From Dysgonomonas sp. Marseille-P4361 (GTDB taxonomy: Bacteria > Bacteroidota > Bacteroidia > Bacteroidales > Dysgonomonadaceae), in contig NZ_OPYL01000007.1 of NCBI RefSeq assembly GCF_900343125.1, forward strand, positions 1 through 64,000: a DNA stretch of 64,000 bases, given 5' to 3'. Both the position numbers and the translations under genes were made by a program. This document shows positions 1 to 64,000 of the stretch, piece after piece (position 1 is the stretch's first letter; each line of letters begins with the position of its first letter). The notes beneath the pieces are model-generated. The model saw only the letters and a program-made list of their open reading frames with translations. It did no database searches and was not told the DNA's origin.

Positions 1-322
1 AGCTACTGGTAAAAGCATTGTGTTTAAAATCAGCTATTAACTGATCAATATTATTCATCTCTTTTCGTCGATGCTCATTAAGTATTTTTTTCAGGTATAA
101 AATCTTATTCTTTAATATAGCATTGAGTTGATATAGGTAGTTTTTTCTTTCCAGGGAAAAGTTTCTCAAAACTATGCGTGAATTTTCATCATCCCATTCT
201 TCCTGCATTAATTTTAGCCCGGTGGCAACCTGACGCGTCTAACGTTTATGATAAATTCGGAGACTGAGAAAACCTTCTTCCTTATTTCTTTTTGATGGCC
301 GAAATACTATACGTATACTCAT
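1..322 (-). pseudogene. Tyrosine recombinase (integrase) N-terminal part with in-frame amber stop; runs off the left edge
   Basis: Read on the minus strand from ATG 322-320, the frame encodes MSIRIVFRPSKRNKEEG and then a strand resembling LSLRIYHKR, a TAG codon at 241-239, and, in the same frame, TRQVATGLKL..EEWDDENSRIVL followed by a basic helical stretch that stays open to base 1. This is the pattern of the arm-binding N-terminal domain of Bacteroidetes tyrosine recombinases (x-RQIxTGxxLxxxEWD). The TAG sits where homologues have one ordinary residue, so a single substitution explains the break; there is no frameshift. A downstream ATG at codon 39 could restart translation but would lose the first strands. 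The catalytic domain lies outside the window. The 217 bases between this fragment and the methyltransferase gene hold no feature I can support. Confidence 0.7.
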
Positions 323-539
323 AGGTATGGTTTTTTTAGGTTAAAAAAATAAGAAACAAAAATAGAATAAAAATAATGCTCTCTTTACTGATTATTCATA
401 CTGTTTTTAAAAGTAAAGTTGAAGATCATAGTCTTTCTATCTAAAGTTTCCTGTGACCTAAGCTCTTATAATACAAATGATGATTTTGCATAGGAAAGCC
501 AACTGTATCAATATAGGGAAAGAACTTATTTTGTTAGTT

Positions 540-2690
540 TCATCTTTGCGTAAAGCCTATCATATGTATTAGCCTGCTTAGGCAAATTAAAAGGTGAGAA
601 TCTTCAAGTTTATTAATGTTTTGGTAAAGTTCGTTGAGGCTAACCCATTTGAGACTCTTGTCAGCTTTGCTAAGACAAACGACATAGGGATATACTTGCT
701 CCGGAGTAACACCAATGCTAGGAAAATATTTTTCTCCTAATTTGGTATATTGCTCAATCTTGCTGTCTCCTATTAGTATATTTGCTATATGTTGTTCTAA
801 ATCATAAATGCTTTGAATAGTCTTAGGTAAGCGTTGAGCAGGAACTGTTATAATAGTGCTATTGTTTGAATGAAGTTGAGGAACAGGTAAGCTTCGTACT
901 TCCAAACCGATATAGATTTGCCCATCATTTAGGAATATAGGTAATGTAACTAAAGTGTTGGGGCTAAGTGATGATGGATATACATACTCAAGGACAGTAT
1001 TACTATTGTCAACACCGACTTCGGAAAATAAGGCTCTATGGGTAGTCAGAAAGTTTGCAGATTTATTACATCTTACATAGTCATTTGTGCGTATCGTTAA
1101 TAGTTCGATTAAGGATGTTGATCTTAAATTTGTTTCAGTCTTTACTTTAATTTTTTCTCCAAGCCATTTTGGTAAAGGCATGTTCTCTTGAAAGAAAAGA
1201 TTATAGATATTTAACTCTAGCCGTGCTTCAACTAAAGCTCCTGTTTGAGCTGTATTTAGTAATTGTGCAGCATCATACTCATGAGTATATCCAGACTCTT
1301 TAAATCCAGAAAAACGATCTGTTAGCTTCTTGTTTACCTGAATAGGTCTGTGTAACTCTATGAGTTTGGATGATACTCTTTCATCTATTCCACCTGGCGA
1401 AGTATAGTAGTTTAAAGATTCTGTAATATTGGAATAGCTGTCTTTAAAAATTCCAAATCGTCTTTCTAAAACTGTTTCCAGATCTTCAGCATAACCAATT
1501 GATATCCCTTCAGGAACGTAGCCACTATATAACTTTCCATCTATTATTGCACTATCTGTTTTTATACTCGATAAAGGACGTGGATATCCATGTTTTGCCA
1601 AGATTGTAAATCCATCTGTTCTTCTATAGTATGGCACTACATCCAAAACATTATTTGGACGATGTACCACATCCCATATTTTATTGTCTTTAGTATGCAG
1701 ATAAGAAGTATATTGTAAGAAAGGATTTTCCTTTATAGGTAAATGTCTGGTGAGTTGTATTTGCTTTCCTGAAGAAACTTTTTCTCCGGCAATTAAATAG
1801 TTAGTTGGAGGAAACCCTATTTCTTTTCCATCTAAGTCATATATAGTAAACTGTTTTTTATATCTGTTGTTGATAATCCATTGATTATAGATTGGAGAAG
1901 AAATGATTATCCGTAATCCTAATTCACGGAAAGTCTCCTCAAACTCTTTTTGTGTAAAATAGCCATATTCTTCCTGAAGTTCCATCTCCCAATTACTATA
2001 ATAATCTTTTCGTCTGATAAATTCAGTCACATCTGTGTAGAATGCTTTAAAACATCGAGTATCCTCTCTTCTTGATTCAATTTCTTGTATGGGAAAACCT
2101 CTTTCTGCTTGTGGAGATAAAGAACGTGCCGTCTTTGAGAATAATATAAATAAATCGGCATCAGATGGAGCAGTTCCTTTATTTATTGTAGATAATTCGA
2201 TGATGATCTCTTTTTCTTCAGGTTTTACAAAATCGCGGACAACAAGAACACCCTTTTCTTTCAATAGCTCAGCTTGTCTTTGTAATGTATTCAGCGCCCT
2301 GTTACTATTGTATCCATTATATGAAGTTATATGGTGGATAGCCGAACAGTTGAAAAATCCATTGACCGAGTTTGTCGTGAATGTATTTAATAGCTCTCCA
2401 TCATCTTGGCGAAAAGAGAGGTTTGGATAGTCGTATGTCTCTTGCGCTATTTGTATCATCTTAGGATTGATATCAATACCGATGATTTGCATTTCTGGAA
2501 ACAACTTGGCCAAGATAGCTGTGCTTGTCCCCGATGCCATGCCTACATCAACAATAGTGTTATCTTTCAATGGTTCGAAAAAAACGCTTGCCGAGGCTAC
2601 TTTCTCTATTGCTATAGCATCCATCGCTTCTAAGTATTGTAGATACTCTTTATTGCTGCCTCTGTCTTGTGTAGTATAGTTAGTGTTCAT
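540..2690 (-). CDS. Class I SAM-dependent methyltransferase with long uncharacterised C-terminal region
   Basis: A 716-residue cytoplasmic protein. Residues 46-57 (IVDVGMASGTST) match SAM-binding motif I and 71-76 (GIDINP) the acidic motif II, so the first 250 residues or so are a Rossmann methyltransferase. The remainder, from about residue 300, is not a family I can name with certainty. Two segments (around 345-440 and 590-715) have the alternating beta/alpha look of Nudix-type domains (VVPYYRRTDGFTILAK; IYIGLEVRSLP), but no intact Nudix box is present, so hydrolase activity is not supported. No signal peptide or membrane segment is seen. The gene is divergent from the NAD-salvage operon and shares its 166-base control region, which suggests a related role in nicotinamide or nucleotide metabolism. 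The methyl acceptor is unknown. Confidence 0.75.
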   Translation of the reverse strand: MNTNYTTQDRGSNKEYLQYLEAMDAIAIEKVASASVFFEPLKDNTIVDVGMASGTSTAILAKLFPEMQIIGIDINPKMIQIAQETYDYPNLSFRQDDGELLNTFTTNSVNGFFNCSAIHHITSYNGYNSNRALNTLQRQAELLKEKGVLVVRDFVKPEEKEIIIELSTINKGTAPSDADLFILFSKTARSLSPQAERGFPIQEIESRREDTRCFKAFYTDVTEFIRRKDYYSNWEMELQEEYGYFTQKEFEETFRELGLRIIISSPIYNQWIINNRYKKQFTIYDLDGKEIGFPPTNYLIAGEKVSSGKQIQLTRHLPIKENPFLQYTSYLHTKDNKIWDVVHRPNNVLDVVPYYRRTDGFTILAKHGYPRPLSSIKTDSAIIDGKLYSGYVPEGISIGYAEDLETVLERRFGIFKDSYSNITESLNYYTSPGGIDERVSSKLIELHRPIQVNKKLTDRFSGFKESGYTHEYDAAQLLNTAQTGALVEARLELNIYNLFFQENMPLPKWLGEKIKVKTETNLRSTSLIELLTIRTNDYVRCNKSANFLTTHRALFSEVGVDNSNTVLEYVYPSSLSPNTLVTLPIFLNDGQIYIGLEVRSLPVPQLHSNNSTIITVPAQRLPKTIQSIYDLEQHIANILIGDSKIEQYTKLGEKYFPSIGVTPEQVYPYVVCLSKADKSLKWVSLNELYQNINKLEDSHLLICLSRLIHMIGFTQR

Positions 2691-2777
2691 CTCTTTATTT
2701 TTTGCGAATGTACTTGATTTTTCTTTTGTATTTTTTAATATGCTTATTTATAATTTATTATGTGTTTATTTGTTCAG

Positions 2778-2796
2778 TTGAGTAAAAAATACTCAA
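2778..2796. promoter_or_regulatory. Candidate NrtR operator 1 (perfect 7-base inverted repeat)
   Basis: TTGAGTA-AAAAA-TACTCAA is a perfect inverted repeat with a 5-base A spacer, just upstream of the -33 box of the NAD-salvage promoter. A near copy lies 56 bases further on (centre to centre). Two such sites in front of an operon whose last gene is an NrtR-family regulator make NrtR the obvious binder. The assignment is inferred; I have not matched it to a published motif. Confidence 0.65.
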
Positions 2797-2801
2797 TAAA
2801 G

Positions 2802-2833
2802 TTTGTTTATATGGAAAATTCCTTTCATCTTTG
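2802..2833 (+). promoter_or_regulatory. Bacteroidetes-type promoter of the NAD-salvage operon
   Basis: TTTG (2802-2805), a 20-base spacer and CATCTTTG (2826-2833) fit the Bacteroidetes consensus TTTG-N19-21-TAnnTTTG with one mismatch in the -7 box. Predicted transcription start is about 2838-2840, inside the second palindrome, giving a very short 5' leader. The promoter is flanked on both sides by the palindromes. Confidence 0.6.
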
Positions 2834-2852
2834 TTGAGTAAAAAATACTTAG
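2834..2852. promoter_or_regulatory. Candidate NrtR operator 2
   Basis: TTGAGTA-AAAAA-TACTTAG repeats operator 1 with two changes at the outer right arm. It covers the predicted transcription start and ends four bases before the first start codon, a position suited to repression. Confidence 0.6.
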
Positions 2853-2856
2853 CATT

Positions 2857-3666
2857 ATGATTCTTTTAAATAAGCAAAAAATAAAGATAGAACAATTCCC
2901 TAATAAGGAGTCTAAAATTAAAGATTTTGAAGATTTGATTGCAAAAGATAATCTTGCTCATTTTACATACGAGGAAGATGGAGATTTGATTCGTCTGATG
3001 TTTGTAAAGAAGAGGCTTGAAGAATTAGGACAGAATTGCAAGTTGATAATTAGCTATATGCCATATAGCCGTATGGATCGTAAAATAGAAGGAGATCTGT
3101 TTACTTTGAAGTATATATGCGAGTTTATCAATGGATTAGGATTTGAAAAAATATTCATTGTAGAACCGCATTCGCAGAAAACTATAGAACTCCTACAAAA
3201 TAGTGTAGCTATCTATCCTGCATTGGATTGGTTGCCTCGCATAATGAAAGATTTGAACTTTAATGAAAATGATAGAATCGTCTTTCCTGACAAAGGAGCT
3301 GCAGCAAGGTATAAAGATAGTGGATATAAAGATGTTTGTATTTTCGAAAAAACAAGAAATGCAGTAACAGGAAATATCGAAAACATGGTCTTAAAAGAAG
3401 GTGTTTTACCTAAAGGTGCAAAGTGCATTATTATTGATGATTTATGTTCGGCAGGAGGTACATTCTTATGGGCGAGCAGTATCTTGAAAGAAATGGGAGC
3501 TAGTGATATTAGTCTGTTGGTCACACATTGTGAGCCGCGTGTTTTCTCTGGAAAACTGCTTGATGAAGATTCTCCGGTTGATAGGGTTTATACAACTACA
3601 TCCATGATGAATGAGACACATCCTAAACTTAATTACATAACTTTAAATATTGAGAACTATGTTTGA
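2857..3666 (+). CDS. prs: Ribose-phosphate pyrophosphokinase-like protein
   Basis: A 269-residue PRPP synthetase homologue, predicted to make phosphoribosyl pyrophosphate from ribose 5-phosphate and ATP. Family marks seen: PYSRMDRK (about 68-75; usual PYxRQDRK), EPHSQ with the His of the usual DLHxxQ motif, FEKTR (usual DKRR loop), and the PRPP-binding loop IIDDLCSAGGT near 191-201. It is shorter than housekeeping Prs (about 310 residues) and divergent, like Prs copies found beside NAMPT genes in phages and some bacteria. As first gene of the operon, overlapping or abutting the NAMPT gene, it probably supplies PRPP directly for NMN synthesis. A housekeeping prs presumably exists elsewhere. 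Confidence 0.85.
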   Translation: MILLNKQKIKIEQFPNKESKIKDFEDLIAKDNLAHFTYEEDGDLIRLMFVKKRLEELGQNCKLIISYMPYSRMDRKIEGDLFTLKYICEFINGLGFEKIFIVEPHSQKTIELLQNSVAIYPALDWLPRIMKDLNFNENDRIVFPDKGAAARYKDSGYKDVCIFEKTRNAVTGNIENMVLKEGVLPKGAKCIIIDDLCSAGGTFLWASSILKEMGASDISLLVTHCEPRVFSGKLLDEDSPVDRVYTTTSMMNETHPKLNYITLNIENYV

Positions 3667-5167
3667 ATCAATGAATAAAAATCCTATCCTTTGGACAGAT
3701 GGTTATAAGTTATGTCACAAGGATCAATATCCCGCTAAAACAAGTTGGGTATATGAGACATGGACTCCTAGAATGTCAAGGTTAGAAGGAGTTACACATG
3801 TTGTCTTTTGGGGCTTACAAGGAGCATTGGGAGAAGTAGTACACTCCTTTAATGAATATTTCTTTGCTAAGCCAGAAGATGAGGTTGTAAAAGATTATGA
3901 AGATGCGATCGTAAATATATTCTCTAAGACGAACTTACATTTTGCTAAGACTCATAGTTCGACTCATATAAGAGCTTTACATCGTCTTGGATATTTGCCT
4001 ATCAAGGTGAAAGCATTGAATGAAGGGAGCCTCGTTCCGATAGGTGTGCCTATGTTTACAATTGAGAATACACATCCTGACTTTTATTGGCTTCCAGGCT
4101 ATTTAGAAACACAACTTTCTTCGTACATATGGTCTCCGATGACTGCTGCTACTATTGCAAATTTATATAAACGGATATTGATAGAATATGCCGAAAAGAC
4201 TGGTGATGTAAGTAAAGTGTTCACGCAAGCAGGAGACTTTTCTATGCGGGGAATGGGATCACCCGAAACTGCATATCGTACAGCCGGAGGACATCTTCTA
4301 AGTTTTGGAGTCTCGGCTACAGTTTCAGTAAGAGAATATTTAAAGACTTTCTATGATGCAAAGGATGATGTGTTGACTTATACCCCCTCTACAGAACATA
4401 GTGTGATGTGTTCGTATGGTGAAGAAGAGGTAGAAGCTTTTAAGCATTTGATAACACGGGTTTATCCGAGTGGAAATATATCTATTGTGTCAGATACTTA
4501 TGATTTGTGGAATGTAGTGGATCATGTTCTTCCTCAGTTGAAAGATATAATAATGAATAGAGATGGGAAGGTTGTTATTCGTCCTGATAGTGGTGATCCG
4601 GTAAATATTATTTGTGGTGATATAACATCTGATAATGAAACGGTTCGAAAAGGAATAGTAGAACGTTTATTTGAAATATTTGGAGGTACAGTAAACGACA
4701 AAGGGTATAAAGAATTAGATTCTCATATAGGAGTCGTATATGGCGATTCAATTACTCCTGACAGAGCTCAGCGTATATGTGATGGCTTAATGAGAAAAGG
4801 ATTTACCTCTATAAATACTACCCTAGGCATAGGTTCTTATACATATCAGTATGTAACACGAGATACATTTGGTTTTGCATTAAAAGGAACTGCAGAGAAA
4901 GTAGATGCCAAATTTAAAGCAATACAAAAACGTCCGGCAACTGATACGGGTAACTTTAAGAAATCTCAAAAGGGGATTGTTGCTGTCATTTTTGATGGGG
5001 ATGAATATCGCCTTATTGATGATCTTAACCCTGAGACAGAAAAAGAACTGAAGGGAGTGAATTTATTAAAAGAGACATTTGTGAATGGCAAATTTATTCG
5101 TACACATACATTTGAAGAAATAAGAGAAAGATTAGCCCAAGAATCAAAAAGAGTATATGGAAAATAA
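3659..5167 (+). CDS. nadV: Nicotinamide phosphoribosyltransferase (NAMPT/NadV)
   Basis: Joins nicotinamide and PRPP to give NMN. Type II phosphoribosyltransferase features: NPILWTDGYKLCHKDQYP at the N terminus, the central DFSMRGMGSPE segment (usual FSxRGMxSxE), EHSVMCSYG, PDSGDP in the phosphoribosyl site and YGDSITPDRA further on; about 500 residues, normal for the family. Start choice: ATG 3659 overlaps the stop of the preceding gene by 8 bases and ATG 3671 lies just after it; both are plausible. The longer version from TTG 3650 has no support. Overlap at both ends with neighbours indicates translational coupling and stoichiometric production with the PRPP synthetase and NadE. Confidence 0.93.
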   Translation: MFESMNKNPILWTDGYKLCHKDQYPAKTSWVYETWTPRMSRLEGVTHVVFWGLQGALGEVVHSFNEYFFAKPEDEVVKDYEDAIVNIFSKTNLHFAKTHSSTHIRALHRLGYLPIKVKALNEGSLVPIGVPMFTIENTHPDFYWLPGYLETQLSSYIWSPMTAATIANLYKRILIEYAEKTGDVSKVFTQAGDFSMRGMGSPETAYRTAGGHLLSFGVSATVSVREYLKTFYDAKDDVLTYTPSTEHSVMCSYGEEEVEAFKHLITRVYPSGNISIVSDTYDLWNVVDHVLPQLKDIIMNRDGKVVIRPDSGDPVNIICGDITSDNETVRKGIVERLFEIFGGTVNDKGYKELDSHIGVVYGDSITPDRAQRICDGLMRKGFTSINTTLGIGSYTYQYVTRDTFGFALKGTAEKVDAKFKAIQKRPATDTGNFKKSQKGIVAVIFDGDEYRLIDDLNPETEKELKGVNLLKETFVNGKFIRTHTFEEIRERLAQESKRVYGK

Positions 5168-5939
5168 AACAGTTAAACCATTTGTTATAAATGAAGATAA
5201 TGTAGCATACTATGCCAATAAAATTGCATTATGGATACATGATCTGGCTCATGCAGCAGATCGAAAAGGAGTTGTGCTGGGGATGAGCGGTGGAATAGAT
5301 TGCAGTGTAGTAGCACGTTTATGCCAATTAGCTAAAGTCAATATTCATTTGGTAATGATGCCTTATGGTGATGATATGGCGAATAGTAAGAGTCATTCAG
5401 ATGCGATGTTGTTAATAGATAAGTTTGGTTTAAAATATCATATATATGATATCCAGCCAGCGGTAGATGCTTTGGTTACGAAAAATATGGATTTTCTCTC
5501 AGCAACAACAGCTGCAAATAAGGAGTTAAGTTTAGCTAATTTACGTCCCCGAGTGCGCATGACTTATTTGTATCAATTGGCTCAAATGGGGAGTTTGTTT
5601 GTTGCAGGAACAGGTAATATGGCTGAACGTACAGTTGGCTATTTTACCAAATGGGGTGACGGTGCTTGTGATTTCAATCCAATGGTGATGCTGACAAAAC
5701 AAGAAGTGTATACTTTAGCCCGATATTTAGAAATACCGGATAGCATAATTGACAAAAAGCCATCAGCAGGATTGTGGGAAGGACAAACCGATGAAGATGA
5801 ATTAGGAATGACTTATGCTCAGATTGATGCTTATATATTGGACGGAACATCAGGTGATGAAAGTATAGATAAACTCATAGAAAAACGTATTGCAATGTCT
5901 GCTCATAAATTTGCAGCTATTCCAATCTTTAAAGGATAA
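5157..5939 (+). CDS. nadE: NH3-dependent NAD+ synthetase
   Basis: Amidates nicotinate adenine dinucleotide to NAD using ammonia and ATP. The PP-loop SGGIDCS is at residues 44-50, and GTGNMAERTVGYFTKWGDGACDF carries the usual deamido-NAD contacts; the C-terminal part has DELGMTYAQID. At 260 residues it is the stand-alone synthetase without the N-terminal glutaminase domain, so it depends on free ammonia. ATG 5157 overlaps the end of nadV by 11 bases. Its presence beside NAMPT means the operon serves both the amidated route (through NMN) and the deamidated route (through nicotinate). Confidence 0.93.
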   Translation: MENKTVKPFVINEDNVAYYANKIALWIHDLAHAADRKGVVLGMSGGIDCSVVARLCQLAKVNIHLVMMPYGDDMANSKSHSDAMLLIDKFGLKYHIYDIQPAVDALVTKNMDFLSATTAANKELSLANLRPRVRMTYLYQLAQMGSLFVAGTGNMAERTVGYFTKWGDGACDFNPMVMLTKQEVYTLARYLEIPDSIIDKKPSAGLWEGQTDEDELGMTYAQIDAYILDGTSGDESIDKLIEKRIAMSAHKFAAIPIFKG

Positions 5940-5961
5940 AAACGAAAAAAACGAGTAAAAG

Positions 5962-6876
5962 ATGAGAACAACATATGAACAAATAATCAATATCGCAGAT
6001 ATTGCATCTCTTAATAGCAAAGAGAATATACCTCAACTGATTTCTTTAGCTAAAGCTGAGCTAATATCTCCAGCTTCGGAAGATAAGAAACGTACATTAC
6101 TTCTGGCAATCGATGTTCAGAATGATTTTATGGAAGGGATAGGAACCTTGCCCGTTACTGGTTCTAAAAAAGATGTCGAACATCTGACTCGTTGGATATA
6201 CAACAATCTTGAAGGGCTAACTCAAGTAATGTGTAGTCTCGATACTCATTCTATCACGCAGATATTTCATGCCGATTGGTGGATTGATAAGAATGGAAAT
6301 AATCCAGCGCCCTTTACTATTATTACCTACTCTGATGTGAAAGAGGGAAAATGGGAAGCCGCTAATGGAGAGAACGATCGATCGCTGGTATACCTCGAAA
6401 ATCTGGAGAAGAAGGGGAAAAAACAACTTTGTATATGGCCTTATCACTGTTTAGAAGGAACTAAAGGGGCTGAGTTGGAAAGTGAATTTACAAAAATGTT
6501 ATACTTTCATTCAGCAGCGCGTAGTTCTACACCGATGTTTGTTGCAAAAGGGCAAAATCCATTTACTGAAATGTATGGTATTATAAAGGCTGAATACGAT
6601 TCAGAAAGTTATATCAACCAAACAGTATTAGATACCATTGAGCAGTTTGATGATATATATATCGCCGGAGAAGCTTCCAGTCATTGTGTTTTAGCTTCTT
6701 TGGAGCAGATTCTTGAATATTTCTCCGAAAATAAAGAATTAACTTCTCGTATTACATTATTGGAAGATTGTATGTCTCCAATAGCTGGATTTGAAGAATC
6801 AACTTTGAAACAATTCGAAGTATTGAAAACTAGATATGGAATTCAGGTTCGAAAATCTACAGACGTTGTTTTATAA
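5962..6876 (+). CDS. Nicotinamidase-like cysteine hydrolase (isochorismatase superfamily)
   Basis: Probably hydrolyses nicotinamide to nicotinate and ammonia, the ammonia being useful to the neighbouring NH3-dependent NadE. The catalytic triad of the superfamily is visible: Asp51 in AIDVQNDF, Lys196 in AKGQNPF and Cys242 in SSHCVLASL. A metal-site-like D-x-H...H (DTHSITQIFH) follows the first strand, though its spacing is wider than the DxHxxxH of typical nicotinamidases. At 304 residues it is about 90 longer than PncA, with an N-terminal extension of some 40 residues and insertions, so substrate specificity is uncertain. It lies 22 bases after nadE and 6 before nrtR, in the same operon. Confidence 0.8.
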   Translation: MRTTYEQIINIADIASLNSKENIPQLISLAKAELISPASEDKKRTLLLAIDVQNDFMEGIGTLPVTGSKKDVEHLTRWIYNNLEGLTQVMCSLDTHSITQIFHADWWIDKNGNNPAPFTIITYSDVKEGKWEAANGENDRSLVYLENLEKKGKKQLCIWPYHCLEGTKGAELESEFTKMLYFHSAARSSTPMFVAKGQNPFTEMYGIIKAEYDSESYINQTVLDTIEQFDDIYIAGEASSHCVLASLEQILEYFSENKELTSRITLLEDCMSPIAGFEESTLKQFEVLKTRYGIQVRKSTDVVL

Positions 6877-6882
6877 TTTATT

Positions 6883-7584
6883 ATGAAAGAAATTAAAAAG
6901 TACACATACGATTATCCACGCCCAGCAATAACAGTCGATTGTATTATATTCGGTTTTGACAAGAATGAACTAAAGGTATTATTGACTAAGCGTGCTATAG
7001 AACCGTATCTTGGTAAATGGGCATTTCCCGGAGGCTTCATCAATATAGATGAAACTGCAGATGACTGTGCCCGTCGTAAATTGCTAGAAGAGGCAGGGCT
7101 ACAAGACATCTTTATGGAGCAATTATATACGTTTTCCGATTTGAATAGAGATCCTCGTTATCGTGTTATTAGCATAGCTTATTATGCGTTGGTCAGATCA
7201 ACAGATTATATATTGGACGCGGGTTTGAATATAGAAGATGTACAATGGTTTTCTTTACAAGAAATAGAAGATCTGGCTTTTGATCATAATAAAATATTAG
7301 ATATTGCAATAGAACGTTTAAAAGGAAAAATCAGGTACCAGCCCATCGGATTTGAATTGCTACCAGAAAAGTTTACTTTGCCTGATTTACATCGCCTATA
7401 CGAAACAATATTGCAAAGAGATATAGATAGAGGGAATTTTAGAAAGAAAATATTGAGTATGGATTTGTTGATAGACCATAGTGATGAACAGGAAAATAGA
7501 CCATCCAGGGGAGCTAAAATTTATAGCTTTGACAGAGAGAGATATGAGAACCTGACAAAATCTGGTTTTTATTTTGAAGTATAA
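6883..7584 (+). CDS. nrtR: NrtR-type Nudix-related transcriptional regulator of NAD metabolism
   Basis: A 233-residue protein with an N-terminal Nudix fold (residues 12-140) and a C-terminal winged-helix region (about 150-233, PIGFELLPEKFTLPDLHRLYE onward), the NrtR architecture. NrtR proteins sense ADP-ribose or related NAD metabolites and repress NAD genes. The Nudix box runs from Gly51 to Leu73; Glu57, Arg65, Glu69 and Glu70 are present, but the Glu that should follow Arg65 is Lys66, so pyrophosphatase activity is doubtful and a pure sensor role likely. It closes the operon it probably regulates through the two palindromes at 2778-2852, which would give negative feedback. Confidence 0.88.
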   Translation: MKEIKKYTYDYPRPAITVDCIIFGFDKNELKVLLTKRAIEPYLGKWAFPGGFINIDETADDCARRKLLEEAGLQDIFMEQLYTFSDLNRDPRYRVISIAYYALVRSTDYILDAGLNIEDVQWFSLQEIEDLAFDHNKILDIAIERLKGKIRYQPIGFELLPEKFTLPDLHRLYETILQRDIDRGNFRKKILSMDLLIDHSDEQENRPSRGAKIYSFDRERYENLTKSGFYFEV

Positions 7585-7634
7585 CATGGATTGATAAATG
7601 ACTATCTATGTGGAGTGTGTTATGAGATAATTAA

Positions 7635-7664
7635 AAATAGGCCTGACTTTAGTCAGGCCTATTT
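7635..7664. terminator. Bidirectional terminator between nrtR and the xus operon
   Basis: AAATAGGCCTGACT and AGTCAGGCCTATTT form a perfect 14-base stem around a minimal loop, with A/T runs on both sides. It separates two converging operons. Confidence 0.85.
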
Positions 7665-7706
7665 GTTCTATATACTTCTCAAATATTTTGCAATACGTAA
7701 ATGTTT

Positions 7707-8930
7707 TTATTTTCTTTTCGAGCGTTTCTTAAATATTTTTTTGATCCAGAAATAGTAACCGGTGATAACAAAAACAGCTCCTAGTACAGACACTAGACAA
7801 GATAGAATCCGAGTAGTTATTCCACCCCAGGTTCCTACATGCACAGAATATATCCAACCTCTTATTTTACCAGATTTAGGTAAATCTTTATAAAGTTGTT
7901 CTCCGGTAATCTTGCCTGATCCTGAGTCGAAAGAGAAACGATCACTCCCTCTTGTATTGCCATATTTGGCTGTGGAAACTGTAGCTGAACCATCTTGAAT
8001 TGTTATGGAATTAAACTCTGCATAGCGATTTTGTAAGGAAGAAAGAACTTCATCCCAATGAACTGTATTTAATCCTTTTTTACCTCTTTCACCTTTCCCC
8101 CCTTGTTTCTTGACTTCAGACTTTTCTGTATCTTCTTGATTCTTTTTTTGTTCTTCGGCTAAAAGTTTTTCTGGGGAGTTATTCTTATTTTGATCTCCTT
8201 TTTGCTTTTCTGAAGATTCACTTCCTGAAACAGCTGCACTTTTAGATGTCTCTACCCCAAATACTGTATAGAAGGCGTCTCTATACCAGTTAAAAGACCA
8301 AGTCAGTCCTGTTAATGATAAAACAAGTAGGAGTAAAGCCGAATAAAAACCTCCAACTACATGCAGATCATAAAAGAAGCGACGCCATCCAGCGTTTGTT
8401 TTAATTTTTAGTCTGTGTTTTAAGCCTTTCATAGAACGTGGAGTCCATATGATAAGACCACTGATAAGTATAAATACAAAAAACAGAGTTGCATACCCCA
8501 TTAGTTCTTTGCCTAAAAACAAACTTCCATCTCGCTTATTAGTATCAAGAAGCCATCTATGTAGGCGCATTGTTTGCATAAAGAAGCCTTGACCATTACT
8601 TATACCTGTAACTTTACCTGTGTATGGGTCAATGAATGCAGCTGATTTCTTTCCAGGTAAAACCAATTGGTAAGTTCTTTCAGGGTCATCAGTAACTCTA
8701 ATCCCGTTAATTTTGACTGAGTCAGGTAGTTGTTCTCTTCCGAGCTTCATCAGATCCTCTATTGGAAGAGGTTTGTCTTTAACCTCTTCGACAAAATAAT
8801 GAGAAGGATAAGATAATTCAAGTATTTCATTTTCGAATACTAAAATAGCTCCACTTAAACAAGCTATTGCTATAATGATACCAAAGGGTATGGATAGCCA
8901 TAAATGAATTTTTGCAAATAATTTTTTCAT
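7707..8930 (-). CDS. xusC: PepSY-associated TM protein, XusC-like inner-membrane component
   Basis: A 407-residue inner-membrane protein with four predicted helices: about 10-32, 145-165, 195-215 and near 375-398. The first helix is followed by a PepSY periplasmic domain. The family includes XusC of Bacteroides thetaiotaomicron and reductase-like proteins linked to siderophore iron release or inner-membrane transfer. Position as last gene of a TonB receptor, DUF4374 lipoprotein operon supports the XusC assignment. Odd feature: the large periplasmic loop carries a Lys/Glu/Gln-rich low-complexity segment of about 50 residues (SSEKQKGDQNKNNSPEK onward, near 238-290). Its ATG overlaps the stop of the upstream esterase gene by 4 bases (ATGA). 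Confidence 0.8.
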   Translation of the reverse strand: MKKLFAKIHLWLSIPFGIIIAIACLSGAILVFENEILELSYPSHYFVEEVKDKPLPIEDLMKLGREQLPDSVKINGIRVTDDPERTYQLVLPGKKSAAFIDPYTGKVTGISNGQGFFMQTMRLHRWLLDTNKRDGSLFLGKELMGYATLFFVFILISGLIIWTPRSMKGLKHRLKIKTNAGWRRFFYDLHVVGGFYSALLLLVLSLTGLTWSFNWYRDAFYTVFGVETSKSAAVSGSESSEKQKGDQNKNNSPEKLLAEEQKKNQEDTEKSEVKKQGGKGERGKKGLNTVHWDEVLSSLQNRYAEFNSITIQDGSATVSTAKYGNTRGSDRFSFDSGSGKITGEQLYKDLPKSGKIRGWIYSVHVGTWGGITTRILSCLVSVLGAVFVITGYYFWIKKIFKKRSKRK

Positions 8931-9757
8931 TTGTTATATAATTGCTTGAGCCCATCATAGATTCCCGGGATACCAATAGTCCCGTGATTCTCTTCAGGAA
9001 ATAATTTCGTTACGAAAAATAGGTTCTTTGCTTTAGGTAATATTGTATTGAAAAATAGTTTTGCATTTTCGACATGAACATCATTCCTCTCTTTGCGTTC
9101 TTTCGAAGCAATAGCTATATATAGATCCTTCCCTTCAAAACTTTTTTGAGAAAAGATTGATTTAGCTTCTTCCATAAATGAGCCGCCATTCCACCATAAA
9201 CTGGGATCGATGATGATATATTTATCAAAATCAACAGTATGTTTAAGAAAAGTATTAAGGGTGAAGAGTCCTGCATAGGAATGCCCAACTAAGGTGTTCT
9301 TTCCATTAGTCTTATATTCTGATTGGATTTTATCTCGTAATTCTTCCGTCAAAAATTGATTGAATCTTTCGCTACCTCCACCTTGAGGTGTTTCGAAAAA
9401 TCCGGGCTTTCCGTTTCTTCCTATTGTAGATGCTACTGGTGTCATATCCTTTGTCCGGTCTTTACTGATAACTCCTACAATGATAGACTCTGGTAGATAT
9501 TTATTCTTGCTTGACGAAATAGTTTTGCTGATTCCTACTAAAGAATGAAAAAACAACTCTCCATCAAGTAAATAGATTACAGGATAGGAGAGCGTATCAG
9601 CAGGATTATAATTATCGGGTAAATGTACCCAAAAGTCTCGCTCTTCTTGTAGAATGTTAGAATATATAGAATACTTTTTACCGATTGAAATATCCTCCTG
9701 ACTCCACAGGGTTAGTGGGAGTAGGAGGAATATTAAAAAGAGGTACTTCTTAGTCAT
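8927..9757 (-). CDS. Secreted alpha/beta esterase (IroE/Fes-like, PF00756 type)
   Basis: A 276-residue protein with an N-terminal signal peptide (KKYLFLIFLLLPLTLWSQ), so periplasmic. The nucleophile elbow GHSYAG places Ser160; a His in ENHGT near the C terminus and an acidic residue in YIIIDPS or the later strands complete the triad. It resembles the esterase family that includes IroE and Fes, which open the trilactone backbone of enterobactin-type siderophores. Its place between the DUF4374 lipoprotein gene and the PepSY gene of a siderophore operon points to hydrolysis of imported ferric siderophore to free iron. It could act on other esters; the context is the main argument. Confidence 0.75.
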   Translation of the reverse strand: MTKKYLFLIFLLLPLTLWSQEDISIGKKYSIYSNILQEERDFWVHLPDNYNPADTLSYPVIYLLDGELFFHSLVGISKTISSSKNKYLPESIIVGVISKDRTKDMTPVASTIGRNGKPGFFETPQGGGSERFNQFLTEELRDKIQSEYKTNGKNTLVGHSYAGLFTLNTFLKHTVDFDKYIIIDPSLWWNGGSFMEEAKSIFSQKSFEGKDLYIAIASKERKERNDVHVENAKLFFNTILPKAKNLFFVTKLFPEENHGTIGIPGIYDGLKQLYNK

Positions 9758-9784
9758 TTATATTGAAGAACTAAAAGTGTTTCC

Positions 9785-11194
9785 TTACTTAGACGCTGTG
9801 ATTGCGGCTAACTTTCCAACACCGCTTATTTGATCAGCCTTAACTGTTATGCCTTTTGTTGCAACAGCAGTCTTGATGTCTATTTTGTAAATTGCAGGGT
9901 CTTGGTCTTTGACTGACACAGCAATATAAGCCAAGCCATTTTCTGCATAAGGAACATTCCCGAAACCTTCAATGCTTTCGCCGGCAGGCATACCTGTTAC
10001 ATAAGTAAGTTTTTTGCTCTCACCATTATAGATCGCTAATTGGTTTCCTACAAAGCCTTTTTCTGTTAGAGGTCTGTCGTACATAATTAGTAGGAAATTG
10101 TCATTTCCTATATGCCAGCAGCGAAGGAACGATTTTCCTCCTGTTTGTTCTTCTAGATTGCAATAGTAGTTTGGATCAAACTCTTCTGTACCTGCTTTGA
10201 TACGAACAACACCGGCAGGTTTTGTTGTTTTTTGTACATCAGCGGTCATCGATTTAGCATAGCTCGGAGAGAATACATAGATGTCTCCGTTGTCAGCAGT
10301 CCAGATTGTTTGATAATATTGAGATTTGAAACGTCCACAAGCGTAGCTGATTTTATCAGTTTTTATCAGTTTTGGGTTTTCCAATTTTTCATCTTTATAT
10401 ATTGCTATATAAGCCTCGTCAGGATATTGAGTCCATTGCAGTTCGTCCTTTTTGTAAGAACTACTATTGCTTCCTCCGGCTTCTTTTTTTACAAGCTCAG
10501 GGTATTTTACGTATTTACCATATTCTTTACCTTCTTCCCTTTCAGCTTTTACTCCGTATTGGCTTAATCCCATTGGGATAGGAGCGGTAAAAATCTTTCC
10601 GTTAGACTCTAAGATACCTGCAAGAGTGACATATTCTCCATTTCCTAAGTAGTTTTCAGCACTGATCACATTGTCATTTATACTGAATTTATCTGTTGCA
10701 GCATCAAGATAAGAAACTAAAAAGCCTTTAGGTAAGTATCCGTTTTCGTCAGCAAGATCTGCACTAAGGTCACCAGAAGATGTAGAGATAATATAATTTT
10801 TGTAGATGCCATATGATGTGAAACGAGGAATCTTGTAAGTATAATCTCTTTTTTCAACTTTTCCGTTCGAATTTAATATGTATGAAGAAGACAATCCTGC
10901 TTCTCCTTGATTGTATACAAAGCGATATAGGTATTTATCTTGATAGAATATCCACTGATAAACACTTTCTGTTTCTAGTCCATTACCGACTGTTGTCAGA
11001 GCTCCTTCACTTAGGCTATTGGTTGTTAATAGATAGTTGGCTTCACCAACTCCGGCTGCTACAATATAGCTTGCTGCAACTTCTGTTTCTTCTCCATTAC
11101 CGTTCGGATCAATAGGTTCATTGTCACTACATGAAGTTAAAGCGAATGCAGCTAAGAAAAATGCGGCAAATGCTTTTACGAAGTTTTTTTTCAT
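9785..11194 (-). CDS. xusB: DUF4374 surface lipoprotein, XusB-like
   Basis: A 469-residue lipoprotein: signal peptide with lipobox ending in FALTSC (Cys22) followed by an acidic SDNEP motif that fits the lipoprotein export signal of Bacteroidetes surface proteins. The body has repeated beta-propeller-like blades ([34 protein letters not shown]), as expected for DUF4374. In Bacteroides thetaiotaomicron the DUF4374 protein XusB binds ferric enterobactin at the cell surface and works with TonB receptor XusA. The gene lies 47 bases downstream of the receptor gene and 27 upstream of the esterase gene. Confidence 0.82.
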
Positions 11195-11241
11195 AATGTT
11201 TGTTTTATGTTTAGTTAATATTTTGTATAAAAAAGGGATAA

Positions 11242-13659
11242 TTATTTTCCGAAATAAACACGTACTTTCCCATAAAAAGCTCTTCCTGCTTTCTGTAAAC
11301 TAAAATTGTCATATGTTTTTTCGTCTGTAAAGTTTTTACATTCGAAAGATAAATTATAGCGACCTTTTTGGATTCCGTAAGAAATAGTGATGTTGTGAGA
11401 AAACTGAGATGGTACTTCTTGCTTAGAATCTTTTGATCCTATGTTTTCGGCATAAAGAGGAAAGCTATGCAGATATAGATTGTCATAAGTGACAGTTAGC
11501 ATATTGTCTTTTCTTCCAAGTTTAGGCCAATAAAAAGAGACATCTGAATTAGCAAATTGATAAGGCGTATTAGGCATTCTTGCTCCATATCTTACATTTT
11601 CTTGATTGCTTGTGCTACTAGTTGTTTTAACGTTACTTCGAGCATTTACTTGAGAGAAACTACCTCCAAGGCTTATCCATTTTGAGAAACCATAACGAAC
11701 AGAAAGGTTGAATCCTTTAGTTTCCACTTTTGCATGATTTTCATAACCTGCACTCATTTTTCCTCCACTCAAACCTTGTAGCTTACGCTGTATGAAGTCT
11801 TTAGTATCTCGGTATACTATTCCTCCTTCTAAATATATCGAATGTTCTCCCATCGTATTGTTATAACTCAGGTTGAAATTGAAATTATTACTGTTTTCGG
11901 GTTTTATAGATATATTGCCGGTCTCTAGATCCTCATCTCCAAACATTTCATCGTTGGTAGGAAGGCGATATGTTTTTTCGTAAGACAATTTAGTCTGAAG
12001 AGACTTAAGGATATAATAAGTTCCGGCTACTCCATATCCGGTTGAGCTTACAGAATTGGTTGTACGAACAAACTCAGTTTGGTTGCTATTAACAGCTATA
12101 GGACCAGCAATGAACTGATTGTAATATTTTCCAAAAACAGAGATATTCCAATCCTCGGTAGGCATTAAACGGTATGATAAACCACTTATATTTTTTTTAG
12201 TTTCTTTCTTTATCGGATTTTTACCTGCTCCACCACCTAGTAGATCTTCATTGGTTCTAGAGAAAGAATTGGTAACATGATTAAGTGTAAATGTATGAGA
12301 TTCTCCTATATGATAATTCGCCGTAAAAGTACCGTTCCAATTATTGTTGTCGGATCGTATGTCTTGATATTTTTGTTCTCCGGGCATTTTATTCGGACGT
12401 GGACGACTTTCTCCATACCAATTGTACTGTAGGAGAGTCGTATCTACATTGTTTGAAATATTCTTATTATAATTAGCTGTTAATAAAATATCCAATCCTT
12501 TTAGTAGGTTTCGCTTATTATATTCCAGTGACGGCATGATAGAATGACCTTTCCTATATTTACCACCATAAACAATTTCTTGTTTTACTCCATTTTGAAT
12601 CTCTTTGTACATCTGAGAATATGTAAACCCAAACATTAACCGATCTGCCCATTTTTTTCCTACAATCCCTATCTTACCGGAGATTGCTTCGTTATGGAAG
12701 TTGTCGTGAAAACGTTTAACACGTTCTATCTTTTTTTCGTTTATTACACTTGTTTTACCGTCCTCATTGAAAATTTCGACAGGAGTATTTATATAATAAT
12801 TATTGTCCGAATAATTTTGAAATGCATTTACTTCATAAGTTAATCCATTTTCGAATGTTTGTCCGAAGTTTACATAAGACTTATGAGTGTTGAATGAACC
12901 GTAAGAATAAGATGCATCAATAAACTTTTTTTGAGGGATCTTCTTTGTTACTACATTTATTACACCTCCTATGGCATCGGTACCAAATCCTACAGGAACA
13001 ACTCCTCTATAAACTTCGATGCGTTCTGCATAATTTGCAGGAATATTGTTTAATCCGAAAGAACTACCAACACCCTCTTGAGGAACACCATCGATGAAGA
13101 TCTTAATATGTTTTCCGCTGAAGCCATCCATCATAAGGTGCATATCTGAACCCACTCCGCCTGATTCTCTCACCTTTAGACCTGGAGCGCGGGTTAGTGC
13201 ATCACTCAGACTTTGTGTTGAATTTTGGAGAGCTTTGGTATCTATACCTACTGCATTATAAGCCGAGCGATTTAGCCTACTTATACCGTTCGATTCTACA
13301 GTGACTTCACTAAGAGCTTCTACCTGGGGAGATAACTTTATATCAAGTTGAATATTTTCGTTTTGTTGAGATAGCTGAATATTTCGTTCAACCGTTTGAT
13401 ATCCTATAGCACTTACAACAAGTGTATACTGTCCGGTAGGTGCATTGAATTTATATTGTCCACTTTGATTAGTAGAAGAACCATGGTTAGTTCCTTTTAG
13501 GTATACTGTAGCATAATCGATAACTCCCTGCTCTGTAGAGGATATTTTTCCCGAAACAATAATATTTGTACTGTGTTGGGAATATAGAGGTACAATAGAT
13601 GGGATTAATAGAATAAAATAAACAGATAATCTAAGCGAAAGAATTTTGGTAAATTTCAT
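11242..13659 (-). CDS. xusA: TonB-dependent siderophore receptor, XusA-like
   Basis: An 805-residue outer-membrane receptor. Signal peptide at 1-27; a carboxypeptidase-regulatory-like domain at about 33-110 ([20 protein letters not shown]); plug domain at about 125-235 with the motifs [19 protein letters not shown] and [27 protein letters not shown]; then a beta-barrel ending with VRVYFGK and terminal aromatic/Lys. It is shorter than SusC proteins and is of the siderophore class. First gene of the iron-uptake operon (receptor, binding lipoprotein, esterase, PepSY protein). It is probably iron-repressed, but no convincing Fur box was found; a palindrome abuts the predicted promoter. Confidence 0.88.
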
Positions 13660-13687
13660 TTATCAAATAATAGTTAAATTAGGTTTG

Positions 13688-13719
13688 CAAATTTCGAAAG
13701 AAAGGCATTCGATTGCAAT
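13688..13719 (-). promoter_or_regulatory. Candidate promoter of the xus operon
   Basis: On the minus strand ATTG (13719-13716), a 20-base spacer and GAAATTTG (13695-13688) fit TTTG-N20-TAnnTTTG with a mismatch in the first -7 base. Predicted start about 13682, 23 bases before the xusA ATG. Confidence 0.45.
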
Positions 13720-13735
13720 ACCTATTTCGAGGTAT
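13718..13735. promoter_or_regulatory. Inverted repeat abutting the xus promoter
   Basis: ATACCT-ATTTCG-AGGTAT is a 6-base inverted repeat overlapping the -33 box of the predicted xusA promoter. A further ATACCTA half site lies at about 13748-13754, beyond an ATGATCAT palindrome. It may be an operator for iron or siderophore control; the binder is unknown. Confidence 0.35.
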
Positions 13736-13934
13736 AATGATCATGAAAAATACCTATATCTTATTATTTTTCTCTATATAATTCTCTTTTGTATAAAAGA
13801 TTATAAGAGAGAATGAGTCTATCTGTTTTTCTAGAGGACAAACTTTTAGATGAGCTCTTTTATATTTCAAAATATATTCTGCCTAATTTATCTGATAAAA
13901 AAAATATTGGTCTTATCATTTTTATTTATCATGT

Positions 13935-13965
13935 GTTGTAAAACATAAAAAAATATATAGATTTG
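13935..13965 (+). promoter_or_regulatory. Promoter of the poly-Cys leader ORF and SusC/SusD transcript
   Basis: GTTG (13935-13938), a 19-base spacer and TAGATTTG (13958-13965) match the Bacteroidetes -33/-7 consensus, the -7 box perfectly. Predicted start near 13970, so the transcript carries about 43 bases before the small ORF at 14013 and about 315 before the SusC gene. Confidence 0.6.
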
Positions 13966-14012
13966 CAAAATACACTAAAAAGGTGTTTAAATCATATTAA
14001 AAAAGAATCAAG

Positions 14013-14147
14013 ATGAAAAGAGATTTTAAACAGCAGCAGGTAAATCAGCCACCATCGGCTCAGTTAGTAACCAATTATTCAATTTTATCAACAACCATCT
14101 CTACTGTTTCTTCTTCTTTCCGAATGTGTTGCTGTTGTAAGCAATAA
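14013..14147 (+). CDS. 44-residue leader peptide ending in a poly-Cys run (candidate attenuator ORF)
   Basis: ATG 14013 to TAA 14145-14147 encodes 44 residues: a polar Gln-rich start (MKRDFKQQQVNQPPSAQ), a Ser/Thr-rich middle and the end FRMCCCCKQ, with four consecutive Cys codons (TGT TGC TGT TGT) three codons before the stop. There is no signal peptide, lipobox or zinc-binding spacing. It begins about 43 bases after a consensus promoter and ends 137 bases before the SusC start, on the same strand, with no terminator between. Position and composition are those of a leader peptide read to sense charged tRNA-Cys. Short ORFs with terminal poly-Cys tracts act as cysteine-responsive attenuators in mycobacteria; use of the same logic here is inference. 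Chance ORF is the main alternative. Confidence 0.6.
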   Translation: MKRDFKQQQVNQPPSAQLVTNYSILSTTISTVSSSFRMCCCCKQ

Positions 14148-14197
14148 GTATATATTATCAGAAAGAGCAATTCTTTTACTAACCTCACCAAACCGAG

Positions 14198-14264
14198 AAT
14201 TGTTCCAAACAATCAAATAAATTATTTAATAACAATTGTTCCACTATAATTTAAATTAGTGGAA
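14198..14264 (+). promoter_or_regulatory. Leader repeats with mutually exclusive helices
   Basis: AATTGTTCCA occurs twice (14198-14207, 14234-14243). AACAATT at 14231-14237 can pair with the first copy, while TTCCACT (14239-14245) can pair with AGTGGAA (14258-14264), about 20 bases before the SusC start. The TTCCA of either copy could take TGGAA at 14260-14264. No U-run follows, so if it works it would act on translation or Rho rather than as an intrinsic terminator. Confidence 0.35.
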
Positions 14265-14284
14265 TACTAATATGATATTATAAA

Positions 14285-17200
14285 ATGGGAAAAAAAGTAT
14301 TTTTATTCTCCATTCTCTGGGCTATTAGTGTATTTACACTTCAGGCTCAAGTTGTAAATTTATCGGGTAAAGTACTTGATGATAATGGAGAAACTATAAT
14401 AGGAGCTATAGTAGTTCATAAAGAGTCAAATGTTAAAACAATAACCGATTACGATGGAAATTTCTCCCTTCCTAATATTCCGTTGAATTCTGTAATAACT
14501 GTTTCATATTTAGGTTTTGAAACAAAGGATGTAACTGTAGATAAAGCAGATATTTCAATCGAATTGTCCTCAAAAGATAGTGAATTGGACGAAGTGATTG
14601 TTGTCGCTTACGGTACGGCATCTAAGGCTGGTTATACAGGTTCTGCGTCGAGTGTAAATAAAGATAAGATTTCACAATCGCAGGTTAGTAGCGTATCCCG
14701 TCTATTGCAAGGTGCAGCTTCTGGTATACAATCTATTGCATCTTCGGGGCAGCCGGGATCTGATGCCTCAATATATATCAGAGGGGTAGGATCTATCAAT
14801 GCTTCAAGTACGCCTTTGTATATTGTTGATGGAGTTCCTTTCGAGGGGAATCTTAACTCTATAAATCCAGCAGATATTGAGTCAATAAGCGTATTAAAGG
14901 ATGCTGCATCTACGTCAATATATGGATCACGTGCCGGTAATGGACTAATAGTTGTAACAACAAAGCAGGGGAGTAAAAATAAAAAAGTAGCAATAGATGC
15001 TTCTTTCAGATATGGAGTTTCTTCCAGAGCAGTTGGCGATTACCAAAAAGTATCTACAGATGATTATTTTAAATTGTATTGGGAGGCGCTTCGTAATCAA
15101 GAATTATATACAAACGGAAGGACTCCTGAAGCTGCAGCAGCTTATGCTTCTAATAATATCATTCCTTTATTGGGTATAAATCCTTACGGATCGGCATATC
15201 CTATTCCGGTAGGTCTTGATGGAAACATTGTCTCTGGGGCTACTCCTCTGTGGGATGATAACTGGACTGATGAATATACGCAAGACGCTAGTCGTACAGA
15301 AGCACAAATAAGTCTTTCCGGTGGAGGAGATAAAAGTAATTACTATATTTCTTTGGGATATTTAAACGATGAAGGTATTGCCATTGCTTCAGGTTTTAAA
15401 CGTTATAATGGAAGGATTAATTTTAATACGGATATTAAACCCTGGCTAAGAGTATCTACGGGGGTAGCTCTTAGTCACTCAAAGCAGGATGCTCCTCAAG
15501 GACAGGATAGTAATCTGGCTAACTCATTGAACTTTGCTCGTATGATTCCTAACTTTTACCCTATATGGGAAAGAAATGGCGATGGCTCATTTAAGGCAGA
15601 TCCTATATCCGGAGATCGAATTATAGACTATGGTAATTACAGACCATCAGCAGCTAATCCTCGTTACAATCACTTAGGTTCATCGCAATTCGATTTTTCT
15701 AGAGTATTACAAGAAATAGCTTCTATTAGGTTTTCTGTAGAAGCTGATCTTACAAAGAACCTTACTTATAAGGCTTCAGCAAATATTGATTATACAAATA
15801 GAAATAATCATAATTACACAAATCCAGTATATGGAAGTGGATCTTATGACGATAACCCAGGGAGTGTAAGCAAGTACAATTATAAAACAATAAACTTTAC
15901 AGGAAATAATTTATTAACCTATAAGACGGTTCTTAATGAAGATCATAATGTGAAATTGCTAATTGGTCAAGAGTATAATGAGTATAATACAAGCAATATT
16001 TATGGCTCTCGCGAAGGTTTCCCTTTGTTGGGCTTTTATGATCCTATTGCAGCAAGCACTTTAGTTGATTTCTCAGGATCTTCTGATCAATATAAGTTAT
16101 TGAGCTTCTTTGGTAATGCTGAGTATAATTACAACCATAAATATTATGGTTCGGCTTCGATTCGTCGTGATGGTTCTTCCCGATTTTCACCAGAGGCTCG
16201 TTGGGGTACATTCTGGTCTGTAGGAGCTTCTTGGAGAATAAATGAGGAAAACTTCTTGAGAGATGTGCGTGAAGTATCTAAGCTAACATTGAGAGCTAGT
16301 TACGGAGGACAAGGAAACGATAATATAGGATCGTACTATGCTTATAAGGCACTGTTCAATGTGAAGAATAATTTAGGAGAATCAGGTTTTGTATCTTCAA
16401 CATTAGAAACAAAAAAACTGAAATGGGAGACAAATCTTAATCTAAATGTTGGTCTTGATTTTGGTTTCTATGATAATCGAGTATCCGGTTCGTTCGAGTT
16501 CTTCAATCGCCAATCTAAAGATTTATTATTCGCTATGCCTAAGCCTCTTTCTACAGGATATTCAAGTTACTGGGCAAACATCGGTGCTTTACGAAATAGG
16601 GGTTTTGAATTTAATCTATCATTCACTCCTATAAAAACACAAGACTGGCAGTGGTCTGTAAATTTGAACGGAACACACTATAAAAATGTAATAACAGAAT
16701 TACCACAGGAAGAAATTATCTCAGGAGATAAATTACTGAAAGTAGGAAACTCGATATATGATTTCTTTTTGGTAGAATGGGGTGGGGTAGATGCTGAATC
16801 GGGTCTTCCTCAATGGTATAAAACAGATGAAAATGGGAACAGAGTATTAACTCAGGTATATAAAGAAACAAATAAAGAAGCAGGTAAACCTGAACATCGT
16901 ATAAATGCTGGTTCAGCATTACCTACGCTATCCGGAGGTTTTGGCTCTAATTTGCAGTTCAAACGTTTCGAATTATCAGTTCTGTTCGCTTATCAGATAG
17001 GAGGTAAAATCTATAATGGAGATAAAATCTCTATTCTTCATAATGGAAGTTCGGCGGGTAGAGCAATGTCAATTGATATGTTGGATAGATGGACCCCTGA
17101 AACCCCAAATGCAAATATTCCACGTTTGCAAACTATAAATGCAAATGCATGGACAAGTAGTTCTACGCGCTTTTTGATTGATGCAGACTATCTGCGTCTT

Positions 17201-17407
17201 AAAAATATAACATTGGGTTATACTCTGCCTAATAGTATTACAAATAAACTTCAGATAAACAGTCTGAAAGTATATGCTCAGGCGGAGAATCTCTGGACAT
17301 TGTTTGATGAAGAAGGTATTGATCCTGAGCAGACTATTGGAGGTTCAACTTATTTTAGATATCCGGCGATGAAAACGATTTCATTTGGCTTGAATTTATC
17401 ATTCTAA
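14285..17407 (+). CDS. SusC/RagA-family TonB-linked outer-membrane transporter
   Basis: A 1040-residue TonB-dependent transporter that imports an unknown ligand together with the following SusD lipoprotein. Signal peptide ends at about 22 (FTLQAQ); carboxypeptidase-like domain at 25-100 (LSGKVLDDNGETIIGAIV); TonB-box-like DEVIVVAYG at about 105; plug to about 230 with YIRGVGSINASSTPLYIVDGV and SIYGSRAGNGLIVVTTK; barrel ending AMKTISFGLNLSF. No N-terminal STN signalling domain is present, so ECF/anti-sigma control is not indicated. It lies behind the poly-Cys leader ORF, and no glycoside hydrolase or protease accompanies it, so a small-molecule ligand, perhaps sulfur-containing, fits better than a glycan. 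Confidence 0.9.
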   Translation: MGKKVFLFSILWAISVFTLQAQVVNLSGKVLDDNGETIIGAIVVHKESNVKTITDYDGNFSLPNIPLNSVITVSYLGFETKDVTVDKADISIELSSKDSELDEVIVVAYGTASKAGYTGSASSVNKDKISQSQVSSVSRLLQGAASGIQSIASSGQPGSDASIYIRGVGSINASSTPLYIVDGVPFEGNLNSINPADIESISVLKDAASTSIYGSRAGNGLIVVTTKQGSKNKKVAIDASFRYGVSSRAVGDYQKVSTDDYFKLYWEALRNQELYTNGRTPEAAAAYASNNIIPLLGINPYGSAYPIPVGLDGNIVSGATPLWDDNWTDEYTQDASRTEAQISLSGGGDKSNYYISLGYLNDEGIAIASGFKRYNGRINFNTDIKPWLRVSTGVALSHSKQDAPQGQDSNLANSLNFARMIPNFYPIWERNGDGSFKADPISGDRIIDYGNYRPSAANPRYNHLGSSQFDFSRVLQEIASIRFSVEADLTKNLTYKASANIDYTNRNNHNYTNPVYGSGSYDDNPGSVSKYNYKTINFTGNNLLTYKTVLNEDHNVKLLIGQEYNEYNTSNIYGSREGFPLLGFYDPIAASTLVDFSGSSDQYKLLSFFGNAEYNYNHKYYGSASIRRDGSSRFSPEARWGTFWSVGASWRINEENFLRDVREVSKLTLRASYGGQGNDNIGSYYAYKALFNVKNNLGESGFVSSTLETKKLKWETNLNLNVGLDFGFYDNRVSGSFEFFNRQSKDLLFAMPKPLSTGYSSYWANIGALRNRGFEFNLSFTPIKTQDWQWSVNLNGTHYKNVITELPQEEIISGDKLLKVGNSIYDFFLVEWGGVDAESGLPQWYKTDENGNRVLTQVYKETNKEAGKPEHRINAGSALPTLSGGFGSNLQFKRFELSVLFAYQIGGKIYNGDKISILHNGSSAGRAMSIDMLDRWTPETPNANIPRLQTINANAWTSSSTRFLIDADYLRLKNITLGYTLPNSITNKLQINSLKVYAQAENLWTLFDEEGIDPEQTIGGSTYFRYPAMKTISFGLNLSF

Positions 17408-17428
17408 AAAACGACAAAATTTACAAAT

Positions 17429-18886
17429 ATGAAAACATTAAAATATATATTAGCTAGTGTAACTCTCCTGATACTCTTAAATTCATGTGACTTAAATACT
17501 GAGCCTGTTGATGCCGTTCCTGATTATATCGTATTTGAGAATGCCAAAAATGCAGAGAAGGTGCTTAATGGGACTTGGTCGTATTTGATGGATACTTACT
17601 TTACATATCAAAACCCGGGGTGGAAAAGCCTTCTGTTGACGAGTGATGCTATGGCGAATGATGTCGCCCTTCAGCCCGGAAAGTATGGATATATCACCCA
17701 TTATTCATTTTCTAATATAAATGATTCTAAGTCAACTACAGGGCGTGCAATCTGGACGCTTGCTTATAAAGGAATTGATAATGCAAACCACTTGATCACG
17801 AAGATAGATGATGTACCAGGTGATCAAGATTTAAAAACGAATATAAAAGCTCAGGCTTATGCATTAAGAGGGTATTTGTATCTAAATCTTGTAACGTTTT
17901 ATTCGCATGCTTATAAATATGATCCACAAGCACTTTCTGTTCCTATTTATACTGAACCATCTGCTGTTGAAACAGCAGGGAATACAAAAGAAACAGTAGA
18001 AGCTGTATATAAAAGAGCAGAAGAAGATTTGCTGGAAGCTTATAATTCTATTGGAGACTATAAAAGGGGGGCAGCTAAGCATAAATTTGATAAGAATGTT
18101 GTAGCAGGTCTTTTAGCTCGTTTGTATCTGCAAAAAGAAGAGTGGGGAAATGCCCAAAAGTATGCAGCAATAGCTCATGAAGGGTATTCATGGATGTCAA
18201 AAAATGAATACTTAAATGGCTTTAATGATAGAGCAAATAATGAATGGATATGGGGACATGGACAACAATCGGATCAATCAGTAGCTAGTTATAGTTTCCA
18301 TTTTCAGGATGTCTCATCATCATCATCTTATTATTATAGTTTCATGGTAGATCCTTATTTTCAAGATTTTTTTGAAGAAGGAGACGTCCGAACAGAACTA
18401 TTCGCTTGGGATACCCTACGGTATAAGGGAGGCTTGATGTATAAGAAATTTAAATTCAGACCTGATAATACGGGAGACATTGTTCTACTTCGTAAAGCAG
18501 AAATGGTTTTGATAGAAGCTGAAGCATATGCCGAATTGGAAAAAAAGTCTTCTGCAATTGAAAAGCTTGATGAATTGAGAACAGCAAGAGATGCAAAAAC
18601 TCCAGACCTTTCTAGTTTGAATAAAAAAGACCTTGTAGAAGAAATTTTGAAAGAGCGCCGGAAAGAATTATTTGGAGAAGGGTTTGGTTTATATGATCTA
18701 AAGCGTAGACAAAAAGCTGTAAGCCGTAAGGAAGTGAAAGAAGGGAATTTTGTCCCTGATACAAAAATTCAGAAAAGAGGACATACCGTGTTTAAATTTA
18801 CAGATAAAACAGAGTTTTCAGCAAATAGCAATTATTACCTGTTTGCAATTCCTGATTCTGAGATTACGAATAATCCAAATCTGTAA
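17429..18886 (+). CDS. SusD/RagB-family nutrient-binding lipoprotein
   Basis: A 485-residue surface lipoprotein that forms the lid of the preceding SusC transporter. Lipobox LILLNSC gives Cys20; the DLNTEP stretch after it is the acidic surface-export type. TPR-like helices include IKAQAYALRGYLYLNLVTFY (about 140-160) and VVAGLLARLYLQKEEWGNAQKYA; the C-terminal region has the family motif LRKAEMVLIEAEAYAELEKK and EILKERRKELFGEG..LYDLKR. The closing FAIPDSEITNNPNL is typical of SusD. Spacing to SusC is 21 bases and a strong terminator follows, so the pair ends its transcript here. Confidence 0.9.
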   Translation: MKTLKYILASVTLLILLNSCDLNTEPVDAVPDYIVFENAKNAEKVLNGTWSYLMDTYFTYQNPGWKSLLLTSDAMANDVALQPGKYGYITHYSFSNINDSKSTTGRAIWTLAYKGIDNANHLITKIDDVPGDQDLKTNIKAQAYALRGYLYLNLVTFYSHAYKYDPQALSVPIYTEPSAVETAGNTKETVEAVYKRAEEDLLEAYNSIGDYKRGAAKHKFDKNVVAGLLARLYLQKEEWGNAQKYAAIAHEGYSWMSKNEYLNGFNDRANNEWIWGHGQQSDQSVASYSFHFQDVSSSSSYYYSFMVDPYFQDFFEEGDVRTELFAWDTLRYKGGLMYKKFKFRPDNTGDIVLLRKAEMVLIEAEAYAELEKKSSAIEKLDELRTARDAKTPDLSSLNKKDLVEEILKERRKELFGEGFGLYDLKRRQKAVSRKEVKEGNFVPDTKIQKRGHTVFKFTDKTEFSANSNYYLFAIPDSEITNNPNL

Positions 18887-18915
18887 TAACGGATTGTAAA
18901 GTTATTTTGTGAAGT

Positions 18916-18949
18916 AGGACTATAAGATATACTTATAGTCCTATTTTTT
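18916..18949 (+). terminator. Intrinsic terminator after the SusC/SusD pair
   Basis: AGGACTATAAG and CTTATAGTCCT pair in an 11-base stem with a 5-base loop, followed by ATTTTTTA. The next 240 bases up to 19190 hold an imperfect inverted repeat (19029-19039 with 19118-19128) and nothing else I can name. Confidence 0.85.
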
Positions 18950-19190
18950 ATTAGATGATGTTATTCTTAATTCTAGTTAACCTTTAAAACAGTTTGTTTG
19001 GATCATTGTTCCATTTACAGTAGCCTATGCTTATACTTACTTTGAGGTAACTAGTTTCACTGAGGTTATTTGTATGATTCGAGTCTGTTTTCTTTGTAAT
19101 TTTAACAAATGAAATAATAAGTATAGGCTTTCAAAGAGAGCTTGATGCTTTTTAGTATAATAGTAAATAGAAACTACAAAATAGATTAAT

Positions 19191-20090
19191 ATGAAAACTA
19201 CAATTTTAATAGCACAGTCTTACGGACAAGCTGATGTATTAGAGTACTTAACACAAGAATTGCCTCCATTAGCAAAAGGAATGGCTCGTATTGAAGTAAA
19301 AGTATCTGGTATTAATCCTATTGATGCCAGACGTATGACTGGAGAATTTCGCCATGCTCCGCTTCCTCAGGCATTTGGGACTGAGTTTGCTGGAGTTATA
19401 GCTGAAATTGCTGAAGATTCAGGCAAATGGTCGGTAGGGGACGAAGTTTTAGGATCAGGAGCCAGTTTTACACATGCAACAATAATAGATGTACCTGTTG
19501 AAAACCTTGTCGCAAAACCTCAGAATTTAGCTTGGGAAGTAGCAGGGTCATTAGCAGGAGCGTCTCAGACTGCAATGACTATCTTAGATGAGATAGGGGA
19601 CGTAAACTCTTTGCTGATTCAAGGGGCTTCTGGCGGTGTTGGTTCTATCGCAGTACAATTGGCAAAAGAAAGAGGAATAGAGGTTGTGGCTACAGCTTCG
19701 GCTCGAAATCAAGACTATCTGAAAAGTTTAGGAGCGATTCCTGTTGTTTATGGTCAAGGATTAATTGACCGATTGAAAGAAGTACATCCTAAACCTTTTG
19801 ATGCATCTATTGATATGTCAGGAACAGAAGATGCTACACAAGCAGCTTTAGCATCCGTAAAACCAGATGGAATTATTGGTACAATTGCGGGTAAAAAGGT
19901 CTCGTCTCCACGTGTTCAGGCTATGTGGGTAAAAAGGAATGTAAATAATTTGAAATATGTAGTAGATCGAGTTGCAGATGGTCGTTTCAAATGGGAAATT
20001 GATGATGTTTACTCTTTTGATAGAGCAGCAGAAGCCTATGAAAACATATTAAAAGGCCACACCAGAGGTAAGAGTGTTTTAATCTTTTGA
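19191..20090 (+). CDS. NAD(P)-dependent zinc-independent alcohol dehydrogenase/quinone oxidoreductase family protein
   Basis: A 299-residue cytoplasmic MDR-superfamily oxidoreductase. N-terminal GroES-like domain with GINPIDARRMTGEF (about 40-53) and the family signature FGTEFAGVIAEI; Rossmann domain with LIQGASGGVGSIAVQLAKERG (about 143-163) for NADPH. Catalytic zinc ligands are absent and the length is short, which fits the quinone oxidoreductase (zeta-crystallin-like) branch rather than zinc alcohol dehydrogenases. It appears to be a single-gene unit. Substrate is not predictable from sequence. Confidence 0.85.
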   Translation: MKTTILIAQSYGQADVLEYLTQELPPLAKGMARIEVKVSGINPIDARRMTGEFRHAPLPQAFGTEFAGVIAEIAEDSGKWSVGDEVLGSGASFTHATIIDVPVENLVAKPQNLAWEVAGSLAGASQTAMTILDEIGDVNSLLIQGASGGVGSIAVQLAKERGIEVVATASARNQDYLKSLGAIPVVYGQGLIDRLKEVHPKPFDASIDMSGTEDATQAALASVKPDGIIGTIAGKKVSSPRVQAMWVKRNVNNLKYVVDRVADGRFKWEIDDVYSFDRAAEAYENILKGHTRGKSVLIF

Positions 20091-20204
20091 TAACAAACAC
20101 ATTTTTCACAAATGAATTAATCTTTGATAAGTTTGCTAAAATAGGATGTTTTTTGATCTATATTTACTATATTTGTTTATAGTCTAATCTTAAAATATAG
20201 TGAT

Positions 20205-20381
20205 ATGAAAGATTTAATTTGTTCTGTTTGCAAAAACCAATTTAAAGCTTCTCTTCAATATATTGATGATGGAGAATGGTATTATAAGTGTCCGAAGTGT
20301 GGAACACTATTCGATGAGGATAGGAATGTTTATACCAACAACGAGGAGGACTATTATGAGGAAGATGATGAGGAAATATGA
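20205..20381 (+). CDS. Zinc-ribbon miniprotein with acidic tail
   Basis: A 58-residue protein with two CxxC pairs, CSVC (6-9) and CPKC (29-32), spaced as a zinc ribbon, and a C-terminal tail of about 18 residues that is nearly all Glu, Asp and Tyr. No start other than ATG 20205 is possible. It is followed directly by a strong terminator, which supports its being expressed. Function is unknown; similar small ribbons act as nucleic-acid- or protein-binding modules. Confidence 0.75.
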   Translation: MKDLICSVCKNQFKASLQYIDDGEWYYKCPKCGTLFDEDRNVYTNNEEDYYEEDDEEI

Positions 20382-20397
20382 AATTTGATTATAATTG

Positions 20398-20425
20398 AAA
20401 GGTGCAGAAAAATCTGCACCTTTTT
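20398..20425. terminator. Bidirectional terminator
   Basis: AAAGGTGCAGA and TCTGCACCTTT form an 11-base stem with an AAAA loop, and T5 follows. It lies between the zinc-ribbon gene and the converging acyltransferase gene. Confidence 0.9.
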
Positions 20426-20428
20426 GCT

Positions 20429-21163
20429 TTAATACTTTATATGATTTACTACAGCTTGTTCTGTTTGTTTGAATAGATCCGGAAATGAAGTGTCTTTTAC
20501 TACAATAGGATCATGAACTATCAGTTCTATCTTATTACCTATTCCAAGAGGAAAAGAACCCCATCTTGTCATTTTCCACGAATTGTTTATAGTCACAGGT
20601 ACCATATATGCAGAAGGAGCATATTTACATAAAATTTTTAAGCCGCTTTCAGCAAAAGGCTTTGGTGCTCCATCTTTGCTTCTTGTTCCTTCCGGAAAGA
20701 TAACTGCGGTGCGTTTATTCTTTTCAATATATTCGGCTATTTTTCTGATCTCAGTAAGAGACTGCTTAGGGTCTTTTCTATTGATAAGAACAGAACCTCC
20801 ATGGTTTAGATTGTAAGATATGCTTGGAATTCCTTTACCTAATTCAATCTTACTTATAAATTTGATATGTACTTTTCTCAAAAACCAAGAAATTGCAGTA
20901 ATATCATAGAAACTCTGATGATTTGCAGCAATAATCAAAGGGACGTTTTCTGGTAATTTATCAAGGTTGCGAACCTTATATCTTGTACCTAAAACATAAG
21001 TGTTTAATGTTAAGAAAAAGCATAGGACATCGACACTTTTTTTATGTGCGGTGTATCCAAATAAATTAAGGCATATCCACTGAATAGGGTGGAAGATGGC
21101 TAATGTACTTCCTAGAAGGATGTAATAAATTGCCGAAAGGGGGTATGATATTATTTTCTGCAT
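20429..21163 (-). CDS. plsC: 1-acyl-sn-glycerol-3-phosphate acyltransferase (PlsC-like)
   Basis: Transfers an acyl chain to lysophosphatidic acid in phospholipid synthesis at the inner face of the membrane. The catalytic NHxxxxD motif is NHQSFYD (Asn81-Asp87), and FPEGTRS (about 156-162, with Glu158) binds the glycerol phosphate; the third block includes YMVPVTINNSW. Two hydrophobic segments near the N terminus (7-25 and about 45-58) anchor it. At 244 residues it is normal for PlsC. It is a single-gene unit on the minus strand. Confidence 0.9.
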   Translation of the reverse strand: MQKIISYPLSAIYYILLGSTLAIFHPIQWICLNLFGYTAHKKSVDVLCFFLTLNTYVLGTRYKVRNLDKLPENVPLIIAANHQSFYDITAISWFLRKVHIKFISKIELGKGIPSISYNLNHGGSVLINRKDPKQSLTEIRKIAEYIEKNKRTAVIFPEGTRSKDGAPKPFAESGLKILCKYAPSAYMVPVTINNSWKMTRWGSFPLGIGNKIELIVHDPIVVKDTSFPDLFKQTEQAVVNHIKY

Positions 21164-21245
21164 CGAGTCTATAAAAAGTGGAAATTGATATGTTGCAAAT
21201 ATAACAGTTTTAGTTGAAACAGAGCAATAAGCTTCAGTTTATAGA

Positions 21246-24200
21246 CTATAAATTAGGATCATTCTTTTGTCTAAATTCTTTTGGAGTGCATCCATGTTTA
21301 CCCTTGAATGCATTATAAAAACTAACAGTGTTAGAAAAACCAGACTTATATATTATTTCTTCTATGGTCATTTTAGATTTTAATAGTAACTGTTCTGCCT
21401 GAAATACCCTACAATCTCGAATCATGTCAGCTAAACTTATATTTTCTATTTCATTCAGTTTTCTGTATAGTGTTCGAGAACTCATGTTCATTTGTTTTGC
21501 AATAAAAGCAGCAGTGAGATCTTTATTGGTTAGGTTCTTATTGATAATGTTAAGCACTTCACTTATCAATTTCTTCTGTTCTTTATGTATCAATTTTCCT
21601 TCACTTAACTCATAAGAACTATAAGATGAAGAATAATATTCTTTCAATTCCTCCTTTTTGTTAAGTAGACGATTTATAGAAGCTTTCAGGTAATCAATAT
21701 TAAATGGCTTAGTCAAGTAGATCTCAGCACCTGCTTCTATGGCCTCTACCTGCTTCTCTGAGTCATGATTTGATGATAATATGACAACTGGAATATGAGA
21801 TGTCTGCACATCTGCTTTGATCTCTCTAGTATTTTGAAGGACTATTGAAGAGTCTGCAATTGTATCAAAAATAATCACATCCGGATGATTTTCTGAAAGC
21901 TGATCTTTTAGATTTGATATCTTATTAATCGGTATCACATTGAAGCTATCTGAAAAAAGATCGCAGATGAACCATAGTAATTGAAGGTCAGAAATGACTA
22001 CAAAAATAGTCTGACGCGATTTAATAATTGGGAACCTTGGAGTTTCCATCTGATAGTTATTTGAAGGTTTTATCTTATTTTCTTCGGATAAATCTGTAGT
22101 AATACTTTCTTCAGAAGGCTCTAAAATAGGGAGTGATACAATAAAGTCAATTCGATCGCTGGAGTGACTTTCAACAGAAATATCTCCTTGAAGCAATTCT
22201 GCCATATTACGAGAAATGGCTAATCCTAATCCTGTTTTAGAAAATTTAATACTAGGATCTCTTTTATCTATGTTTTCGAGAATCTCGTATTTATTCAAAA
22301 CTCGACTTAAAGTTCCTTGATTAATACCTTCTCCTGTATTTGAAACTTTTATAATCAAAGCGTTTTGATGAGTAAAAATGAATAAATCAACTTCCCCATG
22401 CTCTTCTACATATTCAAATGCATTAGACAGAAGGTTACTCGTAATTGTAGCTAAAAATCTTTTATCTGTATTCCATTCTATCGATTCTTGGATATTCTTT
22501 GTAAATAGAATTGATTTAGTTTCAGCTAACTCATTGAATGAATCAGCTATCGTTGAGCATGCATTACTTATATCAAGAGGTTTAATAATGGGTAACCTAT
22601 TTCCAGATTCTATTTTTCTTAGTTCTATTAATTCTAGAATGAGGTTGTTTAGTTGCTCTGCATTGTGTTGTATCAACTGAGTATATTTTTTTATAAACTT
22701 GTCAGTCCCTGAATAGGATAGAAGTCTTTTACTTGATCCGTAAATAAGCGTTAAAGGAGTACTTAATTCATAGGTGACATTCGTAAAGAAACTGAGCTTA
22801 GATTCATATATATCTTCTTTATGTTCTTGTTCTATTTTCTCTAAGGCTATTTTTCTCTTTCTTTCTAATTTTGAATCATAGAGTCTTAGTCCGTAAATGA
22901 GACATAATAATAAAATAGCCAAATAAAAGATATAAGCTACAGTCGTCATATACCAAGGAGGAGTTATAATAATGGTAATCTGTTGTATCGGACTCTCTAT
23001 ATTCGTTACTCTATTTTTGTATTTTATCGATAGAGTATATGTTTTGGGAGTCATATTGGTGAAAGATATGGTACGGGTATTTCCTATTTCAACCCATTGG
23101 TCTCCAGATTCAACTATTTGATAATAGAAGTCATAATTGTTTGCATCTATGTAGTCGTGGGCAACGAATGACAAAGAGAAAAAATTCTGGGTATAATCTA
23201 ATGTCAAAGTAGGAGTGCTTGAATCATTAGACCCTTCTGTCAAATAATTATAAATATTATATTCCTTTCCGAATATAGATAAACTTTCAAACTGTATAGT
23301 AGGGTAAAATTCCTTATTGTTGATATTTGTTTCCAGTATAGAGACAAAGCCATTGACCCCTCCAAAAATAAGCTCACCAGTTTCTTGATCTTTATATGCA
23401 GCTCCATCACTAAATTCTGTAATATTCAGTCCGTTGAAACTATTAAAACTTCTTAGTGTTTCATTTTCCACATCAAATCTTATAATGCCATTATTAGTAC
23501 TTATCCACAAAACATTCTCGTCAGGTAAAGCTCCTCCCAAAATAGAATGTATAGCAGAGCTGGGCATTTCCATGTTCGATTTATTATAAATAATATGATT
23601 ATTATCAGGGAAAAGTTTAATGAGACCATCGCTAGTCCCTAACCAAATATTGTTCTTTTTGTCTTTATTAATAGCAAAAATATCATTTAGCATTTGATTT
23701 TGGCCTTTTTGACTGAATTCTATATTATTAATAGAATAATCAGTTTTATTCACTTTGTAAGCACCAAATCCTCTATTTCCGAACCAAATAATTGAATCTG
23801 ATTCGTTAAAAGAAGAGAAAAAGTAATTGGAGGAAAAATTACCATTATGAAAAGAAAAATCTTTTATCTTAGAAAGAATGGGCTCATCTCCTACCCACTT
23901 TATTTTAACTTCGAAGAAACCTAAACCAACAGATGATAACCATAAGGTAGAATCTGTGGTTTGTTCAATACTATGGATGTACTTTATTGAATTAATATTG
24001 TGGGGTTGTTTGAATTTCTTAATCTTATTTTCTCTGAATGAATAATAATTAAGACCTTCTTCGGTACCAATCCATAAAATACCTTTATGGCTTTTTCCAA
24101 AGCAATAAACAGAATTGTTGATCAGTTCACTATTGTCAGAAGTATATAGGAATGTGTTTTTAGTGTTTTTTTTATTGAAAGAATAATCATTGAACTTTAA

Positions 24201-25292
24201 TATACCATCTCCTTTCGTTCCCACCCATAGGTTTTTTTCTTTATCTAGATAAATGGCTCTAACAGGCTTGTTTACGTCAAAGTTAAGTTCGTCGAAAAGA
24301 GTATTTTTTATAGAATATGAGTCTTCTGTATATATATAAACGCCCTGTCCGTCCGTTCCTATCCATAGTATATCTTGGAAACGATCTAGAGTGAGACAGA
24401 ATACACCCACTTTTATGTCAAGATCGTGGATATTCAGCCCCTTATCAATACGTATTAGTCCATTTGATTTAAATGCTACGAAATAATCATCCTTAAATTT
24501 TATAATAGAGGATATGTCTCCTCTATTTTTAAGCTGTTCTTTGATGTTGTTTGATTTTATTTTCTTACTATTTCTTGTTTCTAAATCATACTCCCACAAA
24601 GTCCAATCTTCATCTACGATATAAGCTTTGTTACCAACAAAAGAACAATGTGAAACTTTAGCTGGAAAACTTATTTCTCCTTTTGATACTACATATATTT
24701 TCCCGTTCGAGTCTTTATTTAGTTTATAGACACGCGGTTTTTGGTCTTTCAGAAATAGCCAGATATTTTCATTCTTATCAATTGTATAGTTCAGAGTTTC
24801 GCTGAAGGATAGATTATCTATATGTATGTTCTCAAACTGAGAAGTCTTTTTATTATAAAATGCTATTTTATTATCCTCTCTAAAAACAAAAATGTCTTTA
24901 TTCGTTGACATTTTCACTAGGTAATTCCCTTTAAATTCTCTGAAGTGAGAGACCTTATTTGTTCTTTTATTTATCTTATCTAACCCATAATTAGTATAAA
25001 TCCAAAATTCATCTTTTTCTCCTTCAAATATTCCTTCTATAAAGTTGCCGGATAAACCCTCTTGATATGAATTGTTTCCAAATACCTTAATTTTTGAGCC
25101 ATCATAAAAATTTAATCCATCACATGAACCAATCCAAATTAATCCATCTCGGTCTTGAGATATAGAAAGTATGGCGCTGTTCGATAATCCATCTTTATTG
25201 GATAATTGTCTAATGTTATAAGCTTTTACAGGCACAGGAGTAAGGCAAATAAAAGAGGAGAGTATTAGAACGAATTTTAATAATCTTGTCAT
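21246..25292 (-). CDS. Hybrid two-component system regulator (HTCS) with Tyr in place of the H-box His
   Basis: A 1348-residue one-protein sensor and activator, divergent from the mannan PUL. Signal peptide (1-24); a periplasmic two-component propeller with many blades (about 25-680, repeats such as DRDGLIWIGSCDGLNFYD); Y_Y_Y domain (about 690-770); membrane helix near 775-795; dimerisation region near 830-895; ATPase with N-box NLLSNAFEY (about 955) and KTGLGLAISRNMAELLQG; receiver (about 1090-1210) with Asp1143 in DVIIFD; AraC-type HTH to the end. The H-box reads FFTNVTYELSTPL, where HTCS proteins normally have SHELRTPL: the phospho-accepting His is Tyr841 (codon TAT, 22770-22772). Kinase domain and receiver otherwise look intact. 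Expected inducer is a mannan oligosaccharide. Confidence 0.92.
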   Translation of the reverse strand: MTRLLKFVLILSSFICLTPVPVKAYNIRQLSNKDGLSNSAILSISQDRDGLIWIGSCDGLNFYDGSKIKVFGNNSYQEGLSGNFIEGIFEGEKDEFWIYTNYGLDKINKRTNKVSHFREFKGNYLVKMSTNKDIFVFREDNKIAFYNKKTSQFENIHIDNLSFSETLNYTIDKNENIWLFLKDQKPRVYKLNKDSNGKIYVVSKGEISFPAKVSHCSFVGNKAYIVDEDWTLWEYDLETRNSKKIKSNNIKEQLKNRGDISSIIKFKDDYFVAFKSNGLIRIDKGLNIHDLDIKVGVFCLTLDRFQDILWIGTDGQGVYIYTEDSYSIKNTLFDELNFDVNKPVRAIYLDKEKNLWVGTKGDGILKFNDYSFNKKNTKNTFLYTSDNSELINNSVYCFGKSHKGILWIGTEEGLNYYSFRENKIKKFKQPHNINSIKYIHSIEQTTDSTLWLSSVGLGFFEVKIKWVGDEPILSKIKDFSFHNGNFSSNYFFSSFNESDSIIWFGNRGFGAYKVNKTDYSINNIEFSQKGQNQMLNDIFAINKDKKNNIWLGTSDGLIKLFPDNNHIIYNKSNMEMPSSAIHSILGGALPDENVLWISTNNGIIRFDVENETLRSFNSFNGLNITEFSDGAAYKDQETGELIFGGVNGFVSILETNINNKEFYPTIQFESLSIFGKEYNIYNYLTEGSNDSSTPTLTLDYTQNFFSLSFVAHDYIDANNYDFYYQIVESGDQWVEIGNTRTISFTNMTPKTYTLSIKYKNRVTNIESPIQQITIIITPPWYMTTVAYIFYLAILLLCLIYGLRLYDSKLERKRKIALEKIEQEHKEDIYESKLSFFTNVTYELSTPLTLIYGSSKRLLSYSGTDKFIKKYTQLIQHNAEQLNNLILELIELRKIESGNRLPIIKPLDISNACSTIADSFNELAETKSILFTKNIQESIEWNTDKRFLATITSNLLSNAFEYVEEHGEVDLFIFTHQNALIIKVSNTGEGINQGTLSRVLNKYEILENIDKRDPSIKFSKTGLGLAISRNMAELLQGDISVESHSSDRIDFIVSLPILEPSEESITTDLSEENKIKPSNNYQMETPRFPIIKSRQTIFVVISDLQLLWFICDLFSDSFNVIPINKISNLKDQLSENHPDVIIFDTIADSSIVLQNTREIKADVQTSHIPVVILSSNHDSEKQVEAIEAGAEIYLTKPFNIDYLKASINRLLNKKEELKEYYSSSYSSYELSEGKLIHKEQKKLISEVLNIINKNLTNKDLTAAFIAKQMNMSSRTLYRKLNEIENISLADMIRDCRVFQAEQLLLKSKMTIEEIIYKSGFSNTVSFYNAFKGKHGCTPKEFRQKNDPNL

Positions 25293-25657
25293 ATTGATTA
25301 TTTATTTATTGATTTTCCATGACAAAGATAATGAATATTAGTTCTTAATGCAGGGGGCTCGTAGCTATTGTTCTGGTTAATAAATGTGCCAAAGAATTAA
25401 ATATTCCCGCCACTGTGATAACAACTATTTGTTGGCTGTGGTATCATATTTCTTAGAATGATACATTTGCTAGCTCTTCATAAAAGGGAGTTGTTTTGTG
25501 ATAAAAAAGAAGTCTAACTTTTATTGTTTAGAATCTTATTTTATAAGAAGTATTAATCTGTAAGGATTTTTGGGGAGACAGTTATATTATGTGGGAGATA
25601 TACATGACAAAAGATTATAACTAAAATTTAATCATTAAATCTAAAAAACATACGATC
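25293..25657. promoter_or_regulatory. 365-base control region between HTCS and GH92 genes, with promoter and inverted repeat
   Basis: No gene is visible. GTATCAT (25441-25447) and ATGATAC (25458-25464) form a 7-base inverted repeat with a 10-base spacer. A perfect -7 box TACATTTG (25462-25469) on the plus strand overlaps its right arm, while the -33 region (GTGG near 25438-25441) is poor, as expected for an activator-dependent promoter. The predicted start near 25475 leaves a leader of about 180 bases before GH92. CAACTATTTGTTG near 25422-25434 is a second small inverted repeat. The HTCS is the likely binder. Confidence 0.45.
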
Positions 25658-27823
25658 ATGAAAAGAAACATTCTATGGGGAATTCTAGCCTCTATAATGC
25701 TAATCTCTAGTTGTTCTGTATCTACAACCGATAATTCGGATGCTATTGCGGGAAGATTAGTTGATTATGTTAATCCATTTTTAGGGACAGCCACTTTATG
25801 GGATAGTGTCGATCTGGGCTATACACCTACTCGTCGTACTTGGGGTGCTGAAGTTTTCCCCGGAACATCATTACCTAACGCTATGGTGCAGGTGAGTCCA
25901 ATGACTGAGTTTAGAAGTGGAGCTGGTTATCAATATGAAGATTCAATTATATATGGCTTTTCTCATACTAATAAAGGACATTGGAATCTGTGCCATTTAC
26001 CTATACTTCCAGTGTCTGGTAAGATTAATCACAAAGAGTACTATTCTCCATTCAATCATAGTAATGAGTCTGCTTCTCCTGGTTACTATCAAGTCTATTT
26101 AGAAAAATATGCTATAAATGCAGAATTAACATCTACATTAAGATGTGCTTTCCATAGATATACATATGATGGAGAATCTAACGCAAAGAAATTACTTGTT
26201 GATATTAGCTCTTCGAACGAAAGAGTTATAGATTATAAAATTGATAAAATAGATGACAATACTTTTGCCGGTTATCAACAGAATAGCGAGAAATTATATT
26301 TTTATGCAACTTCAAATCATAAGATTTCAAAACTGGATTCTATCAATAATGGGGAGAAAGTGTTGTCTGAACTCTCTTTTGAAAATCAGAATAATACGCC
26401 TTTAGAATTGAAGATAGGTTTCTCTTTTGTAAGTGTTGATAAGGCGAAAGAAAACTATGAAAAAGAGATTTCTGAAAAATCATTTGATCAAGTAAGACAA
26501 GATGCTAGTGATACATGGGAGGCTTTGCTTAGTAAAATAAAAATATCAGGAGGGACCGAAAAACAACAAAAGATTTTCTATTCTTCTCTTTATCGTTCTT
26601 TCTTATGGCCGGCTTTGCGAAGCGATGTAGATCAAGAATACACTGATATTAATGGTAAGAATGTAAACAACGGGTTTCATTATTATACAAATCCTTCGTT
26701 TTGGGATGACTATCGTAACAAATTGATTCTACTAGGAATGTTGTCTCCAAAGGTAGCTACTGATGTTATCAACTCATTGGTAGATAAAGGAGAGAAAAAA
26801 GGATTTATGCCTACTTTCTTCCACGGCGATCATGCTTCAACTTTCATTACTGGATCTTATTTAAGAGGATTACGTGATTTTGATGTACAAAAAGCCTATA
26901 AATTGATCTTGAAAAATGCAATGGAGGAAAATCCAAGCAGACCTCATATTCTTAAATATATTGAACTTGGCTATGTACCTGAGCAAGATCTGAAAAATCC
27001 TAAATTAGAAACAGTTGCAAATGCTGCAGTAACTAAGACTCAAGAGTATGCCTACGATGATTATGCTGTAGCTCTTCTCGCAAAAGAATTGGGAGATAAT
27101 ACAAATTATGAGAAGTTGATGAAACGAACATCAAATTATAAAAATGTATTTGACCCTTCGACTGGACATATGAGAGGAAAATTAGAGAATGGCGAATGGA
27201 TAAAAGACTTTGACCCACAAGTTCCATTTTACGAATATATGTATCGTGAGGCTAATGCTTGGCAATCTACATTCTTTGCTCCTCATGATCCTCAAGGTTT
27301 GATAGAACTCTTTGGGTCAAAAGAAAATTTTGAATCGAAATTAGATTCTCTTTTTACTATTCCTTGGAGGGGATATGAAGCTCATAATATGTCAGGCTTT
27401 ATAGGTCAATATTGCCATGGAAATCAACCAGATCATAACTTTCCACACCTTTATTATTTTATAGATAAACCAGAGAAATCACAGGTAATGCTAGATAGTT
27501 GTATGAATCATTTTTATGGAATGGGTAAATATGACTTGGCTTTATGTGGAATGGATGACGCAGGCGAAATGTCATCATGGTATGTACTCAATGCTATAGG
27601 TCTATATACATTCTCTCCGGCTGATCCTGAATATTTAGTAAGTGTCCCTCTATTTGACACTGTTACTCTAAGGCTTAATGATAAAGAGTTTAGAGTAGTT
27701 AAAACTAATAATAGTAGAAAGTTAGATAAGATACTTTATGACGGGAAACCTTTAAATGGTTTCTTCATTTCTCACGATCAAATATTAAAAGGTGAAAATA
27801 TAGAAGTTATAACAAAAGAATGA
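25658..27823 (+). CDS. GH92-family mannosidase/mannose-phosphodiesterase-like lipoprotein
   Basis: A 721-residue lipoprotein (lipobox LISSC, Cys19) of family GH92, calcium-dependent inverting exo-alpha-mannosidases. N-terminal beta-sandwich with VNPFLGT, FPGTSLPNAMVQVSP and GFSHTNKGHWNLCHLPILP; catalytic (alpha/alpha)6 domain with NPSFWDDYRN, MPTFFHGDHAS, WRGYEAHNMSGF and MDDAGEMSSWYVLNAIGLY. The strongly conserved GNEPxH, which carries the general-acid Glu in characterised alpha-1,2-mannosidases, reads GNQPDH here (Gln590, CAA at 27425-27427). The usual HxSGTG loop is also replaced by NKGHWN. A Glu-to-Gln change at the acid was reported for a GH92 enzyme cleaving mannose-1-phospho-6-mannose, so that activity is the best guess, fitting phosphomannan side chains. 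Confidence 0.88.
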   Translation: MKRNILWGILASIMLISSCSVSTTDNSDAIAGRLVDYVNPFLGTATLWDSVDLGYTPTRRTWGAEVFPGTSLPNAMVQVSPMTEFRSGAGYQYEDSIIYGFSHTNKGHWNLCHLPILPVSGKINHKEYYSPFNHSNESASPGYYQVYLEKYAINAELTSTLRCAFHRYTYDGESNAKKLLVDISSSNERVIDYKIDKIDDNTFAGYQQNSEKLYFYATSNHKISKLDSINNGEKVLSELSFENQNNTPLELKIGFSFVSVDKAKENYEKEISEKSFDQVRQDASDTWEALLSKIKISGGTEKQQKIFYSSLYRSFLWPALRSDVDQEYTDINGKNVNNGFHYYTNPSFWDDYRNKLILLGMLSPKVATDVINSLVDKGEKKGFMPTFFHGDHASTFITGSYLRGLRDFDVQKAYKLILKNAMEENPSRPHILKYIELGYVPEQDLKNPKLETVANAAVTKTQEYAYDDYAVALLAKELGDNTNYEKLMKRTSNYKNVFDPSTGHMRGKLENGEWIKDFDPQVPFYEYMYREANAWQSTFFAPHDPQGLIELFGSKENFESKLDSLFTIPWRGYEAHNMSGFIGQYCHGNQPDHNFPHLYYFIDKPEKSQVMLDSCMNHFYGMGKYDLALCGMDDAGEMSSWYVLNAIGLYTFSPADPEYLVSVPLFDTVTLRLNDKEFRVVKTNNSRKLDKILYDGKPLNGFFISHDQILKGENIEVITKE

Positions 27824-27933
27824 ATATCAGATAAAAAGAAAAACCATGTAAAAATCATTAAACCGAATTAGTCTCATAAATAGGCTATAAGAAACATTTA
27901 ATAAAACAAATAACATTAAAATTAATTTATGGT

Positions 27934-30900
27934 ATGATTAGAGAAAAGCACAAGACAGTTTTTGCCAGCTTGATATTATGCTTCCTTCTATTAGGAGGTG
28001 CAAATCTGGCAACTGCAAAAGCAGAAAGAAATCTTGGGAATCTCCATCAAGCCCCTGTTAATAAAGAAGTCACAGGTGTAGTGACTGATCCTAGCGGAGA
28101 ACCATTAATAGGAGTAAGTGTGGCAGTAAAAGGTTCCACTAACAGAACAATGACGGATATAGACGGAAAGTTTACTATATCTTGTTCGCCAAGTGATGTT
28201 CTAGAAATTACTTATATTGGATTTGAAAAATATGAAGTTCAGGTTGGAGCGTCGACAGAAATCAATGTAATTCTAAATGAAAAAACAGAGTTACTGGATG
28301 AAGTTATTGTGATTGGTTATGGTACAACAACTCGTAAAAAAGCAGTTGGTGCAGTAGACCAAATTAGATCTCAGGCGATAGAAAAACGTCCTGTAGCTAA
28401 TGTGTCTCAGGCTTTGCAAGGTGCATCTCCTAGTTTAATGATACAACAACGTAGCATGGATCCAAACTCAAATGATATAAATGTCAATATTCGAGGAATC
28501 TCTACAATGAACAAAAATGAGCCTCTTTTAGTTATTGATGGATTAGTTACTGAGTTTAGTAGTTTAAATAAACTCAATCCTTCTGATATAGAAAATGTAT
28601 CAGTATTGAAAGATGCAGGTACTGCTGCAATTTATGGATCAAGGTCAGCTAATGGGGTAATTCTTGTTACTACAAAGAAAGGACAGAAAAATCAAGGACC
28701 AACTGTTCGTGTAAATACGCAAGTTGGACTTCAAGACCCGAATGTCCTTTTTGAGGCTGTTGATGGATATCAAAATGCAACCTTGAAGAATCTAGCTTTA
28801 ACGAATGTAGGCTCTAACCCTCAGTTTACACCAGAACAAATTAGGGACTTATACAATCATAGAAGCGAAGAATCATGGCATATACATCAAATATTAGAAA
28901 CAGCAGTTCAACAAAATTATAATATCAATGTATCTGGAGGTAGTAATAATACTACTTATATGTTTTCTGGAGCATTTTTTGATCAAGAAAGTAACTTTGT
29001 TGGAAATTATGGAATAACAAGATACAACTTGAGATCTAATATTACTACAGAGTACGGTAGATTTAAATTTTCTTCTATTTTAGCATATACGAGAAATAAT
29101 AATACTTCAAGCACTGCAGGAAGTGCTATTATTAACTCTACTCGTATTCCTCCTTACTATTATTATAAGATGCAGGCTGATAATGGAAAATATCTAGTTA
29201 ATGATGTTATTACAGATCAAAATCCATTAGGAGAGTTGAGAGATGGAGGTTATACCAAGCACGATAATGACTATGTTAATGTTAATTTAAATGTAGACTT
29301 TAAAATACTTGATGGCTTGACATTACGTGGAGTCGTTGGGGCTGATATTTATTCGGATCATCGTTTTATTAGAAGAAAACAAGTCCCTTTATATGCAAAT
29401 GCAGATGCTATAAAACCTTTAGTTTATGTAAATGCAGAAAGAAATACAGAAGACTATAATTATAAGGCATACCTACTAAATTATCAGTTATTATTGGATT
29501 ATAATAAAAGCTTTGGTAATCATCGAGTATATGGATTAATAGGCGCAACAAATGAGTCAAAGACTAGTAGAAATAATGAAATTAAACTTAAATATACAGA
29601 TCCTATTTTAGGCACTCCTACTACAGATACAGAAATTGATGAAAATGGAAGCAGAGTGTCGCCTCAAGGAACAGAAGAAAGAAGTTTGACTTCGATTCTC
29701 GGACGTGCAGGTTATGATTTTGCAGATAAGTATTATGCTGAGTTTAGTTTCAGATATGATGGATCTTCAGTGTTTCCTAAAGAGAATAGATGGGCTTTCT
29801 ATCCTTCTGCATCATTAGGTTGGCGTATGTCAGAAGAATCTTTTATGGAAAAATACAGGAATAATATTGGAGACTTGAAAGTCAGAGGATCTTATGGCGT
29901 TCTTGGAAATCAGGGGATTGCACCGTATCAATATCTGACAAGATATTCTGTTGCGACTAATGCCTACGGATTTAATAATAAAGGTGTTTCTGGAGCAGGA
30001 TTTACTTATGGAAATAAAGACTTGAAATGGGAATCATCTCATGTGCTAAATATTGGTCTAGATGCTGCATTTTTAAAGAATGCATTAACTGTTAATTTAG
30101 ATTATTTCTATAAAACAACAAAAGATATCCTTATTAAACCGGAAACGCCAACTGCATTTGGAACAGAATTGAGTGATGCTAATGCAGTAGAAATGAGAAA
30201 TCAAGGTTGGGAAATTACAGCTAATTATTATCTCAAGACAGGAGCTTTCAAACATAATTTTATGCTGAATGTTGGAGATAGTTGGAACAAAGTAACTAAG
30301 TTTATTGGAAATGAACAGATTTCTACAAGTGATAATATTAGTAAAATAATTAGAGTAGGTTTACCTCTTAATGTATATTATGGTTTTAAAAAAGAAGGAT
30401 ATTTCCAAAGTGTAGAAGAAATTGAAACATCGGCTCTGCCAGTAGGTACATCTGCATCTGATTTAAAACCAGGAGACATTAAATATATTGATAGAAATGG
30501 AGATGGAGTAATTGATTCAAAGGACCGTTATGTGTTAGGAAATGCTTTCCCTAGGTACACTTTTGCATTCAACTATGATGTAGAATATAAAGGTTTCACT
30601 TTCGGAATGTTTTGGCAAGGTGTAGGGAAGAGAGATATGATGATTCGAGGAGAATTAGTTGAACCTTTTCACGAAAATTATTCTTATGTAATCTATAAAC
30701 ATCAATTAGACTATTGGACTCCTACCAACACCAACTCAACTTGGCCAAGATTAACAGCTGCTGGAGCTACCTCTACTCAGAATAATTATCAAAAGAGTTC
30801 TGATCTATACCTGTTCGATGGGAAATATCTTCGTTTGAGAAATATTCAAGTAGGTTATACATTGCCATCTACTATAACCAAAAAAGTAGGTATGGAAAGA

Positions 30901-31065
30901 GTTCATTTTTATGTAAATGCAGAAAATCTATTCACATTAAGTAAAAACTCTTTTGTTGATCCGGAAAGCTCTGAGTTTAACTCTAATATGTCGGGTAATG
31001 CCAACAGTGCAAGAAATTATCCAATGTTAAAATATTATGGTTTAGGACTTGAAATTCAATTCTAA
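27934..31065 (+). CDS. SusC-family TonB-linked outer-membrane transporter of the mannan PUL
   Basis: A 1043-residue transporter, partner of the SusD protein that follows by 15 bases. Signal peptide at about 1-30; carboxypeptidase-like domain at 45-125 (VTGVVTDPSGEPLIGVSVAV); TonB-box-like LLDEVIVIGYGTTTRKKAVGAV; plug with VNIRGISTMNKNEPLLVIDGL and AIYGSRSANGVILVTTKKGQ; barrel ending YYGLGLEIQF. No STN domain, consistent with control by the HTCS rather than by an ECF/anti-sigma pair. Expected to import alpha-manno-oligosaccharides cut at the surface. Confidence 0.92.
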   Translation: MIREKHKTVFASLILCFLLLGGANLATAKAERNLGNLHQAPVNKEVTGVVTDPSGEPLIGVSVAVKGSTNRTMTDIDGKFTISCSPSDVLEITYIGFEKYEVQVGASTEINVILNEKTELLDEVIVIGYGTTTRKKAVGAVDQIRSQAIEKRPVANVSQALQGASPSLMIQQRSMDPNSNDINVNIRGISTMNKNEPLLVIDGLVTEFSSLNKLNPSDIENVSVLKDAGTAAIYGSRSANGVILVTTKKGQKNQGPTVRVNTQVGLQDPNVLFEAVDGYQNATLKNLALTNVGSNPQFTPEQIRDLYNHRSEESWHIHQILETAVQQNYNINVSGGSNNTTYMFSGAFFDQESNFVGNYGITRYNLRSNITTEYGRFKFSSILAYTRNNNTSSTAGSAIINSTRIPPYYYYKMQADNGKYLVNDVITDQNPLGELRDGGYTKHDNDYVNVNLNVDFKILDGLTLRGVVGADIYSDHRFIRRKQVPLYANADAIKPLVYVNAERNTEDYNYKAYLLNYQLLLDYNKSFGNHRVYGLIGATNESKTSRNNEIKLKYTDPILGTPTTDTEIDENGSRVSPQGTEERSLTSILGRAGYDFADKYYAEFSFRYDGSSVFPKENRWAFYPSASLGWRMSEESFMEKYRNNIGDLKVRGSYGVLGNQGIAPYQYLTRYSVATNAYGFNNKGVSGAGFTYGNKDLKWESSHVLNIGLDAAFLKNALTVNLDYFYKTTKDILIKPETPTAFGTELSDANAVEMRNQGWEITANYYLKTGAFKHNFMLNVGDSWNKVTKFIGNEQISTSDNISKIIRVGLPLNVYYGFKKEGYFQSVEEIETSALPVGTSASDLKPGDIKYIDRNGDGVIDSKDRYVLGNAFPRYTFAFNYDVEYKGFTFGMFWQGVGKRDMMIRGELVEPFHENYSYVIYKHQLDYWTPTNTNSTWPRLTAAGATSTQNNYQKSSDLYLFDGKYLRLRNIQVGYTLPSTITKKVGMERVHFYVNAENLFTLSKNSFVDPESSEFNSNMSGNANSARNYPMLKYYGLGLEIQF

Positions 31066-31080
31066 AAGAAAGTAGTTAAT

Positions 31081-32703
31081 ATGAAAAAAATAAATATAAA
31101 GAGTATTCTATTATGTTGTGTAGCATCCTTATTATTGCATAGCTGTAATGATATGGATCCAGTACCAACAAATGAATATACAGATGCTACATTCTGGCAA
31201 TCTGTAAGCAATGCCGAGCAAATTGTAAACATGGCTTATAACCAAATGTATTCGGCAGATAAAATGTGGAACGACGAAGCTCTGAGTGACAATGTATTCG
31301 AAGGAAGATCTAATACAGCTCAGAGAACTATACGAAATGGTACAGCAGAACCTTCTTTAGGTATATTTGCAAGCGAATGGAAATGGGCTTATGAAGGAAT
31401 TAAGACTAGTCATATCTTTTTAGAATTTGTAGATCTTGTTCCTGACATGGATGAAAGCTTAAGAGAGCAAAGAAAAGCCGAGATTCGTTTTATCAGGGCT
31501 TTCTTATATTTCCGATTGGTGAATTTCTATGGCGATGTTCCATTCTTTACAAAGGATATAACATTAGAAGAGTCTAAAACAATCTCTAGAACGCCTAAGG
31601 CTGAGATTTTATCATTCATTCATGCAGAATTAGATGAAATCATGAACATCCTTCCTAATAAATCGAAGCTTTCAGCTGATGATAATGGGCGTATAACTAA
31701 AGCGGCGGCTTCCGCATTACAAGCCAGAGCTTATTTATATGAAGGAAATTGGGATAAGGTTATCACTTATTGTGAAAATATCATGAACAATTCATCTGAG
31801 TTTGGATCTTATGGATTGTTTGAAGACTATGCTGGATTATTTTTAGCTAAGAATGAATATAATAAAGAAGTGATTCTGGATTATGGATATGTACCATCCT
31901 TAAAAACATGGAGTAAATTTTACGACATGGCTCCACTGTCAGCAGGTGCACGTTTAAATGCCCTTGCTCCACTTCAAAGTCTTATCGATAATTATATAAT
32001 GTTAGACGGCTCAACTTACAATCCTGCTTCAGTTCAAAGTCCTTACAAAGATCGTGATCCTCGTATGGCAGCAACAGTTGTATATCACGGAGGTACATGG
32101 ACTCATTTTGATGGTAAAGACAAGGTCGTATATATTCAACCGAAATCTACTCCTGAGGGCGAAACTAATGTAGATGAGTATGTAAGTGCAAGCTCTAACT
32201 CTACATCGACAGGATACTATTGTAAAAAATACTATGATATGGATGCTACCTCTACTTTTGGAGCAGGATTGAATATAATAATGTTCCGTTATGCAGACAT
32301 CCTATTAATGTATGCAGAGGCTAAGTTTGAAAAAGGAGAGTTTAATAAAACAGTTTGGGATCAAACAATTAAACCTATCAGAGAAAGAGCCGGATTTACA
32401 GCTTCTAAAGCATTGCAATATCCAACACTTTCTCCAGATGCAATGAGGAAATTGATTCGTAACGAAAGAAGAAGCGAACTAGCTTTGGAAGGATTGAGAT
32501 ATTATGATATAGTTCGTTGGAAAGCAGGAAAAGAGTACCTAGACGGATATGTTTATGGGGCTAAGTTTGCTAATAATAATACATCTCACATACGTCTTGA
32601 TAAGAGACAGTTTAATGACAGAGACTACCTGTGGGCTGTTCCTCAATCTCAAATTGACTTAAATCCGAATTTGAAGCCAAACAATCCGGGTTACGCTAAC
32701 TAA
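31081..32703 (+). CDS. SusD-family glycan-binding lipoprotein of the mannan PUL
   Basis: A 540-residue surface lipoprotein with lipobox LLLHSC (Cys22) followed by NDMDP. Family marks: EIRFIRAFLYFRLVNFYGDVPFF (about 140-162), KAAASALQARAYLYEGNWDKVI, IMFRYADILLMYAEAKFEKGEF, LIRNERRSELALEGLRYYDIVRW and the closing LWAVPQSQIDLNPNLKPN. It lids the SusC barrel and captures oligosaccharides. It sits between SusC and the SusE-like gene. Confidence 0.92.
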   Translation: MKKINIKSILLCCVASLLLHSCNDMDPVPTNEYTDATFWQSVSNAEQIVNMAYNQMYSADKMWNDEALSDNVFEGRSNTAQRTIRNGTAEPSLGIFASEWKWAYEGIKTSHIFLEFVDLVPDMDESLREQRKAEIRFIRAFLYFRLVNFYGDVPFFTKDITLEESKTISRTPKAEILSFIHAELDEIMNILPNKSKLSADDNGRITKAAASALQARAYLYEGNWDKVITYCENIMNNSSEFGSYGLFEDYAGLFLAKNEYNKEVILDYGYVPSLKTWSKFYDMAPLSAGARLNALAPLQSLIDNYIMLDGSTYNPASVQSPYKDRDPRMAATVVYHGGTWTHFDGKDKVVYIQPKSTPEGETNVDEYVSASSNSTSTGYYCKKYYDMDATSTFGAGLNIIMFRYADILLMYAEAKFEKGEFNKTVWDQTIKPIRERAGFTASKALQYPTLSPDAMRKLIRNERRSELALEGLRYYDIVRWKAGKEYLDGYVYGAKFANNNTSHIRLDKRQFNDRDYLWAVPQSQIDLNPNLKPNNPGYAN

Positions 32704-32738
32704 TATATTTTATACTAATAAAAACAAGTAAATGAATT

Positions 32739-33890
32739 ATGAAAACAATATATAAATTTTTAAGCCTTATTCTTATTGTTTCATTGAGTTTGGTTTCGTG
32801 TGGAACTGACGATATGAACTATTCGGATGCTCAAGTAACAGCAGTAAAAAAATTATATGAGCCATCAGATAACAGAAGTGTAAAACTTATTAGTTCTGCA
32901 ACAGCTTCTCTCTATTTCGAATGGGAAGCAGTGAAAGTAGAAGATAGTGGTTCTGCTCTTTATGAAGTGATTTTTGATAAAGCTGGAGGCGATTTTTCTA
33001 ATCCGGTATACAGAGTAGTGGCAGATAATGGAGGTTATGTAAATGCTGCAACTATTTCGCATAAAACATTAAATTCTATTGCTACAAAAGCAGGAATAGG
33101 AATAGGTGAAACTGGAGAATTGATTTGGACAGTTGTCTCTTCAAGAGGTCTTAATCAAATGATGGCTGAAGAAAAACGTTCATTAACAGTTACTACGCTA
33201 GAAGGTTTTGCTGAAATTCCGGATGAAGTATTCATTACAGGAGAAGCTACAGAAACAGGAACTAACTTGGGCGAAGCTCTACCTCTTAAGTTAGCAGCAG
33301 CAGGAGAGTTTGAAGTATATACAAAATTAGAAGCAGGAAAAACATACTATTTTATTGATAGAAAAGCTGATAATGCAAGAATATTCTATTCCGAAAATGG
33401 AGTTAGATTACTTGAAGCAGAAGCTGGAACAGAAGGTGCTATTACTCCTAAGAAAACAGGCGTTTATAGAGTTAACTTAGACTTTAATGTGGCAACTATC
33501 TCTTGTACAGAGATCACTTCTATGGGATTATTCTTCAGCCCAGACAATAAAGTTTTATGGGATCTATCTTATAAAGGTAAAGGTGTTTGGGAAGGTAAAG
33601 GTAAAGTAACCTTTAAACAAGAAAGCTGGGGTAGAGACGAACGTTACAAATTCCAAATGGAAACTATCGATGGCTCAGGAAAAGCTCAAACAGTGCAATG
33701 GGGTCCAACAATTTCGGGCTTGGACAGCCGTCCTACAGGAACAGAAGACTACTTCTTTATGAAATTAGCTCCTACTGTATCACAATGGGATAATAAATGG
33801 AAATTTGTGGCTGAGGTAGATGGTAAAGAAACTACTATTACAATCTATCTACAAGGAAATAGCCAATATCGTCACGAAGTTAAATTTTAA
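32739..33890 (+). CDS. SusE/SusF-like surface glycan-binding lipoprotein
   Basis: A 383-residue lipoprotein (lipobox SLVSC, Cys21, then GTDD). The N-terminal 130 residues form an Ig-like SusE domain (LISSATASLYFEWEAVKVEDSGSALYEVIFD), and the rest is two starch-binding-module-like beta domains (VFITGEATETGTNLGEALPLK; GLFFSPDNKVLWDLSYKGKGVWEGKG). Such proteins retain polysaccharide on the cell surface. Substrate is taken from context: alpha-mannan. It lies 35 bases after SusD. Confidence 0.8.
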   Translation: MKTIYKFLSLILIVSLSLVSCGTDDMNYSDAQVTAVKKLYEPSDNRSVKLISSATASLYFEWEAVKVEDSGSALYEVIFDKAGGDFSNPVYRVVADNGGYVNAATISHKTLNSIATKAGIGIGETGELIWTVVSSRGLNQMMAEEKRSLTVTTLEGFAEIPDEVFITGEATETGTNLGEALPLKLAAAGEFEVYTKLEAGKTYYFIDRKADNARIFYSENGVRLLEAEAGTEGAITPKKTGVYRVNLDFNVATISCTEITSMGLFFSPDNKVLWDLSYKGKGVWEGKGKVTFKQESWGRDERYKFQMETIDGSGKAQTVQWGPTISGLDSRPTGTEDYFFMKLAPTVSQWDNKWKFVAEVDGKETTITIYLQGNSQYRHEVKF

Positions 33891-33895
33891 TTAAA

Positions 33896-33933
33896 TGCAG
33901 CTATTCAGATATTTGAATATCTGGATAGCTGCA
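33896..33933 (+). promoter_or_regulatory. Long hairpin between the SusE-like and GH76 genes
   Basis: A 17-base stem (33896-33912 with 33917-33933) closed by the loop TTGA, with one G-U wobble and otherwise perfect. It starts 5 bases after the SusE-like stop and ends 15 bases before the GH76 start. No U-run follows immediately, so it looks like an RNA-processing or stability element, or a partial attenuator. Confidence 0.6.
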
Positions 33934-33948
33934 ATAAACTATAGTTTT

Positions 33949-35073
33949 ATGAGAAAAATATTATTATTAACTATATTGAGTATATGTCTCTTCTCTTGTG
34001 ACAATTACGAAGATGTATATATATACGATGAAGGACAAGAAACAAACTGGGATGAAGCAGCCAACCTTGCAACAGATGCTCTTATAAAAGATTTTTGGAA
34101 TGAAGCCGGATACTTTAACTATGGCAGCAATGGTTATGATGAAGGATTCCAATACTGGCCAAATGCGCATGCTATGGATGTATTGGTTGATGCTTTTGAA
34201 CGTACAAAAGACAGTAAATATAGTGCCTATTTTGACAAGTGGTTTGCCGGTATCAAAGTGAAAAATGGAGGAAGCTATTTTAATGAGTTCTATGACGATA
34301 TGGAATGGAATGGCTTAACTTTCTTACGTCTCTATAATGCAACAAATGACGAAAAATATCTGACAGCAGCAAAAGAAGTATGGGCTGATATTGCTAAAGG
34401 TTGGAATGAGGAATATGCTGGTGGTGGTGTTGCCTGGAGAAAGAGTGAGCCATATAGCAAAAATGCATGTTCGAACGGACCGGCTAGTATTATGGCAGCA
34501 AGACTTTATAATATAACAAAAGATGAAGCTTATAAAGAGTGGGCTTTGAAAATTTATGAGTGGGAAAAGAATATGTTGTTTGAAAGAGGTACTGGTGCTA
34601 TCTATGATAATATAGATGGACGTACGGATGCGATAAATGATGTTAATCTTACTTATAATCAAGGTACATTTGTAGGAGCTGCAGTAGAGTTGTACAAAAT
34701 AACTGGTGATGAGGCTTATCTAAATGATGCTCAAAAAGCTAGTAATTTTACTATATCTAAATTGATAGATACTAGCAACAATATTCTACGTAATGAAGGA
34801 ACAGGAGATAATGCCCTTTTCAAAGGTATATTTATCAGATATTTCTATAAATTAATACAAGAGGAAAACTTAAACGAAGCATATAAGACTAAGTTTATCT
34901 CTTTCTTGAAAAATAATGCAACTTCTGTATGGACAAAAGGATGCTTCACTGAAGTTTATCTGTTTGGTCCAGCATGGAATGAAATTCCGGTAGGCGAGTC
35001 TCAATTAACAGCGCAGGCAAGTGCATGTATGTTGATCGAAGCAAGAGCTGCATTAGCAGAATACCTTAAGTAA
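33949..35073 (+). CDS. GH76 endo-alpha-1,6-mannanase-like lipoprotein
   Basis: A 374-residue lipoprotein. The upstream in-frame codons (from 33895) belong to the hairpin; ATG 33949 is chosen because it begins a clean lipoprotein signal peptide with lipobox CLFSC followed by DNYED. (alpha/alpha)6 barrel features of GH76: YDDMEWNGLTFLRLYNAT with the catalytic Asp pair (about 104-105), GGVAWRK, NACSNGPASIMAARLYNITKDEAY, LTYNQGTFVGAAVELYKITGDEAYLNDA. GH76 enzymes cut the alpha-1,6 backbone of yeast mannan, which with GH92 defines the probable target of the locus. It is the last gene before a terminator. Confidence 0.9.
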   Translation: MRKILLLTILSICLFSCDNYEDVYIYDEGQETNWDEAANLATDALIKDFWNEAGYFNYGSNGYDEGFQYWPNAHAMDVLVDAFERTKDSKYSAYFDKWFAGIKVKNGGSYFNEFYDDMEWNGLTFLRLYNATNDEKYLTAAKEVWADIAKGWNEEYAGGGVAWRKSEPYSKNACSNGPASIMAARLYNITKDEAYKEWALKIYEWEKNMLFERGTGAIYDNIDGRTDAINDVNLTYNQGTFVGAAVELYKITGDEAYLNDAQKASNFTISKLIDTSNNILRNEGTGDNALFKGIFIRYFYKLIQEENLNEAYKTKFISFLKNNATSVWTKGCFTEVYLFGPAWNEIPVGESQLTAQASACMLIEARAALAEYLK

Positions 35074-35099
35074 TAGGTATAAATAAAGATTGTTTGAAG

Positions 35100-35136
35100 A
35101 AATAGAGGTGTCTGTGTAAGATACCTCTATTTTACT
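35100..35136. terminator. Terminator of the mannan PUL
   Basis: AAATAGAGGTGTC and GATACCTCTATTT pair over 13 bases (one G-U) around a 7-base loop, followed by T-rich sequence. It separates GH76 from the converging protease gene. Confidence 0.8.
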
Positions 35137-35162
35137 TTAGTAGACCTCTTCTTTTGATTATT

Positions 35163-38100
35163 TTATTTCTTCATCAAAACCTCGACAGCTTTTTCCAATT
35201 GCAAGTCTTTTCCTTCCAACATAGATTTAGGGGTGTTGTATATTTCTATATCAGGGAATAATTCTTGATTTTCTAGATAGTTTCCTCTCATATCTTTTAC
35301 TGCAACCTGAGGAATTCCAAATACAATACTAGGATCTATCTGAGACTCCCACCATACAGCAGTCATAGTACCGGGAACGGGTGTCCCTACCAGCTTCCCA
35401 ATTCCTAATTCTTTGTATAACCAAGGGAAGCCATGTGCATTCGAGTAGTTGTTTTCGCAGGTGAGAACTATTGATGGTTTCAGCCACTTATTGTAAGGAT
35501 CACTTCCTATATATTGACCTCTTGGTTCAAAACGTTGGTATTCTTTCCCGCTTAATAATGTAGCCAGGTCATCGTGTAACCAACCTCCTCCATTGTGGCG
35601 GGTATCTACAACAACTGCATCTTTATTTCTGCAACGACCTAATAATTCAGCATATACTTCACGGAAGCTATTACTGTCCATTCCTCTTACATGTACATAG
35701 CCTATACGACCATTCGATAGTTTGTCGACCAAAGCTCGTTTTTGTTCTACCCAGCGTTTGTATAATAGTTCATTTTGCTGTCCCATAGATATGGCTTTCA
35801 CCCATAACTCTTCTTCTTTTGCAGACTCTGATGCTTTAAAGGTGAGCAATACTTTTTTGTTTGATTTTCCGGCTAACAGAGGAAAATAATCTTTTCCTTT
35901 TTCTATCTTCTCTCCATCTATTTTTGTAATAATACTTCCCTCTTTGATTGTAGAACCTGCTGTTGTAAGAGGGCCTAGTTTCAATATCTCTTTAATTTTC
36001 AGGCCATCTCCTTGATAAGATTCATCATAAAATGCTCCTAGATAGGCAGTAGGTGTAGAAGATCCAGAAGTGCCATATCTGGCTCCGGTATGCGATCCAT
36101 TTAGTTCACCTAATAGCTCTGAAAGCATTTCGACAAAATCAAAGTTGTTGTTTATATGAGGAAGAAAACGAGCATATTCTCTGTGATACATAGCCCAGTC
36201 TATACCATGTAGATCAGTTACATAGAATTTGTCATTCACTTGCTTCCATACGTGTTCATAAATATATTCTCTCTCTTTTGCAGGCTGATAATCAAATTCA
36301 GCTTTAATGCTGATTGGTTTCACAGCTCCACTAGTCATATCGATTTTCTTAATTTGACCACCACTTAATAGAAGAATGTTTTTTTCTAAACTATCAGTCT
36401 GAATTCTACTAGCACCTGCATTTTTAGCTAATATCTTTGAAGATTTTTCTTTGATATCATATAACCAAAGGTCATAGCCTTTTTCGAAACGTGTTAGATA
36501 ATATAGCTTATCTCCTTTTTTATTTAAATAAGCATCAGCTAGTGAAGATGAGTTTGGTGTTAGGCGGACAATCAGGTCTTTTCTGTTCTCTAAGTCAAAT
36601 TTAAGAGGCTCTATTTCTTTTTTATCGTCTTTTTTGTCACCTTTCTTATCCTTTTTTTCTTTATCCTCTTCCTTCTTTTTGTCTTCTTCTTTGTTCTTTT
36701 TGTCTTTCTCTATTTCTTCATACAAAGCGGCTTCTTCTTTGTTCATGTTGAATTTATCATAAGCCTCACGGTCGAAAAACATTAGATATGCATCTGAATA
36801 TGAACCCCAACTTCCATGACTGCGATAACCAGCTCTGTCCGAAAACCATAACATAGCTTTCCCGTCTTGTACAAATCTAGCACCAGAATCGGAGTAACCA
36901 CTCTCTGTCAGATTTGTTACTTCTCCACTACCATCAGCTTTTATTAGAGCGACGTCGACATTGTTCCAACCACCTATTCCGATGTATTTAGTTACTAGCC
37001 ATTTACTATCCGGAGACCATTGAAACCATTGATCACCATCAGCATAAGAATAATTGAATTTACCATCTAGTACAGTACGTATGTTCTTACTTTTTAGGTT
37101 TAACACTTTTAACGTAGTTCTATCCTCTAAATAAGCGACTTCTTTACCATCAGGAGAAAATATAGGTTGAAATGATGGGATTTTTGAGTCTGTCAATTGT
37201 TCTTCTTTGAACTCATGAGCGTATATAAAAGATTTATCATCTTCTCTGACTAGCGAAGTTTGATATATATTCCATATACCATTGCGTTCCGAAGTATACA
37301 ATATACTTCTGCCATCGGGACTGAAAGATACACTACGTTCTTGTTCTGGAGTGTTTGTTATTCTACGGGTGGTTCCATATTCTACTGAAGCAACAAATAC
37401 ATCGCCACGAATAATAAATACCACATCTTTCCCATTTTTAGAAACGGACATCTCACCAGCTCCACTTGTAAAGTTTATTCTTTTCTTTTCGGCTTCAATA
37501 TTGTCTGCTATAATCTCTATATCGACTTTTTTAGGTGAAATTTCGTTAGCCATAGTATAAATTTCCCCATCATACGAAAAACATAAAAGGCCATTATTAC
37601 TACTGCTGAGAAAACGTACCGGATGATTTTTGAAGTTGGTCAGTTGCTTACTATTATCAATATCCAGATCTCTCTTATAAACATTGAACGATCCATCTTT
37701 TTCACTTAAGTAATAGAAACCTTTGTTGTCTGTAGTCCATACCGGATTTCTGTCTTCTCCACGAAACGAAGTCAGTTTTTTATATCCATCATTCTTGTCA
37801 GTCGTATCATATAGCCAGATGTCTCTGGTTATAGACGATTGATGATGTTTTCTCCAAGGATCTTCATATCCTTTTTTATCGTGATATAAGAGTTTTTTTC
37901 CACTACGATCTATTGATATGTTTTCCATAGTGAGAGATGAGTATAGGGTAGGGCGTCCATCTTCTATATTTATTTCATATACTTGAGGAAATAATCCTGA
38001 CGGGAACTGGCTGTCAAGATAATCCTGCATAATGTTTGCAGAATAAAGGATATGAGTATTATCTTTAAAAACAACCGGGATTTCACCACTCGAATTTGTT

Positions 38101-38411
38101 GTTAGTCTTTTGGGTGCTCCTCCGCTAGAAGGTATAATATATACATCAAAGCTACCTTCCCGGTTTGAAGCAAAAGCAATACTTTTGCCATCGGGAGACC
38201 ATATAGGATAGCTGTCGTGAGCTGGATTCGATGTTAGTTGTGTTGCTTTTCCTCCTGTTGTTGGAACCTTAAAAATATCCCCTTTATAGGAGAAAGCTAT
38301 TTCTGAACCATCGGGAGATATTACCGGATATCTTAACCATAAAGGCTTTTCTTGTGCGAAAGTGGCGATGGACAGAAAAGATAAAATTGCAAATGTTAAT
38401 AATTTCCTCAT
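35163..38411 (-). CDS. Tricorn-like S41-family protease with TolB/beta-propeller domains
   Basis: A 1082-residue exported protease (signal peptide 1-19, ATFAQ). Two propeller regions: TolB-like blades to about 300 (SPDGSEIAFSYKGDIFKV; SPDGKSIAFASNREG) and a second from about 310 to 560. A Lys/Asp/Glu-rich linker of some 40 residues at about 565-605 separates them from the tricorn core domain, PDZ (about 820-890) and S41 fold. Active-site candidates are His in VTDLHGIDW, Ser in NNYSNAHGFPW, and the PVPGTMTAVWWE segment; VVDTRHNGGGWL is the usual oxyanion-strand motif. It likely degrades peptides in the periplasm. Single gene on the minus strand, preceded by a thioredoxin gene. Confidence 0.88.
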   Translation of the reverse strand: MRKLLTFAILSFLSIATFAQEKPLWLRYPVISPDGSEIAFSYKGDIFKVPTTGGKATQLTSNPAHDSYPIWSPDGKSIAFASNREGSFDVYIIPSSGGAPKRLTTNSSGEIPVVFKDNTHILYSANIMQDYLDSQFPSGLFPQVYEINIEDGRPTLYSSLTMENISIDRSGKKLLYHDKKGYEDPWRKHHQSSITRDIWLYDTTDKNDGYKKLTSFRGEDRNPVWTTDNKGFYYLSEKDGSFNVYKRDLDIDNSKQLTNFKNHPVRFLSSSNNGLLCFSYDGEIYTMANEISPKKVDIEIIADNIEAEKKRINFTSGAGEMSVSKNGKDVVFIIRGDVFVASVEYGTTRRITNTPEQERSVSFSPDGRSILYTSERNGIWNIYQTSLVREDDKSFIYAHEFKEEQLTDSKIPSFQPIFSPDGKEVAYLEDRTTLKVLNLKSKNIRTVLDGKFNYSYADGDQWFQWSPDSKWLVTKYIGIGGWNNVDVALIKADGSGEVTNLTESGYSDSGARFVQDGKAMLWFSDRAGYRSHGSWGSYSDAYLMFFDREAYDKFNMNKEEAALYEEIEKDKKNKEEDKKKEEDKEKKDKKGDKKDDKKEIEPLKFDLENRKDLIVRLTPNSSSLADAYLNKKGDKLYYLTRFEKGYDLWLYDIKEKSSKILAKNAGASRIQTDSLEKNILLLSGGQIKKIDMTSGAVKPISIKAEFDYQPAKEREYIYEHVWKQVNDKFYVTDLHGIDWAMYHREYARFLPHINNNFDFVEMLSELLGELNGSHTGARYGTSGSSTPTAYLGAFYDESYQGDGLKIKEILKLGPLTTAGSTIKEGSIITKIDGEKIEKGKDYFPLLAGKSNKKVLLTFKASESAKEEELWVKAISMGQQNELLYKRWVEQKRALVDKLSNGRIGYVHVRGMDSNSFREVYAELLGRCRNKDAVVVDTRHNGGGWLHDDLATLLSGKEYQRFEPRGQYIGSDPYNKWLKPSIVLTCENNYSNAHGFPWLYKELGIGKLVGTPVPGTMTAVWWESQIDPSIVFGIPQVAVKDMRGNYLENQELFPDIEIYNTPKSMLEGKDLQLEKAVEVLMKK

Positions 38412-38541
38412 GATATTGTGAATAAGTTATTGAAGGATCAAATATAAGGAGAAACTGAGGATTAAGGGACTTTAAAAATAAACATTTGTATTTTATCTGC
38501 TTTTGAGCGAACTAAACTATATTTAATCTGTATTTTTCTAT

Positions 38542-38844
38542 TCATTTGCTAATGAAATATCTTAATTGTTGTAAGAGAGTAGCTTTATCTATTGCTCCGG
38601 CATGACGCCATACAATTTCTCCCTTATTGAAAATAATAAAAGTAGGTACAGCTTGTACTTTGTAGTTTGCTGCTGCAGATTGATTTTTGTCTATGTCTAT
38701 TTTTAATATTCTTGCCTTACCATCTATCTCACTTGCAATGTTATCTATAATTGGAGTCATTGCCTTGCAAGGAGCACACCATGTTGCGTAAAAGTCAACC
38801 AATACAGGTTTGTCTCCACTGATTATTTCATTAAAAGTTTCCAT
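38542..38844 (-). CDS. trxA: Thioredoxin
   Basis: A 100-residue cytoplasmic thioredoxin with active site WCAPCK (Cys23, Cys26), VLVDFYATWC on the central strand and the cis-Pro loop VQAVPTFIIF. Length is that of a minimal thioredoxin, without a signal peptide. It sits 130 bases upstream of the protease gene in the same orientation. Confidence 0.92.
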   Translation of the reverse strand: METFNEIISGDKPVLVDFYATWCAPCKAMTPIIDNIASEIDGKARILKIDIDKNQSAAANYKVQAVPTFIIFNKGEIVWRHAGAIDKATLLQQLRYFISK

Positions 38845-38951
38845 AATTACTATTTTATTCCACTTATAAATTTAAGGATTATTATTTAAAAAGGTATATT
38901 TAAAAGTTACTTTTACTTATCAGATAATAAATGGTCAAAAGAAAAGATACT

Positions 38952-39719
38952 ATGGAAAATCAGTTTATAATACTTGATAAAACGAATATCGATACCGAAC
39001 ATATCTGCTGTGCATTTAGCTCAAAGGATGCTGCAGCAGGATATGAGTTGAAAAAAGAATGGTTGAAGAAAGAGTTTGAAAATGGCTATGTCTTTCGACG
39101 ACTTGATGCACTAGCTAAAGTGTTTATAGAATATGTAGAGGCTGAGAAAGCATGGCTTCCTGTGGATGCTGATAATTATTTGGTGATAAACTGTTTTTGG
39201 GTATCGGGGCAATATAAAGGAAAAGGCTATGGAAAGGCTCTACTTCAGTCGGCTATAGATGATGCAAAACAACAGAATAAAAAAGGACTGATAACTGTTG
39301 TGGGTACAAAGAAATTCCATTTTATGAGTGATACTAAATGGTTGCTTCGGCAAGGGTTTAAAAGTGTAGATGTTTTACCTTACGGTTTTAGTCTATTAGC
39401 CTTAAAGTTTGACGAGAAGAGTCATAATCCTCAGTTTAAGGAATCAGTAAAAAGTGGTGAGTGTGAAGAAAAGGAAGGATTGGTCGCTTACTACTCAAAT
39501 CGTTGTCCTTTCACAGAAGGCTGCGTTCAAGAATCTTTAGTGGAGACTGCGAAAGCACGTAATATTCCACTGAAAATAATAAAATTAGAAACCATGAATG
39601 CTGCACAGAATGCACCAACTCCAGCAACTATATTTAGCTTGTTTTATAAAGGCAAATTTGTGACTACAGATGTAAGTGTTTGTTTAGATAATAGATTCGA
39701 TAAGGTAGTAAAAGTTTAA
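38952..39719 (+). CDS. GNAT acetyltransferase with C-terminal YoaP domain
   Basis: A 255-residue protein from ATG 38952 (an in-frame ATG at 38931 would add seven residues, MVKRKDT, and is less like related N termini). GNAT fold in the first 160 residues, with the acetyl-CoA loop QYKGKGYGKALLQSAID (about 85-101). C-terminal YoaP-type domain with a thioredoxin-like look and the pair CPFTEGC. Substrate is unknown; the Cys-rich YoaP part suggests a redox or metal role. Confidence 0.8.
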   Translation: MENQFIILDKTNIDTEHICCAFSSKDAAAGYELKKEWLKKEFENGYVFRRLDALAKVFIEYVEAEKAWLPVDADNYLVINCFWVSGQYKGKGYGKALLQSAIDDAKQQNKKGLITVVGTKKFHFMSDTKWLLRQGFKSVDVLPYGFSLLALKFDEKSHNPQFKESVKSGECEEKEGLVAYYSNRCPFTEGCVQESLVETAKARNIPLKIIKLETMNAAQNAPTPATIFSLFYKGKFVTTDVSVCLDNRFDKVVKV

Positions 39720-39830
39720 AGAATTATGAGGTCTGTCTTGATCTATAATTAAAAGCGTAATATAACGTTTTTTAACGGTGTGGTCTATGACATATTTTGT
39801 AAATTTATAAGACTATAAAATACACATAAT

Positions 39831-40829
39831 ATGCAAAAACTTACATCAGAAAAACTAACTATCATTGGTGCTGCTGGGATGATTGGTTCTAACATGGCAC
39901 AGTCTGCAATCTTAATGAATTTATCAGACAATATTTGTCTTTACGATCCTTATGCTAAGGGATTGGAAGGGGTAGCAGAAGAACTTCTGCAGTGTGGATT
40001 TACAGGGCTGAATATATCCTATACATCCGATATTGAAGAAGCCTTAACGGGAAGTAAGTATATTATCTCTTCAGGGGGAGCTGCCCGTAAGGAAGGAATG
40101 ACTCGTGAAGATCTACTAAAGGGAAATGCCGAAATAGCAATTCAGTTAGGTAAAGAAATAAAGAACTATTGTCCGGATGTAAAACATGTTGTTGTTATTT
40201 TCAATCCAGCCGACATAACAGGTTTGTTAACATTATTGTATTCAGGTCTAAAACCTACTCAGGTTACTACGCTTGCTGCTTTAGATAGCACTAGGCTGAG
40301 AAATGAGCTTGCTAAACATTTCGATATTCATCCGGATAAGGTTGTAAATTGTAGAACATATGGAGGGCATGGCGAACAAATGGCAGTATTTTCATCTACC
40401 ACTACAATAAAAGGAAAGCCTTTGAATGATTTGATTGGAACAGAAGCTTTATCTCATGAAGAGTGGAATGCTTTGAAACAACGCGTGATTCAAGGAGGTA
40501 AACATATTATCGAATTAAGAGGGCGTTCTTCTTTTCAAAGTCCGGCTTATTTGTCTTTAGAAATGATTCGTGCCGTAATGGGCGGTGATAAATTCGATTG
40601 GCCTGTAGGATGTTATGTCGCTAATGGAGAGTTTGATCATGTTATGATGGCAATGGAGACAACATTGGATACAAATGGTGTTGTTTACAAGGAGGTTAAA
40701 GGTACCGAAGAGGAAACTCGTGAACTTGATCAGAGTTATAAGCATCTTTGCGACCTTCGAGACAGTCTGATTCAATTAGCTGTAATTCCTCCTATCACAG
40801 AGTGGAAATCTATAAATTCAAACTTATAA
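39831..40829 (+). CDS. mdh: Malate dehydrogenase (LDH/MDH family)
   Basis: A 332-residue NAD-dependent dehydrogenase. NAD-binding GAAGMIGSNMA (13-23); substrate-loop Arg in GGAARKEGMTREDLL; NPADI (usual NPVD); catalytic Asp and Arg region LDSTRLRNELA; catalytic His in GGHGEQM. The MTREDLL loop fits malate rather than lactate. Three bases separate it from the following hydrolase gene, so the two are co-transcribed. Confidence 0.9.
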   Translation: MQKLTSEKLTIIGAAGMIGSNMAQSAILMNLSDNICLYDPYAKGLEGVAEELLQCGFTGLNISYTSDIEEALTGSKYIISSGGAARKEGMTREDLLKGNAEIAIQLGKEIKNYCPDVKHVVVIFNPADITGLLTLLYSGLKPTQVTTLAALDSTRLRNELAKHFDIHPDKVVNCRTYGGHGEQMAVFSSTTTIKGKPLNDLIGTEALSHEEWNALKQRVIQGGKHIIELRGRSSFQSPAYLSLEMIRAVMGGDKFDWPVGCYVANGEFDHVMMAMETTLDTNGVVYKEVKGTEEETRELDQSYKHLCDLRDSLIQLAVIPPITEWKSINSNL

Positions 40830-40832
40830 AAA

Positions 40833-41573
40833 ATGAGTGATTATATTAAAGTTCCATTGTATGAAGATGTAGAGGGGCGGGTGGCTGAAATGTACGTTTA
40901 TCTGTGTGATAATGTGCTTCATTCTTCCAAGGCTGTTATTATCTTAGGTGGTGGAGGATTTAATCATGTCAATCTGGAACATGAAGGACATCAATTTGCT
41001 AAATGGCTTAACTCGATAGGTGTCGTTGGTATTGTGTTGAATTACCGACTGCCAAATGGAGAAAAGGAAGTTACAGAAATAGACTTAAGAGAGGCTGTTA
41101 AAACTGTTAGAGCAAGATCGGGAGAATGGAATATTGATAAGTCTAATATTGGAGCCGCAGGCTTTTCGATAGGAGGGCATGCTGTTTCTTTAGTGGCTAC
41201 TCGAGAGGAATCAGACTCTAAATTGGATTTTACTATGTATTTCTATGCAGTAGTGAGCATGTCCGATGATTTGACACATATGCCTTCTCGTGAGAAACTA
41301 TTGGGAAACAATCCCAACCAAGAAGATGTAGAGTATTATTCGTCTGTTGATCATATTTCAAGATTTACTCCTAAAGCACTGATTATGGCAAGTAATGATG
41401 ATAAAGTAGTATCTCCGCTTAATAGTGTTTTTTATTATGAAGGATTAAAAAAATATGGTATCTCTGCTTCTCTACATATCTTTTCTTCTGGAGGACATGG
41501 GTGGGGAATGAAGCCGGACTTCCCTTATCATTCTCAAATGTTAGATTTAGTCAAGGCTTGGCTTAACGAATAA
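40833..41573 (+). CDS. Alpha/beta hydrolase (BD-FAE/acetyl esterase-like)
   Basis: A 246-residue cytoplasmic hydrolase (no signal peptide). Oxyanion LGGGGFNHVN (about 36-45), nucleophile elbow GFSIGGHA with Ser at about 112, acidic residue in SNDDKVV, and catalytic His in SGGHGWGMKPDFP near the C terminus. The family includes acetylesterases and acylpeptide-hydrolase-like enzymes acting on small esters. Co-transcribed with mdh; the functional link is not obvious. Confidence 0.85.
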   Translation: MSDYIKVPLYEDVEGRVAEMYVYLCDNVLHSSKAVIILGGGGFNHVNLEHEGHQFAKWLNSIGVVGIVLNYRLPNGEKEVTEIDLREAVKTVRARSGEWNIDKSNIGAAGFSIGGHAVSLVATREESDSKLDFTMYFYAVVSMSDDLTHMPSREKLLGNNPNQEDVEYYSSVDHISRFTPKALIMASNDDKVVSPLNSVFYYEGLKKYGISASLHIFSSGGHGWGMKPDFPYHSQMLDLVKAWLNE

Positions 41574-41595
41574 GCTTATGGTAGATAATTTAGTG

Positions 41596-41630
41596 AGGCG
41601 GAATTGCTTAGTGTACAATTCCGCTTTTTT
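41596..41630. terminator. Terminator after the mdh operon
   Basis: GCGGAATTG and CAATTCCGC form the stem (extended by a G-U and an A-U pair) with a 9-base loop, then T6. It lies between the hydrolase gene and the converging Lrp gene. Confidence 0.88.
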
Positions 41631-41634
41631 ATGT

Positions 41635-42096
41635 TTATATGGAAATGCCATAGTTATGCTTAACTTCGGCCATAACAAAAGTGCTGGTAAGTGAACCCAG
41701 ACTATCGATAGTTCCTAGTACATTCAGTATAAAAGCTTGATAATACTTCATGTCAGGAGCATGTATTTTAAGTAAATAATCATACTCTCCCGAGATGTTA
41801 TAGCACTCCGATACTTCAGGAATGTCTTGTATGACACGAATAAAATCGCTGGCAATCTCTCGGTTTACACGTTTGAGTTTTACACTGCAAAAGACAATGA
41901 AGCCACAGTTTAACTTGTCTGCATCCAATATGGCTACATATTTCTTGATGTATCCTTCCGATTCGAGCCGCTTCAATCGTTCAAAGACAGGAGTTGTGGA
42001 TAGATTTACTTGCTGAGCCAACTCTTTTGTAGTTAGTTTAGAGTTGTTTTGCATGATGCGTAATATTTTCAAATCGATCTTGTCTAAAGTATCCAT
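41635..42096 (-). CDS. Lrp/AsnC-family transcriptional regulator
   Basis: A 153-residue regulator with an N-terminal HTH (LDKIDLKILRIMQNNSKLTTKELAQQVNLSTTPVFERLKRLE) and a C-terminal RAM ligand-binding domain (ISGEYDYLLKIHAPDMKYYQAFI). It senses an amino acid. Divergent from the O-acetylhomoserine sulfhydrylase gene across a 166-base region, so sulfur-amino-acid control of that gene is likely. Confidence 0.9.
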   Translation of the reverse strand: MDTLDKIDLKILRIMQNNSKLTTKELAQQVNLSTTPVFERLKRLESEGYIKKYVAILDADKLNCGFIVFCSVKLKRVNREIASDFIRVIQDIPEVSECYNISGEYDYLLKIHAPDMKYYQAFILNVLGTIDSLGSLTSTFVMAEVKHNYGISI

Positions 42097-42196
42097 AGAA
42101 TAAAATTCTGCTTACGGGTTATTTTTATCTTTCGCTTAGAATGCTTAATGATGTACTGGAGTAAAAATAGTAATATTTTCTGTATTTATTTTATTT

Positions 42197-42228
42197 ATTG
42201 TTTGATATTTCTTTGATGCTTAATTTTG
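42197..42228 (+). promoter_or_regulatory. Promoter of the O-acetylhomoserine sulfhydrylase gene
   Basis: ATTG (42197-42200), 20 bases, TAATTTTG (42221-42228): the -7 box is a full match to TAnnTTTG. Predicted start near 42234, about 29 bases before the ATG. The A/T-rich stretch upstream of it is where Lrp would be expected to bind. Confidence 0.6.
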
Positions 42229-42262
42229 TTGGAAAATAAATAGTATTAAAAAGGAAGAAATC

Positions 42263-43549
42263 ATGGATAGAAATAAATTACACTTCGAAACATTACAACT
42301 TCATGTAGGACAAGAACAGCCAGATCCGGCTACTGGTGCCAGAGCAGTACCTATCTATCAAACGTCATCTTATGTATTTAGAGATTCGGCTCATGCGGCA
42401 GCTCGTTTTGGTTTAACTGATGCCGGAAATATCTATGGACGTCTGACTAATGAAACGCAAGGTGTGTTTGAAGAAAGAATTGCCGCTCTTGAAGGAGGAG
42501 TAGCTGCATTGGCTGTTGCATCCGGGGCAGCAGCTTTGACATATGCATTTGAAAATATAACACGGGCAGGAGATCATATCGTTTCGGCTAAAACGATCTA
42601 TGGAGGCACATATAATCTATTAGCTAATACATTGCCTGCTTATGGTGTAACAACTACATTTGTAGATCCATCTGATTTAGCAAACTTTGAAGCTGCTATT
42701 CAGAGTAACACGAAGGCTATTTTTATAGAGACCTTAGGTAATCCTAATTCGAATGTAATAGATATACAAGCTGTAGCTGATATCGCTCATAAGCATCGTA
42801 TTCCTCTAATTATAGATAATACATTTGGAACACCCTATCTGATTCGTCCGATAGAACATGGTGCTGATATTGTAGTGCATTCTGCTACGAAATTTATAGG
42901 AGGACATGGGACTTCACTCGGAGGAGTAATAGTCGATTCTGGTAAATTTGACTGGGTCGCCTCAGGTAAATTTCCTCAATTGACAGAGCCTGAAGCAAGC
43001 TATCATGGTGTTCGCTTTGTAGATGCTGCCGGACCAGCTGCTTATGTAGTACGCATTCGTGCTGTTCTTCTTCGTGATACAGGTGCCGCTATTAGTCCAT
43101 TCAATGCTTTCTTGCTGTTGCAAGGATTGGAAACTCTCTCTTTGAGAGTTGAAAGACATGTAGAAAATGCTCTTAAAGTTGTAGATTATCTACAACAACA
43201 TCCAAAGGTAGAGAAAGTAAATCACCCAGTCTTGTCTGATCATCCGGAACATGCTCTGTATGATAAATACTTCCCTAAAGGAGCAGGATCTATCTTTACC
43301 TTCGAAATAAAAGGTGAACAAGCAGAAGCTCATCGCTTTATAGATAGTCTCCAGATATTCTCTCTTTTGGCAAATGTTGCCGATGTAAAATCGTTAGTGA
43401 TTCATCCGGCTACAACAACACATTCCCAATTGAATGAAGAGCAATTAGCAGAGCAGGATATTAAACAAAGTACAGTGCGTTTATCAATCGGAACAGAACA
43501 TATAGATGACTTATTGGTCGATATAGAGCAGGCATTAAGTAAAGTATAA
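42263..43549 (+). CDS. metY: O-acetylhomoserine aminocarboxypropyltransferase (sulfhydrylase)
   Basis: A 428-residue PLP enzyme of the Cys/Met metabolism family that makes homocysteine from O-acetylhomoserine and sulfide. LHVGQEQPDPATGARAVPIYQTSSYVF at the start and IYGRLTNETQGVFEERIAALEGG are typical of MetY; PLP Lys is in HSATKFIGGHGT (about 212); FVDAAGPAAYVVRIRAVLLRDTGAAISPFNAFLLLQG gives the long MetY insertion that separates it from cystathionine synthases. Single gene with its own promoter and terminator. Confidence 0.92.
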   Translation: MDRNKLHFETLQLHVGQEQPDPATGARAVPIYQTSSYVFRDSAHAAARFGLTDAGNIYGRLTNETQGVFEERIAALEGGVAALAVASGAAALTYAFENITRAGDHIVSAKTIYGGTYNLLANTLPAYGVTTTFVDPSDLANFEAAIQSNTKAIFIETLGNPNSNVIDIQAVADIAHKHRIPLIIDNTFGTPYLIRPIEHGADIVVHSATKFIGGHGTSLGGVIVDSGKFDWVASGKFPQLTEPEASYHGVRFVDAAGPAAYVVRIRAVLLRDTGAAISPFNAFLLLQGLETLSLRVERHVENALKVVDYLQQHPKVEKVNHPVLSDHPEHALYDKYFPKGAGSIFTFEIKGEQAEAHRFIDSLQIFSLLANVADVKSLVIHPATTTHSQLNEEQLAEQDIKQSTVRLSIGTEHIDDLLVDIEQALSKV

Positions 43550-43608
43550 ATAAAGTTGATTTGAGTTATATAGGTGGTAAAGGGAAAATGATTGTTTCTC
43601 CCTAAACA

Positions 43609-43636
43609 AAAAAGAGAGGATATATCCTCTCTTTTT
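43609..43636. terminator. Bidirectional terminator
   Basis: GAGAGGATA and TATCCTCTC form a 9-base palindromic stem flanked by A5 and T5, between metY and the converging SPOR gene. Confidence 0.88.
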
Positions 43637-43657
43637 ACTTATACTGAATTATATAAA

Positions 43658-44182
43658 TTAGTATTCTCTTTGTAGGATCCACCAGTCGTTGAATGGAATT
43701 CCATATTTACTTTTCAATGTAGCAGCATCGCTGTTTGAAAGGTAATTTTCTAGAATCTCGTTTTTCTTTGCTACAGCTTGTTCTTTAGAGTCATAGCTGG
43801 CGATGATAACGCGGTACATTCCTTGTTCGTTACGAGCAAGAATTACATTGTGACCATCATTGTTAAAGCGTTGTTTCAAAGATTCTGCACCTGGTTTCAT
43901 TGCCATAGCTGCAACAACAACACTGTAAGCTTTTAGTCCTGAAGCATCACTTTCGTATACAGGAGTAATTCTTTCTTTTCTTACAGATTCAGATGTACTA
44001 GCTGTATAAGTCGGAGTAGTAGCAGGCTTAGAAACTGAAGTTGTTACATCAGCAGTTTCTTCCATTTCTCTTTCTTTAGCTGATTCATACACCGATTTGT
44101 ATGCACTTTGTTTTGGTTTACAAGAACCAAAAGCGATAATAGCGGCAAGTGCTAACCCGATTCCCATTAATTTTCTATTCAT
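43658..44182 (-). CDS. SPOR-domain lipoprotein
   Basis: A 174-residue lipoprotein (lipobox AFGSC, Cys21) with a Ser/Thr-rich linker and a C-terminal SPOR domain (about 85-160: YSVVVAAMAMKPGAESLKQRF..GMYRVIIASYDSKEQA). SPOR domains bind denuded peptidoglycan at division sites. It lies 98 bases downstream of serS on the same strand, probably with its own promoter. Confidence 0.85.
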   Translation of the reverse strand: MNRKLMGIGLALAAIIAFGSCKPKQSAYKSVYESAKEREMEETADVTTSVSKPATTPTYTASTSESVRKERITPVYESDASGLKAYSVVVAAMAMKPGAESLKQRFNNDGHNVILARNEQGMYRVIIASYDSKEQAVAKKNEILENYLSNSDAATLKSKYGIPFNDWWILQREY

Positions 44183-44280
44183 AATCTTTATCTAATTATC
44201 TAGTTTGAACAATTATCACAAAAATAATATATTAGCAATATATCGAAGCCTATTTTTTTCTCAAATAGTCTTTTTTCACT

Positions 44281-45552
44281 TTAATTAATGATTTCGAATC
44301 CTGTATATGGAATAAGAACTTTAGGTATTCGTATTCCTTCCGGCGTTTGATTGTTTTCTAATAAAGCTGCCACTATACGAGGAAGAGCTAATGCACTGCC
44401 ATTCAATGTGTGAGCCAACTGAATTTTTTTGTTCTCGTCTCTATAACGACATTTCAAACGATTTGCCTGATAGCTTTCGAAGTTAGAAACAGAACTTACT
44501 TCAAGCCATCTTTTTTGAGCAGCAGAAAATACTTCAAAGTCGAAAGTCAGGGCGGAAGTGAAGCTCATATCGCCACCACACAGTCTGAGAATACGCCATG
44601 GAAGCTCTAATTCGTCAACAAGAGATTGAACATGAGCAACCATTTCCTTTAAAGATTCATAAGAATGTTCAGGCTTGTCTATTCTTACAATTTCTACTTT
44701 GTCAAATTGATGAAGTCTGTTCAATCCTCGTACATCTTTACCATAAGAGCCGGCTTCTCTACGGAAACATGCAGAATACGCAGTGTTTTTAATTGGAAGC
44801 TCTTTCTCTTCAAGTATTACATCTCTATAGATATTTGTAACAGGAACTTCAGCTGTTGGGATCAAATAAAGATCATCCAAAGTAGCATGATACATCTGGC
44901 CTTCTTTGTCTGGTAATTGTCCTGTTCCATATCCGGACGCAGCATTAACTACATATGGGGGTTGTACCTCTAAGTATCCGGCATCACGAGCCTTGTCCAA
45001 AAAATAGTTTATAAGAGCGCGTTGTAGACGAGCTCCTTTTCCTTTATAAACAGGAAAACCTGCTCCGGAAATTTTAACTCCTAATTCAAAGTCAATCAGG
45101 TCATATTTTTTAGCCAAATCCCAATGAGGAAGCGCATCTTCTGGTAGTTGAGGCGTGATTCCTCCTGTTTTTTCTACAACATTATCTTCAGCTACTCTTC
45201 CTTCTGGTACTTCATCAGCCGGTAGATTTGGTATCAAAACCAAAAGGTCTTGCAAATCTTGTTCAGCCTGACGTAAAGCATCTTCTAATATTTTATTTTC
45301 ACCCTTCATTTCAGCCACTCTGCTTTTAGCGGCTTCAGCTTCAACTTTTTTGCCCTCTTTCATCAATTGACCAATATGTTTTGATAAGGTATTTGATTCA
45401 GCCAGGCTGGCATCGAGTGTTGTTTGAGTCTTTTTTCTGAGTTGGTCTATTTCTAAAACTTTCTCAATAATTTCTTTTCCGTCGAAATGTTTTTTCGCTA
45501 GTTTTTTTATTACTAATTCCGGATTATCACTAATTGTTTTTAGCGTCAACAT
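44281..45552 (-). CDS. serS: Seryl-tRNA synthetase
   Basis: A 423-residue class II synthetase charging tRNA-Ser. N-terminal coiled-coil arm (about 25-105) for tRNA binding; motif 2 ACFRREAGSYGKDVRGLNRLHQFDKVE; motif 3 NGSALALPRIVAALLENNQ near the end. Length and motifs are normal. Confidence 0.97.
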   Translation of the reverse strand: MLTLKTISDNPELVIKKLAKKHFDGKEIIEKVLEIDQLRKKTQTTLDASLAESNTLSKHIGQLMKEGKKVEAEAAKSRVAEMKGENKILEDALRQAEQDLQDLLVLIPNLPADEVPEGRVAEDNVVEKTGGITPQLPEDALPHWDLAKKYDLIDFELGVKISGAGFPVYKGKGARLQRALINYFLDKARDAGYLEVQPPYVVNAASGYGTGQLPDKEGQMYHATLDDLYLIPTAEVPVTNIYRDVILEEKELPIKNTAYSACFRREAGSYGKDVRGLNRLHQFDKVEIVRIDKPEHSYESLKEMVAHVQSLVDELELPWRILRLCGGDMSFTSALTFDFEVFSAAQKRWLEVSSVSNFESYQANRLKCRYRDENKKIQLAHTLNGSALALPRIVAALLENNQTPEGIRIPKVLIPYTGFEIIN

Positions 45553-45663
45553 AAATCTGATTTTTATTTATAACGCAAAGTTAAGAATATTTCAAGAATC
45601 TACTCAGACATATTCATTTTTTTGTCTCACAGACTCAGTTGTTTGAATAATAGAGCAAAAAAT

Positions 45664-45694
45664 AAGGCAGTTCGGTATATACCGAACCGCCTTT
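45664..45694. terminator. Terminator between ecotin and serS
   Basis: AAGGCAGTTCGGTAT and ATACCGAACCGCCTT form a nearly perfect 15-base stem (one A-C mismatch). On the minus strand it follows the ecotin gene, separating it from serS. Confidence 0.8.
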
Positions 45695-45714
45695 ACTTTT
45701 ATATGTGGCTTTAG

Positions 45715-46212
45715 TTATCTTTGGTCTGCAGATTTCATTTTTTTATCAGCTTTCCATATGCGATATTTAATTTCATATCCTTCCGGAGCGTAAACTACGA
45801 TAGGTAATTTACTATTGTATCTGATAATTTTAGTTTCGCCTGTGATAAATCTGTCTGTGTTAGGTTTGTTGCACATCATCATTGTAGACCTGGTCAAACC
45901 TTTAGTGTTGAATTCATAATAGTTGTAACCCCATCCTTCAAGATCTTTTTGGTCAAGAGTACTAATCAATGAGTGATTGTTACAATCAACATTCATTACC
46001 TTTCCGGGAATAATTTCAACTTGATAAAGAGATTCATCTTTTTGTTTTTTTAGCATTATCACATGTCTAACCATTCCTTCTTTTGCCGCAGGAAACGCTT
46101 TTAATTCGTTTTCAGGGTTATTATTATTTTGTGCACTTGCTGTTACTGCAGCAAATGAAAATAATGTACTCATGATGAATAAAGCCAGTGTTGTTTTTGT
46201 AATAAGTTTCAT
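45715..46212 (-). CDS. eco: Ecotin-family serine protease inhibitor
   Basis: A 165-residue periplasmic protein (signal peptide to about 27, TASAQ). It follows E. coli ecotin closely: FPAAKEGMVRHVIML, VDCNNH, LEGWGYNYYEF, STMMMC around the P1 Met, RYNSKLPIVVYAPEG and YRIWKADKKMK. Both disulfide Cys residues are kept. Ecotin dimers inhibit trypsin-fold proteases including host elastase. A gut or host-associated life fits. Single gene with its own terminator. Confidence 0.93.
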   Translation of the reverse strand: MKLITKTTLALFIMSTLFSFAAVTASAQNNNNPENELKAFPAAKEGMVRHVIMLKKQKDESLYQVEIIPGKVMNVDCNNHSLISTLDQKDLEGWGYNYYEFNTKGLTRSTMMMCNKPNTDRFITGETKIIRYNSKLPIVVYAPEGYEIKYRIWKADKKMKSADQR

Positions 46213-46575
46213 AGTCTTTTTATTTATAATTTATACTAATATTTTATCTATAAACATGTGTTTTAGAATTATCACACATCTATTAGATGAAAATTGGCTG
46301 CAAAAAGTACATGGCAATAAGTTTTTTTAACATTAATTGCTGATTTGATACAATTCGATAAATGTGAATTGATCTTCAGTAGCACTAGGCTGATTCTGTT
46401 TATACGTATAGGTTTGCTTCAGGACTGAATAAAATAAGAATGCCTGTTATCTACTAATTAAACTATTGATAATAGGTAATATAAATGTAAAAATAGCTTT
46501 GTTTTAAGTCTTTTTTTGTTTATATTTGTTATATATGAAAAGTGTCCAGTATGAACCTTTAAAAATTTAATTGCT
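46213..46575 (+). promoter_or_regulatory. 363-base intergenic region with a consensus promoter
   Basis: No ORF or RNA is visible. At its right end TTTG (46498-46501), 19 bases and TATATTTG (46521-46528) match the Bacteroidetes promoter exactly and drive the small membrane-protein gene at 46576 (predicted start near 46535). Confidence 0.65.
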
Positions 46576-46788
46576 ATGTTACCATCACTAGTTTATTTGC
46601 TTATTTGGCTATGTGGATTAATAGCCTTTGTATCGTTACTGGGAGTTATTCTCTTCTGGCTTAAGAAGAAAAAGAATGCTTACATCATTGCTATTGTAGT
46701 GTTTGTTATATTTACTCTGCTTGCAGCTTATTTTGCAATAGATTATACTTCTGCAGCTGAAATTGTTGCAACAGAGCCGGTTGGTTGA
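46576..46788 (+). CDS. Small two-helix membrane protein
   Basis: A 70-residue protein with two membrane helices (about 5-28 and 36-55) joined by a KKKKN turn, so N-out/C-out topology by the positive-inside rule. The C-terminal tail is acidic (AAEIVATEPVG). Preceded by a consensus promoter and followed by a hairpin, so it is probably real. Function unknown. Confidence 0.7.
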   Translation: MLPSLVYLLIWLCGLIAFVSLLGVILFWLKKKKNAYIIAIVVFVIFTLLAAYFAIDYTSAAEIVATEPVG

Positions 46789-46817
46789 TGACGGGAATAG
46801 AAAAGCTTAAATAAAAT

Positions 46818-46849
46818 AAGAATGGATGGTAATATTACCATCCATTCTT
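46818..46849. terminator. Terminator-like perfect palindrome
   Basis: AAGAATGGATGGTAAT and its exact complement make a 16-base perfect stem without loop spacer. T-rich but interrupted sequence follows (GTTCTTTG). It lies between the small membrane-protein gene and metG. Confidence 0.7.
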
Positions 46850-46959
46850 GTTCTTTGTCGTTTGAGTTTAATTTTATTAAAACTAAATAATTTATCTTGT
46901 TTATAAATCTAGCTTAAGTTCCTATCTTTGTGCCACGAAAAAACTAATAAACTAACCAT

Positions 46960-49002
46960 ATGACCAAAAAGTTTAATAGAACCCTTGTAACATCTGCCCT
47001 TCCTTATGCTAATGGGCCTGTTCATATAGGACACCTAGCAGGTGTTTATGTGCCTGCAGATATATATGTGCGCTATCTTAGACTAAAAGGAGAAGATGTT
47101 ATACATATCGGAGGCTCTGACGAGCATGGTGTGCCAATTACAATCCGTGCAAAAAAAGAAGGAGTAACCCCTCAAGATATTGTAGATAAATATCATAGCC
47201 TGATAAAGAAATCATTCGAAGAATTTGGTATTACCTTTGATATTTATTCTCGTACGAGTTCAGAAATTCATAAGAAAACGGCATCAGATTTCTTTCTAGA
47301 TCTTTATAATAAAGGAGAGTTTGAAGAGCAGACCAGCGAGCAATATTATGATGAGGAAGCTCAAATGTTTCTTGCCGATCGCTATATCATGGGAGAATGC
47401 CCTCATTGTGGCAATCCGAATGCTTACGGAGACCAATGCGAATCGTGTGGGACATCGCTGAACCCAACTGATTTGAAGAATCCTCGTTCTACTATTTCAG
47501 GAGCTACCCCTATAATGAAAGAAACGAAGCATTGGTATCTTCCTTTAGATAAACATGAAGGGTGGCTTCGTCAGTGGATACTAGAAGATCATAAAGAATG
47601 GAAGACTAATGTCTATGGTCAGTGTAAGTCGTGGCTCGATATGGGCTTACATCCTCGTGCTGTAAGTCGCGATCTTGATTGGGGTGTACCAGTTCCGCTG
47701 CCAGAAGCAAAAGGAAAAGTGCTTTATGTTTGGTTTGATGCTCCTATTGGTTACATTTCAAATACGAAAGAGTTATTACCGGATACATGGGAAAAATGGT
47801 GGAAGTCTGAAGATACAAAATTAGTTCACTTCATAGGGAAAGATAATATTGTATTCCACTGTATTGTGTTCCCTGCAATGCTTAAAGCAGAAGGATCATT
47901 TATTATTCCGGAGAATGTGCCAGCCAATGAATTTCTTAACTTAGAGGGAGATAAAATATCGACTTCTCGTAATTGGGCAGTCTGGTTGCATGAATATTTG
48001 GTAGATTTTCCGGGTCAGCAGGATGTATTGCGTTATGTATTGACTGCAAATGCTCCCGAGACAAAAGATAATGACTTTACATGGAGAGATTTTCAGGCTC
48101 GTAATAATAATGAACTGGTTGCTATACTAGGTAACTTTATCAATCGTGCATTGGTCCTTACTCAAAAATACTTTGATAATAAAGTTCCTCAAATTCATGA
48201 GTTGACAGATTATGATAAGGAAACGTTGAAGGAATTTACGGATGTTAAAGCTGTTGTTGAGTCATATCTGGATGCATATCGTTTCCGTGATGCCCTAAAA
48301 GAAGCAATGAATCTGGCTCGTATCGGAAATAAATATCTGGCTGATACAGAACCTTGGAAGGTGGCTAAAACAGATATGCCAAGAGTAGAGACAATTTTGA
48401 ATATTGCTTTACAGATTACAGCTAATCTTGCTATTGCTTTCGAACCATTCTTACCATTTAGTGCGGCAAAGATTCGTACATTTGTAAATATGGATAATCT
48501 TTCGTGGAATCAACTGGGAAGGGTGGACTTACTGCCAGTAGGACATCAATTGAACTCATCTGAGCTTTTGTTTGCCAAGATAGAAGATGAAACGATAGAG
48601 AAGCAAGTTCAGAAATTGTTAGATACTAAAAAAGCAAACGAAGCAAGTGTAGAGATAAAGGTTGCACCACAAAAGCCGAATGTAACATTTGATGATTTTG
48701 CTAAACTAGATCTTCGTGTGGGTAAAGTACTAGAGTGTACTAAAGTTCCTAAGGCAGACAAACTTCTTCAGTTTCTTATTGATGATGGTATGGGTAAACG
48801 TACGATTATATCAGGAATAGCAGCATGGTATAAACCTGAAGACTTGGTAGGAAAACAAGTGTGCTTTATAGCTAATCTAGAACCTCGAAAATTAAGAGGA
48901 ATAGAATCGCAAGGTATGATTCTTTCGGTTGAAGATACTGAGGGGAATCTTTCCCTTATTCAGCCATCAAAAGAGGTTGAGCCCGGCTGTCAGATAGGGT
49001 AA
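46960..49002 (+). CDS. metG: Methionyl-tRNA synthetase with C-terminal tRNA-binding domain
   Basis: A 680-residue class I synthetase. HIGH motif as HIGH (22-25), zinc knuckle [17 protein letters not shown] (about 147-163), KMSKS motif as DKISTSR (about 330-336), and a C-terminal EMAP/Trbp111-like OB domain from about 570 ([29 protein letters not shown]). A -7 box TATCTTTG lies at 46923-46930. Length and layout are normal for Bacteroidetes MetG. Confidence 0.97.
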
Positions 49003-49020
49003 ACGAATTTATATATAATG

Positions 49021-49060
49021 ATAGCGTATTAGTTTATGATGACTAATACGCTATTTTTTT
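49021..49060 (+). terminator. Intrinsic terminator of metG
   Basis: ATAGCGTATTAGT and ACTAATACGCTAT form a 13-base stem with an 8-base loop, followed by T7. Confidence 0.92.
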
Positions 49061-49190
49061 ATAATTTATTCCACGAAAAACAGCTATATTCAAAGTCGTG
49101 TTATAAGTTCACCGATTATTGAATATTATATATCTTATTACAACCTTTCTTTTTATAGTTTGACTAGTTTAAAATAAAATTTATGAATAT

Positions 49191-49649
49191 ATGGATGACT
49201 CTTTATTCGCTATTTATTTTTGTGCTCTTTTAGGACTGGGCTTTATTATAGGCTCTTTATTACTCTATCTTTATTCAAATGAAACTCTTAAATGGACCCC
49301 AATATCAGCAAAAATAAAAGAAATAAAGCTGTATAAGTTTAAGGTGAATAAAGATGAGCCTGGAAGTTATTTGTATCGCATAAAAGTATTATATACCTAT
49401 AAATATGAGAACGTTGTTTATGACTCCAAGAGGTTTTTTTATGGAGATTTCATCGGCATATCATTTTCTGATAAAATTAAGAAATTAGCACAAAGTTATG
49501 GAGCGGGAGAAGAAATCATAGTTTTTTGTAATCCAGATAAACCTAAAGGGTCTGTAATCAAAAAAGGTGTACAATCTATTGTTTATGAAATATTAATTAT
49601 AGGTGTTTTCTTAATTGTGTTAAGTGTATTGATTTTCTTTATAGCATAA
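49191..49649 (+). CDS. DUF3592-family membrane protein
   Basis: A 152-residue protein with a membrane helix at each end (about 8-30 and 128-150) and a soluble beta-rich middle: WTPISAKIKEIKLYKF, YLYRIKVLYTYKYENVVYDSKRFFYG and EEIIVFCNPDKPKGSVIKKG match the DUF3592 pattern. Function unknown. It stands alone between two terminators. Confidence 0.75.
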   Translation: MDDSLFAIYFCALLGLGFIIGSLLLYLYSNETLKWTPISAKIKEIKLYKFKVNKDEPGSYLYRIKVLYTYKYENVVYDSKRFFYGDFIGISFSDKIKKLAQSYGAGEEIIVFCNPDKPKGSVIKKGVQSIVYEILIIGVFLIVLSVLIFFIA

Positions 49650-49679
49650 AAAAGACTGATTATTAATAATCAGTCTTTT
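49650..49679. terminator. Bidirectional terminator
   Basis: AAAAGACTGATTATT and AATAATCAGTCTTTT form a perfect 15-base palindrome between the DUF3592 gene and the converging peptidase gene. Confidence 0.88.
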
Positions 49680-49694
49680 ATTGAATATTGTTAT

Positions 49695-50669
49695 TTAATA
49701 CTCAGCTTCGTTTGCCATCTTCCAAAGATTGAGGAAGGCAATTTTAGATATAGCAGTAACCTTATCATAATTTATTTTGTCAGCATGGTCACTTGCTTTA
49801 TGATAGTCAGGGTGCATATCGGTGAAATAGAAAATAAAAGGCACACCTTTTTGATCGAAAGGCATATGGTCACTACCTCCTGGTAATTGATCCGACGGTT
49901 GGAAATCAGGTGTTAAATCCAGATTATATGTTTCTATATCCCCTTTTATCCATTCATTTAAGATTGGTCTGTTTTTTGTCGTATAGGCTATAACATGCGT
50001 TGTTGCATCTTCGTTTTTGTTTCGCCCTATCATATCCAGGTTGATATATCCTTTTATCGGGATTGCATCTATCATAGGGATAGGTATATAAGAGAAATGA
50101 TCTTCCACGAAAAAGAAAGAACCTAACAGTCCTTTTTCTTCTCCATCCCATAACGCAAAAATAATAGTGCGCTCAGGTTTTTCTCCCGACTCAACAAAAG
50201 CTTTCGCTACTTGCAGCACAGCTGAAGTCCCCGATGCATTGTCATCAGCTCCATTGTATATACTATCATTCGTATTGTTCGGACGTATTCCTACATGATC
50301 GTAATGTGCTCCAATAATTACAATTTCATCAGATTTTTTGCCTTGTATATATCCTAGTATGTTTTGCATATTAGGGTTTTTATTGCTAGTACCTCCGTAT
50401 CTGGAACCCGAGAAAGGTTGAAAATATTTTCCTCTCCATGGTTTAATCCCTATGTTTTCCAGTTCTGATTTTAAGTAATTTGCCGCTTTCAATCCGCCTT
50501 CTTTTCCGGCTTCGCGTCCTTGCAAACTATCGTGAGCTAGGATACCTATATATTCCATCGCTTTTTCTTTAGTAATGGAATCTAATCCCTTGTCAACTGA
50601 GTTTTGAGAAAAGGTACATGTAGTAGATATAAATAGTATGAAGGTGACTATAAGTGCTTTCTTATTCAT
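49695..50669 (-). CDS. M28-family zinc metallopeptidase (secreted)
   Basis: A 324-residue peptidase with signal peptide (to about 21, TFSQ). Two-zinc M28 ligands and catalytic Glu: GAHYDHVGI, GADDNASG, LWDGEEKGLLGS, NLDMIGRN and PDYHKASDHADKI; GGSDHMPF precedes the last. Predicted aminopeptidase of the periplasm. It is 53 bases downstream of a paralogous gene of the same length and layout. Confidence 0.9.
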   Translation of the reverse strand: MNKKALIVTFILFISTTCTFSQNSVDKGLDSITKEKAMEYIGILAHDSLQGREAGKEGGLKAANYLKSELENIGIKPWRGKYFQPFSGSRYGGTSNKNPNMQNILGYIQGKKSDEIVIIGAHYDHVGIRPNNTNDSIYNGADDNASGTSAVLQVAKAFVESGEKPERTIIFALWDGEEKGLLGSFFFVEDHFSYIPIPMIDAIPIKGYINLDMIGRNKNEDATTHVIAYTTKNRPILNEWIKGDIETYNLDLTPDFQPSDQLPGGSDHMPFDQKGVPFIFYFTDMHPDYHKASDHADKINYDKVTAISKIAFLNLWKMANEAEY

Positions 50670-50722
50670 GGTAGTTCTATTAAGTTGTTACTTTTTGTCG
50701 GTTTGAGGATTAACTATTCTTC

Positions 50723-51721
50723 TTAGTAATCATCAATATTAGCCATATTCCAGAGGTTAAGGTACGCAGCTTTAGTAATATTGACAAGTTTTGACCAATT
50801 TATTTTATCTGCGTGATCGCTCGGTTGGTGGTAGTCGGGATGTCCATCGGTATGATACCAAATGATAGGAACTTCTCTCTTTGCAAAAGAACTATTATCA
50901 CTTCCTCCTATAGGTTTATCCCATGGACGGTAATCAGGTGCTAAATCTAGATTATACTTTTTGATATCGTTTTTTAACCACTCTCCAAAAGCTTTATTGG
51001 CTTCGGTATAAAAATAGACAACATGATTCGGCTTTGATTCATCATTGTTTCTTCCTATCATGTCAAAATTGAGGTAACTCTTTATTTGTGATGAGTTAGG
51101 AAAGTTAAGCATGAAAAACTCAGAGCCTAGCAAGCCCAATTCTTCACCATCCCAAAAAGCGAAGATAATGGAGCGTTTAGGTTTTTTTCCACTTTTGACA
51201 AACGCTTTTGCTATTTGCAAGACGGCGGATACGCCGGAAGCATTATCATCAGCTCCGTTATATATTTTATCATTAACTAAGGCTTCGTCTATTCCCAAGT
51301 GGTCGAAATGGGCTCCGATAATTGCAAATTCATCTTTGTTTTCACCTTCGATATAACCCAATACATTACGCATTTCAAGCTTTCGGTGTGCAGCCTCTTT
51401 TTTGTATTTTGCAATAGAGTCGGGGTGAACTGAAAATCGGACTCTTTTTTGCCTTTCCTTGCTATAAGCTTCAAATTCTTGGAAATAAGAATTGTTTAAT
51501 GGTTTTATCCCTATCTCTTGCAGCATTGCCTTAATATATTCAGATGCTATCTTGCTGCCATTTTTACCAGCTTCTCTTCCTTCGAGGGCATCACTCGCCA
51601 GAAATTCAATATGAACTTCGGCACTTTTTCTGTTTATGGTATTTAACCCTATTTCTTTAGCCGACTGAGCAGAAGTACCTAAGGTGATAAGCAGAATCAA
51701 AGGGAGTAATATAGTTTTCAT
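50723..51721 (-). CDS. M28-family zinc metallopeptidase (secreted), tandem paralogue
   Basis: A 332-residue paralogue of the next gene downstream, with signal peptide to about 18. All predicted metal ligands and the catalytic Glu are present (GAHFDHLGI, GADDNASG, FWDGEELGLLGS, NFDMIGRN, PDYHQPSDHADKI). The downstream GGSDHMPF block reads GGSDNSSF here, a change near the substrate pocket rather than at a ligand. The pair arose by local duplication. Confidence 0.9.
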   Translation of the reverse strand: MKTILLPLILLITLGTSAQSAKEIGLNTINRKSAEVHIEFLASDALEGREAGKNGSKIASEYIKAMLQEIGIKPLNNSYFQEFEAYSKERQKRVRFSVHPDSIAKYKKEAAHRKLEMRNVLGYIEGENKDEFAIIGAHFDHLGIDEALVNDKIYNGADDNASGVSAVLQIAKAFVKSGKKPKRSIIFAFWDGEELGLLGSEFFMLNFPNSSQIKSYLNFDMIGRNNDESKPNHVVYFYTEANKAFGEWLKNDIKKYNLDLAPDYRPWDKPIGGSDNSSFAKREVPIIWYHTDGHPDYHQPSDHADKINWSKLVNITKAAYLNLWNMANIDDY

Positions 51722-51738
51722 AACGATTTAATTTATTT

Positions 51739-52152
51739 CTAATGTAAACCTAAGAGCATATTTGCTATAATAATAGCTAAAACAATGAGTGTGATAACTA
51801 CATATAGATAGTCTTTCTCTATAAGGAAAGCTACAGCTGAAAAAGCAACACGTATAATTGGAGTTGCTATGAGTACGCAAACTCCCAGTTGTATAATTGC
51901 AGCACCGTCAAACGATAATACGCGAGGCAGCATGGTTGATAATTCTCGTAAATATTGCTCTGCCCCAGGAAACGGCAGCTCGTCAGGAATTGGTTTATAA
52001 TGTTCAATCGTAGCTCCATGATTTTGGAAAAGATAGATAATTCCTCCAAACAAAGTAATTCCGCATGCTAACATTACCCCATAACGGAGAAGTTTTCCGA
52101 TCAATAGTTCAACGTCACGTTCCGACCAAAATTCTTTTGTAAATATTCTCAT
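51739..52152 (-). CDS. DUF1634 membrane protein
   Basis: A 137-residue protein with three predicted helices (about 28-47, 82-105 and 115-135), matching DUF1634. It is 4 bases downstream of a TauE/SafE permease gene, the usual partner of this family, so it is probably an accessory subunit. Confidence 0.82.
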   Translation of the reverse strand: MRIFTKEFWSERDVELLIGKLLRYGVMLACGITLFGGIIYLFQNHGATIEHYKPIPDELPFPGAEQYLRELSTMLPRVLSFDGAAIIQLGVCVLIATPIIRVAFSAVAFLIEKDYLYVVITLIVLAIIIANMLLGLH

Positions 52153-52156
52153 GCTC

Positions 52157-53005
52157 TTATAGTTTACCGGTTATGCCATTGTACATCATAGAAATAGCTA
52201 AGAAGAAAATAACAACGCTAAATAGTAGACGGAGTTTTTTTACATTCGTTTTGGGTAAAATCTTAGAGCCAAAAAACGCCCCGATAAGAACGCCTACAAC
52301 TATAGGCATAGCCAGTCCCGGGTCGATGTAACCGCGTTGCAAATATACAACAGCACTAGCCGCCGCTGTTACTCCAACCATAAAGTTACTTGTTGTAGTA
52401 GAAACTTTGAATGGTATTCTCATAGTTGTATCCATTGCTAATACTTTTAAAGCTCCGGAGCCAATACCTAAAAGACCGGATAAGACTCCGGCTAATGTCA
52501 TTAAAGAGTATCCTCCTGCAACATTATGCACATTGTATTGCTCAATTTTACCCTCTTTAGTGGGGTAAGAGCCATTCAGTTTAAGTCTTTCACCTAGTTT
52601 ATCTCCGGGCAAAGAGTAATCTATGTTTTCGTCCTTTTTATATACTGACCTTACAGCAGAGAAAATGAGAACTATCCCGAATATGATAGCAATATACATC
52701 TTGTCTAAGTACATGGCTACAATTGCCCCAATAACGGCTCCTGTAGTTGTAGCTATTTCAAGAAACATTCCTATGCGAACATTCGTAATTCCTTCTTTGA
52801 TATAAGCTGCTGCTGCACCCGACGATGTAGCAATAGAAGTAACCAAAGCGGCTCCAATAGCATAACGCATGTCAATACCAAAGCCTAAAGTGAGAAGAGG
52901 AATAACGATAACGCCACCTCCCAGTCCGGTAAGCGAGCCTATCAAGCCTGCAAAAATAGCCCCTAATAGAAGTATAAAGGAGAAGATTTCTATGCTTAAA
53001 TCCAT
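52157..53005 (-). CDS. TauE/SafE-family sulfite/organosulfonate exporter-like permease
   Basis: A 282-residue inner-membrane protein with eight hydrophobic segments and the two family repeats, each with Gly-rich motifs (AGLIGSLTGLGGGVIVIPLLTLG at the start; AGVLSGLLGIGSGALKVLAM in the second half). The family moves sulfite, sulfoacetate or similar anions. Substrate and direction are not known. Co-transcribed with the DUF1634 gene. Confidence 0.85.
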   Translation of the reverse strand: MDLSIEIFSFILLLGAIFAGLIGSLTGLGGGVIVIPLLTLGFGIDMRYAIGAALVTSIATSSGAAAAYIKEGITNVRIGMFLEIATTTGAVIGAIVAMYLDKMYIAIIFGIVLIFSAVRSVYKKDENIDYSLPGDKLGERLKLNGSYPTKEGKIEQYNVHNVAGGYSLMTLAGVLSGLLGIGSGALKVLAMDTTMRIPFKVSTTTSNFMVGVTAAASAVVYLQRGYIDPGLAMPIVVGVLIGAFFGSKILPKTNVKKLRLLFSVVIFFLAISMMYNGITGKL

Positions 53006-53077
53006 TGTGTTTTGTTTAAAGATTACAAATATAAGCTTTTGGTAAGAGATCGCAAGAGTATGCTTTTGATATATTTT

Positions 53078-53110
53078 ATTGTGTTTATAAACAAAAAATT
53101 GTTAAGTTTG
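53078..53110 (+). promoter_or_regulatory. Promoter of the glutathione peroxidase gene
   Basis: ATTG (53078-53081), 21 bases, TAAGTTTG (53103-53110): a full -7 match. Predicted start near 53116, about 42 bases before the ATG. Confidence 0.5.
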
Positions 53111-53157
53111 TTTTAATCTAAGAGAAATGAACACAGTGCTGACCAAAATGAACTATT

Positions 53158-53706
53158 ATGAAGCGAATTGCCCTAGCTTTATTCTTCAGTCTTATTTGTA
53201 TATCAATGATCAAGGAGGACAAAAGCCTATACGATTTTAAAGTGAAAGATATTAATGGTGATATATTCAAAATGTCTTCATTGAGAGGTAAAAAAGTGTT
53301 GATAGTAAATGTAGCTTCCAAATGTGGTCTTACTCCACAGTATGAAAAGCTTCAACAATTGTATGAAACATATAAGGATAAGAACTTTGTTGTTATAGGG
53401 TTTCCTGCAAACAATTTTAATGGTCAGGAACCGGGAACAAATGAAGAAATAAAAACATTCTGTAGACTTACTTATGATGTAACTTTCCCTATGATGTCAA
53501 AAATAGATGTGGTCGGAGAAAATAAAGCTCCTATATATAAGTGGCTGACGGAAAAAACGGAAAACGGAAAAATGGATGCTGAAGTGCAATGGAACTTTCA
53601 GAAATTTATGATTGATGAAGAAGGAAAACTTATTGATTCGGTTTCTCCTCGCCAAGATCCATTCTGTGCTAAAATTGTAGATTGGATTGAGGGTAAAAAG
53701 AAATAA
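53158..53706 (+). CDS. Glutathione peroxidase-family thiol peroxidase
   Basis: A 182-residue peroxidase with a short hydrophobic N terminus (IALALFFSLICISM) that may export it to the periplasm. Catalytic Cys56 in NVASKCGLT, Gln in FPANNFNGQEPG and Trp in VQWNFQKFMI form the usual triad. Cys replaces selenocysteine. A second Cys in EIKTFCRLTY probably resolves through thioredoxin, as in other bacterial members. Single gene. Confidence 0.92.
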   Translation: MKRIALALFFSLICISMIKEDKSLYDFKVKDINGDIFKMSSLRGKKVLIVNVASKCGLTPQYEKLQQLYETYKDKNFVVIGFPANNFNGQEPGTNEEIKTFCRLTYDVTFPMMSKIDVVGENKAPIYKWLTEKTENGKMDAEVQWNFQKFMIDEEGKLIDSVSPRQDPFCAKIVDWIEGKKK

Positions 53707-53727
53707 AAACAGGAAAATATATAATCT

Positions 53728-53761
53728 AAAGGTCATTGCTTAAGAAGCTGTGACCTTTTTT
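53728..53761 (+). terminator. Intrinsic terminator after the peroxidase gene
   Basis: AAAGGTCA and TGACCTTT form the stem, with a shorter GCT/AGC pair in the 15-base loop, followed by T-rich sequence. Confidence 0.8.
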
Positions 53762-53959
53762 ATTTGGTATATATAATTTTCTTACCTTTAGCTAATGTAA
53801 ACAATCAACAGCCTTTCTAAAAGTAAAAGATGAAATAAATGTTAAAATCGAAAAAAGGTGTAACATTTTCTGATTTTTTACGACATATAATAAAAGTATG
53901 TAATATTGGTCGTTTGGTATAAGACATATTATAGATAAACCCATTAATATAAAAAGAGA

Positions 53960-54655
53960 GTGATAAGAATAAAAAACTTAAATAAAACCTACTTCAACGG
54001 AGCTCCATTGCATGTATTGAAAGGTATCAATCTGGATATAGATAGAGGAGAGTTAGTCTCTATTATGGGGGCATCCGGTTCAGGAAAATCTACATTGTTG
54101 AATATTCTGGGTATTCTAGACAGTTATGATACTGGGGAATATTATCTTGACAATGTTTTTATTAAAAATCAAAGTGAGACTAAAGCTGCAGAATTGAGAA
54201 ATGAAAAGATTGGCTTTATCTTTCAATCTTTCAACCTGATCTCATTTAAAAATGCATTGGAAAATGTAGCTCTGCCCCTATATTATAAAGGAGTTAGCCG
54301 AAAAAAGAGAAACATAATGGCTATGGAGTATCTTGATAAAATGGGGCTGGCAAGTCATGCCGATCACATGCCAAGTGAACTTTCGGGAGGGCAAAAGCAA
54401 CGTGTAGCGATTGCCAGAGCGTTGATTTCTCAACCTCAAATCATTTTGGCTGATGAACCCACCGGAGCACTTGATAGTAAAACTTCACGAGAAGTGATGG
54501 AACTCTTGCGACAGATAAATGCAGATGATGGTATAACTATGATTATAGTTACGCACGAGCAGGCTGTTGCCGATGCTACAAATAAAGTTATCCATATCAA
54601 AGACGGGATAATTGGATCTATTCAAGTGAATGAAAATCCGGTTATAGTAATGTAA
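53960..54655 (+). CDS. ABC transporter ATP-binding protein (MacB/LolD type)
   Basis: A 231-residue ATPase. Walker A GASGSGKST (about 37-45), Q-loop in FIFQSFNL, signature LSGGQKQRVAIARAL, Walker B IILADEPTGALD, switch His in VTHEQAVA. Start is GTG 53960, preceded by AAAAAGAGA; no better ATG is available. First gene of a five-gene exporter operon. Confidence 0.93.
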   Translation: MIRIKNLNKTYFNGAPLHVLKGINLDIDRGELVSIMGASGSGKSTLLNILGILDSYDTGEYYLDNVFIKNQSETKAAELRNEKIGFIFQSFNLISFKNALENVALPLYYKGVSRKKRNIMAMEYLDKMGLASHADHMPSELSGGQKQRVAIARALISQPQIILADEPTGALDSKTSREVMELLRQINADDGITMIIVTHEQAVADATNKVIHIKDGIIGSIQVNENPVIVM

Positions 54656-54668
54656 TTCGATACATAAT

Positions 54669-55931
54669 ATGTTTGATTTTGACTCCTTACGGGAAATATT
54701 CTCTACAATAAAAAGAAACAAGCTTCGGACAGCCTTGACCGGATTTGCCGTAGCATGGGGTATTCTCATGCTGATCGTATTACTGGCAGCCGGTAATGGA
54801 CTAAAGAACGGAGTTACCTCTAACTTCAGAAATAGGGCTCAAAATTCAGTGACATTATGGCCGGGATGGACTTCGATGCCTTATCAGGGATTACCTTCAA
54901 ATAGAAACATACGATTCGATCATAAAGATTATGATTTGATAAGGAATAGAATTCCAGAGGTCGAGTATGTATCGGTACGGGTTTCTCAAAGTGTAACGAT
55001 CTCATATGGTGAAGAATATGGAGCATGGCGCTTGGAGGGAGTATCACAAGATGCAGCTCATATTAATAATATTAAAGTCTTAGCTGGAAATGGACGTTTT
55101 CTTAATAAGCTGGATGTTGATAACAGACGAAAAGTTGTTGTGATTAGTCCAGAAATGCAACGACTTTTGTTTAAAAAAGAAGACCCTTTAGGTAAATATG
55201 TAATAGCGAATGGAATCGCCTATCAGGTGATTGGGGTTTATGATGATTCGGATATGTTTATGAATACGCCTCCGGCTTATATTCCGTTTACTACGGCACA
55301 AATGCTATATAATAAGGGATGGGGATTTCGTCAAATTGAATTTACGGTTAAAGGTATAACGGATATTAATGAAAATAAAGTTTTTATCGATAAGGTAAGA
55401 AGGCAAATGTCTCAATTACATAAGTTTGATCCTTCAGACCGATCGGCTCTTTATATCCGTAATACAGCAGAAGAAGTAGCAGAGACAAACTTTATCTTCA
55501 ATTTCATTAATCTGTTTCTTATGGGAGTAGGGATACTATCTCTTATGGCTGGAATTGTAGGGGTTGGAAATATTATGCTCATCACGGTAAAAGAACGAAC
55601 CAGAGAAATAGGAATTCGTAAGGCTATAGGTGCAACTCCGGCTTCGGTGCTGAGATTAATAATCTTTGAATCGATCCTTATAACAACAGCTGCCGGATAT
55701 ATTGGATTGTTGATAGGTGTTGTCGCAACTGAAATTTTTAGTAGATCATTGGATGCCGGGCCAACGAAGGCTGCTATGGACAATCCTACTATATTTAAAG
55801 ATCCGACTGTAGATCTGGGGGTCGTAGCATTGGCTACTTTTATTCTAGTTATTGCCGGAGTTGTAGCCGGATTGATTCCTGCATTAAAAGCTACCCGTAT
55901 TAAGCCAATTGAGGCAATGAGAAACGAATAA
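54669..55931 (+). CDS. ABC transporter permease (MacB/FtsX type), first
   Basis: A 420-residue permease with the MacB topology: one helix near 25-45, a large periplasmic MacB_PCD domain (about 50-270), then three helices (about 290-315, 335-365, 380-405) of the FtsX domain. EIGIRKAIGATPASVLRLIIFESILITTAAGYIG and the terminal ALKATRIKPIEAMRNE are diagnostic. It lacks a fused ATPase. Paralogue of the next gene; the two probably form a heterodimer. Confidence 0.92.
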   Translation: MFDFDSLREIFSTIKRNKLRTALTGFAVAWGILMLIVLLAAGNGLKNGVTSNFRNRAQNSVTLWPGWTSMPYQGLPSNRNIRFDHKDYDLIRNRIPEVEYVSVRVSQSVTISYGEEYGAWRLEGVSQDAAHINNIKVLAGNGRFLNKLDVDNRRKVVVISPEMQRLLFKKEDPLGKYVIANGIAYQVIGVYDDSDMFMNTPPAYIPFTTAQMLYNKGWGFRQIEFTVKGITDINENKVFIDKVRRQMSQLHKFDPSDRSALYIRNTAEEVAETNFIFNFINLFLMGVGILSLMAGIVGVGNIMLITVKERTREIGIRKAIGATPASVLRLIIFESILITTAAGYIGLLIGVVATEIFSRSLDAGPTKAAMDNPTIFKDPTVDLGVVALATFILVIAGVVAGLIPALKATRIKPIEAMRNE

Positions 55932-55943
55932 TAAAAACGAAAG

Positions 55944-57203
55944 ATGTTTAATTTAGATAGTTGGCAAGAAATATGGGTAACAATAACCCGCAATAAACTA
56001 CGAAGCTTTTTAACCGGCTTCGGGGTATTCTGGGGCATATTCATGCTTGTTCTTTTGATAGGGATAGGTAATTCTTTGCAGGGTAGTATTTCTCAAAACT
56101 TCGAAGGTTTTGCTTCCAATTCTTGTTTCTTCTTTACAGAACGAACTAGCGAGGCTTACAAAGGTTATCGTAAAGGTCGTTGGTGGAGTATGAATGTGAG
56201 AGATGTAAAGCTAATCAGACAAAAAGCACAGTCGGTAGAATATATGTCTCCCGTATTGTTTATTGGTGGAGGAGACAGAAATGTTGTGCGAGGACAAAAA
56301 TCAGGATCGTATGGAGTAAGAGGTATTTACCCAGACCATTTCAAAATAGAAGGAATGCACATCCTTTCGGGGCGTTTGTTTAATGAATTGGATATTGATC
56401 AGAGTCGTAAAGTTTGTGTTATAGGTAAAGAAGTTTATGAAACTCTTTTTCAACCAGGAGAGGTGGCTGATGGACAGTTTATAAGGGTAAATGGTATTTA
56501 TTTTCAGGTCATAGGTGTTATTCGTCCTAAATCAAAGATTTCTATAGGAGGTAATGTGGAGGAGTCTATTTTCTTACCTTTCTCCACAACTCAACGGACT
56601 TTCAATCAGGGACAAAATATATATTTTATGGCTTGTACAGCTAAGCCCGGATACCCGGCTTCGATGGTAGAGCAAGAGGTGAAGGCTATCGTGAAAGAAG
56701 CGCATGATATAGCTCCAACAGATGAGAAGGCAATGGGTAGTTTCAATGTTGAGAAGCAATTTATGATGTTTGAGAATCTGTTTAAAGGAATAGATATACT
56801 AATATGGGTAGTCGGTATTGGTGCTTTATTATCAGGTATTATAGGTATCAGTAATATTATGCTTGTTACTGTGCGTGAACGAACAAGAGAGATCGGGGTT
56901 CGTCGTGCCATAGGTGCAAAGCCGATTTCTATAATGATTCAGATAATGAGCGAAAGCTTTGTGTTGACCGCGATTGCCGGCATGTCGGGATTGTTGATCG
57001 GAGTAGGACTGTTGGAAATAATCGGTAAGGTGATAACGATGATGATGGGAGCAGGTGGAAATGTTGTGATACCTCCTTTTATGTCTTTCTCTACAGGAAT
57101 GATTGCCCTTGGTATATTAACCGTATCGGGTATTTTGGCCGGATTGATGCCTGCAATGCGGGCATTGAAGATTAAAGCCATAGATGCCATCAGAGAAGAA
57201 TAA
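55944..57203 (+). CDS. ABC transporter permease (MacB/FtsX type), second
   Basis: A 419-residue paralogue of the preceding permease, 12 bases downstream. Same helix-PCD-three-helix layout, with REIGVRRAIGAKPISIMIQIMSESFVLTAIAGMSG and AMRALKIKAIDAIREE. Sequence identity between the two is moderate, so the duplication is old and each may contact a different side of the substrate path. Confidence 0.92.
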   Translation: MFNLDSWQEIWVTITRNKLRSFLTGFGVFWGIFMLVLLIGIGNSLQGSISQNFEGFASNSCFFFTERTSEAYKGYRKGRWWSMNVRDVKLIRQKAQSVEYMSPVLFIGGGDRNVVRGQKSGSYGVRGIYPDHFKIEGMHILSGRLFNELDIDQSRKVCVIGKEVYETLFQPGEVADGQFIRVNGIYFQVIGVIRPKSKISIGGNVEESIFLPFSTTQRTFNQGQNIYFMACTAKPGYPASMVEQEVKAIVKEAHDIAPTDEKAMGSFNVEKQFMMFENLFKGIDILIWVVGIGALLSGIIGISNIMLVTVRERTREIGVRRAIGAKPISIMIQIMSESFVLTAIAGMSGLLIGVGLLEIIGKVITMMMGAGGNVVIPPFMSFSTGMIALGILTVSGILAGLMPAMRALKIKAIDAIREE

Positions 57204-57330
57204 AATTATCTATAATAGATTGATATTAAATGAAAATAATAGAAAGGTAACGGGTAGTAGGAACAGTTCAGAATTTGTCACTTTTGTTACTTTTTAGTTA
57301 AAATAGGAAATTATAAAATAAAATAAGCAT

Positions 57331-58467
57331 ATGAAAAAGGTTCTCAAAATTGCTCTGCTTCTTATCCTGGGATTTATTGTTCTAGGTACATTTTTTTTCC
57401 TTTGGAAAAAATCGCAGCCCAAAGAGATTATTTATGAAGTTGTATCTCCTCAAACCGGAAATGTAGAAAATACTTCAGTTGCTACAGGCTCTGTATCTCC
57501 TCGCGACGAGATTTTAATCAAACCTCAAATATCGGGGATTGTATCAGAGGTACTTAAAGAAGCTGGTGACTTTGTTAAGGTTGGAGATATTATTGCTACT
57601 GTAAAAGTCGTTCCGGATGTTTCTCAATTAAACTCGGCAGAATCGAGAGTTAGCATAGCTCAGATTAACTTAAATCAGATAAAAGCTGAATATGAGCGTC
57701 AGAAAGAACTCTATGGAAAAGGAATTATCGCTAAAGAAGAAATGGATAAGTCAGAAGCTGATTATAAGAAAGCTCAGGAAGAATTAGAGAATTCGAAAGA
57801 CAATCTGGATATTGTAAAAACGGGTATTTCTAAAAAAACAGCTCAATATAGTAATACTCAGATTCGTTCTACTATAACAGGTATGATTCTTGACGTTCCT
57901 GTAAAAGCGGGTAACTCTGTTATTCAAGCGAATACTTTCAACGATGGAACAACTATCGCTACGGTAGCCAATATGAATGATATGATTTTTATCGGAAAAA
58001 TTGACGAAACTGAAGTAGGACGTGTGCATACAGGTATGCCTATAAAACTGTCAATAGGAGCAATTGAGAATAAGAAATTTGATGCGATATTAGAATATAT
58101 TTCACCAAAAGGAGTAGAAGAAAATGGGGCAATCCTTTTCGAAATAAAGGCAGCTGCTGTAATTCCTGATACAGTAACAGTGCGTGCAGGATATAGTGCA
58201 AATGCTGAAATAGTATTAGCCAAAGCAGAAAATGTATTGACAATACCAGAAAGTACAATTTCTTTCAGTAACGATTCGGCTTATGTATATGTGCTAAAAG
58301 ATACGACAAACCATAAACAGCAGTTTGATAAGAAAAATATAAAAATAGGATTGTCTGACGGAATCAAAGTGGAAGTGAAATCCGGATTAAGTAGCAGTGA
58401 TAAAGTTCGAGGTAATGTTGTAGCTGATAAACCAAAGGTGATGACAGCAGAACATCAACTAAATTAA
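57331..58467 (+). CDS. Periplasmic adaptor subunit (MacA/HlyD family)
   Basis: A 378-residue membrane-fusion protein: N-terminal anchor helix (8-26), lipoyl-like halves flanking a coiled-coil hairpin (about 95-165: QLNSAESRVSIAQINLNQIKAEYERQ; EEMDKSEADYKKAQEELENSKDNL), then beta-barrel and membrane-proximal domains. It bridges the ABC permeases and the TolC-like protein encoded next. Confidence 0.92.
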   Translation: MKKVLKIALLLILGFIVLGTFFFLWKKSQPKEIIYEVVSPQTGNVENTSVATGSVSPRDEILIKPQISGIVSEVLKEAGDFVKVGDIIATVKVVPDVSQLNSAESRVSIAQINLNQIKAEYERQKELYGKGIIAKEEMDKSEADYKKAQEELENSKDNLDIVKTGISKKTAQYSNTQIRSTITGMILDVPVKAGNSVIQANTFNDGTTIATVANMNDMIFIGKIDETEVGRVHTGMPIKLSIGAIENKKFDAILEYISPKGVEENGAILFEIKAAAVIPDTVTVRAGYSANAEIVLAKAENVLTIPESTISFSNDSAYVYVLKDTTNHKQQFDKKNIKIGLSDGIKVEVKSGLSSSDKVRGNVVADKPKVMTAEHQLN

Positions 58468-58478
58468 ATTGAGAGTAT

Positions 58479-59819
58479 ATGAAGAAATATATAATATTGT
58501 TTGCTATAGCTGTTGGTTCTACCTGCATGCAAGCTCAGGAAAGATGGTCGTTAAGACAATGTGTTGACTATGCGATAGAAAATAATATTGATCTGAAACA
58601 ACAATCTCTGAATGTACAAAACGCAGAGATAGAACTTAGCACGAATAAGAATAGCCGTTTGCCAGACCTGAATGCAAATGCAAATCAGTCTTTCAATTTT
58701 GGACAAAGTTTGGATTATAAGACGAATACATATACATCGAATAATGCGTCGGGTACCAATTTCTCTATATCGTCTTCTATCCCAATTTTCACAGGTTTTC
58801 GTATTCCAAATCAGATTAAGGCAAGTGAGTTTAACTTACTGGCTGCAACAGAGGGATTGAACAAAGCAAAAGAGAATCTAGAGTTGCAGGTTGTGTCTTT
58901 GTTTTTGGATATTTTGTTCAAAAAAGAAATATTAAAAGCTTATCAGGAACAAGCTACTCTTTCGGCGCAACAAGTAGAACGTACAGAAGCGCTTGTGAAT
59001 GCAGATAAAGTAGCAAAGTCTCAACTGTTTGATATGAAAGCACAACAAGCACGTGATGACTTGAATGTTACAATGGCTGAGAATGATCTTGCTTTGTCTT
59101 TGTTGAATCTGTCGCAAGCACTAAATCTACCTAAATCTGATAGTTTTGATATTGAGGAGCCTGTAATCAGTGAAGATGTTATAGGTGCTAATATGTCGAG
59201 TCTGTTACCTCCTGATCATGTATATCAGGTAGCGCTGGGTATCAAACCGCATATCAAGGAAGCAGAATATAATTTGGAAAGCAGTAAAAAGAATCTAAAA
59301 GTGGCACAGTCAGAATATTGGCCAACAGTAGGATTAGGATTGTCATACAGTAATGGATTTAACCATATCTATAATGACGAAGTAGTGAATGCAAGTGTTT
59401 CTGATCAGCTAAAAAACAACTCTCGTAAAGCTATTGGGATAAGTCTGAGTATCCCTATTTTTAATCGTTTTAGAGTGCGTAATCAAGTAAGGGCAGCGAA
59501 ACTGAATATTGAGAACCAAACATTAGCTTTAGATAATATCCGATTAGCTCTTTACAAAGAAATTCAACAAGCTTATCAGAGTGCAACATCTGCTCAGGCA
59601 AAATTTATTTCTACTGAAAAATCCTTAGAAGCAGCGGATGAAGCCTTTAAGTATGCAAGAGAACGCTATGAAGTCGGGAAATCGACTGTGTTTGAGTACA
59701 ATGAGGCTCAGACAAAGCTACTGACCAGCAAGTCGGATCAGATACAAGCAAAATACGATTATATATTCAGATCAAAAATTCTTGATTTTTACCAAGGAAA
59801 AGAAATTGATATAAGATAA
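58479..59819 (+). CDS. TolC-family outer-membrane efflux protein
   Basis: A 446-residue outer-membrane channel subunit (signal peptide to about 19, MQAQ). Two OEP repeats of long helices and barrel strands, with WSLRQCVDYAIENNIDLKQQ at the start and the second repeat from LGIKPHIKEAEYNLESSKKNLKVAQSEYWPTVGLG. It completes the tripartite exporter. Substrate unknown: drugs, peptides or lipoproteins. Confidence 0.92.
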   Translation: MKKYIILFAIAVGSTCMQAQERWSLRQCVDYAIENNIDLKQQSLNVQNAEIELSTNKNSRLPDLNANANQSFNFGQSLDYKTNTYTSNNASGTNFSISSSIPIFTGFRIPNQIKASEFNLLAATEGLNKAKENLELQVVSLFLDILFKKEILKAYQEQATLSAQQVERTEALVNADKVAKSQLFDMKAQQARDDLNVTMAENDLALSLLNLSQALNLPKSDSFDIEEPVISEDVIGANMSSLLPPDHVYQVALGIKPHIKEAEYNLESSKKNLKVAQSEYWPTVGLGLSYSNGFNHIYNDEVVNASVSDQLKNNSRKAIGISLSIPIFNRFRVRNQVRAAKLNIENQTLALDNIRLALYKEIQQAYQSATSAQAKFISTEKSLEAADEAFKYARERYEVGKSTVFEYNEAQTKLLTSKSDQIQAKYDYIFRSKILDFYQGKEIDIR

Positions 59820-59845
59820 GTTTAGTGACCTCTTTATATTATGAG

Positions 59846-59884
59846 AGCACCTGTGAAGAGTAATTTTCACAGGTGCTTTCTTTC
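59846..59884. terminator. Terminator after the exporter operon
   Basis: AGCACCTGTGAA and TTCACAGGTGCT form a 12-base stem with an 8-base loop, followed by TTCTTTC. Confidence 0.85.
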
Positions 59885-59905
59885 AGAGATGTATTTTGTG
59901 TATAA

Positions 59906-60757
59906 TTAAATCCCTATCATTAGACCTATTGTGTAAGTATTTAGTTCAGGTCCCTTATTGGTCTTAAAGAGTGAGAATGGAGAATAATAGCCATAAACAG
60001 CAAATCCGTTGAAGCCAACTTGCATTCTTAATCGTAAATCAATTGGACGCATATTCAGATCTTTACCTTTGTCTTCTACATGTTTTTCATCTTCTATATA
60101 ATATTTGACCTGTGACTTGGAATAGAACTTAAAGAAAGCTACAGCGCCTCCTGATATATGAAAGTTTCCAGTTTGATACTCTAGCAGTAGAGGTACTGTC
60201 AAGTAATAGGAGAGAAGCTTGGTTGACTTATAAGTTATGCCTTGGGGAGCGGGCTCAAAAAAGGCTATTCCATCCTTTTTTGTTAATGCAGCATTCGTAT
60301 CGAAATGATAGCGAGACCATTCTGTTCCTAGTCCGCTTAATAGTAGCCAATGGTTCCCTAGTTGCTTGTCGACAGTGAATAGATTGAACGTGAAATTATG
60401 AGAAGTACTCATTTTTAGAGTACTGAGTGGGCTATCGTCACTATTATAATTCATAAAACCCATACCGACTCCAGTCCAGCTTGGACTTAAATTTTTCTTA
60501 CCTTTCTTACTCCCCCAAAAGAAATTGATATTATAGGAAGAACCGTTATACAAAATGCTACTTGATTCTGTGTCATTTTTCGATTCTACTATTTTCTCAG
60601 TTTCCGTAATTGTAGTGACAGTATGCCCGGTTATCGAATCTGTTGTTATGATGGTAGAGGTTGTTTTTATAATTGTATCCTGAGGTAGTATGATCTCTTC
60701 AGCATAAATTGATAAAAAGCATAGAATTGATAAGGGTAGAGTTATTATTCTTTTCAT
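59906..60757 (-). CDS. Secreted outer-membrane beta-barrel-like protein
   Basis: A 283-residue protein with a signal peptide (to about 19, IYA) and C-terminal beta-strands typical of the PorT-like outer-membrane barrel group: NHWLLLSGLGTEWSRYHF, LLSYYLTVPLLLEYQTGNFHISGGAVAFFKFYSK, LRLRMQVGFNGFAVYGYYSPFSLFK and the end YTIGLMIGI. A Thr/Glu-rich stretch (about 25-70) precedes the barrel. Last gene of the ECF sigma operon, and probably a target or effector of that envelope-response system. Confidence 0.75.
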   Translation of the reverse strand: MKRIITLPLSILCFLSIYAEEIILPQDTIIKTTSTIITTDSITGHTVTTITETEKIVESKNDTESSSILYNGSSYNINFFWGSKKGKKNLSPSWTGVGMGFMNYNSDDSPLSTLKMSTSHNFTFNLFTVDKQLGNHWLLLSGLGTEWSRYHFDTNAALTKKDGIAFFEPAPQGITYKSTKLLSYYLTVPLLLEYQTGNFHISGGAVAFFKFYSKSQVKYYIEDEKHVEDKGKDLNMRPIDLRLRMQVGFNGFAVYGYYSPFSLFKTNKGPELNTYTIGLMIGI

Positions 60758-60761
60758 AGTG

Positions 60762-61247
60762 CTATTGTAATTTTAAACGTTTATTGTTTATGTATATAAA
60801 TAAATCCTTTAGTTTCTTCAGTTCATGATCTAGTTTCTTAGAAGAGAAATCTCCTCTTAAGAAAACGAGGGTGATCTTACCATCTTTTATTCTATATAGG
60901 ATGAATTCATTTTCTTCTTTAGATTTGTTCTTTCCTAGAAAATATGAACCGGATTCTATCTTTCCATTCTTTTTAGCCTCTGATATAATGAGTTTATTGT
61001 CAATATCCGCTTTTACTGCGGTCGTAATCTCCGATTCTACGATAGGGCTATAGTTAATAATAAGGCTTTTATAGAAAGAGATATTACTTTTGGGTGAAAG
61101 CACATCAGTCGAAAGTTGTACGAGTATAGATCCCTCGCGTTTTCCGTATTTGTCGAATATATCTTTTATCCTCAAATGATCTTGTGCAAAAACTGATATG
61201 CTAAATACTTGAGAGATACATAATAGTATTAATAACTTATATTTCAT
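60762..61247 (-). CDS. Secreted protein of unknown function in the ECF sigma operon
   Basis: A 161-residue exported protein. The start at ATG 61247 is chosen because it opens a standard signal peptide (KYKLLILLCISQVFSISVFAQ); the longer frame from 61298 would put 17 residues before it and overlap the upstream gene. The mature part (FDKYGKREGSILVQLSTDVL; FLRGDFSSKKLDHELKKLKDLFIYIN) resembles the small DUF4252/DUF6108-type proteins often found with ECF sigma and anti-sigma genes in Bacteroidetes; I am not certain of the family. Confidence 0.7.
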   Translation of the reverse strand: MKYKLLILLCISQVFSISVFAQDHLRIKDIFDKYGKREGSILVQLSTDVLSPKSNISFYKSLIINYSPIVESEITTAVKADIDNKLIISEAKKNGKIESGSYFLGKNKSKEENEFILYRIKDGKITLVFLRGDFSSKKLDHELKKLKDLFIYINNKRLKLQ

Positions 61248-61257
61248 AGGTCGTATT

Positions 61258-61704
61258 TTATTCTGTGAAAAGATCCAAAATATCGATTTGTGATTCAACT
61301 ATAGATTCATCCATATCAGTGACATTTTTAATGGAGTTTAGAGCTTCATCGTTTATAATATCTATGTCGGTTGTCTTATTTCCATTGATATATACAATTG
61401 ACTTATTGGCGCTGTTATCGATCCGAAGAGTGAAAATCATAAAAAGACCAACTATGATAGCTATACTGGCAGCAATGCTTATCCAAGGCTTTATGTTGAA
61501 TTTTTTCTTTTTTCCAATAGTTTCTTTTGTGTCAGATTCTGAGTTTTTAGATAACTCTGTAATGAAGAATTGGAATATTGGGGCATATATTTTATGGCGT
61601 TCTTCAATTTCAGGCTGACCAAAATAATTTCGAAGTATCTGCTCTTCTTCGAGAGTAGATTCTCCGTCGAAATATCTTTCTAATATTTTATCTATATCTT
61701 TCAT
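61258..61704 (-). CDS. Putative anti-sigma factor (single-pass membrane protein)
   Basis: A 148-residue protein: N-terminal cytoplasmic helical part (KDIDKILERYFDGESTLEEEQILRNYF, about 1-60), one membrane helix at about 77-97 (ISIAASIAIIVGLFMIF) and a short acidic periplasmic tail. The topology and place, 5 bases downstream of an ECF sigma gene, fit an anti-sigma factor. No zinc ZAS motif is seen. Confidence 0.75.
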   Translation of the reverse strand: MKDIDKILERYFDGESTLEEEQILRNYFGQPEIEERHKIYAPIFQFFITELSKNSESDTKETIGKKKKFNIKPWISIAASIAIIVGLFMIFTLRIDNSANKSIVYINGNKTTDIDIINDEALNSIKNVTDMDESIVESQIDILDLFTE

Positions 61705-61709
61705 GCCTA

Positions 61710-62219
61710 CTATTTGTTATTGTAACTATTGCTGACCTTTAAGAAAGAGTCTCTAACCATTTTCCTTGCGCGTGATAAGTTTACCCTTACAGCACTTTCT
61801 TCACTCCCCATGATATGAGCTATTTCAGCGAGTTCAAATCCTTCTATATCACGCATTTTTATAATCCGTTTTTGTGTATTGGGTAGAGATTCGATAATAT
61901 TTCTGATAATAGAAGCATTATCTTGTTGTTCGGTATACATGTATGGAGTTAGCGTACCTTCTGCAATACTTATATTATCCAGAGGGATATTGTGTTTCTC
62001 TACCCTTAACTTATCAATACATATGTTTTTTAAAGTTTGCATAGCATAACCTCCTACATTCGGATGATTATCAAGCTGATCCTTGATTCTCCAAAGCTTA
62101 AGATAAGTCTCTTGGACAGCATCTTCAGCTTCAGTTTCATCCTTTAATATATTTCGGGCAAAACTTTGCAGTTTTTCACGAAGAGGAATGACTACTATTT
62201 TAAACTTTTCTAACTCCAT
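61710..62219 (-). CDS. ECF RNA polymerase sigma factor
   Basis: A 169-residue sigma-70 family protein with region 2 (FARNILKDETEAEDAVQETYLKLWR, about 18-43) and region 4 (IIRNIIESLPNTQKRIIKMRDIEGFELAEIAHIMGSEESAVRVNLSRARKMVRD, about 108-160). First gene of a four-gene operon: sigma, anti-sigma-like, secreted protein, outer-membrane barrel. Such operons usually autoregulate; the target promoter motif was not identified. Confidence 0.93.
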   Translation of the reverse strand: MELEKFKIVVIPLREKLQSFARNILKDETEAEDAVQETYLKLWRIKDQLDNHPNVGGYAMQTLKNICIDKLRVEKHNIPLDNISIAEGTLTPYMYTEQQDNASIIRNIIESLPNTQKRIIKMRDIEGFELAEIAHIMGSEESAVRVNLSRARKMVRDSFLKVSNSYNNK

Positions 62220-62275
62220 TTATAATGATAACGAGATAAGAACTAAAATGTAACATTAAAAATGTACTTTTTTGA

Positions 62276-62317
62276 AAAAAGAGTTATAAGTGATGGATAA
62301 CCAGCTTATAACTCTTT
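62276..62317 (-). terminator. Terminator of the aldehyde dehydrogenase gene
   Basis: AAAGAGTTATAAG (62278-62290) and CTTATAACTCTTT (62305-62317) form a 13-base stem with a 14-base loop; on the minus strand the stem is followed by a T-run. Confidence 0.85.
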
Positions 62318-62341
62318 AGAAATAATTATTTATTTTATCTT

Positions 62342-64000
62342 TTATCTCTCTTCGCCGAAGATACTACCATAGCGATGGTACTCATGTGCAATACTTTGCT
62401 CTTTCAGATAATGCAGTAATTCTATTCGACCTTCGACAAGAGGCTTTTCTGAAGCAATATGCTTGCCTAGTTTTGCCGCATGATTATATATCGAATCAGA
62501 GATATCTGTAGAGCATGTTCGTATCCTTTCGTATTTATCCATGTCCTTAATGAATGTTTCTTCATCTTGAACAACTATGTTAGCACCTAATATTGTCGCT
62601 GTAGCCTGCTCTATAAATGGGAGTTTCTTGTCATCGCCAGATATACTTACAGTAATAGGTGTTTTGGCTATATGAGCGGCTAATATAACAAGAAGGACGT
62701 CGGATAACTCATCATTTTCAACCCGTAAAACGATATTTTTTAGAGGTAAATAGCGGAATAAGTTTTCTTCTCCGTAAAGACGATTGACATCTCTCTCTTC
62801 TGAAAACTCAACACCCCAGGCTGTCTTATAATTTTCAAAAGCGTAATCTAGACGAGCTTTCTCCTTTTCATCGGAAATGAAATCGGTTAGAGGAGATTTT
62901 GATGATGAAGCTGGAATTGATCCTTTTTCAGTTATTTCAACGAAGCAAGTCACATAGTTCGGGCCACCGGCTTTTATTCCGCCACCAAAGGCAGATCGTT
63001 TCATTCCTCCAAACGGTTGTCTGTTAACTATTGCACCAGTTATTCCTCTGTTTATATATAAATTACCAGCTTCGATCTTATTTTTCCATATTTGTATTTC
63101 CTCTTCATTCAAGCTTTGTAGTCCTGCTGTAAGTCCATATTCTGATGAATTAGCATATTTGATACCTTGTTCTAAATCGTCAATGCATACAACTGATAAT
63201 AGAGGAGCGAATAATTCATTCTTGAAAATAAAGCTTTCAGGTTTAACACCCCATTTTACGGTAGGCTTTAAGATGTACTTTTTCTCATCAACAAATTCCG
63301 GCGCAACAAGCCATGATTCCCCTTCTTCCAAGTTGTTGATAGCATGAAGTAACTTGTCATTTTCATTCGTTATCATAGGACCCACCATATTCATCGTATC
63401 CCAAACACTACCGGTACGCATGCTTGTTACAGCATCTTTTAGTTTCAGTTTGAATGTCTCGTCGTTGTATATTTTCTTATCCAGCAACAATAACGAACAT
63501 GCAGAACATTTTTGTCCGGCATTGCCAAAGGCAGAGGCTACAATGTTGAGGATGGCATGATCCTGATCTCCATAGCCCGTTAATATAATCGCATTTTTAC
63601 CCCCGGTCTCTGCAGATAGAGGGGTTCTTGGACTATTCTCCAATAGTCTGAATGCAGTGTCAGTTCCTCCCGTCAAGATAATGTGTTTGATTGCAGGGTG
63701 AGCTGTCAGGCTGTTGAGAGAAGATCTGTCGGATGGGCAAACTACTTGTAATGCCTCTTTAGGTACTCCAGCATCCCAAAAGCATTTAGCAAACTCCCAC
63801 GCAATAGGAAGTGCTACAGTTGCCGGTTTTAGAATAACTGTATTGCCTCCGGCTAAAGCAGAGACAACTCCTCCTACAGGGATAGCCAACGGGAAGTTCC
63901 ATGGTGGAATAACAAGAATTACACCTTTGGGAGCAATGGAAATTGTTTCTAGCTGATCGAACTGTTTCATTGAGATAGGATAGAAGCGACAGAAATCAAT
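62342..64000 (-). CDS. L-glutamate gamma-semialdehyde dehydrogenase, C-terminal part (proline catabolism); continues past the window edge
   Basis: The frame is open from 64000 (IDFCRFYPIS precedes the internal Met at 63970), so at least 553 residues of a longer protein are present. It oxidises glutamate semialdehyde to glutamate with NAD. ALDH marks: PPWNFPLAIPVGGVVSALAGGNTVILKP, catalytic Glu in ETGGKNAII, catalytic Cys in AGQKCSACS, and the closing RQPFGGMKRSAFG. About 190 further residues follow the ALDH fold, as in Bacteroidetes bifunctional PutA-type proteins. Whether a proline dehydrogenase domain precedes it cannot be seen here. Confidence 0.9.
   Translation of the reverse strand: MDFCRFYPISMKQFDQLETISIAPKGVILVIPPWNFPLAIPVGGVVSALAGGNTVILKPATVALPIAWEFAKCFWDAGVPKEALQVVCPSDRSSLNSLTAHPAIKHIILTGGTDTAFRLLENSPRTPLSAETGGKNAIILTGYGDQDHAILNIVASAFGNAGQKCSACSLLLLDKKIYNDETFKLKLKDAVTSMRTGSVWDTMNMVGPMITNENDKLLHAINNLEEGESWLVAPEFVDEKKYILKPTVKWGVKPESFIFKNELFAPLLSVVCIDDLEQGIKYANSSEYGLTAGLQSLNEEEIQIWKNKIEAGNLYINRGITGAIVNRQPFGGMKRSAFGGGIKAGGPNYVTCFVEITEKGSIPASSSKSPLTDFISDEKEKARLDYAFENYKTAWGVEFSEERDVNRLYGEENLFRYLPLKNIVLRVENDELSDVLLVILAAHIAKTPITVSISGDDKKLPFIEQATATILGANIVVQDEETFIKDMDKYERIRTCSTDISDSIYNHAAKLGKHIASEKPLVEGRIELLHYLKEQSIAHEYHRYGSIFGEER

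Follow-up and report, generated by a model that had tools for sequence, protein, structure and literature searches.

A short open reading frame ending in cysteine codons upstream of a SusC/SusD operon in Dysgonomonas: a candidate cysteine-sensing leader

Gut and environmental Bacteroidota very commonly use SusC/SusD pairs for import across the outer membrane, and for many of these pairs no ligand is known. In the window, by which we mean the whole 64-kb stretch of Dysgonomonas sp. Marseille-P4361 DNA analyzed here, a run of codons for one amino acid, cysteine, is present in a short open reading frame (ORF) between a promoter-like sequence and the first structural gene of such a pair. This raises the question of whether the ORF is a leader that senses cysteine supply and, if so, how it would act on the transporter operon behind it.

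The leader ORF and its operon

13935 to 13965, plus strand: Bacteroidetes-type promoter-like sequence, recognized by its sequence, with GTTG at 13935-13938, 19 nt, and the -7 element TAGATTTG at 13958-13965
14013 to 14147, plus strand: leader ORF of 44 codons, MKRDFKQQQVNQPPSAQLVTNYSILSTTISTVSSSFRMCCCCKQ, read from the sequence as MKRDFKQQ...SSFRMCCCCKQ*
14285 to 17407, plus strand: SusC/RagA TonB-dependent transporter (TIGR04056, 852 bits, above the cut-off)
17429 to 18886, plus strand: SusD/RagB lipoprotein (PF07980, PF14322)

The 44-codon ORF described in an earlier note on this DNA is exact in the sequence: its last codons read TTC CGA ATG TGT TGC TGT TGT AAG CAA TAA, and FRMCCCCKQ is its C-terminus. 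The run of four Cys codons adjoins the stop codon as described, except that two codons (AAG CAA) and not three separate the last Cys from the stop. The promoter reported upstream is likewise present as far as its sequence tells, the Bacteroidetes consensus being TTTG-N19-TAnnTTTG, although the distance from the -7 element to the ATG is 47 nt instead of the 43 or so given earlier. No terminator had been noticed between the leader and the SusC/SusD genes, and our scan agrees, with no terminator-like site in 13300-14700 (mean of 0.4 in shuffled sequences).

Searches of Pfam and NCBIfam gave no match to the 44-residue peptide, and searches of Rfam at the gathering threshold gave none in the window or at ten related loci. 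When the peptide was compared with 25 genus-level genomes, the window's own included, it matched itself and gave eight weak matches, with no convincing homologue. Five of the eight weakly matching loci (L002-L005 and L008) were inspected, and none was a leader.

The TIGR04056 receptor followed by a SusD-family lipoprotein identifies the operon as a SusC/SusD pair. It consists of these two genes only and carries no sulfur gene, so that the ligand cannot be read from its gene content. By eye, no Cys leader was seen upstream of the window's own MetY gene. On the minus strand, divergent genes occupy 7707-13659 and encode a TonB receptor, a DUF4374 protein, an esterase and a PepSY-TM protein; the best NCBIfam match of this receptor (11242-13659) is a myxochelin-type siderophore receptor, below the cut-off. 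Genes resembling this divergent set, as judged by eye, also lie near the leader operon of locus L144.

Recurrence of Cys-ending leaders in Bacteroidota

To assess how often such an ORF occurs upstream of other genes, we defined a leader-like ORF as one of 15-65 codons with at least three Cys among its last eight residues. The window and the neighbourhoods of 12 relatives provided 13 upstream regions with a leader and 67 without; as the neighbourhoods had been picked for a leader or an orthologous SusC, only the 67 non-leader regions count as background. None of these contained a leader-like ORF within 350 nt, and one did within 450 nt. This one, ending ..CFHMRMCC before a second SusC gene of L148, itself resembles a further leader. 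The earlier claim that a Cys4-ending leader would be improbable by chance is upheld by these counts, and we consider a chance origin of the window ORF unlikely from the sequence comparison.

A leader-blind comparison was made with SusC relatives retrieved by SusC similarity alone. Nine SusC orthologues of 52-100% identity, the window's included, had upstream DNA, while L011 (64%) was cut at its start and left out; the 52% limit was chosen after inspection of the data. A Cys-ending short ORF precedes four of the nine, or three by the strict count of at least three Cys in the last eight residues: besides the window, these are L016 (62% identity, MKRIFVIDLFNTPSHIQGNNYFMCINGCCRH), L020 (53%, MKIAYSAYKHLVVFFSNKKNDNHANTSVISMHMRMCCC) and, by the looser criterion only, L010 from a Mediterranea metagenome-assembled genome (52%, MNQKSFHMYMMCNCPAADGG). 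No such ORF was found upstream of SusC in L015, L017, L018, L019 and L021. With the window excluded, the relatives at 52-63% identity give two of eight (strict) or three of eight (loose) against 0 of 67 controls (Fisher p = 0.010 or 0.0008). In two SusC relatives at 48% identity (L022 in genome G020 and one in G010), the leader stands before a binding-protein gene that starts the operon. The Cys run is thus not a private accident of the window, since the leader-blind comparison finds it again in SusC relatives. Conservation in orthologous leaders, on which the earlier note had staked its interpretation, holds in part: four orthologues share the run and five lack it. Judging from these sequences, the leader element turns over fast and is clearer across paralogous operons than inside one orthologue group, and this fast gain and loss is the main result opposing strong conservation.

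Sequence surveys showed that ORFs of 16-60 codons ending in Cys codons recur in Bacteroidales. At the family level, 101 genomes were searched for Met-Cys-Cys-Cys followed closely by a stop, and at least 79 had a match. Most matches, here and in the order- and class-level surveys below, lay inside long ORFs, in another frame or on the other strand, and were dropped as chance. We inspected 70 stretches, consisting of 30 loci and 40 fetched stretches (one from outside the listed matches, two with out-of-frame places). Among them were ten free-standing ORFs of at least 15 codons, including the window's, and all ten precede a gene for SusC (window, L048, L049, L104, L106 and L120) or for a PstS-like periplasmic binding protein (L055, L066, L109 and L119), gene names being assigned partly by eye. 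The five long ones from the first 30 loci had no enclosing long ORF in their neighbourhoods. The search for Cys-ending short ORFs before the SusC genes of relatives, which the earlier note had proposed, therefore turned out in its favour: such leaders recur before SusC/SusD.

At the order level, CGAATGTGYTGYTG was found at 57 places in 53 of 384 genomes, and 48 of these places were inspected. At seven of them the ORF is free-standing and has its run close to the stop; six of the seven precede a MetY gene (L201, L207 and L222), a binding-protein gene (L224 and L225) or the window's SusC; the seventh, L193, is a three-codon MCC ORF with no clear target. A survey for Met-x-Met-Cys3 in 393 genomes, in which mainly 30 loci and three others were inspected and matches were discarded when the peptide did not look like a leader, yielded a further MetY leader (L223) and independently recovered the L201 leader as L088. 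At the class level (395 genomes, 30 of 36 places inspected), four related leaders of the MYNK..MRMCCCC type before a PhyH-like dioxygenase gene and one leader (L329) before a gene for an outer-membrane-like protein were found, with names assigned by eye. When MetY genes themselves were taken as the starting point, 22 loci were parsed and three short ORFs were flagged, one of which was accepted (L170) and two of which were weak (L176 and L177), so that a clear Cys leader stands at only one of the 22.

Several further places were set aside or noted in passing. L228, L234, L240 and L325 are free, with a long tail after the Cys run or a position inside shorter genes, and were judged to be chance; L105 (MCCCV), L137 (MCCC) and L193 (MCC) are free-standing and too short to judge. 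L312 was flagged as lying inside an ORF, supposedly because the PhyH-like frame is open upstream. By eye, the MYNK..MRMCCCC(C) leaders of L332-L335, which come from two families outside Bacteroidales, precede PhyH-like dioxygenase, CDP-alcohol phosphatidyltransferase-like and GtrA-like genes. The leader of L336, MKTTHSDQIKSG..CLRMCCCMC, stands before a gene for an outer-membrane-like protein, with an Rrf2-like regulator gene just downstream on the other strand (also by eye).

The peptide body differs widely among the leaders and is shared only by close pairs, whereas the last codons are kept at the nucleotide level. In the window the conserved element is:

14121 to 14138, plus strand: CGA-AUG-UGU-UGC-UGU-UGU (Arg-Met-Cys4), delimited by leader comparison

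Among the leaders found without using CGA, 12 have an Arg just before the Met-Cys run, and in all 12 this nearest Arg codon is CGA, against a background of 8.6% among 2453 Arg codons (p = 1.6e-13 on the assumption of independent leaders, which does not hold for close pairs). With the second L148 leader the count becomes 13 of 13, the window included, and CGAATG also occurs in two MetY-leader candidates found via the operator described below (L265 and L266). L010, L153 and L223 have no nearby Arg and lack the motif. The Cys run usually follows a Met, in many cases one that belongs to M-R-M or M-x-M, and the Cys residues persist while their number (2-8 in the leaders inspected) and spacing vary. 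The end of the window leader closely matches that of L145 in nucleotides (TTTCCGAATG..TGTTGCTGTT). In an open-frame test, frame +1 was open in none and frame +2 in two of 19 leaders; this test is biased because the leaders had been selected for an open frame.

The operons behind the leaders of relatives are richer than that of the window. In L146 and L147 the leader heads the genes for SusC, SusD, a CBS-domain PLP enzyme and cystathionine gamma-synthase, in this order; a second operator comes next, ahead of genes for a binding protein, an M14 peptidase and MetQ. In L146 the PLP enzyme is of the cystathionine beta-synthase/cysteine synthase type (TIGR01137, 380 bits, below its cut-off), cystathionine gamma-synthase scores 516 bits (cut-off 513), MetQ 380 bits (cut-off 374) and a divergent MetN-like gene 491 bits (cut-off 500); the second operator leads to a second leader, ending RMHCC. 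The genes of L147 were named from their 71-86% identity to L146 over four compared proteins. In L148-L150 the leader is followed by a binding protein, SusC, a SusD-like protein and a DUF4369/thioredoxin-like protein (the last confirmed for L149). After the thioredoxin-like gene, L148 and L150 carry genes for a peptidase (an M20-family one in L148) and for a symporter of the sodium:dicarboxylate type (confirmed for L148), and a further L148 leader, the ..CFHMRMCC ORF, has CGA before the second SusC gene. L144 and L145 show, by eye, leader, SusC, SusD-like protein and symporter. The controlled genes in relatives thus include the cystathionine beta-synthase type, cystathionine gamma-synthase, MetQ and MetY, while the window has SusC/SusD only. 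Taken from their sequences, the gene contents of these operons fit a regulator of cysteine supply. A cysteine or sulfur sensor is the natural reading because the leaders recur before SusC/SusD, PstS-like, MetY and transsulfuration operons.

RNA features and a putative operator

14049 to 14192, plus strand: C-rich, G-poor rut-like stretch around the Cys run, with 22 C and 6 G in the 75 nt before the Met codon and 9 C and 4 G in the 45 nt after the stop
14127 to 14146, plus strand: possible hairpin of Cys codons with stop-proximal bases (14127-14133 with 14140-14146), predicted, local z -1.2
14165 to 14265, plus strand: possible hairpins in the gap before susC, GAGCAATTCT/AGAATTGTTC (14165-14174/14196-14205) and another around TTCCACT/AGTGGAA, with no U-run after them

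An intrinsic terminator was absent from 17 of the 19 leaders scanned, including the window's. The only convincing case is L010, where a 12-bp terminator hairpin with a T-rich tail follows the leader; L222 gave one weak match within the Cys codons themselves. A role for Rho is suggested by the flank, which is rich in C and poor in G. The excess of C over G in the best 120 nt was compared with 57 control regions and was significant for the 12 family-level leaders (p = 2e-5) and for all 19 (p = 0.002). For the window copy it is modest, the excess of 14 being reached by eight of the 57 controls, and in several distant leaders it is small, absent or negative.

The whole gap of the window folds better than its shuffles (z = -3.0), and hairpins that contain the Cys codons, with the stop in or near the loop, were predicted in L266 (local z -4.9), L144 (-2.5) and L145 (-2.4). 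Over 24 leaders no shared fold was evident, as the mean z was only -0.8 locally and -0.6 for the gap. In L144-L147 a similar hairpin directly precedes the susC ATG. A hairpin near the susC start was also noted in L022, L024, L025, L027 and L030, between binding protein and susC; the loop sequences of the two groups (about TCCGACGGCAATTGG in one, about CCAATTGCNGTCGGA in the other) are nearly reverse complements.

A palindrome, TACC-N8-GGTA, lies upstream of 11 of the 12 family-level leaders, all except the window's, and ends 22-23 nt before a -7-like box; this layout presumably indicates a class II activator of the CRP/FNR kind. The window does contain a copy:

13688 to 13734, minus strand: operator TACC-N8-GGTA at 13719-13734, 23 nt before the -7-like box GAAATTTG, facing the divergent TonB receptor gene (11242-13659)

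Its layout is that of the relatives' leader operons, but it points toward the TonB receptor, and the leader promoter has no operator at the usual place. The window holds a second TACC-N8-GGTA, at 62365, which is not accompanied by a -7 box in this arrangement.

When the composite site was searched alone in the 101 genomes, 77 sites in 36 genomes were found, compared with six for the reversed control. At the 31 sites inspected, the next genes, named by eye, encode SusC (4), a binding protein (3), MetY (3), CysK (2), an iron-type ABC permease (4) and others. A Cys-ending short ORF is present at seven of the 31, one of them doubtful. Such ORFs stand before two of the four SusC, all three binding-protein, one of the three MetY and neither of the two CysK genes. 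In other families the operator stands before MetY and CysK, mostly without a Cys leader. In many Bacteroidales the operator followed at 21-25 nt by a -7 box was observed, before MetY in L163, L164, L169, L181, L184, L222, L265 and L266 (names by eye unless from the MetY search), before CysK in L176 and L179, and before the iron-type ABC permease in L267 and L269-L271 (by eye). The operator is not enriched in the window's genome, since ATACC-N8-GGTAT occurs at six sites against eight control sites and the composite site with up to two mismatches at 33 against 45; three composite sites there have one mismatch, the window's copy among them.

A candidate mechanism, its alternatives and its meaning

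Considering all the evidence, we think it quite likely that the window ORF is a cysteine-sensing leader, whichever mechanism it uses, and the leader probably turns the transporter on when cysteine is short. That it is a cysteine-starvation-sensing leader of the SusC/SusD operon acting through Rho is the explanation we prefer, with roughly even confidence. The mechanism that we infer comprises leader translation, slow decoding of CGA, cysteine sensing, ribosome stalling and a role for Rho. A ribosome would translate about 37 codons, pass the rare CGA and the AUG, and reach the Cys codons just before the stop. If Cys-tRNA were plentiful it would finish and leave, exposing the C-rich, G-poor RNA that surrounds the stop and extends past it, whereupon Rho (or, in one relative, the intrinsic terminator) would end transcription. 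With Cys-tRNA short, it would stall on the Cys codons, shield this RNA and open the local hairpin, and the polymerase could continue into susC and susD.

A stalled ribosome might instead refold the gap of 80-220 nt, either through a terminator and antiterminator or by freeing the susC start, as in translational attenuation. The Cys-containing L010 leader (MNQKSFHMYMMCNCPAADGG) with its terminator hairpin, the pairing of Cys codons in L266, L144 and L145, the hairpin before the susC ATG in L144-L147 and the stable fold of the window gap are consistent with such refolding, which we nevertheless regard as somewhat unlikely, given that 17 of the 19 scanned leaders, the window's among them, lack an intrinsic terminator, that L222 offers only a weak one and that the mean fold scores over 24 leaders give no evidence of a common structure. 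Sensing of Cys-tRNA itself would be dispensable if the CGA-AUG pair or the nascent peptide stalled ribosomes on another signal, such as sulfur or methionine state, redox or translation stress. The fixed CGA wherever an Arg is present and the usual Met before the run would suit a leader of this type; the persistence of Cys despite its varying number and spacing and the sulfur amino acid genes targeted in the clearest operons argue against it and make it unlikely.

Two further explanations deny the ORF a regulatory role. It could be a stretch of TCT/TGT simple sequence left open by chance: its 3' half has low complexity, the window's genome contains TGYTGYTGY 548 times and five of nine SusC orthologues have no Cys-ending short ORF. 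Set against the absence of leader-like ORFs within 350 nt in 67 controls, the consistent gene context (ten of ten), the conserved CGA and the close nucleotide match to the L145 leader end, this explanation is very improbable. The ORF could also encode a functional small Cys-rich protein, either metal-binding or the precursor of a modified peptide, that is co-expressed with the transporter. A Cys4 tail could bind metal, and the divergent operon with its siderophore-type TonB receptor adjoins the locus; yet the peptide body varies widely while the last codons are kept at the nucleotide level, and no modification enzyme was seen among the ORFs around the window locus or in the relatives' neighbourhoods, which were mostly judged from N-terminal residues. 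Such a role is improbable in the extreme.

The proposed cysteine-starvation leader resembles several known systems. In classical trp, his and ilv attenuators, regulatory codons are clustered within a leader ORF upstream of the related operon. The window leader likewise places a run of candidate regulatory codons before an operon; it differs in that the window has no intrinsic terminator/antiterminator, and the ORF has more codons and carries the run at its extreme end. In the Rho-dependent attenuation of the E. coli tna operon, a ribosome held at the end of the tnaC leader ORF masks a rut-like site next to the stop. A ribosome held at the end of the window leader would, by our proposal, mask a rut-like site in the same position, although tnaC answers an excess of free Trp via an arrest peptide whereas the proposed signal in the window is a lack of charged tRNA.

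Short leader ORFs with Cys codons near the stop are described in the available text of Seliverstov et al. (2005, PMC1262725) for mycobacteria and other Actinobacteria, upstream of cys operons or a cbs gene; according to the same text they have no conserved terminator, and pyrimidine motifs and Rho were proposed to act there. The window leader shares with these polycysteine ORFs the Cys codons near the stop and the absence of a detected intrinsic terminator. In several relatives the leader also lies upstream of sulfur genes, as in Actinobacteria, while the window operon holds SusC/SusD only. Unlike the actinobacterial targets, those in Bacteroidota include outer-membrane SusC/SusD operons and MetY, and the CGA-AUG that usually precedes the Cys run sets the Bacteroidota leaders apart. 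A 2020 paper by Canestrari et al. calls the actinobacterial polycysteine ORFs leaderless in its title. A promoter-like sequence ending 47 nt before the ATG of the window ORF predicts a 5' untranslated region, a point against a leaderless ORF here.

Leader peptides as such are not new for Bacteroidota, because two transcriptome studies point to them: the available text for Flavobacterium psychrophilum reports clues to leader-peptide attenuation upstream of amino acid biosynthesis operons, with cysteine not named there, and that for B. thetaiotaomicron reports short ORFs in long 5' untranslated regions reminiscent of leader peptides. A literature search, whose coverage excluded most subscription journals and preprints, brought up neither a cysteine leader in Bacteroidota nor one on a TonB/SusC transporter. 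Within the parts of the literature searched, cysteine-run leaders are known in Actinobacteria, and a Bacteroidota cysteine leader before SusC/SusD is without precedent.

We tentatively put forward, as a possibility short of probable, that these leaders form a class-wide, ribosome-based sulfur sensor of Bacteroidota. Such a sensor would be a leader ending CGA-AUG-(UGY)2-8 in which the rare CGA sets the timing of the ribosome at the Cys run and acts as a gate for Rho. It would couple SusC/SusD, PstS-like, MetY and transsulfuration operons to the charging of Cys-tRNA, in many cases with an activator at TACC-N8-GGTA as a second layer. The CGA-AUG-UGY signature makes the leaders searchable and directly testable by a simple reporter. 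A cysteine-reading leader would extend control by cysteine codons from Actinobacteria to another phylum and would mark which SusC/SusD pairs serve sulfur nutrition; the window transporter, for its part, may take up a sulfur-containing compound or peptide. The class-wide sensor, if real, would define a set of SusC/SusD pairs dedicated to sulfur nutrition rather than to glycans.
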